Origin: Venatoribacter cucullus
Lineage (GTDB): Bacteria > Pseudomonadota > Gammaproteobacteria > Pseudomonadales > Oceanobacteraceae
Assembly: GCF_016132445.1 (NCBI RefSeq)
Contig: NZ_CP046056.1
Span: forward strand, 1,488,001 to 1,552,000
Direction: 5' to 3'
DNA length: 64,000 bases
Made by a program: the position numbers and the translations under genes. Positions 1 through 64,000 of the stretch are shown one piece after another. Position 1 is the stretch's first letter. Each line of letters opens with the position of its first letter. The notes beneath the pieces were generated by a model. The model was given only the letters and a program-made list of their open reading frames with translations, made no database searches and was not told where the DNA came from.

Positions 1-134
1 TAATACACATCACCGGTGTCTTCGTCTTCCAGTTTTTGCAGACAGCAGCGGGCACAGCCATCGCACAGGGATTCCCATTCAGCCGGGGTCATCTCACGCA
101 GTGTTTTAACCTGCCAGAAAGGTTGGGCGCTCAT
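1..134 (-). CDS. ycgN: YcgN/UPF0260 family cysteine-cluster protein (N-terminal part only)
   Basis: Only the first 44 codons are inside the window; the gene continues past the left edge. The visible start ([15 protein letters not shown]...) is followed by a cysteine cluster of the form CDGCARCC, typical of the YcgN/UPF0260 family, whose members are thought to bind a metal or Fe-S centre but whose biochemical role is not established. Its ATG overlaps the ycgL stop as ATGA, so the two are very probably translationally coupled. It is the last visible gene of the leftward dnaX-ybaB-recR-rnd-ycgL-ycgN run. Family assignment is good; function is unknown. Confidence 0.85.
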
Positions 135-415
135 TCTTTATCCATTTTGCAAAATAAATCCGGCAGGTTATTTTCCCGCGGCGGCGGTACCTGCAGGTAA
201 AAGCCCTGTTCATCCATTTGCTGCAATACTTTGGCAGCGTCAGCACGGGCCAGCTTTTTATCGGCGCTGAGCATCAGCGTCATGGCCAGCTCAGGCTTAC
301 CGAAGGTTGTCAGCAAGGCTTCGGGAACCCGGCTCAGGGCATCTTTACGGCTGACATACAAATAGGCTTCATCCATTTTGCGGCTTTTATACACATCACA
401 CAGAACTTTAGTCAT
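131..415 (-). CDS. ycgL: YcgL domain protein
   Basis: A 94-residue protein that matches the YcgL family along its length: an N-terminal CDVYKSRK segment, then [18 protein letters not shown] and the [10 protein letters not shown] strand that characterise this small alpha/beta fold. The family has a solved fold but no settled function. Its start overlaps the end of rnd by 8 bases and its stop overlaps the ycgN start. The rnd-ycgL-ycgN neighbourhood is also known in Pseudomonas, which supports the call and hints at a role linked to RNA metabolism (inference only). Confidence 0.9.
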
Positions 416-1577
416 CAGCAGAATTTCTCAACACGGGCTGCTGCTGCAACTCCTGCAGGAGCTGCAGCAAATAATTTCCAATTTCGACCTGACGCCAGCC
501 CCGCAACAGATCGGGCAGACGATAAGGGCCTTTCGGGTAGCCGGAGCGCAACAGGGCTTCCAGGGCTTTTTTATTGGCCAGTAACTCGGGCGGAATCTGT
601 AAGGCCTCAGCTTTACTGGCTACGGCATCGCGCAAGACTTTAAACCACTGCCCCGCGTGCGGGCTCAATGGCCGGTCGAGCATTTTTGGCCAGAGCTTTT
701 TATCCAGTGCCAGCACCTGATTCACAACGGCAATAATCTCTTTACCATCGTTACGGATGGCGCTGCCGTGCAGGGCGGCCCGGGCCAGCTGGTCATTATT
801 TGCGGCTTTAAAGCGGGCAATATTCCACAGGGTATTATCGTCCACCACCTTACCGCGCGGCACATTGCGCTCACGCGCCTGCCGTTCGCGCCACAAAGAC
901 AGCTGCTGCAACAGCAGCAGTTCCTGCGGCCGCAGTTTCCAGGCCAGCTTAATGCGGCGGTAATAGGCGTTGTGCTGATCAGCCTGTTCAGACAACACCA
1001 GCAGACGCTCACACTCTTCACTTAACCAGTGCTGCCGACCCTGCTGTTTCAGCAGCGACATTAATTTCGGGTACAGCCGGTACAGATAATGCACGTCGGC
1101 CACCGCATAGCTTATCTGCTCATCCCGCAACGGCCGTTGCAACCAGTCGGAACGGGTTTCTTCTTTGGGCAGATTAATTTCCAGCACCTCGTTGACAACC
1201 CGCTGAAACCCCATCGAGCCACCCAGCCCAGCCAGCGCCGCGGCCAGCTGAGTATCGGCCAGCGGAGCCGGCATCACGCCGGTCAGACAACGGCACACTT
1301 CCAGGTCTTCGGCGCAGGCATGAAAGACTTTAACCACCAGGGGATGCGTCAGCAATTCCGCCAGCGGGCTCCAGTCGGTGATCAGCAACGGATCGATCAG
1401 AAAACAACCTTCCCGTCCGGCCACCTGCACCAACCCGGCCTGCGGGTAAAAAGTGCTGGTGCGCATAAATTCGGTATCCAGCGCCAGATAAGGCTCCTGC
1501 GACCATTGCTGGCACGCCGCGCGCAAGTCTGAGTCGGTGGTAATCCATACCGGTTCAGGGATTTTCAGTCGGATCAT
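408..1577 (-). CDS. rnd: Ribonuclease D
   Basis: A 3'-5' exoribonuclease of the DEDDy family that trims the 3' ends of tRNA precursors and other small RNAs in the cytoplasm. All exonuclease motifs are visible: Exo I with Asp34 and Glu36 (LALDTEF), Exo II with Asp91 (FHACAEDLEV), and Exo III with Tyr157 and Asp161 (YAVADVHYL). An HRDC domain follows at about residues 215-290 and a second helical region closes the protein. I chose the ATG at 1577 rather than the upstream in-frame start at 1601 because it forms an ATGA overlap with the recR stop and begins right at the family N-terminus. Length (389 aa) is normal for RNase D. Confidence 0.95.
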   Translation of the reverse strand: MIRLKIPEPVWITTDSDLRAACQQWSQEPYLALDTEFMRTSTFYPQAGLVQVAGREGCFLIDPLLITDWSPLAELLTHPLVVKVFHACAEDLEVCRCLTGVMPAPLADTQLAAALAGLGGSMGFQRVVNEVLEINLPKEETRSDWLQRPLRDEQISYAVADVHYLYRLYPKLMSLLKQQGRQHWLSEECERLLVLSEQADQHNAYYRRIKLAWKLRPQELLLLQQLSLWRERQARERNVPRGKVVDDNTLWNIARFKAANNDQLARAALHGSAIRNDGKEIIAVVNQVLALDKKLWPKMLDRPLSPHAGQWFKVLRDAVASKAEALQIPPELLANKKALEALLRSGYPKGPYRLPDLLRGWRQVEIGNYLLQLLQELQQQPVLRNSADD

Positions 1578-2116
1578 GCCTGCTCCTGCAGCGTCAGCCA
1601 TTCAGTCCAGTCCTGCAGCACCAGTTCAACACCGGCCGCCGCCAGCATACTGGCGATAAAGGCAGCGGTGGCACAGCCTTCGGCGGTACTTTCCAGTGCC
1701 AGGGTAATCTGCAGCGGACGGGCCGCTGTCGCCACCCGTTGCTGTAACTGGTCGAGCCCCAGTTGATTCGGGCCCCGCCCGGACATCGGCGCCAACAGAC
1801 CATGCAAAACAAAATACAGTCCCCGCCAACCGACCTGCTCAGCCTGTTGCAGTTCATCCACACCCGCCACCACCAGCCAGCGTGTGCGGTCGCGCTGCTC
1901 ATTGCCGCATAGCCCGCATAAGTCGGCATTGCTGTAACAACGGCAGTGCCGGCACTGGGTTACTTCAGCACCGGCCCGTTGCAGGGCCTGCAGTAATGCG
2001 GCACCCGCATCGCTGTTCAGCAGATGCTGAGCCAGCCGGGCGGCGGCACGGGGGCCAACCGCAGGCAGCTGATCCAGGGCCTGCACCAGTTGCTGATATG
2101 CCGCCGGCAGCAGCAT
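1574..2116 (-). CDS. recR: RecR recombination mediator, short and divergent
   Basis: RecR normally works with RecO (and RecF) to load RecA on SSB-coated single-stranded DNA. This copy is 180 aa against a usual length of about 200. The N-terminal helix-hairpin-helix (LPAVGPRAAARLA) and the CxxC...CxxC zinc motif (CRHC and CGLC, about residues 55-71) are intact. The Toprim core still aligns (YFVLHGLLAPMSGRGPNQLGLDQL), but the acidic residue normally found in VVE(S/T)P reads VVA here. The conserved C-terminal segment with the R-x-A-x-G-x-P-x-G-G-E-L motif is missing; the chain ends VELVLQDWTEWLTLQEQA. Its position directly after ybaB and dnaX is the classic recR context, so the identity is secure even though activity is open to question. 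Confidence 0.88.
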   Translation of the reverse strand: MLLPAAYQQLVQALDQLPAVGPRAAARLAQHLLNSDAGAALLQALQRAGAEVTQCRHCRCYSNADLCGLCGNEQRDRTRWLVVAGVDELQQAEQVGWRGLYFVLHGLLAPMSGRGPNQLGLDQLQQRVATAARPLQITLALESTAEGCATAAFIASMLAAAGVELVLQDWTEWLTLQEQA

Positions 2117-2117
2117 A

Positions 2118-2444
2118 TCAGAACGGCATTTTCACGCCGGGTGGTAAACCCATACCGGCCGTGAGTTTGCCCATTTCTTCCTGATTGCGCTGCTCGATTT
2201 TGCGCACCGCATCGTTAACGGCTGCGGCCAGCAAATCTTCCAGCATTTCTTTGTCTTCGCTCATGATGGAATCGTCCAGCTCGACGCGCTTAACATCGTG
2301 ACGACCATTCATGGTGACTTTAACCAGCCCGGCGCCGGACTCGCCGGTCACTTCCGCTTCAGCCAGCTGAGCCTGGGCGCGCTGCAGTTGCTCCTGCATC
2401 TTCTGCGCCTGTTTCATCAGATTACCCATGCCACCTTTCAGCAT
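2118..2444 (-). CDS. ybaB: YbaB/EbfC nucleoid-associated protein
   Basis: A 108-residue DNA-binding protein of the YbaB/EbfC family, which forms a tweezer-like dimer and coats DNA. The family pattern is plain: [18 protein letters not shown] at the N-terminus, a central [23 protein letters not shown] sheet, and the C-terminal [11 protein letters not shown] helix. A glycine- and proline-rich tail ([12 protein letters not shown]) ends the protein, as usual. It lies 23 bases after dnaX and 1 base before recR, the conserved dnaX-ybaB-recR order. Confidence 0.95.
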
Positions 2445-2467
2445 CGTTTTATCCTCTTGGTTTGGTA

Positions 2468-4303
2468 TTAACTGACCGGACGAATACTGTCATCCGGTAC
2501 GAAAGCATCAAATTCCTGCACGATACGCTGCACCAGCGCATCGCCGGTTATGGCTTGTTTGGCTCCAGCATGCGCCTCAGCCTGCTGCCGCTGGCGGCGT
2601 TGTTCCGGCGTTTCGCCACGGGGCAGCTGCAACTGCATCTGTACCTGCGCTGCCGGAATCAATGTGCGTAAGGCATCCTGAATTTTCTGCTGCTGCGCAG
2701 CATTGAACAAGGCACCCTGCACCGGATCAACATCAAACTCATAACGCTCATCCTGCACCTGTACCAGCGCACTGTTGCGGGCAATGGCCATGGTCAGGCC
2801 GGCCAGCGGCAAGCGCTCAACCCATTGCCACCAGGTGTGGGGTTGTAAGGTCTGTGCGGTCAGTTCAGGTGCGGGCGTGACAGAGACCGGCTCGGATACT
2901 GCGGCGGGCACTGGTTCTGCGGCCTGCTCTGGTTCTTCGGCAAGCGAAGGGGCTGCATCAGGCACGGGGTCGTCAGCAGGCCGTTCGGGCTCTGCCGCTG
3001 CATCTGGCTCTGCGTCCTCAGCGGTAGCGGCCGGCGCTGCAGACCGAGCTGCCGCTCCCGGGCTGGCAGCTTCCTGCGGCGAATCCGCCGCCATAACAGG
3101 GGCCGGAATCGGCGCAGGAGCAGGCACCGGAACGGCAGCAGCATCAGGCTCAGCGGCCTGACTCAGGGGCTTTTTTTTTTGCAGTGCGGTTTGCAGATCC
3201 AGTTCCACCGGCGCAGCCGGTGCCGGCCGGAAGGCCAGCATGCGCAGCAGCAACATTTCAAAGCCCTGGCGCGGATCAGGTGCTAAGGCCAGATCACGGC
3301 GGCCACTGACGCCAATCTGGTAATACAACTGCAGATCTTCTGGTTGCATGGCCATGGACAGTTGCAGAATGGCCTCGCGGTCGCCCTCGGCGTTATCAAT
3401 AGCATCCGGTACCACCTGCCCGAGCGAGGCGCGGTGCCAGATGGTCAGCAATCCCTGCAGCACTTCGTCGTAATCGGGCGCATGTTCTGCGCTGGCGGCG
3501 ACTTCCGCCATTACTTCACTGGCATCGGCACGAGCCAGCACTTCAGCCAGTTTAAACAGGCGACCACGATCCATGGTGCCGAGCATGGCATTGACCTGCT
3601 CTTCCCCAACCAGGCCTTCGCCGTAGGCAATGGCCTGATCGGTCAGACTGAGCGCATCGCGCATACTTCCCTGCGCGGCACGGCCTAACTGCCACAGCGC
3701 CGGTTCTTCGTACTGTACCTGTTCGGCTTCCAGCACTTTGCCCAGATACCCCACAATGCGTTCTGCCGTCATATTCTTCAGGCTGAATTGCAGACAACGG
3801 GACAGTACCGTAACCGGCAGTTTTTGCGGATCGGTGGTGGCCAGCAGAAATTTAACGTGGGCCGGCGGCTCTTCCAGGGTTTTCAGCAGAGCGTTAAAAC
3901 TGTGTGCCGACAGCATGTGTACTTCGTCGATCAGGTAGACCTTAAAACGGCCCCGGGTCGGCGCGTACTGCACGTTATCGAGTAATTCGCGGGTGTCTTC
4001 TACTTTGGTGCGGGAAGCGGCATCGACTTCGATTAAATCAACAAAGCGGCCTTCGGCAATTTCCCGGCAGGCACTGCATTCACCACAGGGACGGGCGCTG
4101 ATGCCCTGCTCGCAGTTCAGGCACTTGGCCAGAATCCGGGCGATGGTGGTTTTGCCGACACCGCGGGTGCCGGTAAACAGATAAGCGTGGTGTAAGCGCT
4201 GCTCATTAAGGGCATTAATCAGTGCCCGCAGGACATGCTCCTGCCCCACCATTTCATCAAAGAAACGGGGTCGCCATTTGCGCGCAAGTACTTGATAACT
4301 CAT
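2468..4303 (-). CDS. dnaX: DNA polymerase III subunit tau (and probably gamma)
   Basis: Clamp-loader ATPase of the DNA polymerase III holoenzyme, 611 aa. Walker A is GTRGVGKT (residues 45-52), followed by the four-cysteine zinc module (about residues 63-79) and Walker B LIDEVHML. Domain III follows, then a long Ala/Pro/Glu-rich linker (about residues 380-480) and the C-terminal polymerase- and helicase-binding region typical of tau. Codons 375-378 lie on a run of ten A residues; a slip to either other frame stops within two to six codons, giving a roughly 380-residue gamma-like product (described separately). The start ATG has only a weak ribosome-binding site. ffs lies 77 bases upstream on the same strand. 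Confidence 0.97.
3144..3181 (-). promoter_or_regulatory. A10 slippery tract plus downstream hairpin in dnaX (candidate frameshift or slippage site)
   Basis: On the coding strand, codons 375-378 read CAA AAA AAA AAG, ten A in a row (3171-3180). After a -1 shift the next codons encode APESGR and then TGA (3152-3150). After a +1 shift they encode SP and then TGA (3165-3163). Eight bases after the tract a perfect 6-bp stem, TCAGGC/GCCTGA with a 6-base loop, occupies 3161-3144, the right spacing for a stimulatory hairpin. Known precedents are the ribosomal -1 frameshift of Escherichia coli dnaX and transcriptional slippage on an A run in Thermus thermophilus dnaX. Which mechanism applies here is not visible. 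Confidence 0.75.
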
Positions 4304-4380
4304 CTAATTTCCGACACCGGGGGTAAACAGTGACGGGCATAATAGCGCGTTGATGCGGGAAAGTCAGGAGGAAACTGGAG

Positions 4381-4491
<111 letters not shown>

Positions 4492-4572
4492 ATAACGTCC
4501 TAACGAGCGTCAGGAGGCGGCACATTAACCAAAAGCCCGTGTTATTTCAAGCAGTTATAGTACCGATACCCA

Positions 4573-4842
4573 TTACAGGTGCAGCCAGTGGCGCAACGCC
4601 TGCTCAATCACATCGGCGCGGCTGAGGTTAAGCTGGTCAGCTACGTCATCCAGGCGCTCAATCATGGCGCTGTCCAGCTTCACTTCCAGCCGGTGCAGCC
4701 CCCGGGCTTTATCACGCAGCCGCTGTACCCGCTTGTTCATCCGCGTCTGCACCGGCCGGTCATAAGGGTTGCTGCGCGGCCGGCCCGGCCGGTTGGGCGC
4801 AAACATATCGATAGTGGTTCGGTCTTCAGGCTGGACAGACAT
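4573..4842 (-). CDS. ybfE: YbfE-like ribbon-helix-helix protein
   Basis: An 89-residue basic protein like E. coli YbfE (annotated as LexA-regulated, function unknown). The N-terminus carries DRTTIDMFAPNRPGRPRSNP, very close to the family signature DRTTLDLFA-x-x-R-PGRPKTNP. The C-terminal part (LHRLEVKLDSAMIERLDDVADQLNLSRADVIEQAL) is a ribbon-helix-helix-type domain, suggesting a DNA-binding repressor. I start at the ATG at 4842, where the family homology begins, instead of the upstream ATG at 4872. No clear LexA box was found upstream. Confidence 0.8.
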   Translation of the reverse strand: MSVQPEDRTTIDMFAPNRPGRPRSNPYDRPVQTRMNKRVQRLRDKARGLHRLEVKLDSAMIERLDDVADQLNLSRADVIEQALRHWLHL

Positions 4843-4974
4843 GGGGATTCCGGGAAATTCAGGCGGCGCCATTATGCGCAGCTGGCACTAAAAGGCAACG
4901 CCGGCGCTTGCCAACGCAGCGGCCGCACCATTACTGTACAGCCCCTTATTTCTGACACACGATGACTCTGCTGC

Positions 4975-7362
4975 ATGGCTAAAAAAACAACCGCAGTACC
5001 CGCTGCTGCGCTGACTCAGACAATCCCGGCCAAACTGCTTAATTTCCGCGACACCAGCGAGCTGGAAAGCTTCCATGGCGTCCTCGGCCAGGACCGTGCC
5101 GTGAACGCTATTCAGTTCGGTGTCGCCATGCAGCGCCCCGGTTACAACATCTTTGTGATGGGCGATACCGGTACCGGCCGCTCATCGTACGTGCGCGATT
5201 ATCTGAAAAGCGAAGCCAAGCGCCAGAGCACCCCCAGTGTCTGGTGTTATGTGAATAATTTCCGCAACCCGCGCGAACCCCAGGCACTGGAATTACTACC
5301 ACAGGATGCCAGCCGCTTCCGCCAGTTATTAAGCGACCTGATCGACCAGTTGCTGGCCACCTTTCCCGCCACCTTTGAACACCCGGCTTATCAGCAGAAA
5401 AAATCGGCCATCGATTATGTGTTCAACCGCCGCTACGACAAGGCCATTGAACTGGTGGAACGCGAAGCACTGAAACGCGGCGTGGCGGTGTACCGGGATG
5501 CCAGTGCCATCAGTTTTACCCCGATGCGCGATGGCAAGGCGCTGGATGAAACCGAATTTGCCCAGCTCAGCGAAGCCGAGCGGGAAACCTTTCACAGCGA
5601 CATCGCCGAGCTGGAACAGCAACTCAGCGACCAGCTGTCAGAGCTGCCGCAATGGAAGCGCGAAAGCAGTAATGCCCTGCGCCAGCTGAACCACGACACC
5701 ATCCGCGATGCCATTAACCCGCTGCTGCAACCGCTGCAGGAACAGTACGGCAGCCATGCGGACATTCTCAGCTATCTGGACGAGCTGCAGGAATTTCTGC
5801 CGCGGCTGGTGATGGAAGAACTGGTGGAAGAACGCCTGCTGGAACTGCGCGATGAATACGCCAAGCGCAGCATTCTGGAAGACACCCTGCTGCCCAATAT
5901 CGTGACCCATCACGCCGAAGACAGCGGCGCGCCAGTTATTTACGAACCGCACCCGAGCTTTTCCAACCTGTTCGGCCGCATTGAATACACAAGCGACCAG
6001 GGCGCGCTGGTCACCAACTACCAGCGCATCTGTCCGGGGGCGCTGCACAAGGCCAATGGCGGCCACCTGATTCTGGATGCCGAGAAAGTGCTGGGTGAAC
6101 CCATGGTCTGGGAAGCCCTGAAACGGGCGCTGCAGTCGCATCAGTTGAAAATGGAATCGCCCTATTCCGACCTTGGCTTAATCAATACCACCACGTTGCT
6201 GCCGGAAGTGATCCCGCTGCAATTCAAGCTGGTGTTAATCGGTTCACGGCAGGTGTACTACCTGCTGCAGGAATACGACGAAGACTTTAAACGCCTGTTC
6301 CGCGCTGTGGTCGATTTTGACAGCGACCTGCCGTTAACCGACGACCATGTGCTGGGCTATGCGCGACTGCTGAAAAACCGCGCTGACGAACAGGGCTACG
6401 CCCATTTAAGCCGTGCCGCCGTTGAGCGCATGGTGCGCTTCAGCGCCCGTCTGGCGGAGCAGCAGAATGTACTCAGTGCGCGTATTGGTGAACAGTTTGA
6501 CCTGTTGGCCGAAGCGGATTTTATCCGCCGCCTGGCGGGTGACGAATTACTGGAAGCCGATCACATCGACCGCGCCCTGAGCGCCAAAACGGAACGCACC
6601 GGCCGGGTTTACGACAAGCTGTTTGAACAGATGCTGGAAGGCACCGTGCTGCTGGAAACCAGCGGCAGCGCCATCGGTAAAATCAACGGCTTAACCGTAA
6701 TGTCGCTGGGCGATACCAGCTTTGGCTCTCCGGCCCGTATTACCGTGACCGCCTACCCGGGCAGCAAAGGTGTGGTGGATATTGAGCGCGAAGTCAGCCT
6801 CGGTCAGGCCATTCATTCTAAGGGCGTGATGATTATCAGTGGCTATCTGGGCAACCGCTACGCCCAGCAATTTCCGCTGGCCATTTCCGCCCACATCGCT
6901 ATGGAACAATCCTACGGTTATATCGACGGCGACAGCGCCTCGCTGGCCGAGCTGGTGTGCCTGATTTCCGCCTTAATTAAAGCACCGGTGGCGCAAAGCT
7001 TTGCCGTTACCGGCTCGATGAACCAATACGGTGAAGTGCAGGCCATTGGCGGCGTGAATGAAAAAATTGAAGGCTTTTTCCGTCTCTGTCAGGCGCGCGG
7101 CTTAACCGGCCAGCAAGGGGTGATTATTCCGGAATCCAATCGCCGCAATCTGATTCTGAATGCCGATGTGGTCGCCGCGGTCGCCGCCGGCGAGTTTCAT
7201 ATCCATGCCGTCAGCCATGTCGATCAGGCCATGGAAATACTGCTGCAGCGCCGGGCCGGCAGCCAGAAGAAAGATGGCAGTTTTCCGGCTGGCAGCCTGA
7301 ACGATGACATTATTAAACGGCTGCAGGCCATCGCCAGCATGGAGAAAGAGCAGCACAACTAA
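4975..7362 (+). CDS. Lon-like ATP-dependent protease (LonB/YcbZ class)
   Basis: A 795-residue AAA+ protease of the cytoplasmic LonB-like (COG1067) group, not the housekeeping Lon. A Walker A-like GDTGTGRSS lies near residue 62; a large helical insertion follows, and the family phrase GALHKANGGHLILDAEKVL is present. The C-terminal Lon protease domain shows the catalytic serine in DGDSASLAE and the lysine in GGVNEKIEGFF. The gene stands alone, divergent from the ybfE-like gene and convergent with the hybrid kinase. It presumably degrades damaged or regulatory proteins; substrates are unknown. Confidence 0.92.
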   Translation: MAKKTTAVPAAALTQTIPAKLLNFRDTSELESFHGVLGQDRAVNAIQFGVAMQRPGYNIFVMGDTGTGRSSYVRDYLKSEAKRQSTPSVWCYVNNFRNPREPQALELLPQDASRFRQLLSDLIDQLLATFPATFEHPAYQQKKSAIDYVFNRRYDKAIELVEREALKRGVAVYRDASAISFTPMRDGKALDETEFAQLSEAERETFHSDIAELEQQLSDQLSELPQWKRESSNALRQLNHDTIRDAINPLLQPLQEQYGSHADILSYLDELQEFLPRLVMEELVEERLLELRDEYAKRSILEDTLLPNIVTHHAEDSGAPVIYEPHPSFSNLFGRIEYTSDQGALVTNYQRICPGALHKANGGHLILDAEKVLGEPMVWEALKRALQSHQLKMESPYSDLGLINTTTLLPEVIPLQFKLVLIGSRQVYYLLQEYDEDFKRLFRAVVDFDSDLPLTDDHVLGYARLLKNRADEQGYAHLSRAAVERMVRFSARLAEQQNVLSARIGEQFDLLAEADFIRRLAGDELLEADHIDRALSAKTERTGRVYDKLFEQMLEGTVLLETSGSAIGKINGLTVMSLGDTSFGSPARITVTAYPGSKGVVDIEREVSLGQAIHSKGVMIISGYLGNRYAQQFPLAISAHIAMEQSYGYIDGDSASLAELVCLISALIKAPVAQSFAVTGSMNQYGEVQAIGGVNEKIEGFFRLCQARGLTGQQGVIIPESNRRNLILNADVVAAVAAGEFHIHAVSHVDQAMEILLQRRAGSQKKDGSFPAGSLNDDIIKRLQAIASMEKEQHN

Positions 7363-7370
7363 CCCGCGGT

Positions 7371-9032
7371 TCAGGATGCCGGGGTATTCCGGCATTCCTG
7401 CAGCCAGTCAATCAGCAGCGACCACTCAACCGGCTTACTCATCACCCGATCCATACCGGCCGCCAGACAGTGCTGCCGCTCGTCTTCAGTCGCGGCCGCC
7501 GTAAGCGCCAGTAATGGGCCGCGAAAACCGGACTGGCGCAAGGCAGCGGCCGTGGTCAGTCCGTCCAGTACCGGCATATGGTAATCGAGAATAATGGCGT
7601 CACAGCTGGCAAAAGCGTCATCATCCAATAGTTGCTGACCGTTTTCATACAGCAAAACCCTGGCACCCTGACGTTCCAGCATGCGTTGCATCACCTTACG
7701 GCTGGTGGCGTCGTCTTCACACAACGCCAGCCGCATCCCCTGCAGGCGCGGCCCGGATTCAGCAGCCAGAACGGTCAGCGCGGGTTCCGGCGCACTGGCC
7801 AGCGGTAACGGCAGCTGTAACCAGAAACAACTGCCCTTGCCGGGTTCACTCTGCACGCCCACCTCGCCCTGCATCAGTTCCGCCAGACTGCGACACAGAT
7901 TCAGCCCCAGCCCGGTACCGCCAAACTGCAGACTGGTGGCGGCACTTTCCTGCTCAAAAGCATTAAAGATATCCGGTAATCGCTGTGCACTGATACCCGG
8001 ACCGGTATCGTCGACCTCGGCCCGCAAAACGCAGACCGGCCCTTCCGGCCGGCAACTGACCCGCAAGGTTACCCGCCCACCGGCCGGGGTAAACTTCAGT
8101 GCATTGCTCAGGTAATTGATCAGAATTTGTTGCAGCCGCTGACGGTCACCGTGCAGCCACAGGTCCGCGGTATCGGGCCAGTGCTGCTGAAAATCGATCT
8201 GCTTCAGCCGCATGGATGCGGAAAATACAGCCGCTACGGCACGCAGCAGATCGGCCAGAGAAAAGTCCTGCTGGTGCAGCTCCAGCTTACCGGCTTCAAT
8301 TTTGGCCACGTCCAGCACATCGTTCACGACCCCCAGCATGGCTTCACTGGCGGCGCGTAAATCCATTACCAGCGAAGCCTGCTCAGAATCGAGAGCGGTC
8401 TGACTGAGCAATTCCACAATACCGGCAATGCCGTTCAGCGGCGTGCGGATTTCATGGCTCATGTGGGCCAGAAAGCGGGTTTTTGCCAGAGATGCCTGCT
8501 GCGCCTGCTGCTGTTGGCGCTGGGCATCACCCACCTGCCCGGCCAGCCATTCGGCGCGCAGAATATCGCTGTAACCGCGAATGGCCGTGGTCAGCGACAA
8601 CCACAGCCGCGACTGCGTCACTTCCGATTTCAGCAGGTAGTCATTAATGTCGTAATCCTGCACCACCTGGCGTTCGGGTGCGTAACCCGCCTGGCCGGTG
8701 CGCAGCAGAATGCGCATACGGTGGTTGCCAAGCTGATGGCGGATATAGTCAACCAGCTGCAGGCCGGCATCATCGCTTTCCATCACCACATCCAGCAGCA
8801 ACACGGCAATATCGGGGTATTCCTGCAAATAACGGCGGACTTCAGCCGCACTGCGGGCCTGCAGAATATCGAGCCGGCGGCCCTGATAACGGAAACGGGA
8901 GAGAATAAGCTGGGTAACCTGCAACACCGACTCATCATCGTCGGCTACCAGCAGGCGGATTACCGGAGGCAAAAACTGTGCGGGCTCAGGATGGGCGGTA
9001 ACGGCTTCTGAAGCGGGAAATTCTGCTGTCAT
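7371..9032 (-). CDS. Hybrid sensor histidine kinase with N- and C-terminal receiver domains
   Basis: A soluble 553-residue signalling protein with domains in the order receiver, HisKA, HATPase_c, receiver. The first receiver (LLVADDDESVLQV... and LLLDVVM) leads into a YDINDYLLKSE segment like that of DUF3369-type regulators. The kinase core has the phospho-accepting histidine in LAHMSHEIRTPLNG (about residue 190) and the ATP-lid motif GTGLGLNL. The second receiver has CEDD and ILDYHMPVLDG. There are no membrane segments, so the input probably comes from another kinase or a cytoplasmic partner. A strong AGGAGG lies 5 bases before the second of two adjacent ATGs, so I start at 9032. No partner gene lies next to it. 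Confidence 0.9.
   Translation of the reverse strand: MTAEFPASEAVTAHPEPAQFLPPVIRLLVADDDESVLQVTQLILSRFRYQGRRLDILQARSAAEVRRYLQEYPDIAVLLLDVVMESDDAGLQLVDYIRHQLGNHRMRILLRTGQAGYAPERQVVQDYDINDYLLKSEVTQSRLWLSLTTAIRGYSDILRAEWLAGQVGDAQRQQQQAQQASLAKTRFLAHMSHEIRTPLNGIAGIVELLSQTALDSEQASLVMDLRAASEAMLGVVNDVLDVAKIEAGKLELHQQDFSLADLLRAVAAVFSASMRLKQIDFQQHWPDTADLWLHGDRQRLQQILINYLSNALKFTPAGGRVTLRVSCRPEGPVCVLRAEVDDTGPGISAQRLPDIFNAFEQESAATSLQFGGTGLGLNLCRSLAELMQGEVGVQSEPGKGSCFWLQLPLPLASAPEPALTVLAAESGPRLQGMRLALCEDDATSRKVMQRMLERQGARVLLYENGQQLLDDDAFASCDAIILDYHMPVLDGLTTAAALRQSGFRGPLLALTAAATEDERQHCLAAGMDRVMSKPVEWSLLIDWLQECRNTPAS
7376..7395. terminator. Hairpin between convergent genes
   Basis: ATGCCGG and CCGGCAT form a 7-bp stem with a 6-base loop. 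It lies 14 bases after the Lon-like gene and inside the last codons of the convergent hybrid kinase. There is no T-run on either side, so it would be a weak or Rho-assisted terminator at best. Confidence 0.3.
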
Positions 9033-9111
9033 CATTACCTCCTCATACCCCGGCCCGGGATGAAGAATAAGGGCGGCGCTGCGCTACCCTGAGCATGCAG
9101 CACCGGGGCTT

Positions 9112-9672
9112 TCAGGAATTCACCAGCGCCTTGCGCAGGGAGCTCTGAATAGCATCCTCAGACAGCCAGATGCCAAATAAAGCCTGTTTGAAATGCAGGC
9201 CCTGCACCTGGGTTTTGGCTTCGCCATTGCGGTATACCGTCACACCGGCCGCTGGCTGATACACCATATCGAACACATCACCTTCTTTAACTTCTTCGGC
9301 AAAGGCGCTGATCAGAGTTTCGATTTCTTTTTCAATCGGCGCCGTGTTGCCACCGGTCGAACGGACAAAGCCATCCCGGGTGGATTCACTCATGCGCTTG
9401 GCGTTGATCATGCCGGACGTGATATGCAGACGAATGGCCATCGGCTCATCGGCGGCGACAATGCGATTGGCGTCCTGGTCGGCAGCCGGCAGATACAGCG
9501 CCGCGACGTAGGCATTAACAAAGAATTTACTGCGCACACCGGCGCCATTCAGCACCAGTTCCTGGTTGTTCAGCGTCAGGGTGTCAGCCACTTCGGTATC
9601 TTTCACTTTGAGTGCCTGAGCGGGCAATGCCACCACAACGGAAATCAGTACAGCAGAAAGCAGACGAATCAT
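9112..9672 (-). CDS. Chalcone isomerase-like periplasmic protein
   Basis: A 186-residue exported protein. Residues 1-20 (MIRLLSAVLISVVVALPAQA) are a clear Sec signal peptide with an AQA cleavage site. The mature part matches the bacterial chalcone-isomerase-like family: LNGAGVRSKFFVNAYVAALYLP near the start, LHITSGMINAKRMSESTRDGF in the middle, and the late GIWLSEDAIQSSLRKALV helix. These proteins have the fold of plant chalcone isomerase without flavonoid metabolism; the ligand is unknown. The gene appears monocistronic. Confidence 0.85.
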   Translation of the reverse strand: MIRLLSAVLISVVVALPAQALKVKDTEVADTLTLNNQELVLNGAGVRSKFFVNAYVAALYLPAADQDANRIVAADEPMAIRLHITSGMINAKRMSESTRDGFVRSTGGNTAPIEKEIETLISAFAEEVKEGDVFDMVYQPAAGVTVYRNGEAKTQVQGLHFKQALFGIWLSEDAIQSSLRKALVNS

Positions 9673-9764
9673 GAGAATGGTCCTTATTTAATTGTTATAG
9701 GTTGGGTGTACTTTTGTAACGGCAGCATCGGGGGAATGCAAGTGAAATCACCCGCCAGACAGCA

Positions 9765-9787
9765 CAACAGGCCCACTGGGCCTGTTG
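9765..9787. terminator. Strong perfect hairpin downstream of the DUF4375 gene
   Basis: CAACAGGCCCA and TGGGCCTGTTG form an 11-bp perfect inverted repeat around a single central base. It lies 43 bases after the stop of the leftward DUF4375 gene and upstream of the chalcone-isomerase-like gene. No T-run follows on either strand, so intrinsic termination is uncertain; an operator or RNA-stabilising role is also possible. Confidence 0.45.
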
Positions 9788-9830
9788 CTGGTAAGGTGAC
9801 CATTGTTTGCGGCAGACAGCAACAGCCGCG

Positions 9831-10295
9831 TCAGCGGAAATCTTTCAGATTTTTCTGCACGAAGCTCAGGGTCAGGGCAACCAGATTTTCACCGACGTCG
9901 TAGAAACGATCATCCAGCTCGGCAATCTCATCGGCGTGTTCGCTCTGAATATGATCGAAGACTTCAATCCGCTCATCTTCATCGGCCGGCACCTGACGCT
10001 CAGCGAATAAATCCAGCATACGGTCCATCAGCTCATAAGTGCCTTTGGCTTTGATGCGTTCGAGGGATTCCAGCGTATCTGCAGCCAGTGCGCCGACATC
10101 ATGGTGGAAGAACTGTACAAAACCGCCGTTTTCCATTTCGCGTAATAAGCCATCAATGCAAAATACGGTTTTTTCGGATTCGGTCAGGGCATCGTAGCCC
10201 GCTTCTGATTCTTTGACGTAAATCACATCAGTGATTTGCAGAAATGAATCGGTTTCATCGGCAACGTCCAGCGCTGCCTGAATCTCCATGTTCAT
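9831..10295 (-). CDS. DUF4375 (DMP19-like) protein
   Basis: A 154-residue acidic cytoplasmic protein. The central phrase EMENGGFVQFFHHDVGALAADTLESLERIKA matches DUF4375, whose members include the DNA-mimic protein DMP19 of Neisseria. The high Asp/Glu content (for example DEDERIEVFD and EHADEIAELDD) would suit a DNA mimic, but that is inference. Two ATGs (10295 and 10289) are possible; an AGGA lies 3 bases before the first and 9 before the second. Confidence 0.75.
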   Translation of the reverse strand: MNMEIQAALDVADETDSFLQITDVIYVKESEAGYDALTESEKTVFCIDGLLREMENGGFVQFFHHDVGALAADTLESLERIKAKGTYELMDRMLDLFAERQVPADEDERIEVFDHIQSEHADEIAELDDRFYDVGENLVALTLSFVQKNLKDFR

Positions 10296-10362
10296 AAATC
10301 CTACTCGTTATTCTCTTGGGGAAGCCAATGGAAAAGTCACAATAGCCTACCGGTTATTGTTT

Positions 10363-11247
10363 TTAAAGCACCTTTTTCTGCAGTAATTCCTGCACCAGAG
10401 TCGCACAGAGTTGTGGTTGCTCCATTGGAAAGCAATGGCTGCCAGACACGCTCTGCCAGCGGATGTTCGGGTTAGCCGCAGCCGCCCGTTTCGCCGCCCG
10501 GGCAATAAAGGGATAGGAATCAGACGCCACCAAAATATCCACCGGCACCTGAATGCTGTGCACGGCATGCCAGAGACCACGGGGATAAGAACCAAAAATG
10601 GAGGCTTCCCAGGCCGGATCACAATTCAGCGCCAGTCCGCTGGCAGTGGTATGGGTACCACCGGCAATAAAAGCCTGCAGCGCTTCCGGCTGCCACTGGC
10701 GGTAAAGTTTTTTACGCTGCAGGTCGGCCATCATGCTGTCGGCATCCGGCCATTCACGGCGCCGGGCGGCCACATTTTTTACCAGCGCGGTGCGTTTCCA
10801 TAACCCGCTTTTGCGCGCCAGTTGCTGAAATAACAGAATTTCCGGTGAAAACAATACCGGGTCCAGCAACACAATACGGCTGAATAACTGCGGCCGGGCG
10901 GCCGCCAATAACAGGGTTAATACGCCCCCCATCGAATGCCCAACGCCCAGTACCGGTTTTGGCCAGCGCCGCTCCAGGGCGTCACCAATGCGAGCCGCCA
11001 TGGCCTGCCAGTCGGGCATTTTGTGGTCGGGCTGGGCAGAACCGCCGTGCCCCGGCACATCGGTCAAGAACAGATTCCAGTCCGCGGGTAATAATTGCGC
11101 CGCCGGCCACAGCGTACTGGCGCAGAAACCATTGCCGTGCAGAACATGCACGGCCGGCGCGGATTCTGCGCCGGGCCGCGTCCAGCCGGCCAGACCGGCA
11201 TCCGACCAGGGCGTCAGCTGCGCAGACAAATCGTAAGGGGAATTCAT
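10363..11247 (-). CDS. Alpha/beta-fold hydrolase
   Basis: A 294-residue serine hydrolase of unknown substrate. The oxyanion region HVLHGNGFCAST, the turn PGHGGSAQ and the nucleophile elbow GVGHSMGG fit the fold. The late catalytic histidine is probably in VSGSHCFPMEQP and the acid may lie in the VASDSYPF strand. No signal peptide is seen. It is one of two unrelated alpha/beta hydrolases in the window; the other is at about 54 kb. The gene is 67 bases upstream of the DUF4375 gene on the same strand and might share its transcript. Confidence 0.85.
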   Translation of the reverse strand: MNSPYDLSAQLTPWSDAGLAGWTRPGAESAPAVHVLHGNGFCASTLWPAAQLLPADWNLFLTDVPGHGGSAQPDHKMPDWQAMAARIGDALERRWPKPVLGVGHSMGGVLTLLLAAARPQLFSRIVLLDPVLFSPEILLFQQLARKSGLWKRTALVKNVAARRREWPDADSMMADLQRKKLYRQWQPEALQAFIAGGTHTTASGLALNCDPAWEASIFGSYPRGLWHAVHSIQVPVDILVASDSYPFIARAAKRAAAANPNIRWQSVSGSHCFPMEQPQLCATLVQELLQKKVL

Positions 11248-11283
11248 AAAATGGCTCAGTTTGTCGGTTATTTTTCCTGGGGA

Positions 11284-11333
11284 GCCTCTGAGTAATTCGG
11301 TGCCCGCTCTGGATTGCAGAGTTATTCAGAGGC
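11284..11333. repeat. Inverted repeat, 15-bp stem with 20-base loop
   Basis: GCCTCTGAGTAATTC (11284-11298) can pair with GAGTTATTCAGAGGC (11319-11333) over 15 positions, counting two G-T pairs. It sits in the gap between two divergent genes, 36 bases before the leftward hydrolase and about 136 bases before the 58-codon gene. No T-run follows. It could be an operator or a leader-RNA structure. Confidence 0.5.
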
Positions 11334-11469
11334 TTCCAGGTGAACCGTTATAGATAACTTTGAGCTACAGATAAAGCAGGCAACAGAACTTTTCCACCAC
11401 CACTGCTTCAAACCACGCACAAGCCGCGGCACACTGTCGGACGGGATATTAACCACACAAGGAGTTTGT

Positions 11470-11646
11470 ATGACTGCCCTTCACACCCTACGCGCACTGG
11501 ACTCCAACCGGCGCTTTACCGAACGCAAAGAAGCCGAAGGCCGTATGGCGCAAGCGCGCCGGGATCTGGATGCTGGTGTTATTGATGCGGAAGAATACGC
11601 GTATATCTTCGAGCTGTGCCGCAAAATTATCCGTGCCGGCGGGTAA
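11470..11646 (+). CDS. Small hypothetical protein, 58 aa
   Basis: A short open frame with a good ribosome-binding site (AAGGAG at 11459-11464, 5 bases before the ATG). The product (MTALHTLRALDSNRRFTERKEA...) is charged and predicted mostly helical: an Arg/Glu/Ala-rich helix, a DAGVIDAEEYAYIFELCRKIIR helix and a GG end. I do not recognise the family. Codon use looks like its neighbours, and the strong Shine-Dalgarno makes translation likely. It is convergent with miaE. Confidence 0.6.
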   Translation: MTALHTLRALDSNRRFTERKEAEGRMAQARRDLDAGVIDAEEYAYIFELCRKIIRAGG

Positions 11647-11685
11647 CGCCGGCCACGCTATGCCGGCTATCTGTACAACAGCCGC

Positions 11686-12303
11686 TCAGGCGGCTACTGG
11701 TATGCCACTGTGAAAACGGAATTCGGGGTCGGGAGATTCAATCAATGAACGCTCCAGCGCACGGAATTCCGCGATCCGTTCAGTAATCGGTGTGCGCGAA
11801 TATTGCGCCGCCAGACTTAAATAGTCCTGATAATGCCGGCCTTCGGAACGCAGCAGCGAACGATAGAATTTCGCCAGCTTGTCATCCAGAAACGGCGCCA
11901 GTCTGGCAAACCGTTCGCACGAACGTGCTTCAATAAACGCACCGATAATCAGCACATCAATCAGTTCTTCCGCCACCCCCTTCCGCACTTCATCACGCAG
12001 CGCCGCCGCATAACGTGATGACGATACGTGCCGGTACGTGATGCCGCGTTCTTTCATAATGGCGACCACCTGCTCGAAGTGCAGCAGTTCTTCCCGTGCC
12101 AGCTGGCTCATTTTTTTCAGCAGATCGTCGCGGTCAATGTGTTTGTAGAGCAGATTCATGGCGGTGGTGGCCGCTTTCTTTTCACAATTCGCGTGATCAA
12201 TCAGCAGAGTTTCCTGATTATTCAGCGCTTCCTGTATCCAGGCATCCGGGGTCGGACAACCGAGAAATTCGTTAATTTCCTGCAGTACGGCATCCAGACT
12301 CAT
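11686..12303 (-). CDS. miaE: tRNA-(ms2io6A37)-hydroxylase
   Basis: A 205-residue non-haem di-iron monooxygenase that hydroxylates 2-methylthio-N6-isopentenyl-adenosine at position 37 of tRNAs reading UNN codons. Ferritin-like carboxylate/histidine motifs are visible: LIDHANCEKKAA, REELLHFEQV, GAFIEARSCERF and RSEGRHYQDY. This supports four iron-ligand helices. The ATG overlaps the stop of the upstream thioesterase gene (ATGA), so the two are probably co-translated. The length is typical for MiaE. Confidence 0.93.
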   Translation of the reverse strand: MSLDAVLQEINEFLGCPTPDAWIQEALNNQETLLIDHANCEKKAATTAMNLLYKHIDRDDLLKKMSQLAREELLHFEQVVAIMKERGITYRHVSSSRYAAALRDEVRKGVAEELIDVLIIGAFIEARSCERFARLAPFLDDKLAKFYRSLLRSEGRHYQDYLSLAAQYSRTPITERIAEFRALERSLIESPDPEFRFHSGIPVAA

Positions 12304-12728
12304 AAGCCCTCACTCAGCATACCTTCAAGAACCTGACGCACTTCACCTTCAATAGGTACCGATTTCTGCGTGGCCGAATCCATTAAACAGAAGGTAACGA
12401 TGGCATCGGCAATTAACTGAGTGGTTGCACCCTGCTCCAGCAGCCAGACTTCCTGTTTCATCTGCGCGCTTTTATTGCCGATTTTTTCCATGCGTGTCAC
12501 CACCCGGATAATTTCACCGGCATAGGCCGGACGGCGGTAACTGATGTTGATATTGGCGACTACAAAGGCCAGATTGCGCGATTCAAACAGCTCAATAAAC
12601 CGGTGCTGGTCGAAGTAATCCCAACGACCTTCTTCCAGAAATTCCAGATAGCGGCCATTGTTTACATGGTGGTAAATATCGAGGTGATAACCCCGGACTT
12701 TGATATCAACAGACACAGCACACCCCAT
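12300..12728 (-). CDS. Hotdog-fold acyl-CoA thioesterase (YbgC/FadM type)
   Basis: A 142-residue single-hotdog thioesterase. The family signature with the catalytic Asp is DIYHHVNNGRYLEFLEEGRWDYF; the second half has the IRVVTRMEKIGNKS strand and an ADAIVTFCLMD segment. It probably hydrolyses an acyl-CoA; the substrate is unknown. The ATG at 12728 has a poor ribosome-binding site. An in-frame GTG at 12716 (product beginning SVDIKVRGYHLD) has a GGGGTG just upstream and matches where homologues begin, so it may be the real start. The stop overlaps the miaE start. Confidence 0.88.
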   Translation of the reverse strand: MGCAVSVDIKVRGYHLDIYHHVNNGRYLEFLEEGRWDYFDQHRFIELFESRNLAFVVANINISYRRPAYAGEIIRVVTRMEKIGNKSAQMKQEVWLLEQGATTQLIADAIVTFCLMDSATQKSVPIEGEVRQVLEGMLSEGL

Positions 12729-12782
12729 TCAGCAAAGGCGGCGATTTTAATCGAAAGCGCCCCGGGCAACCAGCCACACAGG

Positions 12783-13547
12783 TCAATGCGGCTGCCAGCG
12801 CAGTTCGTGCAGGTTAAAACCCAGCGGCACATCGGTGCGTAAACGAGCCAGTACCCGGGTCAGCAAGGCGTTTTGCCAGTGCTGCTGCAGCGCGTTCTGA
12901 ACCCGGGTTTCGCATTGTTGATAGTGCACCAGCAGTACATCCAGCGAGCCATGGGTATCCAGTAAATGGCCGGCGGTTTTCGGGCCGATACCCGGCACGC
13001 CGGGCAGATGGTTGGTGGTATCCCCGGTTAAGGCCCAGAAATCACACAGCTGTGCGGGTTTCAGCCCAAACTTCTGCTCCACCATGGCTTCATCCCAGCT
13101 GAAACGGTCGAAATGATTGCGTACCGTCAGGCGCGGATTCACCAGCTGGCAGAAGCCTTTATCGGTGGACAGAATCGTGACCTGCAGGCCGGCAAAAGCG
13201 GCTTTAACGGCCAGACTAGCGACCACGTCATCCCCTTCCCAACCGCTCAATTCCAGGCAATACAGCCCGCACTGGCGGAAGTAGCGCTGCAGAGCTTCCA
13301 GATCATCCTGCAGCGGCTGCGGCATTGGTGGCCGCCCCAGCTTGTAATCCGGCCACAACTGATGGCGCCAGGTGATGCACTTCTGCTCAAACACCATGGC
13401 TACATGGGTGGCCTGACTCTGCTCGGCATTACGGGCAATGGCCGCCAGACAACGGCTGCGCGTGGCTTCCAGCGGCAGTTCAGCGTCTTCAGCGGCGGCG
13501 TAAATGCGCCGGATCAGGTTCATGGCATCGACAATCAGCAGTTTCAT
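12783..13547 (-). CDS. xni: Xni/ExoIX flap endonuclease-like protein
   Basis: A 254-residue stand-alone 5'-3' exonuclease domain, like the Xni (YgdG) protein of enterobacteria, which acts on flap structures. Motifs of the FEN family are visible: LLIVDAMNLIRRIY, WEGDDVVASLA with acidic metal ligands, LSTDKGFCQLV, and the helix-hairpin-helix GVPGIGPKTAGHLL. The missing downstream polymerase separates it from DNA polymerase I. Its start overlaps the stop of the ABC exporter gene by 4 bases. Confidence 0.92.
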   Translation of the reverse strand: MKLLIVDAMNLIRRIYAAAEDAELPLEATRSRCLAAIARNAEQSQATHVAMVFEQKCITWRHQLWPDYKLGRPPMPQPLQDDLEALQRYFRQCGLYCLELSGWEGDDVVASLAVKAAFAGLQVTILSTDKGFCQLVNPRLTVRNHFDRFSWDEAMVEQKFGLKPAQLCDFWALTGDTTNHLPGVPGIGPKTAGHLLDTHGSLDVLLVHYQQCETRVQNALQQHWQNALLTRVLARLRTDVPLGFNLHELRWQPH

Positions 13548-15379
13548 GCGTCTTTTGGCTCCCCGGTCACCGGCACCTGACGCTCAGACTGCTGCGCCTG
13601 CCACAGCTGCGCATAGCGGCCATGCGCGGCCAGTAATTCAGCGTGTGTACCCCGCTCAGTCACCTGCCCCTGTTCCATCACGGCGATGCAGTCGGCATCG
13701 ACAATGGTGGAAAGCCGGTGAGCAATAATCAGCGCCGTGCGGCCGGCGGATACTTCACGAATGGCGGCCATAATGCCGCGTTCGGTGGTGGAATCGAGCG
13801 ATGAGGTTGCTTCATCAAAGACCATAATGGCCGGTCGTTTCAGCAACATACGGGCAATGGCAATACGTTGTTTTTCGCCGCCGGATAATTTCAGCCCACG
13901 CTCACCCACCACGGTTTCCAGCCCGGCCGGATTTTGCTGCACCAGGGTTTCCAGATGCGCCATCCGCACCACCTGCTGCAATTCATCTTCGGTCGCATCC
14001 GGGCGGGCATAGAGCAGATTATTGCGCAAGGTGTCGTTAAACAGCACCGTGTCCTGCGGCACAATGCCCAGCGCCGCCCGCAACTGCTGTTGCGGTATGC
14101 TGCGGATATCCTGGCCATCAATATAAATTCCACCCTGTTGCGGATCGTAAAAACGAAACAGCAGCTTGGTCAGAGTCGATTTGCCAGCGCCACTGCTGCC
14201 GACAACCGCCAGGGTTTGGCCCGCCGGCAAGGTTAAATTCAGGTTATTCAACACCGTCCTTCCATTGGCATAAGCAAAACCGACCTCACGGAATTCCACC
14301 TCAGCCTGCTGAATATTCAGCGTATTATTTCCGTCATCCGGTACCGCTGGCTGCTCATCCAACAACTCAAACATGCGCTCAATATTGGCCATGGAGGCTT
14401 TGATTTCCCGATAAATAAAACCGAGAAAATTCAGCGGTAAAAACAGCTGAAACATAAAGGCATTCACCAGCGTGAAGTCACCCAGTGTCATGTCACCGCT
14501 CAGCACATAATAAGCCGCGAACAACAGCATAGCGGCCATAGCCAGGCTGATAATCAGGGCCTGACCACTATTCAGACTGAACAGGGAAAAACGGTTCATC
14601 CGCCGGGCGCTTTCCCACTGCGCCAGCGACTCATCATAAGCACCGGCCTCACGTTGTTCAGCGGTAAAATATTTTACCGTTTCATAATTCAGCAGACTGT
14701 CGAGGGCGCGGGCATGGGTGGTGGAATCGAGCCGGTTGGCTTCGCGTACATAACGGGTGCGCCACTCGGTTACCACCACGGAATAGGCTATGTAGGCCAC
14801 CACGGCAACGGTGGTAATAATGGCAAAGACCGGCGGATAATTGGCCAGCAATAAACCAATGACGAGAAATAATTCGAGGAAGGTCGGGATAATATTAAAA
14901 ATCATAAACCGCAGCAGGAAACCAATGCCGTTGGTGCCGCGTTCTATGTCGCGCTGCAACGCACCGGTCTGGCGGTTTAAATGAAATTCGAGGCTCAGCC
15001 GGTGCAGATGTTCAAACACCTGCAACGCCATGCGGCGCATGGCACGTTCCGTCACCCGACCGAACAGCAGGTCACGCACCTCACCGAGAAAAACGCTTAA
15101 AAACCGCACGCTGCCATAGGCCAGTAACAACCCCAGCGGAAACCACAACCACCAGTCGGCGGCCACCGCACCGGCCAGCCCGGCAGCACTGAGATGATCG
15201 ACCTGATATTTGAGTAAAAACGGCATGCCGACGCTGGCCAGCTTGGCGGCCACCAAACACAACAATGCCGCCAGCACCCGGCCACGGTATTCCATTAAAT
15301 AAGGCCACAGGGTTTTTACCCAGTGCCAGCCACGAAATTGCACCGGAATATTGTCCGGCAACGCAGAAGAATGTCGCAT
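13544..15379 (-). CDS. ATM1/HMT-type ABC exporter, fused permease and ATPase
   Basis: A 611-residue half-transporter with an N-terminal six-helix membrane domain (about residues 25-330) and a C-terminal nucleotide-binding domain. The ATPase has Walker A GSSGAGKST, signature LSGGEKQR, Walker B IMVFDEATSSLD and the H-loop IAHRLST. The membrane region has the ATM1/HMT-family phrase GALQRDIERGTNGI. Family members export glutathione-linked compounds or metal conjugates. Which substrate this one moves is not shown. It is co-transcribed with xni. Confidence 0.9.
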   Translation of the reverse strand: MRHSSALPDNIPVQFRGWHWVKTLWPYLMEYRGRVLAALLCLVAAKLASVGMPFLLKYQVDHLSAAGLAGAVAADWWLWFPLGLLLAYGSVRFLSVFLGEVRDLLFGRVTERAMRRMALQVFEHLHRLSLEFHLNRQTGALQRDIERGTNGIGFLLRFMIFNIIPTFLELFLVIGLLLANYPPVFAIITTVAVVAYIAYSVVVTEWRTRYVREANRLDSTTHARALDSLLNYETVKYFTAEQREAGAYDESLAQWESARRMNRFSLFSLNSGQALIISLAMAAMLLFAAYYVLSGDMTLGDFTLVNAFMFQLFLPLNFLGFIYREIKASMANIERMFELLDEQPAVPDDGNNTLNIQQAEVEFREVGFAYANGRTVLNNLNLTLPAGQTLAVVGSSGAGKSTLTKLLFRFYDPQQGGIYIDGQDIRSIPQQQLRAALGIVPQDTVLFNDTLRNNLLYARPDATEDELQQVVRMAHLETLVQQNPAGLETVVGERGLKLSGGEKQRIAIARMLLKRPAIMVFDEATSSLDSTTERGIMAAIREVSAGRTALIIAHRLSTIVDADCIAVMEQGQVTERGTHAELLAAHGRYAQLWQAQQSERQVPVTGEPKDA

Positions 15380-15546
15380 ACAGAGCCTCAGAGTTTGGCC
15401 CGCAGCATAAAGACCCGCGCCGGCTGATTCAATGCCGGGGCTGAACCTGCCGGGTAAAAGCGGGTCTGTAATATCCGCGCATCACAAGCTGACCGAAACA
15501 GCGTATGATACGCGCCGGATTCATTGTTAACGGAACCTCATTACCC

Positions 15547-16257
15547 ATGTCTGCCAAGCGTCTGCCTGTGGCCTCTGTCCCTGCCCTGTTTTGTTCAGCC
15601 CTGCTGTGCTCTGCCAGTTTGCCCGCCGTTGCCGGCATCAATGCCAACCTGGGGCTGACCAGCGAATACATCCGTGAAGGGATCAGTCAGACCGATGGCA
15701 ACCCGACCTGGCAAACCGGCCTGACCTGGGAACACAACAGTGGTTTTTATCTGGGTGGCTGGGCCTCTGGTCTGGATCGCCGCTACGACAAAGCCAGTGC
15801 GGAAGCCGATATTTTTGCCGGCTTTTATCAGCCGCTGAGCGACTACACCGCCCTGTCCCTGACGGCTACACACTTTACTTTTTACGGCGACAACAGCGAC
15901 GAGCAGAATTACACCGAACTGGGCGCCCGGTTACTGGTGGATGACAGCTGGGTATTCGGCTGGCGTCAGAGCGAAGAATATCTGGGGACCAACAGCGACC
16001 GCCGTGCTCTGGAAGCCAGCTATACCTTACAGACCGGTACCTTTGGTATTGAATTTTATGGTGCCCATTACCGCAATCTGGGTGATAAAGCCGATATGGG
16101 GTACAGCGATTATCTGCATTTCCGCATTGGTCTGGAACGCACCTGGAATCAGTGGGATTACCGCTTAACCGTAGAACGTACCAACCTCAGCAGCAGCCGG
16201 TTTGATGCTGGTACGCTGTTCCAGTTAGGCATCCACCGGTATTTTAATCTGTGGTAA
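15547..16257 (+). CDS. TIGR02001-family outer-membrane protein
   Basis: A 236-residue exported protein. The ATG at 15547 gives a clean signal peptide (MSAKRLPVASVPALFCSALL... ending PAVAG); the longer frame from 15505 only adds a non-signal extension. The mature part has alternating aromatic and polar strands, starting NLGLTSEYIREGISQTDGNPTWQTG and GFYLGGWASGLD, which is the TIGR02001 pattern of a small beta-barrel of unknown function, and ends in an aromatic residue (YFNLW), as outer-membrane proteins do. Its last 14 bases overlap the end of the convergent gene. Confidence 0.85.
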   Translation: MSAKRLPVASVPALFCSALLCSASLPAVAGINANLGLTSEYIREGISQTDGNPTWQTGLTWEHNSGFYLGGWASGLDRRYDKASAEADIFAGFYQPLSDYTALSLTATHFTFYGDNSDEQNYTELGARLLVDDSWVFGWRQSEEYLGTNSDRRALEASYTLQTGTFGIEFYGAHYRNLGDKADMGYSDYLHFRIGLERTWNQWDYRLTVERTNLSSSRFDAGTLFQLGIHRYFNLW

Positions 16258-16783
16258 CCGCCTGCTCAGGCAAGTCAGCCGGGGCAACGACAGGGGCACT
16301 GGCTGGCCGGGCCGGTTGCCACGGAACACACTGCATCCGTTCTCCCAGCCCCTGACACAGAGGCTCGAATGTGTTCGGATCAGCGCTGATATTCCAGGCT
16401 CCGTTGCTGAACTCACCATGCGCCGCCACCCCTAGTGGAAAAACCACTTCACCATCGCCCTGAAGGGCGGAGGGAAAGGTCATTACCTGGGGAAAATACC
16501 CCAGTAATTGCCGCTGCTCGAACACCAACAGGGTATAAAACTGTTCATAGTTTTCACCCCGCACCCGTTCCATCCCCAACAGCGTACGCGCACCGATGCG
16601 GCCGAAATAATACATCGACAGCACATGGTCATTCTCGCTGTCTGCCAGCAGGTAGGAATGCTGTTGTTGCAGGTACTGCTCGGCCCACACCGGGGTCACC
16701 CCCAGCGGGTCGGCGACGGTATCCGCAGCCTGTGCCGTAACACTCAATAACCACAGCAGCATAATCCGCATGGGTGTCACCAT
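16244..16783 (-). CDS. Hypothetical exported protein
   Basis: A 179-residue protein I do not recognise. Residues 1-20 (MVTPMRIMLLWLLSVTAQAA) are a likely signal peptide. The mature part has hydrophobic and aromatic strands (MYYFGRIGARTLLGMERV, EQFYTLLVFEQRQLLGYFP) and two cysteines (in EPLCQGLGERMQC) that could form a disulfide. A Pro/Ala-rich tail follows. An alternative ATG at 16771 would still leave a signal peptide. It lies directly downstream of the RhlB-like gene (20-base gap) and may be read through from it. Confidence 0.6.
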   Translation of the reverse strand: MVTPMRIMLLWLLSVTAQAADTVADPLGVTPVWAEQYLQQQHSYLLADSENDHVLSMYYFGRIGARTLLGMERVRGENYEQFYTLLVFEQRQLLGYFPQVMTFPSALQGDGEVVFPLGVAAHGEFSNGAWNISADPNTFEPLCQGLGERMQCVPWQPARPASAPVVAPADLPEQAVTTD

Positions 16784-16803
16784 TTGCTTAAAACCAGGCA
16801 GAC

Positions 16804-18195
16804 TCAGGGCTGGGTTAATTCCAGCTTGGTGCCCAGGTATTTTTCCAGTGCCGGTAATTCAAACGCATCATCTTCTGACACAAAGCTGATGGACACCCCT
16901 TTGGCACCGGCACGGCCGGTACGGCCAATACGGTGTACGTAATCCTGCGGGTCTTCCGGCAAGGTGTAGTTGATAACGTGGCTGACACCATCAACGTGAA
17001 TACCACGACCGGCCACATCGGTAGCCACCATAATATTCACCTGCCCGGCGCGGAAACGCTCCAGCGTTTTAATGCGTTTTTCCTGGCTGACCTCGCCCGA
17101 TAACAGCACCGCTTTGTGGCCATGCTTCATCAGTTTGTCGCACAGATTGCGGGTTAAATCGCGGCGGTTGGCGAAAATAATACAAAGCTCGGGTTTTTCT
17201 TCCCGCAACACCCGCTCCAGCAAGCGGAATTTTTCCGTTGCCGCCACCAGATAAGCCCGTTGCTCAACCCGGTCGGTAGCGACCGATTCCGGTTCAATCA
17301 CCACCGACAGCGGATCTTTGGTCCACTGATCAATCAGAATACGCACGTCGTAGTTAAAGGTGGCTGAGAACAGCAGCGTCTGGCGCTGATCTTTAGGCGG
17401 ACAACCGCGCACAATGCGGCGCACATCGGGGATAAAGCCCATATCCAGCATGCGGTCGGCTTCGTCCAGCACCAGCACTTCCACCTGGTCGAGGAACACA
17501 TCCTGGCTGCGCATAAAGTCAATCAGGCGGCCCGGTGTAGCAACCAGCACATCGACCACATGGTTACGCAGCTGGGCGCGCTGTTTTTCGTAATCCATAC
17601 CACCGACGATGGTAACGATATTGAGGCCGGTGTATTTGGCCAGGCCTTCGGCGTCTTTGCCGATCTGCATCACCAGTTCCCGGGTCGGGGCAATCACCAG
17701 CGCGCGCGGCTCACTGGCGAAACGCTCGGCCGGCTGGTTGGTTAACAGACGGTTCAGAATGGTCAGCAAAAAGGCGGCTGATTTACCGGTACCGGTCTGC
17801 GCCTGACCAATGGCATCACGGCCACGCAGGGTAGCCGGCAGGGTTTCCGCCTGAATCGGCGTGGCGTAGCTGAAGCCCAGCTTATGAATACCGCGCATCA
17901 CCGAATCGGGCAGGCCCAGATCGTGGAAACGGGTTTTACCGGCTTCCGGTTCCACTGCAAAATCACTGAGCGACCAGGGCGTTTCCGCTTCCGCCGCTCT
18001 GGATTTCTGGCTGTTGTTTTGTTCTTTATGCTGACGAACCGGTTTTTTGCCTTCCGGATTATGCGCAACATGCGCGGCTTTATGGGTATCCCGGGCGGGC
18101 TGATGGTCTTTTTTAGAGGTATTTTTCGTAGTTACCGGACTGTCTTTTTTACCGGTTACGGCCTGAATCAATTTTTTAAACAAGGGTTTCTCCAC
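16804..18195 (-). CDS. rhlB: RhlB-like DEAD-box RNA helicase
   Basis: A 463-residue ATP-dependent RNA helicase. An N-terminal basic, Lys/His-rich low-complexity region (about residues 15-75) precedes the helicase core. Core motifs in order are Q motif ([13 protein letters not shown]), motif [12 protein letters not shown], Ia [33 protein letters not shown], and [12 protein letters not shown]. The order and sequence resemble Pseudomonas RhlB. The annotated GTG at 18195 has its Shine-Dalgarno almost touching it. A TTG at 18183 has a GGAG 6-7 bases upstream and may be the true start. Three regularly spaced palindromes lie just upstream. Confidence 0.88.
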
Positions 18196-18208
18196 TCACC
18201 TGCAAATT

Positions 18209-18294
18209 CCGGCACATCGGTTTGCCGGCTGTAATATCCGGCACGTCAGGGTGCCGGTTATTGGTCCGGCGTTTCAGTATGCCGGTTGTAATCG
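18209..18294. repeat. Three degenerate tandem repeats, each a CCGGC-N10-GCCGG hairpin
   Basis: Three units of 29, 28 and 29 bases follow one another (18209-18237, 18238-18265, 18266-18294). Each starts with CCGGC, has exactly 10 bases, then GCCGG, then an AT-rich linker (ctgtaatat, ttattggt, ttgtaatcg). The array begins 14 bases upstream of the GTG of the leftward RhlB-like gene, in its promoter or leader. It may be an operator series or RNA hairpins. The number of units, the lack of divergent spacers and the absence of cas genes exclude a CRISPR. Confidence 0.8.
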
Positions 18295-18503
18295 CGCCCG
18301 ATAATAAAGCAAGCGCCTGCTTTTTAATACGTTTGCCGTCGCTGCTAACCGGTTAAGCCCGTTTTCAGTTCCTTTTGGGCACCAACGAACAGTCTGTTAC
18401 GGCGCAGGGCTGGCCCTGCCGGCGCCTTCGCGGCACAATACGCGCCCTCTCCCGTCCGGCATCCAGCCGGCGAATGAACAGCATTTTTAGCGGAACCACC
18501 GGC
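18295..18503. other. Rest of the helicase-MATE intergenic gap
   Basis: With the triple repeat this makes a 308-base gap between two divergent genes. I see no tRNA, terminator or convincing promoter pair in it. An open frame runs from 18375 into the MATE gene, but its extra N-terminal part is Arg-rich and not MATE-like, so I treat it as non-coding. Confidence 0.5.
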
Positions 18504-19847
18504 ATGAACTTCAGCGCTCAGGAAATCCGGGCCTTAACCAAATTAACCCTGCCCATTCTGGCCACCCAGCTGGCGCAAATTGGCATGGGCACGGTCGATA
18601 CCCTGATGTCCGGGCATGTCAGCACCCGTGATCTGGCCGCCGTCGCCATCGGCACCAGTTTGTGGCTGCCGGTGTGGTTGTTTCTGGCCGGCGTACTGGT
18701 CGCACTGTCGCCACTGGCGGCGGCGTTTAACTCCGGCCGCCGGCAACAGGAACTGCCGCAATTACTCAGTGCCGCGCTCTGGTGCGGCATCGCGCTGGGG
18801 TTGGTTTCAACCCTGTTATTAGTGGCCGGAGCGCTGTTGTTGCCGGTCTGGATTGATGACCCGGAAACCGGCCGTATTGCCAGCCAGTACACCTTAGCCA
18901 TCGCCGCCGGCATGCCCGCGGCGGGTATTTTTCTGGCCTACCGGTTTTATGCCGAAGCCCTGAACCAGCCCGGCCACGTTACCCGCATTATGTTGTCCGG
19001 CCTGATCATGAATGTGCCGGTCAATATGATCTTTATCGATGGTCTGTTTGGGCTGCCGGCGCTGGGTGGTGTGGGCTGCGGCATTGGCAGCAGCATTGTC
19101 TTTACCGGCATGGCCATCGCCCTGGCCCGCAACACCCGCAAGCACCGTATTCCCGCCGGTTACAATATCTGGGCTGAGGTGCTGAAACCGCGTTTCCAGG
19201 CCATTAAAGACATTCTGCGTATTGGCATTCCCATCGGTATCGCCATTTTCTTTGAAGTCAGTCTGTTTACCGTGATCGCCCTGTTTCTGACCAGTCTGGG
19301 GCCGGTAATTGTGGCGGGACACCAGGTGGCCCTGAATCTGTCCTCCCTCACCTTTATGATTCCGCTCAGTCTCGGCATGGCCATGACGGTACGGGTCAGT
19401 CACCATCTGGGCAGCGGCAACGCCCTGTTGGCGCAACGCACGGCCTGGCTGGGGGTAAAGCTGAATCTGGGCGTGGCCCTGTTCAATGCCACCGCGATGG
19501 TGCTGCTGGCCGGCATCATTGCCCGCTTCTATTCCCCCGACCCGCAAGTGGTCGCGGTGGCGGCGGCGCTGCTGATGTATGCGGCCGTGTTTCAGTTATC
19601 CGATGCGGTCCAGATCGCCGCCGCCGGCGCCCTGCGCGCTTATCACGACACCTTTATGGTGATGGTGATTACCTTTATCGCCTACTGGCTGGTCGGCCTG
19701 GGCGTGGGCTACTGGCTGGCCTTTAAAGCGCCCACCCCTTATGGCGCCGAAGGATTCTGGACGGGCCTGATCCTGGGCTTAACCACCGCCGCCATTCTGC
19801 TGACCATTCGCCTGCGCCGGGTCGGCCGCACAGCGGTGGCGGCATGA
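18504..19847 (+). CDS. norM: MATE-family multidrug efflux pump (NorM-like)
   Basis: A 447-residue inner-membrane antiporter with about twelve transmembrane helices in two homologous halves. The N-terminal half carries LTLPILATQLAQIGMGTVDTLMSGHVSTRDLAAVAIGTS, the standard MATE opening. NorM-type pumps use Na+ or H+ to export cationic drugs. I start at the ATG at 18504 (MNFSAQEIRAL), the normal beginning of the family; in-frame starts at 18474 and 18375 add unlike sequence. The stop overlaps the next gene by 4 bases, implying co-translation with the flavoprotein. Confidence 0.9.
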   Translation: MNFSAQEIRALTKLTLPILATQLAQIGMGTVDTLMSGHVSTRDLAAVAIGTSLWLPVWLFLAGVLVALSPLAAAFNSGRRQQELPQLLSAALWCGIALGLVSTLLLVAGALLLPVWIDDPETGRIASQYTLAIAAGMPAAGIFLAYRFYAEALNQPGHVTRIMLSGLIMNVPVNMIFIDGLFGLPALGGVGCGIGSSIVFTGMAIALARNTRKHRIPAGYNIWAEVLKPRFQAIKDILRIGIPIGIAIFFEVSLFTVIALFLTSLGPVIVAGHQVALNLSSLTFMIPLSLGMAMTVRVSHHLGSGNALLAQRTAWLGVKLNLGVALFNATAMVLLAGIIARFYSPDPQVVAVAAALLMYAAVFQLSDAVQIAAAGALRAYHDTFMVMVITFIAYWLVGLGVGYWLAFKAPTPYGAEGFWTGLILGLTTAAILLTIRLRRVGRTAVAA

Positions 19848-21130
19848 GTGCGGTGATTGCGGTGATTGGTGCCGGCCCGGCCGGCCTGATGGCGGCCGAA
19901 CGCATGGCCGCCGCCGGATACCGCGTTGAGGTATTCGATGCCATGCCCAGCGTGGCGCGTAAATTTCTGCTCGCCGGTATTGGCGGCATGAACATCACCC
20001 ACAGCGAAGATTACCCGCTGTTTGTGCAGCGCTACCGTGAAGCCAGTTCACATTTGCAGCCGATGCTGGATGCCTTTCCGCCGGCGGCGCTGCGCGAATG
20101 GATTCATCAATTAGGCATCGACACCTTTGTTGGCAGCTCTGGCCGGGTGTTTCCCACCGATATGAAAGCCGCCCCGCTGCTGCGCCGCTGGCTGCAACGA
20201 CTGCGCCAGCAAGGGGTTGTGTTTCACCCGCGCCAACGCTGGATTGGCTGGCAGCAGGATGAACAAGGACTGTGCTGGCAATTCCAGGGACCGGACGGCG
20301 AACATGAACAGCGTTTCAGCGCCGTGGTACTGGCGCTGGGCGGTGCCAGCTGGCCGAAACTCGGCTCCGATGGCCGCTGGGTGGATGTACTGCAGCAGGC
20401 CGGCGTGGCCGTCACGCCCCTGCAGGCCAGTAACTGTGGGTTTGATCTGCCCTGGAGTGACTACCTGCGCGAGCGTTTTGCCGGTACTCCGGTCAAGCAT
20501 ATCCGCCTCAGCGTAACCACCGCCGACGGCCGTACTGAAAGCAAAACCGGTGAGTTTGTTATCACCGGTTACGGTATTGAAGGCAGCCTGGTGTATGCCC
20601 TGAGCGCGCCCTTGCGCCAGCGATGGCAGCAGCAACCCGAGCAGGCCCGGCTGATACTGGACTGGCTGCCACACAGCAGTGCCGAGCAGATCAGTGCCAA
20701 ACTGCAGCAACCGCGCAAAGGCATGAGTTTTGCCAATGTGTTGCGCAAAAAACTGCACCTGCCGCCGTTGGCGGGGGCGTTATTAAAAGAATGCTGTCCG
20801 CACCTGGACCCAAACGACTCCCAAGCGGTTGCCGCCGCTCTGAAAGCCATGCCACTGCCGGCCGTTACCGGTACCCGCCCCATCGCTGAAGCCATCAGCT
20901 GCGCCGGTGGCGTTCAGTTTACGGCGTTAACAGCGGATCTGATGCTGAAAGACCTGCCCGGGGTATTTGCCGCCGGAGAAATGCTCGACTGGGAAGCGCC
21001 AACCGGTGGCTACCTGCTGACCGCCTGCTTTGCCACCGGCCGTTACGCCGGTGACGCGCTGCTGCGCTATGTGCAGCAGCAGGACGTTACCCCGGACGCA
21101 GAGCCGGCTCAGGGACAGGGGTTGGAATAA
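19844..21130 (+). CDS. HI0933-type FAD flavoprotein (TIGR03862 group)
   Basis: A 428-residue flavoprotein with an N-terminal dinucleotide fold (VIGAGPAGLMAAERMAAAGYRVEVFD) and the HI0933-family phrase KFLLAGIGGMNITHSED. Late motifs are the SCAGGVQFTALTADLML segment and the FAD-binding GVFAAGEMLDWEAPTGGYLLTACFATGRYAG. The reaction is unknown; the TIGR03862 group is usually annotated only as a flavoprotein. The gene is translationally coupled to the MATE pump. Its end overlaps the convergent aldo-keto reductase gene by 22 bases. Confidence 0.88.
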   Translation: MSAVIAVIGAGPAGLMAAERMAAAGYRVEVFDAMPSVARKFLLAGIGGMNITHSEDYPLFVQRYREASSHLQPMLDAFPPAALREWIHQLGIDTFVGSSGRVFPTDMKAAPLLRRWLQRLRQQGVVFHPRQRWIGWQQDEQGLCWQFQGPDGEHEQRFSAVVLALGGASWPKLGSDGRWVDVLQQAGVAVTPLQASNCGFDLPWSDYLRERFAGTPVKHIRLSVTTADGRTESKTGEFVITGYGIEGSLVYALSAPLRQRWQQQPEQARLILDWLPHSSAEQISAKLQQPRKGMSFANVLRKKLHLPPLAGALLKECCPHLDPNDSQAVAAALKAMPLPAVTGTRPIAEAISCAGGVQFTALTADLMLKDLPGVFAAGEMLDWEAPTGGYLLTACFATGRYAGDALLRYVQQQDVTPDAEPAQGQGLE

Positions 21131-22155
21131 ACCTTGTGAATGGCATCAATACGCTGCAGCTGTTCCGGCGTCAGTTCCAGCGCCGCCGTGGCAATGTTTT
21201 CCTGCAGCTGCGCCATGCTGGTCGCGCCGATAATATTGGCCGTCACAAAGGATTGCTGCGTGACAAAGGCCAGCGCCAGCTGTGCCGGTGTTAAGCCAAA
21301 TTCCTGTGCCAGCGCCACATACTCAGTTACCGCGGCTTCCGCCTGCGCGCCCTGATAACGACTGAAACGCTGATGCAAAGTAATACGAGCGCCGGCCGGT
21401 TGCTGACCATACAGGTATTTACCGGTCAGCACCCCGAACGCCAGTGGTGAATAAGCCAGCAGGCCGACGTTTTCCTGATGTGAAATTTCCGCCAGACCCA
21501 CCTCATAACTGCGGTTCAGCAGGTTATAAGGATTCTGTACCGTTAATGGCCGTGGCCAGCCTTCGCGGTCGGCAATCTGCAGCACTTTCATGGTGCCCCA
21601 GGCGGTTTCATTAGACAGGCCGTAATGGCGGATTTTGCCTTCCTGCATTAATTCCATCAGCGCCAGCAGACTTTCTTCCAGTGGTGTGTGTTCGCCGGGC
21701 TGATGCACATAGCCCAGCTTGCCGAAGAAATTGGTCGGCCGCGCCGGCCAGTGCAGCTGGTACAGATCGATGTAATCGGTTTGCAGGCGCCGCAGACTGC
21801 CTTCGACCGCCTCGCGGATATGCGCCCGGGTTAATTGCGGCCCCTGGCGGATATGGGTCATCCAGTCACCCGGGCCGGTGACCTTGGAGGCCAGCACAAT
21901 GCGTTCACGCTGACCACGGCTGGCCAGCCAGGTGCCGATGTATTGTTCCGTGCGGCCCTGGGTTTCACCTTGCGGCGGCACCGGATACATCTCGGCGGTA
22001 TCGATAAAATTGATGCCCTGCGCCAGCGCGTAATCCAGCTGCTGATGAGCCTCGGCTTCGCTGTTCTGTTCGCCCCAGGTCATGGTGCCGAGGCAGATTT
22101 TACTGGCCCGTAAATCGCTGTTACCCAACGGACGGCGGTTGTTCACTAAGCTCAT
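21109..22155 (-). CDS. tas: NADP(H)-dependent aldo-keto reductase (Tas-like)
   Basis: A 348-residue TIM-barrel oxidoreductase. The start RRPLGNSDLRASKICLGTMTWG and the catalytic tyrosine region INFIDTAEMYPVPP closely follow Tas of E. coli. The C-terminal LAFVTQQSFVTANIIGATSMAQLQENI is the NADPH-binding part. The physiological substrate of Tas is uncertain; E. coli tas was found as a suppressor of tyrosine auxotrophy. The gene appears monocistronic, with 209 bases of featureless sequence upstream of it. Confidence 0.9.
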   Translation of the reverse strand: MSLVNNRRPLGNSDLRASKICLGTMTWGEQNSEAEAHQQLDYALAQGINFIDTAEMYPVPPQGETQGRTEQYIGTWLASRGQRERIVLASKVTGPGDWMTHIRQGPQLTRAHIREAVEGSLRRLQTDYIDLYQLHWPARPTNFFGKLGYVHQPGEHTPLEESLLALMELMQEGKIRHYGLSNETAWGTMKVLQIADREGWPRPLTVQNPYNLLNRSYEVGLAEISHQENVGLLAYSPLAFGVLTGKYLYGQQPAGARITLHQRFSRYQGAQAEAAVTEYVALAQEFGLTPAQLALAFVTQQSFVTANIIGATSMAQLQENIATAALELTPEQLQRIDAIHKVYSNPCP

Positions 22156-22364
22156 GGATGCTCCCTGGCGTTGTATTCAGATGGCATGATCGGACGGCAT
22201 TATGGGGTTTCCGGTACGCAGAAAACAGCCAGCCAATCGCAACAGTGTTTGCAGTTTGACTATTCAAGGCCCAAGAAGGTAACGGTATATCTTTCAATAC
22301 GGCACTGGATTCTCCGCCTATTCGCAAGCTATTCAGCTGGCGGCAGAAAAGATAACGGTATAGA

Positions 22365-23150
22365 TCAGGCTAATAATGCAAACAACCGGCGCCGGTAGCC
22401 ATTAGCGGCCTGACGATCCGGCAAGACGTTCAGCAACTCCACCAGCAGTGCCTGCAAATCAGAGCGTTGCACCAGCTGCGGAACCTGCAACAAGGTTTCC
22501 ACGGCGGCATTGAAATGCCCATCAGCAACCTGCCGATGAGCAGCCACCCGCCACTCACAGCCGGCAGGTACTGGCCGCTCCAGCCAATGCAGTAACGATT
22601 GCAACCGCGCCAGCTCCGGGTCACGCAGCAGCTCGTCCGGCAATTGCTGCAAGCGCTGCCGGGCCTCCGCCAGCAGCGCTGGCCGATGGGCCTGTTGCAG
22701 CAAAGATTGAATAAGCGCTGCCTGCGCCGCCGCCTGCAAAGGGGCGTCAGCCGCCGCCCGGCGTAAGCCAGCGATATCCGCGCTGGCCGGAACCGGCAAT
22801 GAATGGGCGTCCGGCTGAGGCATGAACGCCTGGAGGAAAGCATCCACCTGTCGCCGGGTTTGCAGCCCCTGCAGGCGTCCCCACAGCCGGGGGCCCTGAA
22901 ACAACAACACCTGCGGTACTGAGCGCACCTGATACTGCTGCGCCAGTGGGGATAACTGCCCGGCATCCACCTGCAATAACGCTAACCGCTGATCACTGCT
23001 CTGCACGGTTTGCTCCAGCACCGGCAACAAAGCCCGGCACGGCGCACAGCCAGCCGTGGTAAACAGCAGCAAAAACCAGGGTTGGCCGGCACCCTGCTGC
23101 CACTGGCGCAGTTGCTCTGCATCAGTAATAACGATGGTCGGTGACGGCAT
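22365..23150 (-). CDS. Thioredoxin-like protein with TPR tail (CnoX/YbbN-like)
   Basis: A 261-residue protein. Residues 1-110 form a thioredoxin fold with CxxC (AGCAPCRALLPVL) and the cis-proline SVPQVLLF. The remainder is Leu/Gln/Ala-rich helices ending in the LLNVLPDRQAANGYRRRLFALL segment that is typical of YbbN/CnoX. CnoX protects proteins under chlorine stress and hands them to GroEL. I start at the ATG at 23150; the longer frame lacks fold-like sequence. GAGGAG lies 11 bases upstream, a long spacing. The gene is divergent from the DUF6436 gene with 76 bases between. Confidence 0.85.
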   Translation of the reverse strand: MPSPTIVITDAEQLRQWQQGAGQPWFLLLFTTAGCAPCRALLPVLEQTVQSSDQRLALLQVDAGQLSPLAQQYQVRSVPQVLLFQGPRLWGRLQGLQTRRQVDAFLQAFMPQPDAHSLPVPASADIAGLRRAAADAPLQAAAQAALIQSLLQQAHRPALLAEARQRLQQLPDELLRDPELARLQSLLHWLERPVPAGCEWRVAAHRQVADGHFNAAVETLLQVPQLVQRSDLQALLVELLNVLPDRQAANGYRRRLFALLA

Positions 23151-23226
23151 GGGTGTTTTTGCTCCTCGGCTAATGGGCGGCCTGCAGTATAATGCCGGGC
23201 TTCTGATCTGCCGAACGGATAACACT

Positions 23227-23877
23227 GTGACCACACCTGCCAACCAACACTCACCCGCTGCCAGCGGACACCCGCACAAAGCCTTCTGGCTGAGTTTGTT
23301 GATTATTATCTGGCTGGCGGCCACGCTGGCGGGGCTGTGGTGGTTTCAGCAACAGAATGTACGGCCCTTTATCGGTGCCGACGATGATGCCCGCTTCTGG
23401 CAGGCGAGCCAGGCCGAACAATTGCTGCAACCCATTCTGGCGCCCCTGCCGGCCCCGGCCGCCGGCCAGGTGACCTTACTGCAGTTCTGGAACCCGGGCT
23501 GCCTGTGCAACCAGCTCAGCCAGCGCCATTTCGATGCCCTGCTGCACCAGTTCAAAGCGGATTCCCTCAGGGTGGTGGCGATCGCCCCGGCCAGTGCCAG
23601 CGACGAAGATCTGCAGTCTTTTCTGCGCCTTAACGGCGAACGGATGGACATTGTGCGCGCACCCGCCGGCTTTACCCTGCCGGCCAGCCCGGCGCTGGCG
23701 TTATTCGGCCCGGATAACCGGCTGGGCTATTTCGGTGCCTGGGGCTTTGGCGCCCTGTGCACTGTCGCCAACGACGACTTTTTCCCGGCCATGGTGCGCG
23801 CCTTACAGAATGAAGGTTACGGCCCCTTTGCCAATGTTGCCGGCGATGGTTGTTTCTGCGCCTGGCCGGGCAACTGA
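23227..23877 (+). CDS. DUF6436-like membrane-anchored thioredoxin-fold protein
   Basis: A 216-residue protein starting with GTG at 23227, chosen because the upstream part of the open frame overlaps the divergent gene and is not protein-like. One transmembrane helix (about residues 20-42, WLSLLIIIWLAATLAGLWWF) anchors a periplasmic domain with thioredoxin-like pattern VTLLQFWNPGCLCNQLSQ, where CLC takes the active-site position. A second cysteine pair (DGCFC) ends the chain. It resembles DUF6436 proteins of gammaproteobacteria; function is unknown, perhaps redox. The last 61 bases overlap the convergent tgpA gene. Confidence 0.72.
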   Translation: MTTPANQHSPAASGHPHKAFWLSLLIIIWLAATLAGLWWFQQQNVRPFIGADDDARFWQASQAEQLLQPILAPLPAPAAGQVTLLQFWNPGCLCNQLSQRHFDALLHQFKADSLRVVAIAPASASDEDLQSFLRLNGERMDIVRAPAGFTLPASPALALFGPDNRLGYFGAWGFGALCTVANDDFFPAMVRALQNEGYGPFANVAGDGCFCAWPGN

Positions 23878-25922
23878 CGCCGCACCCGGTGGAGCGCCCG
23901 GATCAACTGACGCAAGCGCTGCCGTTGCCGCGCCGTATCCGCCGCCGGCTGATACAGAACGGAATTAATTTCCTGCCCCAGCCACAGCAACAGCGAGCGC
24001 TGGGCCGGACAAGCCTGCGCCAGCCGCTGGCAGTACTGAGCGGCGGTTTCGCCCGGGTCCATTACTACCCCCAGGCGCTGACCACGCTGCTGCAAGCGCT
24101 GCCAGGCCCGCATAAAGGGACTGGGCGGCCGTGGCCGCAGACGCCACCACAACCACAGTGACGCCAGCGCAAAAAATGCCACAAAACTGCCCGCCAGCCA
24201 GTACAGCGCCTGCTGGTATTCACGCAAGCCCAGTAAGTTCTGCAATAAACCGCGCTGGCTCTCGCGGTCGTAAGACAACACCCAGCGCTGCCAGTAGTAA
24301 TTGAGGCTGTCCAGTTCCAGCCGCAGCCGGTTCAGCCAGCCGATGCCCTTCAGCCTATGAGCAGAAAACAGCTGTTCCTGCAGAAAACTGCCCTCTTCTG
24401 CCACCGCCTGTTCCAGACCGTATTGAATACGATCCGGAGCCACGGCGGCGGTCGGGTCGGTCTGCACCCAACCCTCACCCGGCAGCCACACTTCGGCCCA
24501 GGCGTGGGCATCAAACTGGCGTACGGTCAGATATTGCTCGCTCTCATTCCATTCGCCGCCCTGATAACCGGTCACTACTCTCGCCGGAATACCGGCTGCG
24601 CGGGCGACAAACACCAGCGCGCCGGCGTAATGAGCGCAGAAACCGCGGCGGGCATTGAAGAGGAAATCGTCCACTTCATCGGTGGCCATCGCTGGCGGCT
24701 GCAGGGTGTAATAAAACGGCTGATCGCGGAAGTGCTGTAGCAATGCCGCCAGCAGCTGGCGGTCATCGCTATATTGGCGGCGCAACTGGCGGGCAAACTC
24801 CCGCGCCTGCGGGTTAAAATCCCCCGGCAGCTGCAGACTGTTCTGTTGTTCCTGGGCACTTAAACCGGCCGGGCTGAACCTGGCCTGTAAATACGAACGG
24901 GCCATATAACGCTGACGCTGAAACACCGGCCGCCGTGCCACCAGCCGGTTGTCACTGGTGTGCCCCGTCCCCCGTTCAGCCGCCTGAACCCCGGTTAATG
25001 CAAACAACCAGTTTTTATCGGTGGCTTCCTGCACAATTTCATATTCCAGCTGATTACTGGCTGCCGGCATGGGCGGATTGGCCGGGTTAAACCAGCTGAC
25101 CTGCGGTGCACCGGATTGCCGTAACCAGCGCCGGCCATCGTAGTAATCGAGCACCAGTGCACGCCAGTACAGCTGCTCGCGCGCCGGTAGCTGGCCATTA
25201 CTGAACGACACCCGAAAGGCCAGCTCATCCGACTGACTCAGATCGACGATATCGCCGGCGGCCATTTCTTCGCTGAGGCCGCTTTTGGCCTTGCCCGACT
25301 GCAGGGTAAAACTCCACAGCGGCCCCATGCGCGGAAACAGCAGATACAGCACCAGCATCATCGGCAGCGACACCAGCAATATGCCACCGGCCAGCCGGCC
25401 AGCCTGCACACTGCTGCGGCGCAGACTGTGGGTCTGACCGCTTGCCGCACTGCCTTGCCCGTGCAGCGTGACCAGCGCGGTGGTTAAACACCAGACCGCC
25501 AGCACGCCGTACAGACCGCTGAGAATGCCCTGATCAAACAGAAAACCAGTACCGAGGACAAAGAAACTCAGATACCCCACCACATAGCCATCGCGGCGGA
25601 CTTTCATTTCCAGCAACTTCAGACTGCTGGCGGCAATTAAGAAGGCGCTGGCACTTTCCAGCGTCAGACGCCGTTCAAAGGCCATAAACACCGCCACACT
25701 GGCGGCGATCACCGCCAGGGTTTTAATGCGGCGGTCGGGATAAGAAACCCGGCCCAGATGGGTCAGCCAGCGCCAGCCAAGAACAAAAGCCACCACCGCC
25801 CAGAGCCACACGGGCAAATGCGTAGCGTGCAGCCACAGCGACAACAACTGGCTGCCCAACAACCACAGCACCGCTGTACGCGGAATCGGAACATCCACCG
25901 GCGACCGGGTACGCATACTCAT
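23817..25922 (-). CDS. tgpA: TgpA-type transglutaminase membrane protein (DUF3488)
   Basis: A 701-residue inner-membrane protein. Several N-terminal transmembrane helices (DUF3488) precede a large periplasmic domain with a transglutaminase core. The catalytic triad is visible: Cys in RRGFCAHYAGALVF, His in VRQFDAHAWAEVW and Asp in VQTDPTAAV. One more membrane helix (ALYWLAGSFVAFFALASLWLWW) and a DUF4129-like tail follow. Pseudomonas TgpA is essential and belongs to the same moxR-DUF58-tgpA operon. The 4-base overlap with the DUF58 gene fits co-translation. The substrate is not known. Confidence 0.92.
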   Translation of the reverse strand: MSMRTRSPVDVPIPRTAVLWLLGSQLLSLWLHATHLPVWLWAVVAFVLGWRWLTHLGRVSYPDRRIKTLAVIAASVAVFMAFERRLTLESASAFLIAASSLKLLEMKVRRDGYVVGYLSFFVLGTGFLFDQGILSGLYGVLAVWCLTTALVTLHGQGSAASGQTHSLRRSSVQAGRLAGGILLVSLPMMLVLYLLFPRMGPLWSFTLQSGKAKSGLSEEMAAGDIVDLSQSDELAFRVSFSNGQLPAREQLYWRALVLDYYDGRRWLRQSGAPQVSWFNPANPPMPAASNQLEYEIVQEATDKNWLFALTGVQAAERGTGHTSDNRLVARRPVFQRQRYMARSYLQARFSPAGLSAQEQQNSLQLPGDFNPQAREFARQLRRQYSDDRQLLAALLQHFRDQPFYYTLQPPAMATDEVDDFLFNARRGFCAHYAGALVFVARAAGIPARVVTGYQGGEWNESEQYLTVRQFDAHAWAEVWLPGEGWVQTDPTAAVAPDRIQYGLEQAVAEEGSFLQEQLFSAHRLKGIGWLNRLRLELDSLNYYWQRWVLSYDRESQRGLLQNLLGLREYQQALYWLAGSFVAFFALASLWLWWRLRPRPPSPFMRAWQRLQQRGQRLGVVMDPGETAAQYCQRLAQACPAQRSLLLWLGQEINSVLYQPAADTARQRQRLRQLIRALHRVRRQLPGQAQKQPSPATLAKGP

Positions 25923-26893
25923 AGCCCCTCCGGTGCGCTAAAACCATACAGCGCCAGCGCCTGTAAGCAGCGGTCGCGGTGCCCTTCACTGTTGTCCGGG
26001 CTGAATTCAGTGCCCGGCAGCCGCAAACCATAACGCCAGCCCTGCTGATGCGCCTGCAATACCCAGCCACACAGACGCGACAACCGGGTTTCCACTGGCA
26101 AGCCGGGCAACGCCTCCCAATCGAGCCAGCAGGTTGCGCCTTCATCATGGTCAAAATCCTTACTCACCAGTCCCTTACCGCGGGCCAGTTGCTTCCAGGC
26201 AACACGACGCATGGAATCGCCCTGACGGTACGGTCTCAGCCCCTGAAAATCCTGCTCACCGGATTGGGTTGAAGGGGCACCACTGAGCTGTTCGCCGCCA
26301 TCACCGGCCAGAAACACAAAGGGCACGGTTTCCGGGCGCGGATACACCAGCCCGCGAAACTCCAGCCGCACCCAGCTCCAGGCATTGAACAAACCCAGCG
26401 GATAACGACTGTCGAGGCGCAGCCGGCCGGTTTGCAGCGGGCCGCGCTGATGGGCCGGCAAACTCAGGTGCAATGCCTGCCGCTCACCGGCGGCCACACT
26501 GGCCTGTTGCGTGGGCTGATCGGGGAAGCCCAGCAGCAAGGCCTGATGGCCACGCCGGTCGGCCTGCAGCCACAGCGGCAGCCGCAACCGCTCACCGGCA
26601 AAACAGGGCGCCGCGTGGCCGGCGATTAACGTCAGCCCGGACAGATTACGGAAAGTAAACAACATGGCCGCCAGACCAACGCTGAACAGCCAGAAGGTGA
26701 GCGCATAAATCAGACTGTTCTGGTAGTTGATGGCCGTAATCAGCAACAACAGCAACAGCAGGCCAAAGGTCAGCGCACTGCGGGTGGGCAGAATAAAAAT
26801 GGACCGATGACTGAGGGTGACCTGGGCCGCCGGCGGAATGCGCCGGTCGAGCCAGGCCTGCCAGCGTTGTTGCCAGCGCGCCGGTAACGTCAT
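25919..26893 (-). CDS. DUF58 protein
   Basis: A 324-residue protein with two membrane helices near the N-terminus (about residues 30-70) and a DUF58 domain marked by LRPYRQGDSMRRVAWKQLARGKGLVSKDFD. DUF58 proteins resemble von Willebrand A domains and act with MoxR AAA+ ATPases. Its stop overlaps tgpA and its start overlaps the moxR gene, both by 4 bases, so the three are a tight operon. Exact role unknown. Confidence 0.92.
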   Translation of the reverse strand: MTLPARWQQRWQAWLDRRIPPAAQVTLSHRSIFILPTRSALTFGLLLLLLLITAINYQNSLIYALTFWLFSVGLAAMLFTFRNLSGLTLIAGHAAPCFAGERLRLPLWLQADRRGHQALLLGFPDQPTQQASVAAGERQALHLSLPAHQRGPLQTGRLRLDSRYPLGLFNAWSWVRLEFRGLVYPRPETVPFVFLAGDGGEQLSGAPSTQSGEQDFQGLRPYRQGDSMRRVAWKQLARGKGLVSKDFDHDEGATCWLDWEALPGLPVETRLSRLCGWVLQAHQQGWRYGLRLPGTEFSPDNSEGHRDRCLQALALYGFSAPEGL

Positions 26894-27816
26894 ACCAGGA
26901 CCGGCACCTGTTGCAGAATGTGCGCCGACGGCTGCAATGCAGCAACCGGTGCTGCTGCTGCCAGCCGGTGATCGACCACCGCCGGCAGTACCGCCTGAAT
27001 ATCCTCCGGCAGCAGATGCTGGCGCCCGCCATCCACCAGCGCCCAGGCTTTGGCACTGCGCAACAGCGCCAGTGCGCCACGCGGCGATAAGCCATATTGA
27101 TAGCCGCCGTCGTAGCGGGTGAAGGCGATGATGCGTTGCAGATAATCCAGCACACTGGCGGCAGCCTGCACGGCATCGACCTGCTGCTGTAATTGCTGTA
27201 AATCGGCGGTTTTCAGCACCGCCTGCAGTCCGGCGGCCATGGCCCGGCGATCACGACCTTCCAGTAACTCACGCTCGGCACGGGCATCCGGATAGCCCAG
27301 CTGAATGCACATCAGAAAACGGTCGAGCTGCGATTCCGGCAACGGAAAGGTACCGGATTGCGATACCGGGTTCTGGGTGGCAATAACAAAGAACGGCTGC
27401 GGCAGCGGCCGGGTTTCCCCTTCAATCGTTACCTGCCCCTCCTCCATGGCCTCCAGCAACGCACTTTGCGCCTTAGGCGTAGCGCGGTTAATTTCATCGG
27501 CCAGCACCAGCTGGCTGAACACCGGCCCCGGATGAAAGCGGAAACGGCCCAGATCCGAACCCGGTTCGCGCTCAAAAATACTGACGCCGAGGATATCGGC
27601 CGGCAACAGGTCGGAGGTGAACTGAATGCGGTTGTACTGCAACCCCAGTGCCCCGGCCAGAGCATGCGACAGCGTGGTTTTGCCCATACCGGGTAAATCT
27701 TCAATCAGCAAATGGCCACGCGCCAACAGACAACTGAGTGCCAGCCGCAGCTGTTCTTCTTTACCAAGAATCACCTGGCCAAGCTGTTCGAGTACGCGGG
27801 TAATGGGGGTGGTCAT
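26890..27816 (-). CDS. MoxR-family AAA+ ATPase
   Basis: A 308-residue AAA+ chaperone-like ATPase. Walker A is LPGMGKTTLSHAL, Walker B LVLADEINRATPKAQSALLEAMEEGQV, and sensor-1 VIATQNP; the C-terminal lid carries the MoxR phrase SPRGALALLRSAKAWA. MoxR proteins help assemble or activate partners with VWA-like domains, here presumably the DUF58 protein. First gene of the three-gene leftward operon. Confidence 0.93.
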   Translation of the reverse strand: MTTPITRVLEQLGQVILGKEEQLRLALSCLLARGHLLIEDLPGMGKTTLSHALAGALGLQYNRIQFTSDLLPADILGVSIFEREPGSDLGRFRFHPGPVFSQLVLADEINRATPKAQSALLEAMEEGQVTIEGETRPLPQPFFVIATQNPVSQSGTFPLPESQLDRFLMCIQLGYPDARAERELLEGRDRRAMAAGLQAVLKTADLQQLQQQVDAVQAAASVLDYLQRIIAFTRYDGGYQYGLSPRGALALLRSAKAWALVDGGRQHLLPEDIQAVLPAVVDHRLAAAAPVAALQPSAHILQQVPVLV

Positions 27817-27905
27817 GAAGCAGTCCTGAAATAAAACGGACGCTCAGGATAAAGGAGTTGCTGAGAGGATTAAAAGCGAGTGTGACAAGGAGTGTAAAGA
27901 TGACA

Positions 27906-27981
27906 CTGGAAGCTGGAAGCTGGAAGCTGGACGCTGGACGCTGGACGCTGGACGCTGGACGCTGGACGCTGGACGCTGGAC
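27906..27981. repeat. Heptamer tandem repeat (AGCTGGA x3, CGCTGGA x7)
   Basis: A partial unit, three copies of AGCTGGA and seven of CGCTGGA run without interruption. The array lies in the 243-base gap between the moxR start and the metZ stop. The period is exactly 7. It is an in-phase short tandem repeat of the kind known from other bacteria; copy number probably varies between strains. The open frame that crosses it is not a gene. Confidence 0.95.
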
Positions 27982-27990
27982 AATTTTTGG

Positions 27991-28068
27991 CGTCTCCCGT
28001 CTCCCGTCAAGCGCAGCGAGCGTTTTTTTGCTTTTGCCTCAAGCCTCAAGCCTCAGACTTCAGACTTT
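27991..28068. repeat. Further heptamer repeats reaching into the metZ stop
   Basis: After an AT-rich linker, GTCTCCC occurs twice (27992-28005), followed by a short AAGCGCAGCGAGCG stretch and a T7 run (28023-28029). Then CCTCAAG occurs twice (28037-28050), followed by CCTCAGA, CTTCAGA and CTTT. On the minus strand the last of these reads AGTCTGA AGTCTGA GGCTTGA GGCTTGA, and the first AGTCTGA supplies the GTC TGA (Val-stop) of metZ. All units are 7 bases. Confidence 0.85.
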
Positions 28069-29283
28069 CAGTGCATCCAACCCACGGGCCAGGTCGCGCT
28101 GTATATCGGCCACACTTTCCAGCCCCACGGCGACGCGCAGTAGGCCATCGGCAATACCGGCGCGGGCGCGGTCGGCTTCACTCAGGCGGCCATGAGTAGT
28201 GGTGGCCGGATGGGTAATGGTGGTTTTGGTGTCACCGAGGTTGGCGGTAATGGAAATCATGCGGGTAGCGTCTACCACCTGCCAGGCTTCCTCGCGGCCG
28301 CCCTTTACTTCAAAGGACAGCACACCACCAAACAGCTTTTGTTGCTGCTGGGCCAGTTCGTACTGCGGGTGCGATGGCAGGCCGCAATAGTTCACTTTCA
28401 CCACCGCCGGATGCTGTTCCAACCATTGCGCCAGTGCCAGCGCGTTGGCGCTGTGGGCCTGCATACGAATGGACAGGGTTTCCAGACCTTTCAGAAATAC
28501 CCAGGCATTGAAGGGGCTCATGGTCGGGCCGGCGGAGCGTAATACGCCCACCACCTGCTCGATCAGTTCCTGCGAACCCACCACGGCGCCACCCAGACAA
28601 CGGCCCTGACCGTCGATGTATTTGGTGGCTGAGTGGATCACCAGATCGGCACCCAGCGCCAGCGGCTGCTGGCTGGCCGGAGTGCAGAAACAGTTATCCA
28701 CCGCAAACAAAGCGCCGGCCTGTTTCGCCAGTGCGGCAATGGCACGGATATCGGCCACTTCGTTGAGCGGATTGGACGGCGACTCCAGAAACAGGAGTTT
28801 GGTATTGGGCTGCAGTTTGGCTTGCCAGTCATCCAGATTCAGCAATTCAACGTAGGTAATTTCAACGCCGAATTTACGCAGGTATTTTTCAAACAATACC
28901 GTGGTGGCACCGAACACACTGCGCGAACACAGCATGTGGTCACCGGCCTTTAAAAAGGCAATAGCCACCGCGTAAATAGCCGCCATACCGGATGCGGTAG
29001 CCGCACAGGCTTCGCCGCCTTCCAGAGCCGCCAGCCGCTGCTCAAAGGTGCGCACTGTGGGGTTGGTGTAGCGCGAATACACGTTACCGGCACTGCTGCC
29101 GGAAAAACGCGCCGCCGCTTCGGCGGCCGAGCTGAACACATAGCTGCTGGTCGGAAAAATGGCCTCGCCGTGTTCGCACTCGACAGTACGCACCTGCCCG
29201 GCCCGCACGGCCAGCGTTTCAAACGAGCAGCCGTCCAGATCCGACTGGTAACGATCATTCAGCTCAGAAAATTCGTTCATCAT
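28060..29283 (-). CDS. metZ: O-succinylhomoserine sulfhydrylase
   Basis: A 407-residue PLP enzyme of the Cys/Met metabolism family that makes homocysteine from O-succinylhomoserine and sulfide. The PLP lysine is in DLVIHSATKYIDGQGRCLGG, the family phrase YSRYTNPTVRTFEQRLAALEGGEA is present, and ATASGMAAIY follows. Two adjacent ATGs occur; a GGAG spaced 5 or 2 bases favours the second start (29280). Gene order purF-metZ is as in Pseudomonas, where MetZ is the direct-sulfhydrylation enzyme of methionine synthesis. Its stop codon lies inside a heptamer repeat array. Confidence 0.93.
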   Translation of the reverse strand: MMNEFSELNDRYQSDLDGCSFETLAVRAGQVRTVECEHGEAIFPTSSYVFSSAAEAAARFSGSSAGNVYSRYTNPTVRTFEQRLAALEGGEACAATASGMAAIYAVAIAFLKAGDHMLCSRSVFGATTVLFEKYLRKFGVEITYVELLNLDDWQAKLQPNTKLLFLESPSNPLNEVADIRAIAALAKQAGALFAVDNCFCTPASQQPLALGADLVIHSATKYIDGQGRCLGGAVVGSQELIEQVVGVLRSAGPTMSPFNAWVFLKGLETLSIRMQAHSANALALAQWLEQHPAVVKVNYCGLPSHPQYELAQQQQKLFGGVLSFEVKGGREEAWQVVDATRMISITANLGDTKTTITHPATTTHGRLSEADRARAGIADGLLRVAVGLESVADIQRDLARGLDALKV

Positions 29284-29294
29284 CGCTCCGCAAC

Positions 29295-30815
29295 TCAGGA
29301 TTCGTGATCGTTGTGCAGATCAATCGCCACGTTTTCGACCGCATTGCGTTTGCCTTTGCTGGCGTCGTTACGCAGCTGCGACAAGCGGGCAAAATAGGCA
29401 TCGTTGATATCGCCGGTTACGTATTCACCGGTGAATACCGAGCAGTCAAACTCGCGCGCTTCGGTTTTGCTGCCTTCCAGACAAGCCTGAATCAGATCGT
29501 CCAGGTCCTGATACACCAGCCAGTCGGCACCGATTTCAGCAGCAATTTCTTCCGTGCTGCGACCGTGGGCAATGAATTCTTCCTTGGCCGGCATATCAAT
29601 GCCGTACACATTGGGATAACGCACCGCTGGCGCAGCTGAGGCGAAATACACTTTTTTGGCACCGGCTTCGCGGGCCATTTCAATGATCTGTTCGCAAGTC
29701 GTACCGCGCACGATGGAATCGTCCACCAGCAGGACGTTTTTACCGCGGAATTCCAGATCCAGCGCGTTCAGCTTTTGTTTAACCGATTTTTTCCGCTGCT
29801 GCTGACCGGGCATGATAAAGGTGCGACCGATGTAGCGGTTTTTCATAAAACCTTCGCGGTATTTCACGCCCAGCCGGTTGGCCAGTTCCAGCGCCGATGA
29901 ACGGCTGGTATCGGGAATCGGAATCACCACATCAATATCGTGGTCCGGACGCTCGCGCATGATTTTATCGGCCAGCTTTTCACCCATGCGCAAACGCGCT
30001 TTGTAGACCGCGATGCCATCAATAATGGAATCCGGACGGGCAAAATACACATGCTCAAAAATACAGGGCGCCAGACGGGTATTTTCAGCGCACTGACGGG
30101 TAAACAATTCACCCTGTTCGGTAATCACAATGGCCTCGCCCGGGGCAATATCACGCTCCAGTTTAAAACCCAGTGCGTCCAGCGCTACCGACTCGGAAGC
30201 CACCATATATTCCGGGCCCTGGGCGGTGTCGCGACGGCCAAAAATCGCCGGGCGAATGCCGTTAGGATCACGGAAAGCGACAATGCCGTAACCGCTGATC
30301 AGCGCCACCACCGCGTAACCACCGCGCACCCGGGCATGTACCCGCTGCACCGCTTTGAAAATGACCTCTGGGGTTGGCTGCAGTTGCTTTTGTTCCTGCA
30401 GTTCGTGCGCAAAGACGTTCAGCAGTACTTCCGAATCGGAGGTGGTATTAATGTGGCGCAGGTCTTCGCGGTAAATATCATCGGCCAGCTGTTCGGTATT
30501 GGTCAGGTTACCGTTGTGCGCCAGGGTAATACCGTAGGGTGAATTCACATAAAACGGCTGTGCTTCCGCCGAGCTGGAGCTGCCGGCGGTCGGGTAACGG
30601 ACATGACCAATACCCATTTTTCCGATCAGCCGCTGCATGTGCCGGGTACGGAACACATCGCTGACCAGACCGTTATCCTTACGCAGATAAAGTTTGTTCT
30701 GATCACTGGTAACAATGCCGGCAGCATCCTGACCACGGTGTTGCAGGACCGTCAGGGCATCATAAATGGCCTGATTGACATGGGTTTTGGCAACGATACC
30801 CACTATTCCGCACAT
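29295..30815 (-). CDS. purF: Amidophosphoribosyltransferase
   Basis: A 506-residue enzyme that catalyses the first committed step of purine synthesis (PRPP + glutamine to 5-phosphoribosylamine). The catalytic Cys2 ([10 protein letters not shown]) starts the N-terminal glutamine-amidotransferase domain. The C-terminal phosphoribosyltransferase domain has the PRPP loop [13 protein letters not shown] and the phrase [16 protein letters not shown]. The length is normal. It lies 20 bases downstream of cvpA and 11 bases upstream of metZ. Confidence 0.97.
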
Positions 30816-30834
30816 GTGCGTATAACCTCGGAGA

Positions 30835-31332
30835 CTATTGTGTAAGAGACATCATCTGCGCTGTGGCACCGGGCAGGGTTTTGCGTGCCCAGTCGGCCAG
30901 CGTAGATAAATACGGGATAAAACGGGATTCCTGCCACCAGGCGTCCTGGGGCAGCATGGTGAACTGCAGTCCGTAGACCACCGCCACCAGAATAATAAGA
31001 CCACGGACCAGGCCAAATACCATACCAAAAATACGGTCGGTGCCACTGAGCCCGGTCACCCGCACCATTTCACTGAGCAGGTGGTTAACCATGGCACCAA
31101 TAACAATGGTGCCGACAAATAAGATGGCGAAGGCAATAATCCAGCGCAGGGATTGGGTATCAACCGTGCCTTCCAGCAGGGTGGCCAGATTGCCACTGAA
31201 CAGACGGGCAACAATAAAGGCGATAACCCAGGTTGCCAGCGATAACGCCTCACGGACAAAACCGCGTTTCAGGCTGATTAATGTGGATACGGCCAGTACC
31301 GCCACAACCACCCAATCAATTACCGCCATCAT
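30835..31332 (-). CDS. cvpA: CvpA family membrane protein
   Basis: A 165-residue protein with four likely transmembrane helices (starting [32 protein letters not shown]) and the conserved [14 protein letters not shown] loop. CvpA is needed for colicin V production in E. coli and is usually found, as here, directly upstream of purF; its molecular role is uncertain. Two adjacent in-frame ATGs are available at 31332 and 31329. Confidence 0.93.
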
Positions 31333-31410
31333 TCGCCCCGCAGCTGTATCGCAGAAAACGCGCAGTATACCAAAGCGCGTCGGTTAAGAAACATCAGAAT
31401 CGCCGCTGTT

Positions 31411-31965
31411 TCAGCGACCGGGCTGATAGCGTTTGATATGGATATCGTTCTGCCCCAGCTCCTGCTGTAATTTTTTCTGCAGCGTTTCGATGGCCGCCCG
31501 CTGCAGCTCGGGACCGACGTAAACCCGGGTCAGATTGCCGTCAGGAAAAGCTTCGGTATAGGCTTTATAACCTTTGGCACGTAACTGATCGCGCAAGGCA
31601 TTGGCATTATTCACATCGGAAAAGGCCCCCAGCTGCAAGGTCCAGGCATAGGGCACGCCCTGCTCATCCGGCATGGTACGGTCGCTCTGGCTGCGCGGCG
31701 GTACAGCAGCATCCTGACTGACCACTTCGGGCACGGCTTGCTGTAATGCCTGCTCGGCGTCGCCACTGGCCAGCTGCTGCAGTTCAATGCGCACCCGGCG
31801 TTCATCTTCCACCACCGCCCAGTCCGGTAATTCCGGCATAGGGGGCACATCTTGCAGCAGCGACTCGTTGTGACGGGAACCATCCAGCACCACCGGCAAC
31901 ACCAGTGCTACTGCGGTAACGGTCAGCAACGCGCCGACAATGCGTTTTTTCAGATGCAGTTCCAC
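31411..31965 (-). CDS. SPOR-domain protein
   Basis: A 184-residue membrane-anchored protein. One N-terminal helix (about residues 8-25, IVGALLTVTAVALVLPVVLDG) is followed by a linker and a C-terminal SPOR domain (about residues 105-182: YAWTLQLGAFSDVNNANALRDQLRAKGYKAYTE). SPOR domains bind denuded peptidoglycan at the division site; DedD of E. coli is the closest parallel in position between folC and cvpA. The start is GTG, with GAGGAG 8 bases upstream; it overlaps the folC end by 16 bases. Confidence 0.88.
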   Translation of the reverse strand: MELHLKKRIVGALLTVTAVALVLPVVLDGSRHNESLLQDVPPMPELPDWAVVEDERRVRIELQQLASGDAEQALQQAVPEVVSQDAAVPPRSQSDRTMPDEQGVPYAWTLQLGAFSDVNNANALRDQLRAKGYKAYTEAFPDGNLTRVYVGPELQRAAIETLQKKLQQELGQNDIHIKRYQPGR

Positions 31966-33218
31966 TGCCCTGTCTCCTCTTCAATGACCGCCAGGGCCGC
32001 CTCGACGGTATAAAAAGAACCGCACACCAGCCAATGACCATGGTCGGGTAACTGCTGCATGGCCGCTGCCACGGTTTCGGCCTGCGTCAGTAGTACGGCA
32101 GAACCGATACGCTCTGCCAGCTGCGCCGCACTCAGCCCCCGCGGGCAATCCAGACCAACCACCAGCAACTGCTCCGTTTGTGGCAAGGCTGCCAGCACCG
32201 CCGCGGGGTCTTTATCCGCCAGCATGCCCAGAATAATGCCATCCACCTGTCCTAACTGCTGGCCGATATAAGCCGCGGCCTGTTCGTTATGGGCCACATC
32301 CAGGGTTAACTGCAAACGCTGACCGTCGCTCTCGCGCACAAACTGCTGCAAGCGCCCGGCCACCCGTAGTTGCTGTACCACCGCAGCCACAGTGGCCTGG
32401 TCCGGCAAACGTTCCAGCAGTGCCAGCGTCTGAATAGCGGTAGCCACATTAGGGTAAGGGATATGCGCGGCCGGCAACTGCCACTGCTGTGTTTGGTTAT
32501 GCTGACGGAAACGCACCTGTAACTGATTACCATCCGGCTGCACAAAGAAATCGTCATCCCGTCCGCACCAGTGCGCACCCAGTGTTTTCGCCGTAGCCCG
32601 GACCGTGGCCGGCGGCTGCGGCTGACCGCACACCAGCCAGCGTCCGGCCCGGGCAATACCGGCTTTTTCGTAGCCAATTTGCTCCACCGTATCGCCCAGC
32701 CAGGCCTGATGATCCAGGCCAATGCTGGTCACCACGGAGATGTCAGCATCAACAATATTCACCGCATCCAGACGGCCACCCAGGCCGATTTCCAGCACAC
32801 AGGCATCCAGTTGCTGCTGCTTGAACCAGTGCAGCGCCGCTAATGTGCCGAATTCAAAATAGGTCAGACTGGTCTCACCCCGCGCTACTTCGACCGCCCG
32901 GAAACCGGCACACAAATCAGCATCGGAAACTTCCCGGCCATTCACCTGCACCCGCTCGTTATAGCGATGGATATGCGGTGAGCAATACAAACCGACCGTC
33001 AAACCCTGCGCCTGCAACAAAGCCGACAACAAGGCTGACGTGGTACCTTTGCCATTGGTACCACCAACCAGAATCACCAGCGGTGCCGGGCGCAGACAAT
33101 CCAGCCGCTCCGCCACCCGACTGATACGCGCCAGACCGAGCTCAATTTCGGACGGATGCAACGCTTCCAGCCGCTGCAACCATTGCGCCAGACTGGCTTG
33201 TTGGGTATCGAAACTCAT
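31950..33218 (-). CDS. folC: Bifunctional dihydrofolate/folylpolyglutamate synthase
   Basis: A 422-residue Mur-ligase-family ATPase that makes dihydrofolate from dihydropteroate and adds further glutamates. The nucleotide loop GGTNGKGTTSALLSALL, the YCSPHIHRYNERVQVNG segment, and the DACVLEIGLGGRLDAVNIVDADISVVTSIGLDHQ block are all present. The gene follows trpA by 6 bases and overlaps the SPOR gene. In Pseudomonas and many relatives accD lies immediately upstream of folC; here it does not. Confidence 0.95.
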   Translation of the reverse strand: MSFDTQQASLAQWLQRLEALHPSEIELGLARISRVAERLDCLRPAPLVILVGGTNGKGTTSALLSALLQAQGLTVGLYCSPHIHRYNERVQVNGREVSDADLCAGFRAVEVARGETSLTYFEFGTLAALHWFKQQQLDACVLEIGLGGRLDAVNIVDADISVVTSIGLDHQAWLGDTVEQIGYEKAGIARAGRWLVCGQPQPPATVRATAKTLGAHWCGRDDDFFVQPDGNQLQVRFRQHNQTQQWQLPAAHIPYPNVATAIQTLALLERLPDQATVAAVVQQLRVAGRLQQFVRESDGQRLQLTLDVAHNEQAAAYIGQQLGQVDGIILGMLADKDPAAVLAALPQTEQLLVVGLDCPRGLSAAQLAERIGSAVLLTQAETVAAAMQQLPDHGHWLVCGSFYTVEAALAVIEEETGQWNCI

Positions 33219-33224
33219 GCTGCC

Positions 33225-34028
33225 TCAGGCATCCAGTGCCCGGCGCATACTGCCGACCAGACCCGCAACCGCATGACGGGCGGCATCCGGTTGGGCCGCA
33301 TTGGCCGCAATCAGGTTAATAATGGCAGAACCGACAATGACGCCATCGCATACGTTGCCAACGGCAGCGGCCGTTTCACCATTGCTGATACCGAAGCCGA
33401 CACCAACCGGAATAGACACGTGCTGACGGATACGTTGCAGATTGCGCGCCACATCCGCTACGTCCAGCGTTGCCGAACCGGTTACCCCTTTCAGCGACAC
33501 ATAGTAGACATAGCCGCTGCCGGCTTTGCCAATGGCTTCTATACGGGCATCGGTGGTGGTCGGCGCAATCAGATAGATCATATCCAGATCGCGGGCGCGG
33601 AAAAATTCTGCCACATCCACCGCTTCTTCCGGCGGCAGATCCACCAGCAACACACCATCCACACCCGCTTCAACGGCGGCCGCGGCAAAGGTTTCATGAC
33701 CCATGCGCTCAACCGGGTTCAGATAGCCCATTAACACCACCGGCGTGGTGGTGTTGGTTTGCCGGAACTCCACCACCATACTCAACACATCGTGCAGTGA
33801 GGTGTTGTGCGCCAGCGCCCGTTCACAGGCCAGCTGAATGGTCGGGCCGTCGGCCATGGGGTCGGAAAACGGCACGCCCAGCTCGATAATATCGGCACCG
33901 GCTTCCACCAGCGCATGCATCATCGGCACGGTCGCGTCTTTCTGCGGATCACCGGCGGTGATGTAAGGAATCAGCGCTTTTTTGCCCTGATCTTTCAGAG
34001 TCGCAAATGCTTGTTTAATACGGGACAT
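33225..34028 (-). CDS. trpA: Tryptophan synthase alpha subunit
   Basis: A 267-residue TIM-barrel lyase that cleaves indole-3-glycerol phosphate to indole for the beta subunit. The catalytic Glu is in [19 protein letters not shown] and the Asp in [15 protein letters not shown]; the phosphate site [16 protein letters not shown] is also intact. I start at ATG 34028 with CAGGAGACTGTG upstream; a GTG directly before it (34031) is less likely. A 276-base gap with two repeat-like elements separates it from trpB, unusually long for this pair. Confidence 0.96.
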
Positions 34029-34186
34029 CACAGTCTCCTGAATTCTGTTAAAAACCGTAGCCCTCTGGCTGCGGATTAAAATCTTTTGTGGCCTTTAAAG
34101 GTCGTTATGAGCCGACATTTGCCTCCCTGGGCGTCGCGCACACACCTTTGCGTTACGGAGCGTCGCGAGCGCCGGAAAGACAAGGC

Positions 34187-34245
34187 AAAAATCACTGAGG
34201 GAGCGCAGTTTATACGTCATAAATGAGCATCCCGAAGTGATTTTT
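34187..34245. repeat. Imperfect palindrome element in the trpB-trpA gap
   Basis: AAAAATCACT (34187-34196) and AGTGATTTTT (34236-34245) are a perfect 10-bp inverted repeat around a centre that is itself dyadic (TTTAT ACGTC ATAAA at 34209-34223). Weaker pairing continues outward (GGAAAGACAAGGC with GCCGTATTTCC). The structure looks like an intergenic repeat element of the REP/MITE size class. No second copy is in the window. It could form a strong mRNA hairpin between trpB and trpA. Confidence 0.65.
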
Positions 34246-34261
34246 AACGCCGTATTTCCAA

Positions 34262-34301
34262 GCGCAGCAGCCCCGAACGGCCGCGCGCAGCAGCTCCGAA
34301 C
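34262..34301. repeat. 17-bp direct repeat next to trpB
   Basis: GCGCAGCAGCCCCGAAC (34262-34278) is repeated with one mismatch at 34285-34301 (GCGCAGCAGCTCCGAAC), period 23. It adjoins the trpB stop and the palindrome above and may be part of the same element. Confidence 0.7.
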
Positions 34302-34304
34302 AAC

Positions 34305-35519
34305 TTAGGCTGTTACGCCGTCGAGAGCGGCAATGGTATGGATATCTTTATCGCCACGTCCTGACAGATTCACCACAATATGCTGATCCGGACGCATGGT
34401 CGCCGCCAGCTTCATGGCAAAGGCCACACCATGCGCCGACTCCAGCGCCGGCATAATGCCTTCCAGCTGCGTCAGCTTGTGGAACGCATCCAGCGCTTCG
34501 TCGTCCGTCGCGGCCACATAATTGGCACGACCGACGTCTTTCAGCCAGCTGTGTTCTGGGCCAACACCGGGGTAATCCAAACCGGCAGAGATGGAGTGCG
34601 TACCCATGATCTGGCCGTTTTCATCTTCCATCAGATAAGTCCGGTTGCCATGCAACACGCCCGGACGACCTTTGTTCAGCGGCGCAGCATGGTCGTTACC
34701 ATCGAGTCCCAGACCACCGGCTTCCACGCCGTACATGGCGACCTCAGTGTCTTTAATGTAGGGATGGAACAGACCAATGGCATTGGAACCACCCCCCACA
34801 CAGGCAACCAGTGCATCCGGCTGACGACCAAAATGCTCGACACTCTGACGCTTCACTTCACGGCCGATCACACTCTGGAAATCACGCACCAGCATCGGAT
34901 ATGGGTGCGGGCCGGCGGCAGTGCCAATGATGTAGAAGGTATCGTCCACATGCGTCACCCAGTGACGCATGGCTTCGTTCATGGCGTCTTTCAGGGTTTT
35001 GGTACCGGAGGTAACCGACTCGACTTCGGCACCCAGCAGCTTCATGCGGTACACATTAAGCTTCTGGCGCTCTACGTCGGTCGAGCCCATAAACACCTTA
35101 CACTCCAGGCCAAAACGTGCAGCCACGGTAGCAGACGCCACACCGTGCTGACCGGCACCGGTTTCGGCGATCACTTTCTTTTTGCCCATAAATTTGGCCA
35201 GCAGCGCCTGACCAATGGTGTTATTCACTTTATGCGCACCGGTATGGTTCAGGTCTTCCCGCTTCAGCCAGATCTGTGCACCACCGCAGGCAGCGGTTAA
35301 GCGCTCAGCCAGATACAGCGGCGATGGCCGGCCTACATAATGAGCCAGGTCATGATCAAACTGGCGCTGGAAATCCGGGTCATGACGCAGTTTCTCATAG
35401 GTTGCGGTCAGCTCTTCCAGTGCTGCGGTCAGGGTTTCTGACACAAAGCGGCCACCGAAAATACCGAAATGGCCACGCGCATCCGGCAGTTCAACATCAA
35501 ACGGATTCTTGATCGACAC
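34305..35519 (-). CDS. trpB: Tryptophan synthase beta subunit
   Basis: A 404-residue PLP enzyme joining indole and serine. The PLP lysine is in [22 protein letters not shown] and the glycine-rich phosphate loop is GGGSNAIG. I take GTG at 35519 as the start: it has GAGGTGT five to six bases upstream and begins at the family N-terminus ([22 protein letters not shown]). The open frame continues upstream inside trpF, so the two genes overlap by 23 bases. Together trpF, trpB and trpA form the second half of the tryptophan pathway. Confidence 0.95.
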
Positions 35520-36144
35520 GATACACCTCGTCAGCAAATGCTGTGATTTTGCCGGGGTCTTTAATGCCCTTGTCCGCTTCCACGCCGCCACTGACGTCGA
35601 CGGCAAAAGGCCGCACCTGACGTATCGCAGAGGCAAGGTTAGCGATGGTCAGACCACCGGCAAGAATAATGGGTTTGGGTAGTTCATCCGGCACCAGCGA
35701 CCAGTCAAAGGTCTCGCCGGTACCACCGGGCACGCCCGGTTTATAGCTGTCTAGGAGAACTGCCAATGCGCCTGGGAAGCGCAGGCACGACGCCACCACA
35801 TCCGACGCTTGCCGGACACGGATGGCTTTGATGTAGGGACGGTTGAACTGACTGCAGAAGTCATCTTCTTCATCACCGTGGAATTGGATCAGGTCGATTC
35901 TAACGCTATCCAGAACCTTTTGCACCTCGTCTGCAGTGGGATCCACAAACAGCGCCGTAACGGTCACAAAAGCCGGGACAACCGCCACCACCGCCTGCGC
36001 CATGGCAATATCCACTGCGCGCGGGCTGGGTGCATAAAAGACCAGGCCAATAGCATCGGCCCCTGCCTGCACCACGGCCAGCGCATCCTGCGGGCGGGTA
36101 ATGCCACAGATTTTCAGTCGGGTACGGCGTTGCTTAACAGACAT
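35497..36144 (-). CDS. trpF: Phosphoribosylanthranilate isomerase
   Basis: A 215-residue TIM-barrel enzyme converting phosphoribosylanthranilate to CdRP in tryptophan synthesis. The catalytic Cys is in [13 protein letters not shown] and the Asp in [12 protein letters not shown]-like [23 protein letters not shown]. Other family blocks: [13 protein letters not shown] and [11 protein letters not shown]. The gene lies 54 bases downstream of truA, as in Pseudomonas. Confidence 0.96.
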
Positions 36145-36198
36145 AAAAAATACCAGCAGATGATCATGCCGGCAGTTTAACAGGGGATGCAGTAAGGT

Positions 36199-37017
36199 TC
36201 AGCGGTTAAGCACCGGCTCCAGCAGTACCGGGCCATAGGGCTGACAGGGAATGGCCTGATACTGCTCCGGGTAATGCACACCGACAAAGTACAACCCTTC
36301 ACCCGGGGCGGTAATACCGGCCTGCTTGCGGTCGCGGGTTTGCAGTACCTCGGTCATCCATTCGACCGGCTTATGCCCTTCCCCGATCGGCAGCAAAACG
36401 CCAACGATATTGCGCACCATGTGGTACAGAAAGGCACTGGCTTCCAGTTCCAGCATGACAATATTGCCCCAGCGCTTAACCTGAATATGACGCATGGTTT
36501 TGATGGGGGATTTAGCCTGACAGTCTTTGGCGCGGAACGCCGAAAAATCGTGCTCACCCAGCAGCAGCTGAGCTGCATCGTGCATACGCTGCTCATCCAG
36601 CGGATAACGCCACCAGGTCAGTTGATCGTGCTGCAGCGCCTGCTTGGCCGGGGCATTATTAATCAGATACCGATAACGGCGGGCCTGGGCGCGAAAGCGC
36701 GCATGAAATTCATTATCCACCGCACCAACCCACTGCAACGCCACACCAGCCGGCAGATTGGTATTAACACCCATCAGCCAGCCGTAATCACTGCGGCGGG
36801 CGCTGGTATCGAAGTGGATTACCTGCCGGGTAGCGTGCACACCGGCGTCGGTGCGCCCAGCGCAGACAATATCTACCGGGTGATTGGCGACCTGTGAAAT
36901 GGCCGCTTCAAGAGCGGCCTGTACAGAGGGTTCATCGTGGTGTTTCTGGCGCTGCCAGCCGTGGAAACAAGCACCGTTGTATTCCACGACGGCAGCGTAG
37001 CGCTGCAGTTCGGCCAT
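36199..37017 (-). CDS. truA: tRNA pseudouridine(38-40) synthase
   Basis: A 272-residue enzyme making pseudouridine at positions 38-40 of tRNA anticodon stems. The catalytic aspartate is in CAGRTDAGVHATRQVIHFD (about residue 60). YNGACFHGWQRQ at the start and ASAFLYHMVRNIVGVLLPIGEG later are TruA signatures. It begins 5 bases after the stop of fimV, a linkage also known from Pseudomonas. Confidence 0.97.
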   Translation of the reverse strand: MAELQRYAAVVEYNGACFHGWQRQKHHDEPSVQAALEAAISQVANHPVDIVCAGRTDAGVHATRQVIHFDTSARRSDYGWLMGVNTNLPAGVALQWVGAVDNEFHARFRAQARRYRYLINNAPAKQALQHDQLTWWRYPLDEQRMHDAAQLLLGEHDFSAFRAKDCQAKSPIKTMRHIQVKRWGNIVMLELEASAFLYHMVRNIVGVLLPIGEGHKPVEWMTEVLQTRDRKQAGITAPGEGLYFVGVHYPEQYQAIPCQPYGPVLLEPVLNR

Positions 37018-37022
37018 TCAAA

Positions 37023-40000
37023 TCAGGCCATATTACTGAGCAAAGAACGGGCGTCGGTTTTCTGCTGGTCGCTGCCTTCCTGCATGACTTCCTGCAGCAG
37101 TTCACGCGCACCATCAAAATCTTCCATATCGATGTAGGCACGGGCCAGATCCAGCTTGGTGGCGCATTCATCGGTACCGGCGAGGAAATCAAACTCATCA
37201 TCGGCTGCAGCCAGCTGATCCAGATCGATTTCACCCGCAGCTGTTGAGTCTGCCGCCGCCGGTGCCGGTGTCACGGCAGGCCCGGCAACATCCTCTGCAG
37301 TTTCAGTCAGAGCCGGTACATCATCAAAGCTGAAATCATCAGCGGCGGTAACGGCCTCCGGCTCTTCAGTGAGGGCCGGTACATCATCCAGACTGAATTC
37401 ATCATCCAGCGAGAAAGCATCTTCCGCTTCAGCGTCTGATCCGGTTTCCAGATCATCAGACAATGCCGCCAGATCTGAACTCAGATCATCATCGGCATTC
37501 AGCGCGGCATCCAGTTCACTGTCCAAAGCAGCGAGGCCATCGGTGTCACTGGTTTCGGCGAAGCCGGCCGGCTCGTCCAAATCAAAAGACAGCTCACCCA
37601 GATCGGCATCACCTTCGGTTTCACCATCCAGCAAGGACTCCAGTGAATCCATCGCATCATCAGCCGTTGATTCAGCAGGCTCGGCCGCTGCATCAGCAAC
37701 CGGCAGCTCGAAATCCAGCAGGTCATCAGCATCGTCTTCAACAGGTACTGCGGTTTCATCTGCGGTTTCTGTTACAGAAGCAGCGGAGTCATCCAGCGAA
37801 CTGAGGTCAAATTCAAGCAGATCATCACTTTCCGCAACCACCGCCGCAACATCTTCCGCAACGTATTCCGCTGCCTCTGAGGCTGTTTCAGTATTGGCAT
37901 CATCATCCATACCGAAATCGGAAATATCAAAATCCAGACCGGTATCAGCGTTGGTGGCGACAGGCTGCGGCTCTTCTGCCGACAGCGGTGCTTCATCACC
38001 ACCAATATCAAAATCAAAGTCGAGTGCGTCATCCGCAACATCGTCCAGCCCGGCATCCAGCACCGGGACATCCGCCTCCGGGGCCGGTGAATTCAGGCTG
38101 ACAACGTCTGCTGACTCATCGGCCATATCCAGTGCATCACCGAAATCCATACCATCAGCAAACTCATCACCCAGATCGGCATCGAGATCCGGAATATCAT
38201 CATCCAGAGACAGCGCAGCCGCGGCAGCGCCACCGGTTACCGCACCGGCAATACCGGCTGCAGCAGGTTCCAGCGGTGATGACAGACGCTGGCGCATGTT
38301 ACGGGCTTCTTCAACCGCAGCACGATCACCCAATGAGGCCAGCTCAGCTTCAGCATTGGCAAAAGCACGGGCATCATCCATTTCCACGTAGACTTCCAGC
38401 AGTTTCAGACGCAGATCGGTGCGGCTGGGCTCCTGCTCAATAGCCGACTGCAGCAGATCGACAGCTTGCTCAAACTTGCCGTAAGCGATGTAAATATCAG
38501 ACTCACTGATGGCATCTTCGGTTTGGGCAACGGTTTCAAAATGTTCTTCGTGAATTTCGTCATCTGCAACCGGCGACGCCACCGCGGCGCTGCGGTTATC
38601 ACGCAGATCGTCATCATCAAAATCAAATTCATCCAGCGCATCGTCAGCCAGATCTGCGGCACTGAATTCCGCCAGTTCCTGCTCATCAAAGCTGTCGTCT
38701 TCCGCCGCAGCTGCTTCTTTGCGCTTTTTCAGCACACGCACCAGCAGCAGTACCAGCAACAGCAGCAAGGCTGCCGCTGCGGCCGGAATCAGCGGGTTGG
38801 CCATCAGCTCGTCCAGCAAGGTCGGCTGCGGACGCTGCTGTTGTTCCTGTTCGGCAATCATGGCCGCAATGCGGTCGCGACGGGCTTTGGCTTCTGCTGC
38901 TTCACGGGCAGCAATGGCTTCTGCGCTTTCTTCTGTGGTCGCTGCGGTGCCATCTTCAACAGCACCTTCAGCAACAGCACCTTCAGCACCGGCTTCTGCC
39001 GCAGGAGCTGTGTAATTGAAATCAACCGCGGCCGGCTCAGCAGCACCCGCTTCGGTTTCTGTACCAGCGGCTTCGGTTTCGTTAACAGGCGCAGCGGCCT
39101 CAGCAGCTGCCTCCTGCTGCGGTACCTGCATACCCGCCAGCTGGTCATCTTTCAGGCTGATCAGACGCTGCAGGGTATTAATCTGTTCTTCCAGCGCTTC
39201 CAGACGTTTGCGCAGCTCTTCGTTTTCACGACGACCCTTGTCAACATTTTCCAACGCAATGGCGAGATCATTTTCCAGTGCCTGCTGACGATCAGAGCCC
39301 AGTCCACCAGCAATTTCACCGCCGGCAGCGGCTGATTCAGCTTCTTCGGCACCAGCAGACAGCAAGCGGACTTCACCACCCTCTTTGCCTGCTTTGGCAA
39401 CCGGTGCATCAGCACCCCGGCCGGTTGCATCGACCTGGGCTACGCCCGGCTGCAACGCACGGTTCTGACGGGCAACTTCCGCTACCGCCTGAGTAAAAGC
39501 AACGGCACGAACGGCTTCTGCATCGGGAATGCGCAACACCTGATGGCTTTTCAGGCGGTTGATATTGCCACCGATAAAGGCATCGGGATTCTGTTGTTGC
39601 AGGGCGATCATCATTTGCTGCGCAGTAATGGCAGCAGATGGACGGGTCTGCAGTGCGATATCCCACAGGGTATCGTCTTTTTTCACTTTGTAGGTACCGG
39701 CAGCGGCCGGTTCTGAGTCCCAGCGATTCACCGCTGCCGGGGCTGACTGCACCGGTACATCGACCGTTTCAGTAACAGCGGCCGGGGCTTTTACCGCAGG
39801 CTGATAGCTGGTTTCTTCAAATACCGGAGGATCGAGCAGCACCGTGTATTCACGCAGTACACGGCCGGATGGCCAGTTCAGCTCAATCAGGAAATTCAGA
39901 AAGGGTTCGTTCACCGGCTCACGCGATGACAGAACAATACGGTTGTTTTCTACTTTGAAGGCGATGCTGGTCAGGAAAAATTCACGCTCAACGCCGGCCC

Positions 40001-40202
40001 GTTCAAAATCGGCCTGGCTGGCCAGGGCGGGTTTGATTTCCCACTCGGTTAAGCCTTTGCTGTCGACCAGTTCAATTTCTGCACGCAACGGCTGATTCAA
40101 TGCCGATTGCAGTGTTAATTCACCCAGACCCAGCGCCAATAACTGAGAAGAGGCTGTCAATCCACCGGCTGCCACGAGGATATTAGCAATTAGGCGCTTC
40201 AT
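37023..40202 (-). CDS. fimV: FimV-family pilus assembly/polar hub protein
   Basis: A 1059-residue protein with a signal peptide (MKRLIANILVAAGGLTASSQLLA), the FimV N-terminal domain (LGLGELTLQSALNQPLRAEIEL), and a LysM domain around residues 165-230 (YKVKKDDTLWDIALQTRP...). A coiled coil follows (about residues 305-355), then one transmembrane helix (PAAAAALLLLLVLLLVRVL). A very acidic Asp/Glu/Ala-rich cytoplasmic region with TPR-like helices makes up the rest, ending in CATKLDLARAYIDMEDFDGARELLQEVM. In Pseudomonas it organises type IV pili and type II secretion at the pole. The acidic region is highly repetitive in composition (FDFDDDDL, LDFDIS, LDDDIPDLDADLGDEF). Confidence 0.95.
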   Translation of the reverse strand: MKRLIANILVAAGGLTASSQLLALGLGELTLQSALNQPLRAEIELVDSKGLTEWEIKPALASQADFERAGVEREFFLTSIAFKVENNRIVLSSREPVNEPFLNFLIELNWPSGRVLREYTVLLDPPVFEETSYQPAVKAPAAVTETVDVPVQSAPAAVNRWDSEPAAAGTYKVKKDDTLWDIALQTRPSAAITAQQMMIALQQQNPDAFIGGNINRLKSHQVLRIPDAEAVRAVAFTQAVAEVARQNRALQPGVAQVDATGRGADAPVAKAGKEGGEVRLLSAGAEEAESAAAGGEIAGGLGSDRQQALENDLAIALENVDKGRRENEELRKRLEALEEQINTLQRLISLKDDQLAGMQVPQQEAAAEAAAPVNETEAAGTETEAGAAEPAAVDFNYTAPAAEAGAEGAVAEGAVEDGTAATTEESAEAIAAREAAEAKARRDRIAAMIAEQEQQQRPQPTLLDELMANPLIPAAAAALLLLLVLLLVRVLKKRKEAAAAEDDSFDEQELAEFSAADLADDALDEFDFDDDDLRDNRSAAVASPVADDEIHEEHFETVAQTEDAISESDIYIAYGKFEQAVDLLQSAIEQEPSRTDLRLKLLEVYVEMDDARAFANAEAELASLGDRAAVEEARNMRQRLSSPLEPAAAGIAGAVTGGAAAAALSLDDDIPDLDADLGDEFADGMDFGDALDMADESADVVSLNSPAPEADVPVLDAGLDDVADDALDFDFDIGGDEAPLSAEEPQPVATNADTGLDFDISDFGMDDDANTETASEAAEYVAEDVAAVVAESDDLLEFDLSSLDDSAASVTETADETAVPVEDDADDLLDFELPVADAAAEPAESTADDAMDSLESLLDGETEGDADLGELSFDLDEPAGFAETSDTDGLAALDSELDAALNADDDLSSDLAALSDDLETGSDAEAEDAFSLDDEFSLDDVPALTEEPEAVTAADDFSFDDVPALTETAEDVAGPAVTPAPAAADSTAAGEIDLDQLAAADDEFDFLAGTDECATKLDLARAYIDMEDFDGARELLQEVMQEGSDQQKTDARSLLSNMA

Positions 40203-40415
40203 TGATGCTTCCTTGTTGTCACGGCGATTCTTCGCCCCGTATTGTTTTTGAACAATGTCGTCGAGATATTCCTAACCCAGCTTACTTATAGATTCCGTTC
40301 ATAAGCCGGCTAAGTATCAAATATAAAACTGCTTTGCGCAATGTTTTGCCCGGGGCAACCTTTATAAATGCGATACGAAAGAAAGAGTTAGGTCACATTT
40401 TGGAGAAGTTGAATG

Positions 40416-40442
40416 AAAAACGGGGCACAGCGCCCCGTTTTT
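40416..40442. terminator. Rho-independent terminator after asd
   Basis: AAAAACGGGGC-ACAGC-GCCCCGTTTTT is a symmetric GC stem with A and T runs on both sides. It lies 20 bases after the asd stop on the minus strand and can work in both directions. It separates asd from fimV. Confidence 0.92.
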
Positions 40443-40462
40443 GGTTACTGCAAAACCTGTAA

Positions 40463-41584
40463 TCAGGCTGCCAGCAGGATGCGCAGCATACGGCGCAGCG
40501 GTTCGGCCGCGCCCCATAACAGCTGATCACCCACAGTAAACGCCGAGATGTATTCCGGGCCCATATTCAGCTTACGGATACGCCCCACCGGAATACTCAG
40601 GGTGCCGGTTACCTTGGCTGGCGTCAGCTCTTTCATGCTGGCATCACGCTCGTTCGGGATTACTTTCACCCAATCGTTATGGCCGGCAATAATGGCTTCG
40701 ATTTCGGCCAGCGGCAGATCTTTATTCAGCTTGATGGTCAGCGCCTGGCTGTGACAACGCATAGCCCCGACACGCACACACAGACCGTCAATCGGAATCT
40801 GCTGGTCGCTGCGGCCCATAATCTTATTGGCTTCTACCTGCGCCTTCCACTCTTCACGGCTCTGACCCGAGGCCAGCTGCGAATCAATGTAAGGAATCAG
40901 GCTGCCGGCCAGCGGCACACCAAACTGTTCGGTCGGCATGGCGTCGCTGCGGATAAACTCTGCCACCTGACGATCGATATCCAGAATTGCTGAGGCCGGA
41001 TTCTCCAGCTTGTCCTGCACATTGCCGTGTACCGCACCCATCTGCGCAATCAGTTCACGCATGTTCTGCGCACCGGCACCGGAAGCGGCCTGATACGTCT
41101 GCGGTGCAACCCACTCCACCAGACCTTTCTCAAACAGACCACCAATGGCCAGCAGCATCAGGCTGACCGTGCAGTTGCCACCAACATAGGTTTTAACGCC
41201 GTTGCTGATACCGTCTTTAATCACGTTCAGGTTGACCGGATCCAGGATGATGATGGCGTCATCGGCCATGCGCAGTGAAGACGCCGCGTCGATCCAGTAA
41301 CCATTCCAGCCGGCTTCACGCAGCTTGGGATACACTTCTTTAGTGTAATCACCACCCTGACAGGTGATGATGATATCCAGTGCTTTCAGCGCATCGAGAT
41401 CAAAGGCATCTTCCAGCAGACCACAGTCTTTGCCGCCGAACTGCGGTGCCGCCTTACCTTTCTGGGAGGTGGTAAAAAACACCGGCTGAATCAGGTCGAA
41501 GTCACGCTCTTCTTCCATACGCTGCATCAGCACGGAACCTACCATGCCGCGCCAGCCTACCAGACCCACTTTTTGCACAGACAT
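40463..41584 (-). CDS. asd: Aspartate-semialdehyde dehydrogenase
   Basis: A 373-residue NADPH enzyme that makes aspartate semialdehyde for lysine, threonine, methionine and diaminopimelate synthesis. The nucleotide fold is [14 protein letters not shown]; the catalytic Cys is in [19 protein letters not shown] and the His in [16 protein letters not shown] start at the ATG at 41584 ([10 protein letters not shown]), 2 bases after the leuB stop, with AGAGG about 7 bases upstream, instead of the TTG at 41590. An asd-leuB pair is common in pseudomonads. Confidence 0.96.
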
Positions 41585-41586
41585 AA

Positions 41587-42672
41587 TCAAACCTCTTGCA
41601 GGGCAGCCAAAACCGCTGCACCCATTTCTTGTGTATTCACCCGGGTCATACCTTCAGACCAGATATCACCGGTACGCAGACCTTGATCCAGCACGTTGCT
41701 GACCGCGGCTTCAATGGCATCCGCAGCCGCTGCTGCATTCAGAGAATACCGCAGCATCATAGCCGCTGACAAAATCGTGGCCAGCGGGTTAGCGATGCCC
41801 TTGCCGGCGATATCCGGTGCAGAACCGTGACACGGCTCGTACATACCCTTGTTGTTCTTGTCCAGCGACGCTGACGGCAACATACCGATAGAACCGGTCA
41901 GCATGGCAGCAGCATCCGACAGAATATCGCCGAACAGGTTGCCGGTGACCATCACATCGAACTGCTTCGGCGCACGCACCAGCTGCATAGCGGCGTTATC
42001 AACGTACATGTGAGAAACCTCAACGTCCGGATAATCTTTGGCCACTTCGTTCACAATCTCACGCCACAGCACCGTCACTTCCAGCACGTTGGCTTTGTCG
42101 ACTGAGCACAGCTTTTTACCGCGTTTCTGCGCGGCTTCAAATGCCACTTTAGCGATACGACGGATTTCGCTTTCGCTGTAGACGTCGGTGTTGTAACCCT
42201 GACGTTCGCCATTTTCCAGCGTGCGGATACCACGCGGCTGACCGAAATAAATACCACCGGTCAGTTCGCGCACAATCAGAATATCCAGACCAGAAACCAC
42301 TTCAGGCTTCAGGGTAGAAGCGGCCGCCAGTTGCGGATACAGAATGGCCGGACGCAGGTTGGCAAACAGCTCCAGACCACCGCGCAGACCAAGCAGACCT
42401 TTTTCCGGGCGCAATTCACGATCCGGCAGCGTGTCCCACTTCGGACCACCCACCGCACCAAGCAGAATGGCGTCGGCCGCGCGGGCTTGTTCCATGGTCA
42501 CTTCCGGCAGTGGTTTGCCGTGCACATCATACGCAGCGCCACCCAGCAGGCCTTCTTCCATGGCCAGACCCAGGCCGAATCTGGCGTTCACAACATCGAG
42601 AACCTTAACGGCTTCGGCAACGATTTCCGGGCCAATACCATCGCCCGGCAGAACCAGTACTTTCTTAGACAT
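41587..42672 (-). CDS. leuB: 3-isopropylmalate dehydrogenase
   Basis: A 361-residue NAD-dependent decarboxylating dehydrogenase, the third step of leucine synthesis. Visible motifs: [20 protein letters not shown], the [11 protein letters not shown] block, [14 protein letters not shown], and the metal-site [26 protein letters not shown]. The ATG at 42672 is preferred over the TTG at 42678. A 206-base gap holding a structured repeat separates it from leuD upstream. Confidence 0.97.
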
Positions 42673-42723
42673 ACTCAATCTCTTTTAAATCAGAATTAGG
42701 TTTCAGTGCCGTAAGGGCTATTG

Positions 42724-42818
42724 CCCGGAAGTTACCGCGCTGACTCGCCGTAAACCCATCCCTGGGGGCTCGAGTGCGCCATCCATGGCGCACACGGTCA
42801 GCACGACAATCTTCCGGG
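42724..42818. repeat. Nested inverted-repeat element between leuD and leuB
   Basis: Three inverted repeats are nested in 95 bases: CCCGGAAG (42724-42731) with CTTCCGGG (42811-42818); GCTGAC (42739-42744) with GTCAGC (42797-42802); and a hairpin GTGCGCC-ATCCAT-GGCGCAC at 42774-42793. No T-run follows, so it is not a standard terminator. The pattern resembles intergenic palindromic elements that I recall from other marine gammaproteobacteria, but there is only this copy in the window. Confidence 0.7.
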
Positions 42819-42878
42819 CCGCCCTACGTCAGCCGAAGTATTCGATACAGCGCTGCTTATTCGGGCAGCTCAATAAAC

Positions 42879-43517
42879 TCAGGCAAACAACCAGGGAGCA
42901 ACTGTTTTACGCTTCTCTTCATAAGCCCGGATCGCGTCCGCATCCTGCAAAGTCAGGCCGATATCATCGAGGCCATTCAGCAGGCAGTGCTTACGGAACG
43001 CATCCACTTCAAAGCCATATTCTTTGCCATCCGGTGTACGCACGACCTGCGCTTCCAAGTCCACGGTCAGCTGGTAGCCTTCGTTGGCTTCTACCGCCTT
43101 GAACAGCTCATCAACGCTCTTCTCATCCAACACGATCGGCAACAAGCCGTTCTTGAAGCTGTTATTGAAGAAAATGTCGGCGTAGCTTGGCGCGATAATG
43201 GCACGGAAACCGAAGTCTTCCAGCGCCCAGGGCGCGTGTTCACGGCTGGAGCCGCACCCAAAGTTTTCGCGCGCCAGCAGCACCGAGGCGCCCTGATAAC
43301 GCGGCTTATTCAGTACAAAATCGGGGTTCAGCGGACGACCGGTGTTATCCGCGTCCGGCTGACCTTCGTCCAGGTAACGCAGTTCATCGAACAGGTTCGG
43401 GCCGAAGCCGGAACGCTTGATCGACTTCAGGAACTGCTTCGGAATGATCATATCGGTATCGATATTCGGGCGATCCATCGGAGCCACGATACCGGTGTGT
43501 ACGGTAAATGCTTTCAT
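42879..43517 (-). CDS. leuD: 3-isopropylmalate dehydratase small subunit
   Basis: A 212-residue swivelling-domain subunit of the isopropylmalate isomerase. Family blocks: [21 protein letters not shown] near the start and [20 protein letters not shown] in the middle, then [22 protein letters not shown] start at ATG 43517 with AGAGGG upstream; the longer frame adds five residues. leuC lies 11 bases upstream. Confidence 0.97.
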
Positions 43518-43528
43518 GCTCTGCCCTC

Positions 43529-44947
43529 TCAAAATTCACGCACGTCAACAAAGTGACCGGCAATGGCTGCAGCCGCTGCCATCGCCGGGCTGACCAGGTG
43601 CGTACGGCCACCGTAGCCCTGACGGCCTTCGAAGTTACGGTTGGAGGTGGACGCGCAATGCTCACCGTTGCCCAGTTTGTCGGCGTTCATCGCCAGACAC
43701 ATGGAGCAACCCGGCTCACGCCATTCGAAACCGGCTTCAAGGAAAATCTTGTCCAGACCTTCTTGTTCCGCCTGTTCTTTCACCAGACCAGAACCCGGAA
43801 CCACCAGCGCCTGCTTAATGGTGCCCGCCACCTTACGGCCTTTGGCCACTGCCGCAGCGGCGCGCAGGTCTTCGATACGGGAGTTGGTGCAGGAACCGAT
43901 GAACACACGGTCCAGCTGAATGCTGGTCATTGGCTGACCGGCTTGCAGCCCCATGTACTCGTAGGCACGCTTGAACGCCGAGCGCTCCACGTCGTCTTTG
44001 GCATCGTCCAGCGTCGGTACGGTAGCGTCGACGGTGGTCACCATCTCGGGTGAGGTACCCCAGGTGACTTGTGGCTTGATGTCTTCGGCACGGATTTCGA
44101 CGATCTTGTCGAATTTGGCATCGTCGTCAGACACCAGATCCTTCCACGCTTCCAGTGCCATCTCCCAGTGCGCGCCTTTCGGAGCGTACGGGCGGCCTTT
44201 CACGTACTCAGCGGTTTTTTCATCAAACGCCACCAGGCCGACACGGGCACCGGCTTCAATGGCCATGTTGCACATGGTCATACGGGCTTCCATGCTCAGC
44301 GAACGAATGGCAGAGCCACCAAATTCCATCGCCGTGCCGTTACCGCCGGCAGTACCGATCACACCAATGATGTGCAGCACCACGTCTTTACCGGTAATGC
44401 CTTTACCCAGCTCACCCTCAACACGGATCAGCAGGTTTTTCATCTTGCGCTGAATCAGACACTGAGTGGCCAGCACGTGCTCCACTTCAGACGTGCCGAT
44501 ACCGTGCGCCAGTGCCGCAAATGCGCCATGAGTCGCGGTATGGGAATCGCCACACACCACGGTCATACCCGGCAGAGTGGCGCCCTGCTCAGGTCCGACC
44601 ACGTGCACAATGCCCTGACGCTTGTCGGCCATTTTGAATTCGGTAATGCCGAAGTAATCGCAGTTTTCATCCAGGGTTCTTACCTGAATACGGGAAACCG
44701 GGTCTTTGATGCCGTCAATGCCCGCTTCACGTTCGCCTTTATCGGTCGACACGTTATGGTCGGGAGTGGCCAGGTTGGCATCCAGACGCCACGGCTTACG
44801 GCCGGCAATGCGCAGACCTTCAAAGGCCTGCGGCGAGGTGACTTCGTGCAGCAACTGGCGGTCGATGTAAATGAGCGCCGTACCATCATCACGCTGTTTA
44901 ACAACGTGCTGATCCCAGAGTTTGTCGTACAGGGTTTTCCCAGCCAT
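43529..44947 (-). CDS. leuC: 3-isopropylmalate dehydratase large subunit
   Basis: A 472-residue aconitase-family [4Fe-4S] enzyme. The iron-sulfur cysteines are seen in [13 protein letters not shown] and in [14 protein letters not shown]. Substrate-site phrases [33 protein letters not shown] are intact. It is the first gene of the leuC-leuD-leuB-asd run and faces a divergent LysR gene, so it is probably controlled from the 127-base shared intergenic region. Confidence 0.97.
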
Positions 44948-45042
44948 CGGGATGTCCTCTTGTTCATCAGACTAACGGTTTTTGATTGCCTCAGAATACG
45001 CCATCTGCTAAACAACTCAAATTCATAATTTTCCTGATATTC

Positions 45043-45057
45043 ATTCCATTCGGGAAT
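45043..45057. promoter_or_regulatory. Candidate LysR-type regulator box
   Basis: ATTCC-N5-GGAAT is a perfect dyad with the T-N11-A spacing (T45044, A45056) expected for a LysR-type operator. It lies 17 bases before the LysR gene and about 96 bases from leuC, where autoregulation and control of the leucine genes could occur. No binding evidence exists here. Confidence 0.45.
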
Positions 45058-45074
45058 CCAAATGGCAGTACACT

Positions 45075-45965
45075 ATGGATACACAATCCTTACGGGCCTT
45101 TCTGGCCGTGGCCGAACACCAGTCGTTCTCGCAGGCGGCAGAACACTTGCATTTAACCCAGTCAGCGGTCAGCAAACGCATTCAGCAACTGGAGCAGCAG
45201 CTGAACACGCCGCTGTTTGACCGCCACAACCGCACCATCAGTCTGACGGAAGCCGGACATGCACTGCTCCCGCGCGCCCGGCAAATTCTGGACCTGGTCG
45301 CCGACACCGAGCAGGAACTGCACAGCTTCGACAGCGAAGTTACAGGCACCCTGTCGCTGGCCACCAGCCACCATATTGGCTTACACCGGCTGCCGCCGGT
45401 GCTGCGCGAATTCACCGCCCGCTATCCGGCCGCTCAGCTCAACCTCAGTTTTATGGGGTCGGAACGTGCCTATCAGGCCATCGCCCTGCGCCAGGTCGAA
45501 CTGGCCCTGACCACACTGGATGAACAGCTGAATCAATCCCTGTCTGACAGCATTGAGGCGCTGCCACTCTGGCAGGACGATATGCTGTGCGTGTGTGCAC
45601 CGGATCATCCCTTAACCCGCCGGCACAAAGTGACGTTGCAGGATCTGGCCGCGACCCCGGCGATTTTGCCGGAAGCCGACACCATTACCTTCCAGCTGGT
45701 CGAGCGGTTATTCCGTAACGCCGGGCTGATGCTGCACGCGCCGATGCCGACCAATTATCTGGAAACCATCAAAATGATGGTGTCGGTGGGCATGGGCTGG
45801 AGCGTACTGCCCCGCACCATGCTCGACAACAGCCTGCAGCCACTGCTCTGGCCCGGGCCGCCGCTGCAGCGTTCACTGGGGCTGATTCATCTGCGCGCCC
45901 GCACGCTCAGCAATGCAGCGCGGGCCTTTATGGCGATTTTGCAGCAGCAATGTCCGGGTGCTTGA
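45075..45965 (+). CDS. LysR-family transcriptional regulator
   Basis: A 296-residue regulator with an N-terminal winged helix-turn-helix (SLRAFLAVAEHQSFSQAAEHLHLTQSAVSKRIQQLEQQLNTPLFDR) and a periplasmic-binding-like effector domain. Its divergent position next to leuC matches a LysR gene next to leuC in Pseudomonas, so control of leucine synthesis is likely (inference). The effector is unknown. Confidence 0.9.
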   Translation: MDTQSLRAFLAVAEHQSFSQAAEHLHLTQSAVSKRIQQLEQQLNTPLFDRHNRTISLTEAGHALLPRARQILDLVADTEQELHSFDSEVTGTLSLATSHHIGLHRLPPVLREFTARYPAAQLNLSFMGSERAYQAIALRQVELALTTLDEQLNQSLSDSIEALPLWQDDMLCVCAPDHPLTRRHKVTLQDLAATPAILPEADTITFQLVERLFRNAGLMLHAPMPTNYLETIKMMVSVGMGWSVLPRTMLDNSLQPLLWPGPPLQRSLGLIHLRARTLSNAARAFMAILQQQCPGA

Positions 45966-46036
45966 CACAAAACAACGCGGGTTCATCATCGGGTCGTTAA
46001 GGTACTGATATAAACAGGCCAAACAGGAGCAGGCTT

Positions 46037-46957
46037 ATGCTGGATATCAATCATATTCTGGTCGTACTCGATCAGGACCACCCGGAACAAATCGCCCTTG
46101 ACCGGGCCTTATGGCTGGCCCGCTCGCTGGATGCCGACCTCACGCTGCTGACCCGCACCTGGGATGCCTATTGCGAAGACAGCTCCACTCTGGATGCCGA
46201 AACCCGCAACAAGGTGAAACACGCCCTGCTGCAGAAATCAGAGCATTGGCTCGACAGCTTTACTGCCGAAGCCACCGACCTGACCATCCGCACCGAAGTG
46301 CACTGGCAGAAACACATACACGAAGCGGTTCTGGAATCACTGCGCCAGCAGGATTTTGATCTGGTCATCAAAGGCACTGGCCCGCACAACCTGCTCGACC
46401 GCATTTTCACCCATACCGACTGGAATCTGCTGCGCCACTGCCCGGCCCCGGTGATGCTGGTGAAATCGGCTCAGCCCTGGCGCCACAACCGCGTGCTGGC
46501 CTGTATTGATGCCACCTCACCGGATAAAGGCCACCAGCTGATCAACGACAATATTCTGTCCTACGCCGAACACCTGTCGGACCACTTTGAAACCGACCTG
46601 CATCTGGTCAACGCCTACCCGCTGGTGTCGGTAGCCTTTGCGATGGTGCCGGAAGTCAGTGCACCGGATGATATTCAGCACTATATCCACGAACAGCACG
46701 AAGACGCCTGCGAACAATGGGCGCGTAAATACAACATCAATGCCGACCATATTCATATCGGCGAAGGTGATCCGGAAAACGTCGTGGCCCGGGTGGCGGA
46801 AGAAACCGAAGCGGATCTGGTGGTGGTCGGCAGTATTGGCCGCACCGGTCTGGCCGGCGTCCTCATCGGCAACACCGCCGAGCAGCTGGTGGATAAAGTG
46901 AACTGCGACGTCATCGTTATCAAACCCTCAGACGGTGTCAGCCCGGACGCTGAATAA
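46037..46957 (+). CDS. Tandem universal stress protein
   Basis: A 306-residue protein with two UspA domains (about 1-150 and 155-306). The second ends in the ATP-binding pattern VVGSIGRTGLAGVLIGNTAEQLVDKVNCDVIVIKP; the first has the same region with IKGTGPHNLLDRIFTHTDWNLLRHCPAPVMLVK. Two-domain Usp proteins of the UspE type bind nucleotides and respond to starvation or low oxygen. AGGAG precedes the ATG by 8 bases. It heads the usp-pta-flavodoxin run. Confidence 0.92.
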   Translation: MLDINHILVVLDQDHPEQIALDRALWLARSLDADLTLLTRTWDAYCEDSSTLDAETRNKVKHALLQKSEHWLDSFTAEATDLTIRTEVHWQKHIHEAVLESLRQQDFDLVIKGTGPHNLLDRIFTHTDWNLLRHCPAPVMLVKSAQPWRHNRVLACIDATSPDKGHQLINDNILSYAEHLSDHFETDLHLVNAYPLVSVAFAMVPEVSAPDDIQHYIHEQHEDACEQWARKYNINADHIHIGEGDPENVVARVAEETEADLVVVGSIGRTGLAGVLIGNTAEQLVDKVNCDVIVIKPSDGVSPDAE

Positions 46958-46971
46958 AAACAGGAGTTTCT

Positions 46972-47925
46972 ATGGACACCCAGGCACTGCATCAGGAAAT
47001 CCTGCAGAGCACCGCTGACCACCCGCACATGCGCCGCCTCTATGAGCAGGCGCTGTTGCGCCCCGCCATGCCCACAGCCGTCGTCCACCCAGCCAGCCCG
47101 GATTCCCTGGAAGGGGCCGTCGCGGCGCACCGGCTGGGCATGATACAGGCCATTCTGGTCGGCCCGAAACATAAAATCCGTGACTGTGCCAGCGCTGCCG
47201 GTGTGGATATCAGCGGCATTGAAATCCGCATCACCGAACACAGCCACCAGGCGGCGGAAACCGCCGTCGCCATGGTCCGCAGCGGCGAAGTCACCGCCCT
47301 GATGAAAGGCAGCATTGCCACCGATGAACTGCTCGGTGCCGTACTGGATAAAACCCGTGGCATCCGCACCGAGCGCCGCATCAGCCATGTGTTTTTTCTG
47401 GATGTGCCGTCCTACCCGAAACCGCTGTACATCACCGATGCCGCTATCAATATTCACCCCGATCTGCGCACCAAAAAAGACATCATCATCAATGCCGTGC
47501 AGCTGGCCCAAAGCATGGGCCTGAGCCTGCCCAAGGTGGCCATTCTCAGTGCCGTGGAAAAGGTGAAACCCGAGATTCCCAGCACCATCGATGCCGCGGC
47601 TCTGTGCAAGATGGCCGATCGCGGCCAGATTACCGGCGCCCTGCTGGATGGCCCGCTGGCCATCGACAACGCCATTAACCTGGAAGCCGCCAACAGTAAG
47701 GGCATTGCCTCGCCGGTGGCCGGTGATGCCGATATTCTGCTGGCACCCGACCTCGAAGCCGGCAACATTCTGGCCAAACAGCTTATTTATTTAGGCAATG
47801 CTCAGGCCGCCGGTTTATTGGTGGGTGCCCGGGTACCCATCATGCTGACCAGTCGCGCTGAAAAAATGGCCGGCCGTCTGCTGTCCTGCGCCCTGGCTCA
47901 GGCACTGGCACCCGTACCGCTATGA
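46972..47925 (+). CDS. Phosphate acetyl/butyryltransferase
   Basis: A 317-residue PTA/PTB-type acyltransferase moving acyl groups between CoA and phosphate. Visible family blocks: [51 protein letters not shown], and [44 protein letters not shown]. It is a short stand-alone domain like phosphotransbutyrylase or the C-terminal half of the enoyl-CoA hydratase/PTA fusion; no acetate kinase gene lies nearby. It follows the usp gene by 14 bases and overlaps the next gene by 4. Confidence 0.9.
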
Positions 47926-48386
47926 GCAAAACCCTGCTGGTCGTGGCCCATGCCCCTTCCGCCAATCTGCAGCGCTTGCTGGAAGCTGGCCGGCAGGGTT
48001 TTGCAGCTGCCGAAACCCACCACACCAAACTTTTGATCCGGGCTGCACTGGAAGCCAATGCCGAGGATACACTGGTGGCCTCAGCCATTGTGCTGCTGAC
48101 GCCGGAAAACCTCGGTTATATGAGCGGTGCCCTGAAGGACTATTTCGACCGGGTTTACTATCCCTGTCTGGAGCACACCCAGGGCAAACCCTGTGCCGCC
48201 ATCATCCGCGCCGGTCACGATGGCACCGGCACCCGGCGGGCACTGGAAACCATCACCACCGGCCTGCGCTGGCGCTGGGTTCAGGAGCCATTGATTCTGC
48301 GTGGCGACTGGCAGGACGATTTCCTGCAACAAAGTCAGGAGCTGATTCAGGCCATGGCCAGTGCGGTTGATACCGGCATTATCTGA
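47922..48386 (+). CDS. Flavodoxin-fold NAD(P)H oxidoreductase
   Basis: A 154-residue protein with a flavodoxin-like fold. The N-terminal strand-loop ([23 protein letters not shown]) would hold FMN phosphate; [27 protein letters not shown] is the characteristic second flavin loop. It resembles small NAD(P)H-dependent oxidoreductases. The 4-base overlap with the pta gene implies translational coupling. The substrate is unknown. Confidence 0.82.
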
Positions 48387-48455
48387 AGCGGTATCACCAC
48401 CGCCGGGGCTCAGGTAGAATAGCCGGCCAGATAAACCCCGCGAAGAACATTCATC

Positions 48456-48833
48456 ATGACCCGCGTTAAAAAAAACCGCTCTCTCAAGCGTATCCACAGC
48501 GTTAAAACCGGCAGCATTTCCAAATTAAAAAGAGCCGCTGGTGTTGATCGCCAGGTCGGCAAACGAGTAAAAGGCCGCCGCACCCTGTCGGCTTACGAAA
48601 AGTTCCTGCTGGAAAATCCGGACGCCAGCGAAGCCGCTAAAGCAGCACAAAAAGCCGCTGAAAAAGCCGCTCTTGCCAAAGCCGAAGCGGCAGCAGAGGC
48701 CGCAGCTAAAGCAGAATCAGCCAGAACGGCCAAAACAGAGAAAGAAACGAGCAGCCAGGACAAGCAACGGGCCGAGCGGCCAAAGTCATTGCTGGATCAA
48801 CTCGACAACAAAGATATCGGCGACATTTACTGA
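48456..48833 (+). CDS. Lys/Ala-rich basic hypothetical protein
   Basis: A 125-residue protein with a strongly basic first third (VKKNRSLKRIHSVKTGSISKLKRAAGVDRQVGKRVKGRRT), a short conserved-looking SAYEKFLLENPDASEA helix, an Ala/Lys/Glu coiled-coil helix (about residues 58-95), and an acidic end (SLLDQLDNKDIGDIY). The basic region could bind RNA or ribosomes. Its stop overlaps the rlmG start by 1 base, hinting at a ribosome-related partner. Family not recognised. Confidence 0.7.
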   Translation: MTRVKKNRSLKRIHSVKTGSISKLKRAAGVDRQVGKRVKGRRTLSAYEKFLLENPDASEAAKAAQKAAEKAALAKAEAAAEAAAKAESARTAKTEKETSSQDKQRAERPKSLLDQLDNKDIGDIY

Positions 48834-49900
48834 TGCCGCACTGGGAAGCCACCGGCCTGCAGCTCGAATGTTGGCCGCCACTGCCGGAGCATATCGCCCG
48901 TCCCTGGGACGCTGGTGATGAACTGCTGGCAGCCACTGGCGAATCACCGGACTTACTGATCAACGACCGCTACGGAGCGCTGCAATGCGCCTTTCCACAG
49001 GCGGCCGTCTGGGCTGACAGTGCCTCGGCGCAAGCCGCCGCGCAGCGCAATCTGCAAGCCAACCAATGCTTACAGAGCGGTGCCGTCGTCTGGCAGGAAG
49101 GGGATTTACCAGCTGCCGCCACCCTGGTATTCATCAAGGTTCCCAAACAATTTGAACTGCTGCAGTTCTGGCTGCAGCAATGCCAGCAGCGCTTTGCCCC
49201 GCAGACCCGTTATGTGCTTGCCGGCATGGCCAAACACTGGCCGGTCAGCTGGTTACAGTGGCTGGAACAGCACGCCGGCAGCTACCGGCAAAGTCAGGTG
49301 CAGAAAAAAGCCCGGCTGGTAGAAATCACCCTGCCGCAGCCCTTACCGGCCCAACCTCTTTGGCGGGGTTATCACAGCCCTGACCAGCTGCAGTTTGAGG
49401 CACTGCCCGGGGTATTTGCCCGCGAGCAACTGGATATCGGCAGCCGCGTGTTATTGGACCTGCCCGATCCGGGCTACGGCGGTGTGCTCTGTGATCTGGG
49501 CTGTGGCAATGGCTTGCTGGGCCTGACGCTGGCGCACCGCTACCGGATTGAGCAGCTGATGTTAACCGACGATTCTTTTCTGGCCGTGCGTTCGGCCCGG
49601 CATAACGCGGCCCAGTTGGGCATTAACGCGGAGGTACGGCATGGGGATGGCCTGAGTGCTGTCAGTGAAACTCTGGACTGGGTAGTCTGTAATCCGCCCT
49701 TTCATGACGGCCACCGCCAACTGACCAATATTGCCGTAAGAATGTTCGAAGAAAGTCGCCAGCGCCTGGCAAAGGATGGGAAACTACTGGTGATCGCCAA
49801 CCGGCACCTGCCGTATTTGCCGGTGCTGAATAAAGAGTTCCGACAGGTGCAATCATTGGGGTCAGATCCGCGCTTCAGTCTGTATCTGAGCCGGAAATAA
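48833..49900 (+). CDS. rlmG: 23S rRNA (guanine1835-N2)-methyltransferase
   Basis: A 355-residue class I methyltransferase of the RlmG/RsmC group. The SAM-binding loop is GGVLCDLGCGNGLLGLTL and the catalytic NPPF motif is WVVCNPPFHDG. The degenerate N-terminal half (about residues 1-175) and the C-terminal RHLPYLPVLNKEF fit RlmG better than RsmC. It methylates G1835 of 23S rRNA in E. coli. Overlaps the preceding basic-protein gene by one base. Confidence 0.87.
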   Translation: MPHWEATGLQLECWPPLPEHIARPWDAGDELLAATGESPDLLINDRYGALQCAFPQAAVWADSASAQAAAQRNLQANQCLQSGAVVWQEGDLPAAATLVFIKVPKQFELLQFWLQQCQQRFAPQTRYVLAGMAKHWPVSWLQWLEQHAGSYRQSQVQKKARLVEITLPQPLPAQPLWRGYHSPDQLQFEALPGVFAREQLDIGSRVLLDLPDPGYGGVLCDLGCGNGLLGLTLAHRYRIEQLMLTDDSFLAVRSARHNAAQLGINAEVRHGDGLSAVSETLDWVVCNPPFHDGHRQLTNIAVRMFEESRQRLAKDGKLLVIANRHLPYLPVLNKEFRQVQSLGSDPRFSLYLSRK

Positions 49901-49902
49901 GA

Positions 49903-50259
49903 TCAGGCGCGGCGCTTATGCCGTGCCTGCTCCAAAGAAACCACGTCAACCGGGCTGAGATGCTCGGCAATCAGGCGATAAGCGTCTTGTTGCAGGTCAG
50001 CAAAGCGAGCCGTCAGCAGGCCTGTGTTCTGAGCAACACGGCGAACAGAGTAGACACTGGCAGAACCACAAACCGTCACCGCGCCTTTATGAGCCTGCAA
50101 TTGCAATTCCATACCCAATATGCGGAAACGACCTGCAGCATCACGCAGGCTTGGAATAGCATCCAGAGAAATCTCACAATCAAAGCCAAGGGGGGTGATA
50201 TTAACAGCCTCACCCTGCAGTAAAATCTGATCTTCTTCTTTTAATTTCACATTGGCCAT
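49903..50259 (-). CDS. Degenerate PilZ-like protein
   Basis: A 118-residue protein starting at ATG 50259; the open frame extends further but adds unlike sequence. Strands LLQGEAVNITPLGFDCEISLD and GMELQLQAHKGAVTVCGSASVYSVRRVAQNTGLLTARFADLQQDAYRLIAEHL recall the PilZ fold, but the c-di-GMP-binding RxxxR and (D/N)xSxxG motifs are absent. If PilZ at all, it probably does not bind c-di-GMP. Convergent with rlmG; a 393-base regulatory-looking gap precedes it. Confidence 0.6.
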   Translation of the reverse strand: MANVKLKEEDQILLQGEAVNITPLGFDCEISLDAIPSLRDAAGRFRILGMELQLQAHKGAVTVCGSASVYSVRRVAQNTGLLTARFADLQQDAYRLIAEHLSPVDVVSLEQARHKRRA

Positions 50260-50343
50260 GATGTTACCTGTCCTGGCAGCTGTATACAAAACGCACAATA
50301 ACCCACCTTGAAGGGACTGCCAAGCCCGGTCAAGACTGCTTTA

Positions 50344-50357
50344 AACAAACGTTTGTT
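50344..50357. promoter_or_regulatory. Perfect 14-bp palindrome AACAAACGTTTGTT
   Basis: A perfect dyad in the leader of the leftward PilZ-like gene, 85 bases from its ATG. Its form is typical of TetR-family operators; no TetR gene lies in the window. Confidence 0.45.
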
Positions 50358-50481
50358 GGCCCCGCACCCTTGTGACAACTGGATTCCCTTGTAAGGCACG
50401 GTATCACTGACCAGTATGCACCAAAATGGTTCAAATCAAGCCAATCTAAACACTTACTCCTCCATAACTAAATGCTTATTC

Positions 50482-50497
50482 TGTGACTCCCGTCACA
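50482..50497. promoter_or_regulatory. Perfect CRP/Vfr-type site
   Basis: TGTGA-CTCCCG-TCACA is an exact match to the CRP consensus TGTGA-N6-TCACA, inside a longer 8+8 bp dyad (TCTGTGAC-TCCC-GTCACAGA). It is 223 bases upstream of the PilZ-like gene and 156 bases upstream of the rightward hypothetical gene. Which gene it serves cannot be told from the sequence. Confidence 0.7.
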
Positions 50498-50652
50498 GAG
50501 CCGGAGCAGCCACGAGGATTCGCTCCCCAGTGGTACATGAATGCCCAAACAGCCCGCACAAGCGAACAGCAAAGAACCATGGTTCCATCCAACCAACAAA
50601 GGTTACAATCCGCCCCCGGTTACACCACTCTCTGCTCAGGATTCTTCTCACC

Positions 50653-51168
50653 GTGACTCAGTTCCAACGCATCGCATTCTGCACCAGTCTTGCTGTTATC
50701 AACGCCCCGCACGTCAGCTTCTGGGCCGAAACCCAGCACAGCAGTGCCGAGCCGTACCAGAAACTGCAGACCAAATTACTGGCCTGGTTACGCGGTGAGC
50801 TGAAATCCGAAGCCAATCTGCTGCGCTTCCACGAAGCCTTCTGTGACTGGCGGGATGCCCAGCCGGAAGACGACAGTCTGGCCTGGCGGTTATTGCAATT
50901 CTGCTGCGCCGCCCTGCACAGCGCCTGTGAAACCCTGTTTGATCCCGAATGTGACGACACTGAATTACTGCTCGGCAGCCTGGAAGCCCTCTGGGCCGAA
51001 ATGGATGAGCTGGGGGCAGAAACGACGGAACTGCGCCAGTACTGGCACAGCCTGCAACAGGAATTACCGGACCTGATCAAAGACAACACCCGCCTGCCAT
51101 TTCCCAAAGCCTGGTTTGTCTGGCTGCAGGAAGCCGATGTCAGCCTGTTCGGCCTCAGCAACGACTGA
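50653..51168 (+). CDS. Hypothetical protein, 171 aa
   Basis: I do not recognise this protein. It is acidic, cytoplasmic and predicted all-helical, with many Leu/Trp/Glu residues (LLAWLRGELKSEANLLRFHEAFCDWRDAQPEDD; SLEALWAEMDELGAETTELRQYW) and several cysteines in FCCAALHSACETLFDPECDD. I start at GTG 50653, with an AGGA 11 bases upstream; the reading frame is open further upstream, but the extra part looks non-coding. It has its own promoter region with the CRP-like site and may be the first gene before trhP-rluA (55-base gap). Confidence 0.65.
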   Translation: MTQFQRIAFCTSLAVINAPHVSFWAETQHSSAEPYQKLQTKLLAWLRGELKSEANLLRFHEAFCDWRDAQPEDDSLAWRLLQFCCAALHSACETLFDPECDDTELLLGSLEALWAEMDELGAETTELRQYWHSLQQELPDLIKDNTRLPFPKAWFVWLQEADVSLFGLSND

Positions 51169-51223
51169 TACCGCCCCGTGAAGCTGATATAATGCCGCCA
51201 TTTTTCAGTGGGTAATCAGCTTC

Positions 51224-52564
51224 ATGACTCCAGAATTACTTTCTCCGGCGGGCACCATCCGCAATATGGAATACGCCTTCGCTTACGGCGCCGATGCCGT
51301 TTATGCTGGTCAGCCGCGCTACAGCCTGCGCGTCCGCAATAACGACTTCACCCTCGATAATCTGGCCAACGGCATCGGTCGCGCCCATGAACTGGGCAAG
51401 AAGTTTTACGTCGCCAGTAACATTGCCCCGCACAACAGCAAAGTCGACACCTACATGCGCGACATCGAACCGGTGATCGCCATGCAGCCCGATGCCCTGA
51501 TTATGTCCGATCCCGGCCTGATCATGCTGGTGAAGGACCGCTGGCCCGATCAGGTGGTGCATCTGTCGGTGCAGGCCAACGTGGTCAATTACGCGTCGGT
51601 GGAATTCTGGCGCCGTCAGGGCGTCAGCCGCATTATTCTGTCGCGCGAGTTATCACTGGATGAAATCGCCGAGATCCGCCAGCGTTGCCCGGAAATGGAA
51701 ATCGAAGTGTTCGTGCATGGCGCACTCTGTATTGCCTACTCCGGCCGCTGTCTGCTGTCGGGCTATATGAATCACCGCGACCCGAATCAGGGCACCTGCA
51801 CCAACGCCTGCCGCTGGAAATACGATGCCCATGAAGCAGAAGAAACCCTGTCCGGTGACGTCGTGCCGACCGGGGTGAACGAGTTCGATCCAACGCTGGG
51901 CGTGGGTAAACCCACCGATAAAATCTTCCTGCTGCAGGAAGGCAACCGCCCCAATGAATACATGCCGGCCTTTGAAGACGAGCACGGCACCTACATTATG
52001 AATTCGCGCGATCTGCGCGCCATTCAGCACATCGAGCAGCTGGTAAAACTGGGCGTGCATTCGCTGAAAATCGAAGGCCGTACCAAGTCACATTACTACG
52101 TCGCACGCACCGCTCAGGCCTACCGCAAAGCCATTGATGACGCCGTTGCCGGCCGTGGTTTTGATAAAAACCTGATGGATACGCTGGAGAATATGTCCAA
52201 CCGCGGTTACACCGAAGGCTTCTTCCGCCGCCATGTGCACGATGAGTATCAGAATTACGAACGCGGCGTATCCACCAGCACCCACCAGCAGTTTGTCGCC
52301 GAAGTCATCGCCGATCAGGGCGATGCCTTGCTGCTGGACGTGAAAAACCGCTTTCAGGTGGGCGATTCGCTGGAACTGATGACCCCCGCCGGCAACCTCA
52401 CCTTCACTCTCGATGCCTTAACCGATCAGCACGGTAAGCCGCGCAACGATGCACCGGGTTCCGGTTTTGTGGTGCGTCTGCAGAAACCCGCCGGCTGCCC
52501 CGGCGGCGACCTCAGCAAAGCCCTGCTGATCCGCAATCTGCCGGATGCCGGTGGCGAGGCATGA
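51224..52564 (+). CDS. trhP: tRNA 5-hydroxyuridine synthase (U32 peptidase family)
   Basis: A 446-residue U32-family protein like E. coli YegQ/TrhP, which makes 5-hydroxyuridine at position 34 of tRNA. The N-terminus TPELLSPAGTIRNMEYAFAYGADAVYAG and the cysteine-bearing HGALCIAYSGRCLLSGYMNHRDPNQGTCTNACRWKY region are family hallmarks; the cysteines are likely Fe-S ligands. Its stop overlaps the start of rluA by 4 bases, so two tRNA modification enzymes are made together. Confidence 0.92.
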   Translation: MTPELLSPAGTIRNMEYAFAYGADAVYAGQPRYSLRVRNNDFTLDNLANGIGRAHELGKKFYVASNIAPHNSKVDTYMRDIEPVIAMQPDALIMSDPGLIMLVKDRWPDQVVHLSVQANVVNYASVEFWRRQGVSRIILSRELSLDEIAEIRQRCPEMEIEVFVHGALCIAYSGRCLLSGYMNHRDPNQGTCTNACRWKYDAHEAEETLSGDVVPTGVNEFDPTLGVGKPTDKIFLLQEGNRPNEYMPAFEDEHGTYIMNSRDLRAIQHIEQLVKLGVHSLKIEGRTKSHYYVARTAQAYRKAIDDAVAGRGFDKNLMDTLENMSNRGYTEGFFRRHVHDEYQNYERGVSTSTHQQFVAEVIADQGDALLLDVKNRFQVGDSLELMTPAGNLTFTLDALTDQHGKPRNDAPGSGFVVRLQKPAGCPGGDLSKALLIRNLPDAGGEA

Positions 52565-53181
52565 ATCAGGTTCCGGATATTCTGCACATCGATGACCAGA
52601 TTATTGTCATCAACAAACCGGCCGGGCTGCTGAGTGTACCCGGCTTATACAACAAAGACTGCGCCTATGCCCGCCTGCAGGCGGTGCATGGCGAGCTGCA
52701 TATTATTCATCGGCTGGATATGGATACCTCTGGTATTCTGGTGTACGCCCGCAATAAAGCGGCGTTAACCGCTGTGCAGCAACAGTTTGAAAAGCAAACC
52801 ACCCGCAAAGTGTATGAAGCACTGCTGATCGGCAAACTGAAGGGTAACCGGGGCTGTGTGAACCTGCCCATCTGTGTCGACTGGCCGAACCGGCCGCTGC
52901 AGAAAATCTGCCACGTCGACGGCCGCTATGCCTTAACCCGCTGGCAGCGGCTGGAACAGACCGAAGACTTCACCCGGGTAGAGCTGTATCCGCAAACCGG
53001 TCGTTCACACCAGTTACGGTTACACATGCTGAGCATCGGCCACCCGATTATCGGCGACCCCTTCTACGCGCCGGACAGCGCTAAAGAAAACCCGCGCCTG
53101 ATGCTGCACGCCCGCGAACTGGATTTTAACCACCCCTCCAGCGGCGAACGGCTGGCCTTTGTGCTGCCGGCACCCTTTTGA
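52561..53181 (+). CDS. rluA: RluA-type pseudouridine synthase
   Basis: A 206-residue pseudouridine synthase; the catalytic Asp is in HRLDMDTSGILVYA. The NLPICVDWPNRPLQKICH block and TGRSHQLRLHMLSIGHPIIGDPFYA follow E. coli RluA closely. RluA modifies U746 of 23S rRNA and U32 of several tRNAs. The overlap with trhP suggests a shared role in tRNA anticodon-loop modification. Convergent with the DUF1461 gene. Confidence 0.87.
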   Translation: MNQVPDILHIDDQIIVINKPAGLLSVPGLYNKDCAYARLQAVHGELHIIHRLDMDTSGILVYARNKAALTAVQQQFEKQTTRKVYEALLIGKLKGNRGCVNLPICVDWPNRPLQKICHVDGRYALTRWQRLEQTEDFTRVELYPQTGRSHQLRLHMLSIGHPIIGDPFYAPDSAKENPRLMLHARELDFNHPSSGERLAFVLPAPF

Positions 53182-53182
53182 T

Positions 53183-53917
53183 TTAAGCCGAATGTGGCTG
53201 CTGCCCGGATACGCGGCGCAACAGCCACAACGCCAGCCCGAATAAGAATAAACCGCCGGCCACAATGGCCGCACCGATGCCACCAAACAGGTACGGCGCT
53301 TTCATCAAGGTACTCATCAGCGAATCCTGATAATAAAAGAACCACTGATTCCCTTCCGGAAAAATCCACACATGCAGCTGGTAAAACACCGCCTTCGGGC
53401 CGATAGCAAACACCAGCGCCAGCGTGACCAGAACAAGCCCTCCCAACCACACCGCCTGCGCGCGCCAGAGTGGCCGGCAGCCCTGCCGTAACAGCCACCA
53501 CAGCAAGGCCAGCGTCAGCCAGGCTATCACCCAGGACGCCGTGCGCAGCGCATCAATTAAGTTGGCCACATCCTGCAGATGCACCACTTCGGCGTTATGC
53601 AGCAGCGGCTGTGAACGGCCACGCCAGTCAAAGCGGATATCCGCCAGGCCGTCACCCTGTTCGTGTACCGCCTGACTGATCGCATTGAACAGCCGCACAT
53701 GCCCGGGCTTCTCCAGTGTCTCCAGCCCCTGAATATGACGGTTTTGCGGGCCGAAACGGTCAATATGAGCACGGATGTCATACACCTCATACCACAGACC
53801 ATAACCGTAATGGGCCTGTGCCTGCAGCAACCAGCTAGCGGCCAGACAGCTGAGTAACAGCCCCAGCAGGGCGCTAAACCACAGCCCCTGCAGGTACTTT
53901 TCCAACGGTTCAGACAT
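53183..53917 (-). CDS. DUF1461 membrane protein
   Basis: A 244-residue inner-membrane protein with four or five hydrophobic helices (LWFSALLGLLLSCLAASWLLQ; SWVIAWLTLALLWWLL; AVWLGGLVLVTLALVFAIG; and a C-terminal one). The periplasmic segment NAEVVHLQDVANLIDALRTA and the late HVWIFPEGNQWFFYYQDSLMSTLMKAPYLFGG match DUF1461. Function unknown. Its start overlaps the hydrolase gene upstream by 8 bases. Confidence 0.85.
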   Translation of the reverse strand: MSEPLEKYLQGLWFSALLGLLLSCLAASWLLQAQAHYGYGLWYEVYDIRAHIDRFGPQNRHIQGLETLEKPGHVRLFNAISQAVHEQGDGLADIRFDWRGRSQPLLHNAEVVHLQDVANLIDALRTASWVIAWLTLALLWWLLRQGCRPLWRAQAVWLGGLVLVTLALVFAIGPKAVFYQLHVWIFPEGNQWFFYYQDSLMSTLMKAPYLFGGIGAAIVAGGLFLFGLALWLLRRVSGQQPHSA

Positions 53918-54761
53918 GAGTAAGAAACTCCTTTAAGGCCGTCGCCACTGCGGCACAGGTGGATGCTTCCAGATGAAAATGATGATGCCCGGGCAGGCTG
54001 ATTAACTGCCCCTGCGGCAACCACGACAGGCGTTGCTGAAAAACAGACAACGGTATAATTCCTTGCTCAGCACGGATTACCAGCGCCGGCACCGGCAGCT
54101 GCTGAAAAAACGCCTGCAGCTGCTCGTCGGTTAACCGTACCGAAGACGGCAGCCGCAGCCGCGGATCCGTCGTCCACTGCACGTCGCCGCTATCCAGCGT
54201 GCGTAAATTACGCGCCACTACCGCGCCAATGCAATCGGCACTTAACTCCGGGTTATTGCGCAGCCGCGCCTGCAGCGCCGCTGCTGCCGAACGATAGCGC
54301 CGGGATTCTGCAGCTGGCTGCGTCAGCACCGCCTGGGCGAGTTGTTGCGGCGCCTGCGCCGGTGCGGTGGTTAACGGCCCCAGTGCATCCAGCGCCATAT
54401 AAGATAACAGCCGCTCCGGTACCACCGCCGCCAGCAGTAATCCCGCCGCCGACCCCATAGAGTGACCCAGCAAATGGAAGGAACGACCGTGAAACAGCGG
54501 ATGGGTATGAATTAAATCGGTCAGTGCCGGCAACGACGACCAGATAAGGTACTCGCCGCCCTCACCCAGCCAGTCAGAATGCCCGTGGCCGGGTAAATCA
54601 ACTGCCACCACACAGTAATCTGCCAGCAATGGCGCCAGCCGGCTGAAGCTGGCAGCGTTATCCAGCCAGCCATGCAGGGCCAGTAAGAGGGGTTGATCAG
54701 GGTTACCGTAAACAACGCCACGCAACGTGCCGTAACGGCAGGCGCAGGACAGCTCAGTCAT
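53910..54761 (-). CDS. Alpha/beta-fold hydrolase
   Basis: A 283-residue serine hydrolase. Oxyanion motif LALHGWLDNAASF, the LPGHGHSDW turn, nucleophile LLGHSMGSAAGLLLA and the C-terminal histidine LPGHHHFHLEAS fit the fold; no signal peptide. Substrate unknown. It overlaps the DUF1461 gene and lies 67 bases downstream of sixA. Confidence 0.86.
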   Translation of the reverse strand: MTELSCACRYGTLRGVVYGNPDQPLLLALHGWLDNAASFSRLAPLLADYCVVAVDLPGHGHSDWLGEGGEYLIWSSLPALTDLIHTHPLFHGRSFHLLGHSMGSAAGLLLAAVVPERLLSYMALDALGPLTTAPAQAPQQLAQAVLTQPAAESRRYRSAAAALQARLRNNPELSADCIGAVVARNLRTLDSGDVQWTTDPRLRLPSSVRLTDEQLQAFFQQLPVPALVIRAEQGIIPLSVFQQRLSWLPQGQLISLPGHHHFHLEASTCAAVATALKEFLTHV

Positions 54762-54828
54762 AAAGAATTCCGGCCAGACAGGTCAGCGGGCATTCTGCCG
54801 CAACCACGCCCGGCGCGGAACCCATCTT

Positions 54829-55293
54829 TCAGATTCCGGCCAGCACCGGATACCAGACGGCTTCGACGCTCATACAGCCCGCCGCGGCGATGTCGCCATG
54901 CAGTAACCAGCATTCGGCCGGTGACCAGGGTTGATCATAGATGCGGCCATCCACCAACAAAGCCGCTAAATGGCCCACCAACGGCAGATGCGAAACCAGA
55001 ATCAGGTCACGCTGTTGTTGTGACAGCTCGTCTAACAGATGACGAACATCGGCTTCCGGCACCAGTGCCGGCGTTATTGATTCCGTAATACCGCGGGCTG
55101 CGGCAATGGCTGCGGCCGTTTGCCGGGTACGGCGGTAAGGGCTGCACAGCAACAGTGGGTTGTTGAGGTTTTGCTCTGCCAGCCATTGGCCGGCGGCCTG
55201 GGCCTGACGCTGGCCTTTTTCGGTTAATTCGCGGGTCTGGTCCTGTACGGCGCCACTGACAGCCGATCCATGGCGGACGATACAGACTTTCAT
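54829..55293 (-). CDS. sixA: SixA phosphohistidine phosphatase
   Basis: A 154-residue histidine phosphatase with the RHG signature at its start (MKVCIVRHGSAVSG) and the second histidine in LILVSHLPLVGHLAALL. SixA removes phosphate from histidine-phosphotransfer domains (in E. coli, ArcB and NPr). I start at ATG 55293, which overlaps the DUF4389 stop by 4 bases. It is a candidate off-switch for phosphorelays such as the hybrid kinase at 7.4-9 kb (inference). Confidence 0.92.
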   Translation of the reverse strand: MKVCIVRHGSAVSGAVQDQTRELTEKGQRQAQAAGQWLAEQNLNNPLLLCSPYRRTRQTAAAIAAARGITESITPALVPEADVRHLLDELSQQQRDLILVSHLPLVGHLAALLVDGRIYDQPWSPAECWLLHGDIAAAGCMSVEAVWYPVLAGI

Positions 55294-55589
55294 TCGCCGC
55301 CGTCCGGATTGGTTGGCGGCAAGGCCGGCCAATCCTGAAACGGATAGGGTTTTTCTTCCGTGCGGCCGGCCAGATAATGCACGATCTGCTGCACATAAAC
55401 GCCCAGAGCGGTGGCAAAAACCGCCAACTCAGCCTGTGGCTGGCCGGTAAACAGACGGAAAAACCACTGCACCACGGTCAGCAACAGCACCAGCAGGTCA
55501 ATGACCCGGTAAACCAGGAAAAACGCCACCATATAAAGCGTCCGTAACCAGAAGGCATCGGACGTGACGTTGCTTTTAAATTCGCTCAT
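55290..55589 (-). CDS. DUF4389 membrane protein
   Basis: A 99-residue protein with two membrane helices (LRTLYMVAFFLVYRVIDLLVLLLTVVQWFFRLFTG), followed by YVQQIVHYLAGRTEEKPYPFQDWP, which is diagnostic of DUF4389. Function unknown. It lies between gpsA and sixA and overlaps sixA. Confidence 0.88.
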   Translation of the reverse strand: MSEFKSNVTSDAFWLRTLYMVAFFLVYRVIDLLVLLLTVVQWFFRLFTGQPQAELAVFATALGVYVQQIVHYLAGRTEEKPYPFQDWPALPPTNPDGGE

Positions 55590-55612
55590 AGAAGTTCCGG
55601 TTAAACGGTGAA

Positions 55613-56638
55613 TCAGATTTCGCAGCGTGGTAATGCAAACTCAACATCCGAGGTGTGATCACCGGTCATCAGACCTTCAGCCACCCGGCGCGGATCGGCG
55701 CCGTTAAACAGCACTTCGTACGCCCCCATTACCAGTGGCATATAAATACTTAATTCCTGCGCTTTCGCCCTGACATAGCGCAAGGTATTCACACCTTCTG
55801 CCACTTCACCCAGTTCGGTAATGGCTTCGTCCAGACTTTTGCCCTGACCAATGGCGTAACCAACACGGTAGTTACGGCTTAACGGTGACATACAAGTAAC
55901 CACCAGATCACCGACCCCGGCCAGGCCCAGGAAGGTGAGCGGATTAGCACCCAGCGCCACGGCAAAACGGCTCATTTCGGCCAGTGAGCGGGTAATGATC
56001 ATGCTTTTGGTGTTCTCACCCATGCCCAGCGCGGCGACAAAACCCGACACAATGGCATAGATGTTTTTCAGCGCGCCGCTCAGCTCCACACCGTAAAGAT
56101 CATTGGAAGCATAAACGCGGAAATAGGTACAGCTGAGCGCTTGCTGAACATTACGGCGCAAGTCACTGTCTTCGCTGGCAATCACGGTGGCGGCCAGTTC
56201 CCGGCGGCCAATTTCTTTGGCCAGATTAGGGCCACTGAGTACACCAATAGGATTGTGCGGACAAATCTCACGGATCACCTGGCTCATCAATAAGAAGCCT
56301 TCCGGCTCGATGCCCTTGGTGGTGCTGATCAGGGCCTGATCAGCACGCAGGTGAGGCGCGATGGCAGCCACCACTTCCCGGACGGATTGGCTGGGTACCG
56401 ATACAAAAATGGCCTCGGCATCCTGTACCGCCGCCAGCAGATCGGTGCTGGCCCGCAGTGCCGGATTAAGGCTGACCCCGGGCAGATACACCGGGTTCTC
56501 GTGCTGATTATTAATGCTGGCGGCAACCTCTTCGTTGCGCATCCACTGTACGGTGGCGATATTATTGTCGGCCAGAATATTGGCCACCACAGTGCCAAAA
56601 CTGCCGCCGCCAATCACGGCTGCTGTATGAATACTCAC
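55613..56638 (-). CDS. gpsA: Glycerol-3-phosphate dehydrogenase [NAD(P)+]
   Basis: A 341-residue enzyme reducing dihydroxyacetone phosphate to glycerol-3-phosphate for phospholipids. The dinucleotide loop is GGGSFGTVVANILADN, the SGPNLAKEIGRRELAATVIA segment and the catalytic-lysine region ELSGALKNIYAIVSG are present. Normal length. Last but two of the leftward block from the PP2C regulator. Confidence 0.97.
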   Translation of the reverse strand: MSIHTAAVIGGGSFGTVVANILADNNIATVQWMRNEEVAASINNQHENPVYLPGVSLNPALRASTDLLAAVQDAEAIFVSVPSQSVREVVAAIAPHLRADQALISTTKGIEPEGFLLMSQVIREICPHNPIGVLSGPNLAKEIGRRELAATVIASEDSDLRRNVQQALSCTYFRVYASNDLYGVELSGALKNIYAIVSGFVAALGMGENTKSMIITRSLAEMSRFAVALGANPLTFLGLAGVGDLVVTCMSPLSRNYRVGYAIGQGKSLDEAITELGEVAEGVNTLRYVRAKAQELSIYMPLVMGAYEVLFNGADPRRVAEGLMTGDHTSDVEFALPRCEI

Positions 56639-56662
56639 AGATCCCCCTGCGTGTTTTGTGCG

Positions 56663-57154
56663 TCAGTGCGGCCGGGCGGATTCAAGGGAATCCACCAGCT
56701 CGCGGAATGCATCTTTATTTTTATCGTTCAGACTCATCAGTACCCGGTGCGCGGAAATAACCTGCTCCCGGGCTTTGTCTTCATCAACGGCATCGGCGGC
56801 CCATTCGCGGAACTCAGCCTCATCCGTAAAGGGTTCCTGAATAATATGAAAAACCTGATCAAACCCCATGCTCAGCAAAATGCGGGTAATACCGCTGTTG
56901 GGGCTGGCAATGGTGGGCATAAACCCGAAGCGGTCGCGGCACAAAATAGAGATTTTAGCGATCTGTCCCAGCGTGGTGCTGTCGATGCCTTCCGTTTGCG
57001 ACAGATCGATCAATACCTGCTTAAAGTCGGGCGCTTTAAGAATATCGTCCAGATAATGTTCCAGCGCCGAACACAGATTCAGCCGCACATCGCCGATCAG
57101 CCGAATAACATGCACGCCCTTACAAAAAGCAACCTGCACTTTACCTGATGTCAT
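56663..57154 (-). CDS. STAS-domain anti-anti-sigma factor (HsbA-like)
   Basis: A 163-residue protein with a STAS domain at residues 1-105; the phospho-acceptor is probably the serine in EGIDSTTLGQIAKISILCRDR. A helical C-terminal tail follows. Its start overlaps the stop of the PP2C response regulator, which probably dephosphorylates it. This pairing is like the HsbR-HsbA switch of Pseudomonas aeruginosa. Confidence 0.87.
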   Translation of the reverse strand: MTSGKVQVAFCKGVHVIRLIGDVRLNLCSALEHYLDDILKAPDFKQVLIDLSQTEGIDSTTLGQIAKISILCRDRFGFMPTIASPNSGITRILLSMGFDQVFHIIQEPFTDEAEFREWAADAVDEDKAREQVISAHRVLMSLNDKNKDAFRELVDSLESARPH

Positions 57155-58317
57155 ACCTTACTCCGGCCAATGGCCATCATGGCAATATCATCCGGAACTT
57201 CCGGTAACGCATCCAGCTGCAGCAATGCCGCCAGATGTCCGAGATCGCCAGCACTGATACGGACCATGTCCAGCAGGCTGGCTTCTTTTTCCTGCAGCGA
57301 CGGCTGCGGAATAATTTCCAGAATACCGTCGGAAAACAACAGCAGCTGAAAATCCTGCTGCAACTGGTATTCATGGGTTTCGTACTTTGCCTCACGGAAC
57401 AGACCGACCGGCATACCACGACCTTCCAGATACCGGGCCTGCCCCTGCTGCAGCAATACCGGCATCGGAAAATGTCCGCCGACGCTGTATTGCAGCTTCA
57501 TCGTGGCCGGATCGATCACACCGTAAAACATGGTCAAGTGCTTATCCAGCTCGGAGGCCATCAACTCGGAATTAATCCGTTCCAGCACCAGATCCGGGTA
57601 CAGCAGATCATCACTGGAACCACGTTTCAGGTTACGCCGTAAACGATAGGTCAGATTTTTCAGCAGCACCGTGACGAACGCTGATGAAGCACCATGGCCG
57701 GACACATCGGCCAGGTAAAAGACCAGGCGCTTATCGGGCAGTAAGAAATAATCGAGAAAGTCACCGCTGAGCAGCAGTGATGGCACCAGCCGATGGCTGC
57801 ATTCAATGCCCTGCAGCTGCAACGGCTCCGGCAACATCCGCAGCTGGGCCTGACGGCCGGCCAGCTGGTCATTGCGCAGTTCTTCCAGATTACGGCGCAG
57901 CTCAGTGTTGGTTTTTTCCAGATAGTCACGGTACGCGTGATTTTCAGCGACCAGACGGGCACGGTCGAGGGCTTTGCGCAGCGAATGCAGCAGCACTTCC
58001 GGATCGGCAAGGGGGGTAATCAGGTAATCGTCAGCACCCAGGCGCAGAGCACGCAAGGCGTCATCCATCACACTGCCGGCGGCCAGCACAATAACAGGCA
58101 GTTCGGGGTAACCGGCTTTAACCTGTTCCAGCAATTCAAATCCGCGCTTGCGGTTAAGCGACAGATCGCAGATCAGGGCATCGGCACAGCTTTCCTGCAA
58201 CTCTGACACGGCACCGGCGGCATCCGTGGTCAACACCCTGTAATCGTTGTTCTGCAGTAAAGCGACCAGATTGTTGCGATTGGCTGAATCATCGATGACC
58301 AGCACTGTTGCGGGCAT
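57151..58317 (-). CDS. Response regulator with PP2C phosphatase output (HsbR-like)
   Basis: A 388-residue protein. A receiver domain (LVIDDSANRNNLVALL; phospho-Asp in ALICDLSLNRKRGFELL) is joined by a coiled-coil (about residues 120-165) to a SpoIIE/PP2C-type serine phosphatase: LLSGDFLDYFLLPDKRLVFYLADVSGHGASSAFVT and LLLFSDGILEIIPQPS. It should dephosphorylate the neighbouring STAS protein. No sigma factor or anti-sigma factor gene is adjacent, so the final target is unknown. Confidence 0.9.
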   Translation of the reverse strand: MPATVLVIDDSANRNNLVALLQNNDYRVLTTDAAGAVSELQESCADALICDLSLNRKRGFELLEQVKAGYPELPVIVLAAGSVMDDALRALRLGADDYLITPLADPEVLLHSLRKALDRARLVAENHAYRDYLEKTNTELRRNLEELRNDQLAGRQAQLRMLPEPLQLQGIECSHRLVPSLLLSGDFLDYFLLPDKRLVFYLADVSGHGASSAFVTVLLKNLTYRLRRNLKRGSSDDLLYPDLVLERINSELMASELDKHLTMFYGVIDPATMKLQYSVGGHFPMPVLLQQGQARYLEGRGMPVGLFREAKYETHEYQLQQDFQLLLFSDGILEIIPQPSLQEKEASLLDMVRISAGDLGHLAALLQLDALPEVPDDIAMMAIGRSKV

Positions 58318-58541
58318 TCCCCACTCCCAGCGACGATAATTGGGCGAACACTACCCCCAACTTCTGTCCCTTGCAATCCCTGTGTCATATTTCAGCAGAA
58401 TTGGCATTGACTCCGCACCGGATCGCAGCAAACCGCCGCACAGCACGGCAGCATCAAGCCACCGGCATCAGGCCACTCTTTTATTGCACCGGCGTTTACT
58501 GTATGACTGTTCACAAATCAAAAAGCAGCGCTGATTCAGAC

Positions 58542-58571
58542 TGTACAGAATTTCAACAGCGGTGCTAGGAT
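58542..58571 (+). promoter_or_regulatory. Possible sigma-70 promoter of the PilZ gene
   Basis: TGTACA (58542-58547) and an extended -10 (TGC TAGGAT, -10 at 58566-58571) are 18 bases apart. They lie 29 bases before the ATG. AAGGAG at 58589-58594 is the ribosome-binding site. Weak -35 match. Confidence 0.35.
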
Positions 58572-58599
58572 CGGAACAACCAACAACAAGGAGTATGCC

Positions 58600-58902
58600 A
58601 TGTCGGGTCTGGCCAGAAGCTACCATGAAAAACGTGACTTCATCCGTATGCAGGTTTCCGCACCTGCCACACTGACACTCAGCAACGGCAACCATTATCG
58701 CCTGATCTGCATCGATCTGAGCAGCAGCGGTGCCCAGTTACTGCACAGTGAAGCGTTACCGGAAGAGACAACCGGACGGCTGGTTATTTCCAGTGGTGGC
58801 GGTACGACCGCCCCCTTAGAAGCGGAGGTGAGCATTTGCCGGGTACAGGAATCCGGCCCCGGTGAATTCCGCATCGGCGTGAATATAGTGCGGTTTATCT
58901 GA
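58600..58902 (+). CDS. PilZ-domain c-di-GMP-binding protein
   Basis: A 100-residue single-domain PilZ protein. The c-di-GMP-binding RxxxR (KRDFIRM) and (D/N)xSxxG (CIDLSSSGAQLL) motifs are both intact, with the beta-barrel between and after them. It would sense the second messenger made by diguanylate cyclases such as the one at the right edge. It is a single-gene unit with its own terminator. Confidence 0.92.
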   Translation: MSGLARSYHEKRDFIRMQVSAPATLTLSNGNHYRLICIDLSSSGAQLLHSEALPEETTGRLVISSGGGTTAPLEAEVSICRVQESGPGEFRIGVNIVRFI

Positions 58903-58905
58903 CCC

Positions 58906-58943
58906 AAAGCATTCAGGCGCCTACAGGCGCCTGAATGCTTTTT
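58906..58943. terminator. Strong bidirectional-type terminator
   Basis: AAGCATTCAGGCGCCT and AGGCGCCTGAATGCTT form a 16-bp stem with a two-base loop, followed by T's on the plus strand. It separates the PilZ gene from the convergent cysB gene and can end both. Confidence 0.9.
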
Positions 58944-58966
58944 AACCCATGCGATAAGCCGCGGCG

Positions 58967-60249
<1,283 letters not shown>

Positions 60250-61323
60250 ATGACAGACAACCGTGTAGAAGATCTTAATATTGAATCCATTGTTCCGCTT
60301 ATTTCACCGGAACAGCTGAAACAGGAAATGCCCATCAGTGAAGCGGCCGTGGCCAGCGTTCAGAAAGGCCGTCAGGTTATCCGTGACATTCTGGATCGCA
60401 AAGATCACCGCATCTTCGTGGTCATCGGCCCCTGCTCTATTCACGATGTCGAAGCCGCCAAAGATTACGCTCACCGCCTGAAAGAGCTGGCCGACCAGGT
60501 CAGCGACACCCTGTACCTGGTGATGCGGGTGTACTTCGAAAAGCCACGCACCACGGTAGGCTGGAAAGGCCTGATCAACGATCCGTACATGAACGACACC
60601 TTCAAAATCCAGGACGGTCTGCACATTGCCCGCCGGCTGCTGCTGGACCTGGCTGAACTGGGTCTGCCATTGTCGACCGAAGCACTGGATCCGATTTCAC
60701 CGCAATACATTCAGGATCTGATCGCCTGGTCCGCCATTGGCGCCCGCACCACCGAATCCCAGACGCACCGCGAAATGGCTTCCGGCCTGTCATCCGCCGT
60801 AGGCTTTAAAAACGGCACCGATGGAAGCCTCACAGTGGCCACCAACGCCCTGATGTCCGTAGCCAATCCGCACCGCTTCCTCGGCATCAATGCCGATGGT
60901 CAGGTATCCATCGTCTCAACCCGTGGCAACCCTTATGCCCACGTGGTGTTACGCGGCGGCGGCGGCAAACCGAATTATGACTCAGTGAATGTGGCGCTGG
61001 CCGAAGAAGCACTGGCTAAGTCGGATCTGGCTGCCAACATCATGATCGATTGCAGCCATGAAAACTCGAACAAAAACCCGGCCCTGCAACCTCTGGTACT
61101 GGAGAATGTCACCAACCAGATTCTGGACGGCAACAAGTCCATTATCGGTCTGATGGTAGAATCCAACCTGAAACACGGCCGCCAGAATATCCCTGCCAAT
61201 CTGGATGATCTGGAATACGGTTTATCGGTTACCGATGGCTGCATCAGCTGGGATGAGACCGCCGATGCCATTCTGAAAATGCGCGACAAGCTGAAAGATA
61301 TTCTGCCAGCCCGCAATAACTGA
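60250..61323 (+). CDS. aroG: 3-deoxy-7-phosphoheptulonate (DAHP) synthase, class I
   Basis: A 357-residue enzyme joining PEP and erythrose-4-phosphate at the head of the shikimate pathway. Visible class I blocks: VVIGPCSIHDVEAAKDYAHRL, RVYFEKPRTTVGWKGLINDP, WSAIGARTTESQTHREMASGLSSAVGFKNGTDG, and IMIDCSHENSNK. The phenylalanine-, tyrosine- or tryptophan-inhibited type cannot be told from sequence alone, so the symbol is by family. It supports the Trp genes elsewhere in the window. Confidence 0.93.
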   Translation: MTDNRVEDLNIESIVPLISPEQLKQEMPISEAAVASVQKGRQVIRDILDRKDHRIFVVIGPCSIHDVEAAKDYAHRLKELADQVSDTLYLVMRVYFEKPRTTVGWKGLINDPYMNDTFKIQDGLHIARRLLLDLAELGLPLSTEALDPISPQYIQDLIAWSAIGARTTESQTHREMASGLSSAVGFKNGTDGSLTVATNALMSVANPHRFLGINADGQVSIVSTRGNPYAHVVLRGGGGKPNYDSVNVALAEEALAKSDLAANIMIDCSHENSNKNPALQPLVLENVTNQILDGNKSIIGLMVESNLKHGRQNIPANLDDLEYGLSVTDGCISWDETADAILKMRDKLKDILPARNN

Positions 61324-61337
61324 TCAGAACCTACAAC

Positions 61338-61365
61338 AAAGAGGACAGCTCAGGCTGTCCTCTTT
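61338..61365 (+). terminator. Terminator of aroG
   Basis: AAAGAGGACAGC-TCAG-GCTGTCCTCTTT is a perfect 12-bp stem ending in a short T run (CTCTTT), 15 bases after the aroG stop. Confidence 0.88.
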
Positions 61366-61453
61366 GCATTTCTGTTCACAAAAATTTTTTCTCCACCCCC
61401 ACCAAACAATCCCTCTCTGATATTATCCCGCCACTAACCGATGGGAAGATCTC

Positions 61454-63181
61454 TTGGACGCGACAACAATCAATCACTTGCTACTAATCGGCGCTGTTCT
61501 GGTCGCCGCCAGCATTTTACTCAGCTCGTTTGCTAACCGTATCGGTGTTCCTATTCTGGTTATCTTTCTGGCCGTCGGAATGTTTGCCGGCGTTGATGGC
61601 CCGGGCGGTATTGTGTTTGAAAATTACTCCCTGGCGTACCTGGTCAGTAACCTGGCACTGGCGGTTATTTTGCTGGATGGCGGTATGCGCACCAAGGTCA
61701 CAACCTTCCGCGTGGCCTTACGTCCGGCATTAACCCTGGCCACCGCCGGCGTGGTCATTACCGCGGGCCTGACGGGTATTGCCGCGGCCTGGCTGTTCAA
61801 CCTGACCCTGCTCGAGGGACTGCTGATCGGCGCCATTGTCGGCTCCACCGATGCGGCCGTGGTTTTTAACCTGCTGAACGGCAAAGGTCTGAACGAACGG
61901 GTCGGCTCGACGTTGGAAATTGAATCCGGCAGCAACGATCCGATGGCCATGTTCCTGACCATCACCCTGATCTCCATGCTGCTGGCAGGCCAGACCGGTT
62001 TTCACTGGAGCGTTCTCACCAGCCTGATTCAGCAATTCGGCCTGGGTATTCTGCTGGGTCTGATCGGTGGCTGGCTCTTATTGCAACTTATTAACCGCAT
62101 CCATATTACTGATGGACTGTATCCTTTACTGGCCGTCACCGGCGGCATTCTGCTCTATGCCCTGTCCAGCGCCATCGGCGGCAGTGGCATTCTGGCCGTC
62201 TATGTGTGCGGCTTACTGCTGGGCAACCGCCCGATCCGTAATCGCCACGGCATTCTGCACATGTTTGACGGGCTGGCCTGGATGAGCCAGATCGGCATGT
62301 TCCTGGTGCTGGGCTTATTGGTTACGCCAAGCGAACTGCTGCCCATTGCCGTGCCGGCACTGCTGTTATCCGTCTGGATGATTTTCTTTGCCCGGCCATT
62401 GGCCGTTATTATTGGCCTGCTGCCATTCCGTGGCTTTGACTGGAAAGAACGGGCCTTTATTTCCTGGGTGGGCCTGCGCGGTGCGGTGCCGGTTATTCTG
62501 GCTGTGTTTCCGCTGATGGCCGGGCTGGAAAACGCCCAGCTGTTCTTTAATGTCGCCTTTTTTATTGTGCTGGTATCTCTGCTGGTACAAGGCACCACGC
62601 TCTCACTGGCTGCCCGCAAAGCCGATGTTATTGTACCGGCGGCCCCCACACCGATTTCCCGGCTGGGGCTGGAAGTGCATCTGGCCAGCCAGTGGGAATT
62701 ATTTATATACCGCCTGAATGCCAACCGCTGGTGCATTGGTGCCGAACTGCGCGAACTGCGAATGCCGGACAATACCCGTATTGTCGCGCTGTTCCGCGAC
62801 AAACAGCTCCTACACCCCAGCGGCAGTACCCGGCTGCAGGCCCGGGATATTTTGTGCATCATCGGCCATGATCATGACCTGCCGGTGCTGGGCCGCATGT
62901 TCAGCGAATCCCCGACCCGCAATCAGGACCTCAGCTTCTTTGGTGACTTCCTGATTGATGGCAGCGCCCGCCTCGCTGATCTGGCGATGTTCTACCCGAT
63001 TCCGGCCAGCGTTGAAGGCTTTGACACCATTGGCGAATTACTGACCCAGCGCCTTGGCGGCAAGCCGGTTGTCGGTGACAGCTGTGAATGGAGCGGCATG
63101 CGCTGGAATATTGCAGAAACCGATGGCGCCAGTATTGCCCGCATCGGGGTGAAGCCGGTGGAGAAACCCGCCATCGGATAA
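61454..63181 (+). CDS. nhaP2: K+/H+ antiporter NhaP2/CvrA
   Basis: A 575-residue CPA1 cation antiporter with about twelve membrane helices and a C-terminal RCK-like regulatory domain (about residues 400-560). It starts with TTG: the translated start [51 protein letters not shown] matches the family N-terminus MDATTI exactly, and no in-frame ATG lies nearby. Motifs include [31 protein letters not shown] and [18 protein letters not shown]. It exports K+ or Na+ in exchange for protons to control cytoplasmic ion levels. Confidence 0.93.
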
Positions 63182-63292
63182 CGGTTAAAATGACGCATTT
63201 TGACCATTTTTATTGCCGTTCAGGCTTTTAATGTCTAGGCTCACGGCTGTTTACAACTTAATGAACAGGCTTAACCCTGACGAACACCCCTC

Positions 63293-64000
63293 ATGCCAGA
63301 ATCTCCTCAAGACACTCACCAGCACGCCATGACCACCATCCTCGACAGCCTCGATGCACTGGTTTACGTGGCCGATATGGACACCCACGAACTGCTGTTT
63401 CTGAACGAATACGGCCGCAGCAAATGGGGTATGCCGGCCGGACGCCGCTGCTGGGAAGTTCTGCAAAAAAATCAGCAAGGCCCCTGCGCCTTCTGTACCA
63501 ACCATCATTTACGTGATGCCGGCGGCAACAGCAGCGGCGTGCATGTGTGGGAATTTCAGAACACCGTCACCGGCCGCTGGTTTCAGTGCCGGGACCAGGC
63601 TATCCGCTGGGTGGATGGCCGATTGGTACGGCTGGAAATCGCGACCGATATTACCGACCGCAAGCAGACTGAGCAGGCGCTGGAAGAAGCCCGGATCAAG
63701 GCGCAGCAACTGGCCGATACCGATGTGCTTACCCACATAAATAACCGCCGGGCCTTTTTTAAACTGGGTGAGCAACTCTTGCTGCAGGCGCATCGCTTTG
63801 GCCAGCCGGCCAGCCTGATTATGTTTGATCTGGATTTTTTCAAGCAGATTAACGACAACCATGGCCATGCGGCCGGTGACGCCGTACTGGTGCAGATTGC
63901 GCAGTTATGCACCAGCAATATCCGCGACGCCGACATCGCTGCCCGCCTGGGTGGGGAAGAATTTGCCATTCTGCTGCCGCAAACCGATTACCCGCATGCG
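63293..64000 (+). CDS. PAS-GGDEF diguanylate cyclase (C-terminus beyond the window)
   Basis: The first 236 codons of a likely cytoplasmic sensor with a PAS domain (about residues 10-130) and a GGDEF domain. The PAS region has an unusual cysteine cluster in CWEVLQKNQQGPCAFCTNHHL that might hold a metal or react with a redox signal. The GGDEF part has IMFDLDFFKQINDNHGHAAGD and the active GGEEF (LGGEEFAILLPQ), so cyclase activity is likely. The usual DxLTGLxNRR reads DVLTHINNRRAFF. The gene is cut by the window end. Confidence 0.9.
   Translation, partial: MPESPQDTHQHAMTTILDSLDALVYVADMDTHELLFLNEYGRSKWGMPAGRRCWEVLQKNQQGPCAFCTNHHLRDAGGNSSGVHVWEFQNTVTGRWFQCRDQAIRWVDGRLVRLEIATDITDRKQTEQALEEARIKAQQLADTDVLTHINNRRAFFKLGEQLLLQAHRFGQPASLIMFDLDFFKQINDNHGHAAGDAVLVQIAQLCTSNIRDADIAARLGGEEFAILLPQTDYPHA

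Follow-up and report, generated by a model that had tools for sequence, protein, structure and literature searches.

The region analysed, here called the window, was a stretch of 64,000 nucleotides of the Venatoribacter cucullus genome. On its minus strand, at 2468-4303, lies a dnaX gene in which tau is specified by a single open reading frame, with a computed product of 611 aa and 66.6 kDa. Matches to the AAA+, lid and domain III regions covered DnaX residues 20-357 (domain III at 232-357, Pfam), and tau domain V was matched at residues 481-607 (Pfam). The best solved relatives of the protein were E. coli DnaX structures, and the E. coli gamma chain (373 residues) aligned with residues 1-365. 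Directly past the minimal clamp-loader domains I-III there is a run of ten T's on the plus strand (3171-3180), which is an A10 tract, the proposed slippage site, in the coding strand of dnaX. It is read as CAA AAA AAA AAG at codons 375-378, just as an earlier note on this DNA had described it, and it ends in an in-frame A_AAA_AAG heptamer. The zero frame continues for 234 codons beyond the tract, and both the reading frame and the domain matches indicate that tau is encoded across it by one open frame. A small SRP RNA was found just upstream of dnaX (4386-4482, minus strand), and the genome is 2.83 Mb, compared with the 3.9-4.4 Mb listed for eight relatives of the same genus.

Both alternative frames close soon after the tract. 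Frame translation of the minus strand, with positions taken from the sequence, gave APESGR and then a TGA stop (3150-3152) after 6 codons of the -1 frame, and SP followed by a TGA stop (3163-3165) after 2 codons of the +1 frame, which agrees with the earlier note on both counts. The computed short products are 384 aa (42.7 kDa) after a -1 shift and 379 aa (42.1 kDa) after a +1 shift; the matched domains end by residue 357, and the suggested product of about 380 residues would carry the clamp-loader domains.

Long A runs are uncommon in this genome, with only 12 distinct runs of at least nine A's on both strands of its whole length, three of them A10, while in the window alone the number of A8 matches was not significant (20 of 100 shuffles reached the same number). 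Tract rarity by itself is little proof, and the weight rests on conservation. A search of 44 genomes of the same family gave 42 full dnaX matches (G011 and G019 were without one), and their tracts comprised 26 A10, one A9 (L006), six A7 and eight A6G, plus one that was unreadable because masked bases start within the run (L004). The six A7 genes all belong to genus g7, where the named matches are Oleispira MAGs, and the eight A6G genes to genus g4. The exact A10, in one phase, was spread over six of the eight genera, and was read directly in Thalassolituus maritimus (L033), Parathalassolituus penaei (L035) and Oceanobacter mangrovi (L037). Among the 26 A10 genes the position of the tract ranged from codon 375 to codon 399, while its length and phase were constant. 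Identity in 15-nt windows of the linker was 40-44% beside the tract and 31% further down, as against 76% over the first 1050 nt of dnaX. The earlier note had asked for conservation of the tract and its stops in relatives, and this is what was found: the run is retained while its flanks diverge, and both off-frames were closed within 8 codons in 25 of the 26 genes. The codon preceding the lysines was CAA in 12 of these genes and GAA in 14, with no others, while elsewhere in the same genes CAG outnumbered CAA by 776 to 274, and GAA outnumbered the other Glu codon by 946 to 644. Since GAA is already the commoner Glu codon, only the CAA part of this pattern is informative. The A's of this preceding codon lie outside the ribosomal heptamer and are kept nonetheless. 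The A10 tract therefore looks to be under constraint, with a conservation that exceeds chance.

The two stops differed in how unusual their positions were. Because a synonymous-codon null (applied to family genes only) is weak for any one gene, stop distances were compared with those from other linker positions, and medians were then taken per family; this linker null retained 57 of 74 long-tract, 49 of 59 A6G and 11 of 11 A7G genes, the others having fewer than 20 null positions. Among the 26 A10 genes, the median distance to the +1 stop was 2 codons versus 22 at other linker positions, and in 21 of them this stop followed exactly 2 codons (18 TGA, 2 TAG and 1 TAA). The -1 stop was hardly nearer than typical (median 4.5 codons versus 8, median P 0.48). 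For A6G genes the median +1 distance was 16 codons versus 16.5 at linker positions outside the family (n=43), and 10.5 versus 13.2 inside it (n=6). Synonymous reshuffling that considered both stops jointly gave a median P of 0.17 for the 26 A10 genes and 0.10 for the window gene; given the amino acids, neither stop is individually unlikely, and the residues largely permit both, so that a constraint, if real, also acts on the encoded residues. That the amino acids permit each gene's stop pattern would suit a tract without any programmed role, arising from a patch rich in lysine or from drift, with only tau made in quantity, and the Pseudomonas genes and most class-level dnaX genes indeed lack a qualifying tract. 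Such a reading is very improbable, as it must contend with 26 exact A10 tracts in a fast-changing linker, with CAA in every one of the 12 Gln cases, and with a stop geometry that differs by class in family medians.

Features that stimulate ribosomal frameshifting in E. coli were sought around the window tract. A 6-bp hairpin (TCAGGC at 3161-3156 pairing with GCCTGA at 3149-3144, minus strand) begins 8 bases past the AAG, so its presence, length and spacing are as first noted, but its value as support is lost: the 40 nt after the tract fold at -12.2 kcal/mol (z -0.79), and 48 of 200 shuffles were equally stable. Against mononucleotide shuffles, in a separate scan, z was +0.3. Being no more stable than shuffled sequence, the hairpin was rejected as a candidate stimulator and is probably not one. 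The 15 nt upstream of the tract (3181-3195, minus strand) showed no Shine-Dalgarno-like pairing, at +1.9 kcal/mol; E. coli gave -7.4, and the median of 59 A6G genes was -9.5. When E. coli K-12 dnaX was passed through the same script as a control, it gave, besides that Shine-Dalgarno value, a hairpin z of -2.3, a -1 stop after 1 codon and a +1 stop after 12, and so fell with the A6G group in its stimulator scores. It is unlikely, then, that gamma arises here by -1 ribosomal frameshifting of the E. coli type at the terminal A_AAA_AAG. The heptamer is in frame, the -1 frame does stop after 6 codons, and an ancestry of this kind is plausible, given that all eight genes of genus g4, in the same family, have the full ribosomal design. 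The exact tRNA-Lys-like matches were also of the UUU type among those listed for three A10 genomes (G001, G002, G017), in a pattern search that gave 7 hits in the window genome and, among the matches listed, some one-mismatch hits with a CUU-like loop. However, -1 frameshifting can account neither for the +1 stop nor for the additional A's, the window site has no Shine-Dalgarno-like stretch and only an ordinary hairpin, and there are groups with long tracts that lack the heptamer altogether.

A wider comparison suggests that two designs exist among dnaX genes. The order-level set comprised 258 distinct dnaX genes from the order and named relatives, of which 60 had A6G, 11 had A7G (both classes being defined as runs that end in an in-frame AAG), 79 had A9-A11, and 108 were without a qualifying tract, a class that includes genes cut off or masked at that place (e.g. 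L004, L047, L207, L389). An unfiltered count of runs of six to eight A's at codons 360-460, restricted to genes lacking a long tract, gave 72, of which 57 were A6G in that phase, 11 were A7G and 4 were others. Rows with identical first 1500 nt, or with downstream sequence that was masked or too short, were dropped, and genes whose zero frame ends in fewer than 100 codons (L006, L211, L223, L226, L290, L237) were excluded from the stop and stimulator statistics. The A6G genes (59 used) had a median Shine-Dalgarno-like energy of -9.5 kcal/mol, a median hairpin z of -1.6, and a +1 frame that was free by the linker null. In the A9-A11 genes (74 used) the medians were -2.7 kcal/mol and -0.33, and mostly both frames were closed; within the family, 23% of the 26 A10 genes reached -5 kcal/mol and 27% had a hairpin z below -1. 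A class-level sample of 130 genomes with a match, in which 89 dnaX genes were read, added 10 long tracts and 3 A6G, and 76 genes had no tract. Two of these class-level sites are possibly false, a long run at codon 524 (L339) and an A6G at codon 530 whose zero frame closes 25 codons on (L387), and in one gene (L359) the +1 stop came only after 23 codons. The loci without a tract lie within L302-L390 (class-level) and among the Pseudomonas loci, and gamma, if there is any in those genes, would arise otherwise.

With all rows taken together, both stops lay no further than 8 codons away in 74 of 84 long-tract, 9 of 11 A7G and 14 of 62 A6G genes, while a Shine-Dalgarno energy of -5 kcal/mol or lower was found in 16 of 84, 7 of 11 and 56 of 62, respectively. 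An in-frame A_AAA_AAG was present in 25 of the 26 A10 family genes and in 72 of the 84 long-tract rows. The latter number would fit a combination of RNA polymerase slippage with multi-step ribosomal slippage (-1 and -2) on the long run, and the +1 frame, which would need to be closed for a -2 shift, was closed within 8 codons in 9 of the 11 A7 genes. This combination is nevertheless quite unlikely, since few long-tract rows have stimulators (Shine-Dalgarno as above; hairpin z below -1 in 26 of 84). The tract was found in all three phases, and 10 of 16 long-tract family labels were without an in-frame A_AAA_AAG, as in 6 of the 10 class-level long tracts, where the run is followed by C or T and the heptamer is thereby absent. 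Occupation of all three phases is what a frame-blind process would permit.

The contrast was also seen in medians per family label, these labels being GTDB codes mixed with NCBI names, with three Oleispira rows as a label of their own and two unlabelled rows, E. coli K-12 (A6G) and the MAG L049 (long), as their own groups. Relative to other linker positions, the +1 stop fell into the nearer half for 14 of 15 long groups versus 9 of 19 A6G groups, Shine-Dalgarno energies reached -5 or lower in 2 of 16 versus 17 of 20, and hairpin z was below -1 in 2 of 16 versus 12 of 20. Comparison of the 16 long with the 20 A6G labels gave P values of 0.0004 for +1 distance, 0.005 for +1 rank in the linker (a null that is small in some rows, down to 8 positions), 6e-6 for Shine-Dalgarno energy and 0.0002 for hairpin z. 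This test used all rows, and a version in which A6G representatives had been hand-picked after the values were known was not relied on. On a 178-row tree there were nine changes between long and other tracts, but only three independent pairs on supported branches. In these the +1 stop did not lean either way (1.4 pairs in the expected direction on average, 1.1 in the opposite), while Shine-Dalgarno (1.3 versus 0.1) and hairpin (1.6 versus 0.0) leaned as expected; three strictly independent pairs are too few to decide the contrast. The comparison as a whole suggests one putative design of A6G mostly with stimulators, a nearby -1 stop and a +1 frame that is free, and another of A9-A11 mostly without stimulators and with both frames closed.

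The window gene matches the long-tract design, so that slippage of RNA polymerase is the best explanation for its A10, and the tract is likely to serve for programmed transcriptional slippage of the kind known from Thermus. RNA polymerase would gain or lose A's while transcribing the run. Messages with 10 or 10 +/- 3n A's would then be translated into tau, while those with other A counts would lead ribosomes to the stop in one or other off-frame, giving a short, gamma-like DnaX (about 380 residues) that keeps domains I-III but is without the later tau domains. In E. coli, tau domains IV and V are described as binding DnaB helicase and polymerase alpha (PMC11470591). Slippage on runs of at least nine A's is reported in PMC1088944 and PMC6260861, the former giving 9A as the length from which selection is visible in many genomes. 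Against the slippage reading stand the retained in-frame heptamer, stops that the amino acids permit, a -1 stop that is hardly nearer than typical, stimulator-like signals in some long-tract rows, and the +1 closure seen also in A7 genes, whose runs are shorter than 9A. The occurrence of slippage, its rate and the use of gamma in the clamp loader are what we infer. The earlier note's short, gamma-like DnaX is well supported by the comparison, but it had left the choice between slippage and frameshifting open, and the data favour slippage: there is no Shine-Dalgarno-like stimulator, the hairpin is ordinary, both frames are closed, and A's outside the heptamer are kept. It was the lack of E. coli-type stimulators, together with features that the sequence shares with the Thermus site, that led to this conclusion, which leaves room for some ribosomal share at the retained heptamer.

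The closest known system is dnaX of Thermus thermophilus (A9), which shares with the window gene a tau encoded in a single frame, a long run of A's on the coding strand and off-frames that are both soon closed, the Thermus side being taken from the literature (PMC1088944; PMC5009743, section 21). The window differs in having A10 rather than A9, in the location of the run right after domain III, and in the presence of an in-frame A_AAA_AAG. With E. coli it shares the gene, the logic of the short product and the heptamer, but it lacks the Shine-Dalgarno-like stretch and an unusual hairpin, and has a longer A run and a closed +1 frame. A10 is shared with nine two-ORF dnaX genes from GeneTack, for which transcriptional realignment is proposed in PMC3711429; there, however, tau requires a shift across two ORFs, whereas tau of the window is a single ORF. 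The literature describes E. coli ribosomal frameshifting and Thermus A9 slippage (PMC1088944, PMC3711429, PMC6260861, PMC5009743; see also PMC4066793); among the titles listed, none dealt with this family, and there was none for Thalassolituus with dnaX. The mechanism itself is already known from Thermus; proposed here is its presence in this family, where some close relatives have the ribosome-based version. Judged by sequence, the Thermus-type design would extend to this gammaproteobacterial family and to 14 further family codes, most of one genome each. The data also suggest a candidate sequence rule, with stimulators and a -1 stop marking ribosomal sites, and a long tract with both stops marking transcriptional ones. 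Section 21 of PMC5009743 raises the idea that the choice made in Thermus may be connected with two lysine tRNAs, which close relatives of opposite design would make testable.

The presence of the E. coli design in genus g4, and of A7 in a second genus, suggests that a switch may have taken place inside the family. In the eight g4 genes the Shine-Dalgarno energy was at most -6.6 and hairpin z no higher than about -2, while in the six family A7 genes the energies ranged from -3.2 to -6.6, with hairpin z below -1 in five. A 59-row DnaX tree placed the A7 group together with the A10 group (34 rows, support 100/100), but A10 as a single clade was supported by 81/9, and with the placement of g4 unsettled we infer, rather than read from the tree, the direction from A6 through A7 to A10. 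On balance we lean towards a series within one family from ribosomal frameshifting (g4, A6G), through A7 (the Oleispira group, both frames closed and Shine-Dalgarno weaker), to A10 slippage with the stimulators lost, and towards similar changes in further gammaproteobacterial families. If true, this would be a natural series showing one recoding mechanism replacing another with the product retained. In family f24, the +1 stop came after 2 codons in 3 of 3 A7 genes versus 2 of 17 A6G genes (Fisher P 0.009, uncorrected for kinship). Across the A7 genes, +1 closure after 2 codons was found in L165, L166, L254 and those of the Oleispira group (L030, L031, L039-L041, L135), but not in L156 and L197. 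Seven A's could allow paired lysine tRNAs to re-pair one or two bases back, which could explain the +1 closure.

A few genes appear to work the other way round. In L211 (family f44), A_AAA_AAG occurs at codon 419, 2 codons before the zero frame ends, and a shifted frame encodes a tau C-terminus with 56% identity to that of L216 over 135 residues, so that tau itself would need a shift. Four more genes (L006, L223, L226, L290) have runs of A9-A11, a zero frame closed within 7 codons and a shifted frame that is tau-like (in L226 over 64 residues only), and these may be either genuine two-ORF genes or the result of homopolymer errors in assembly.
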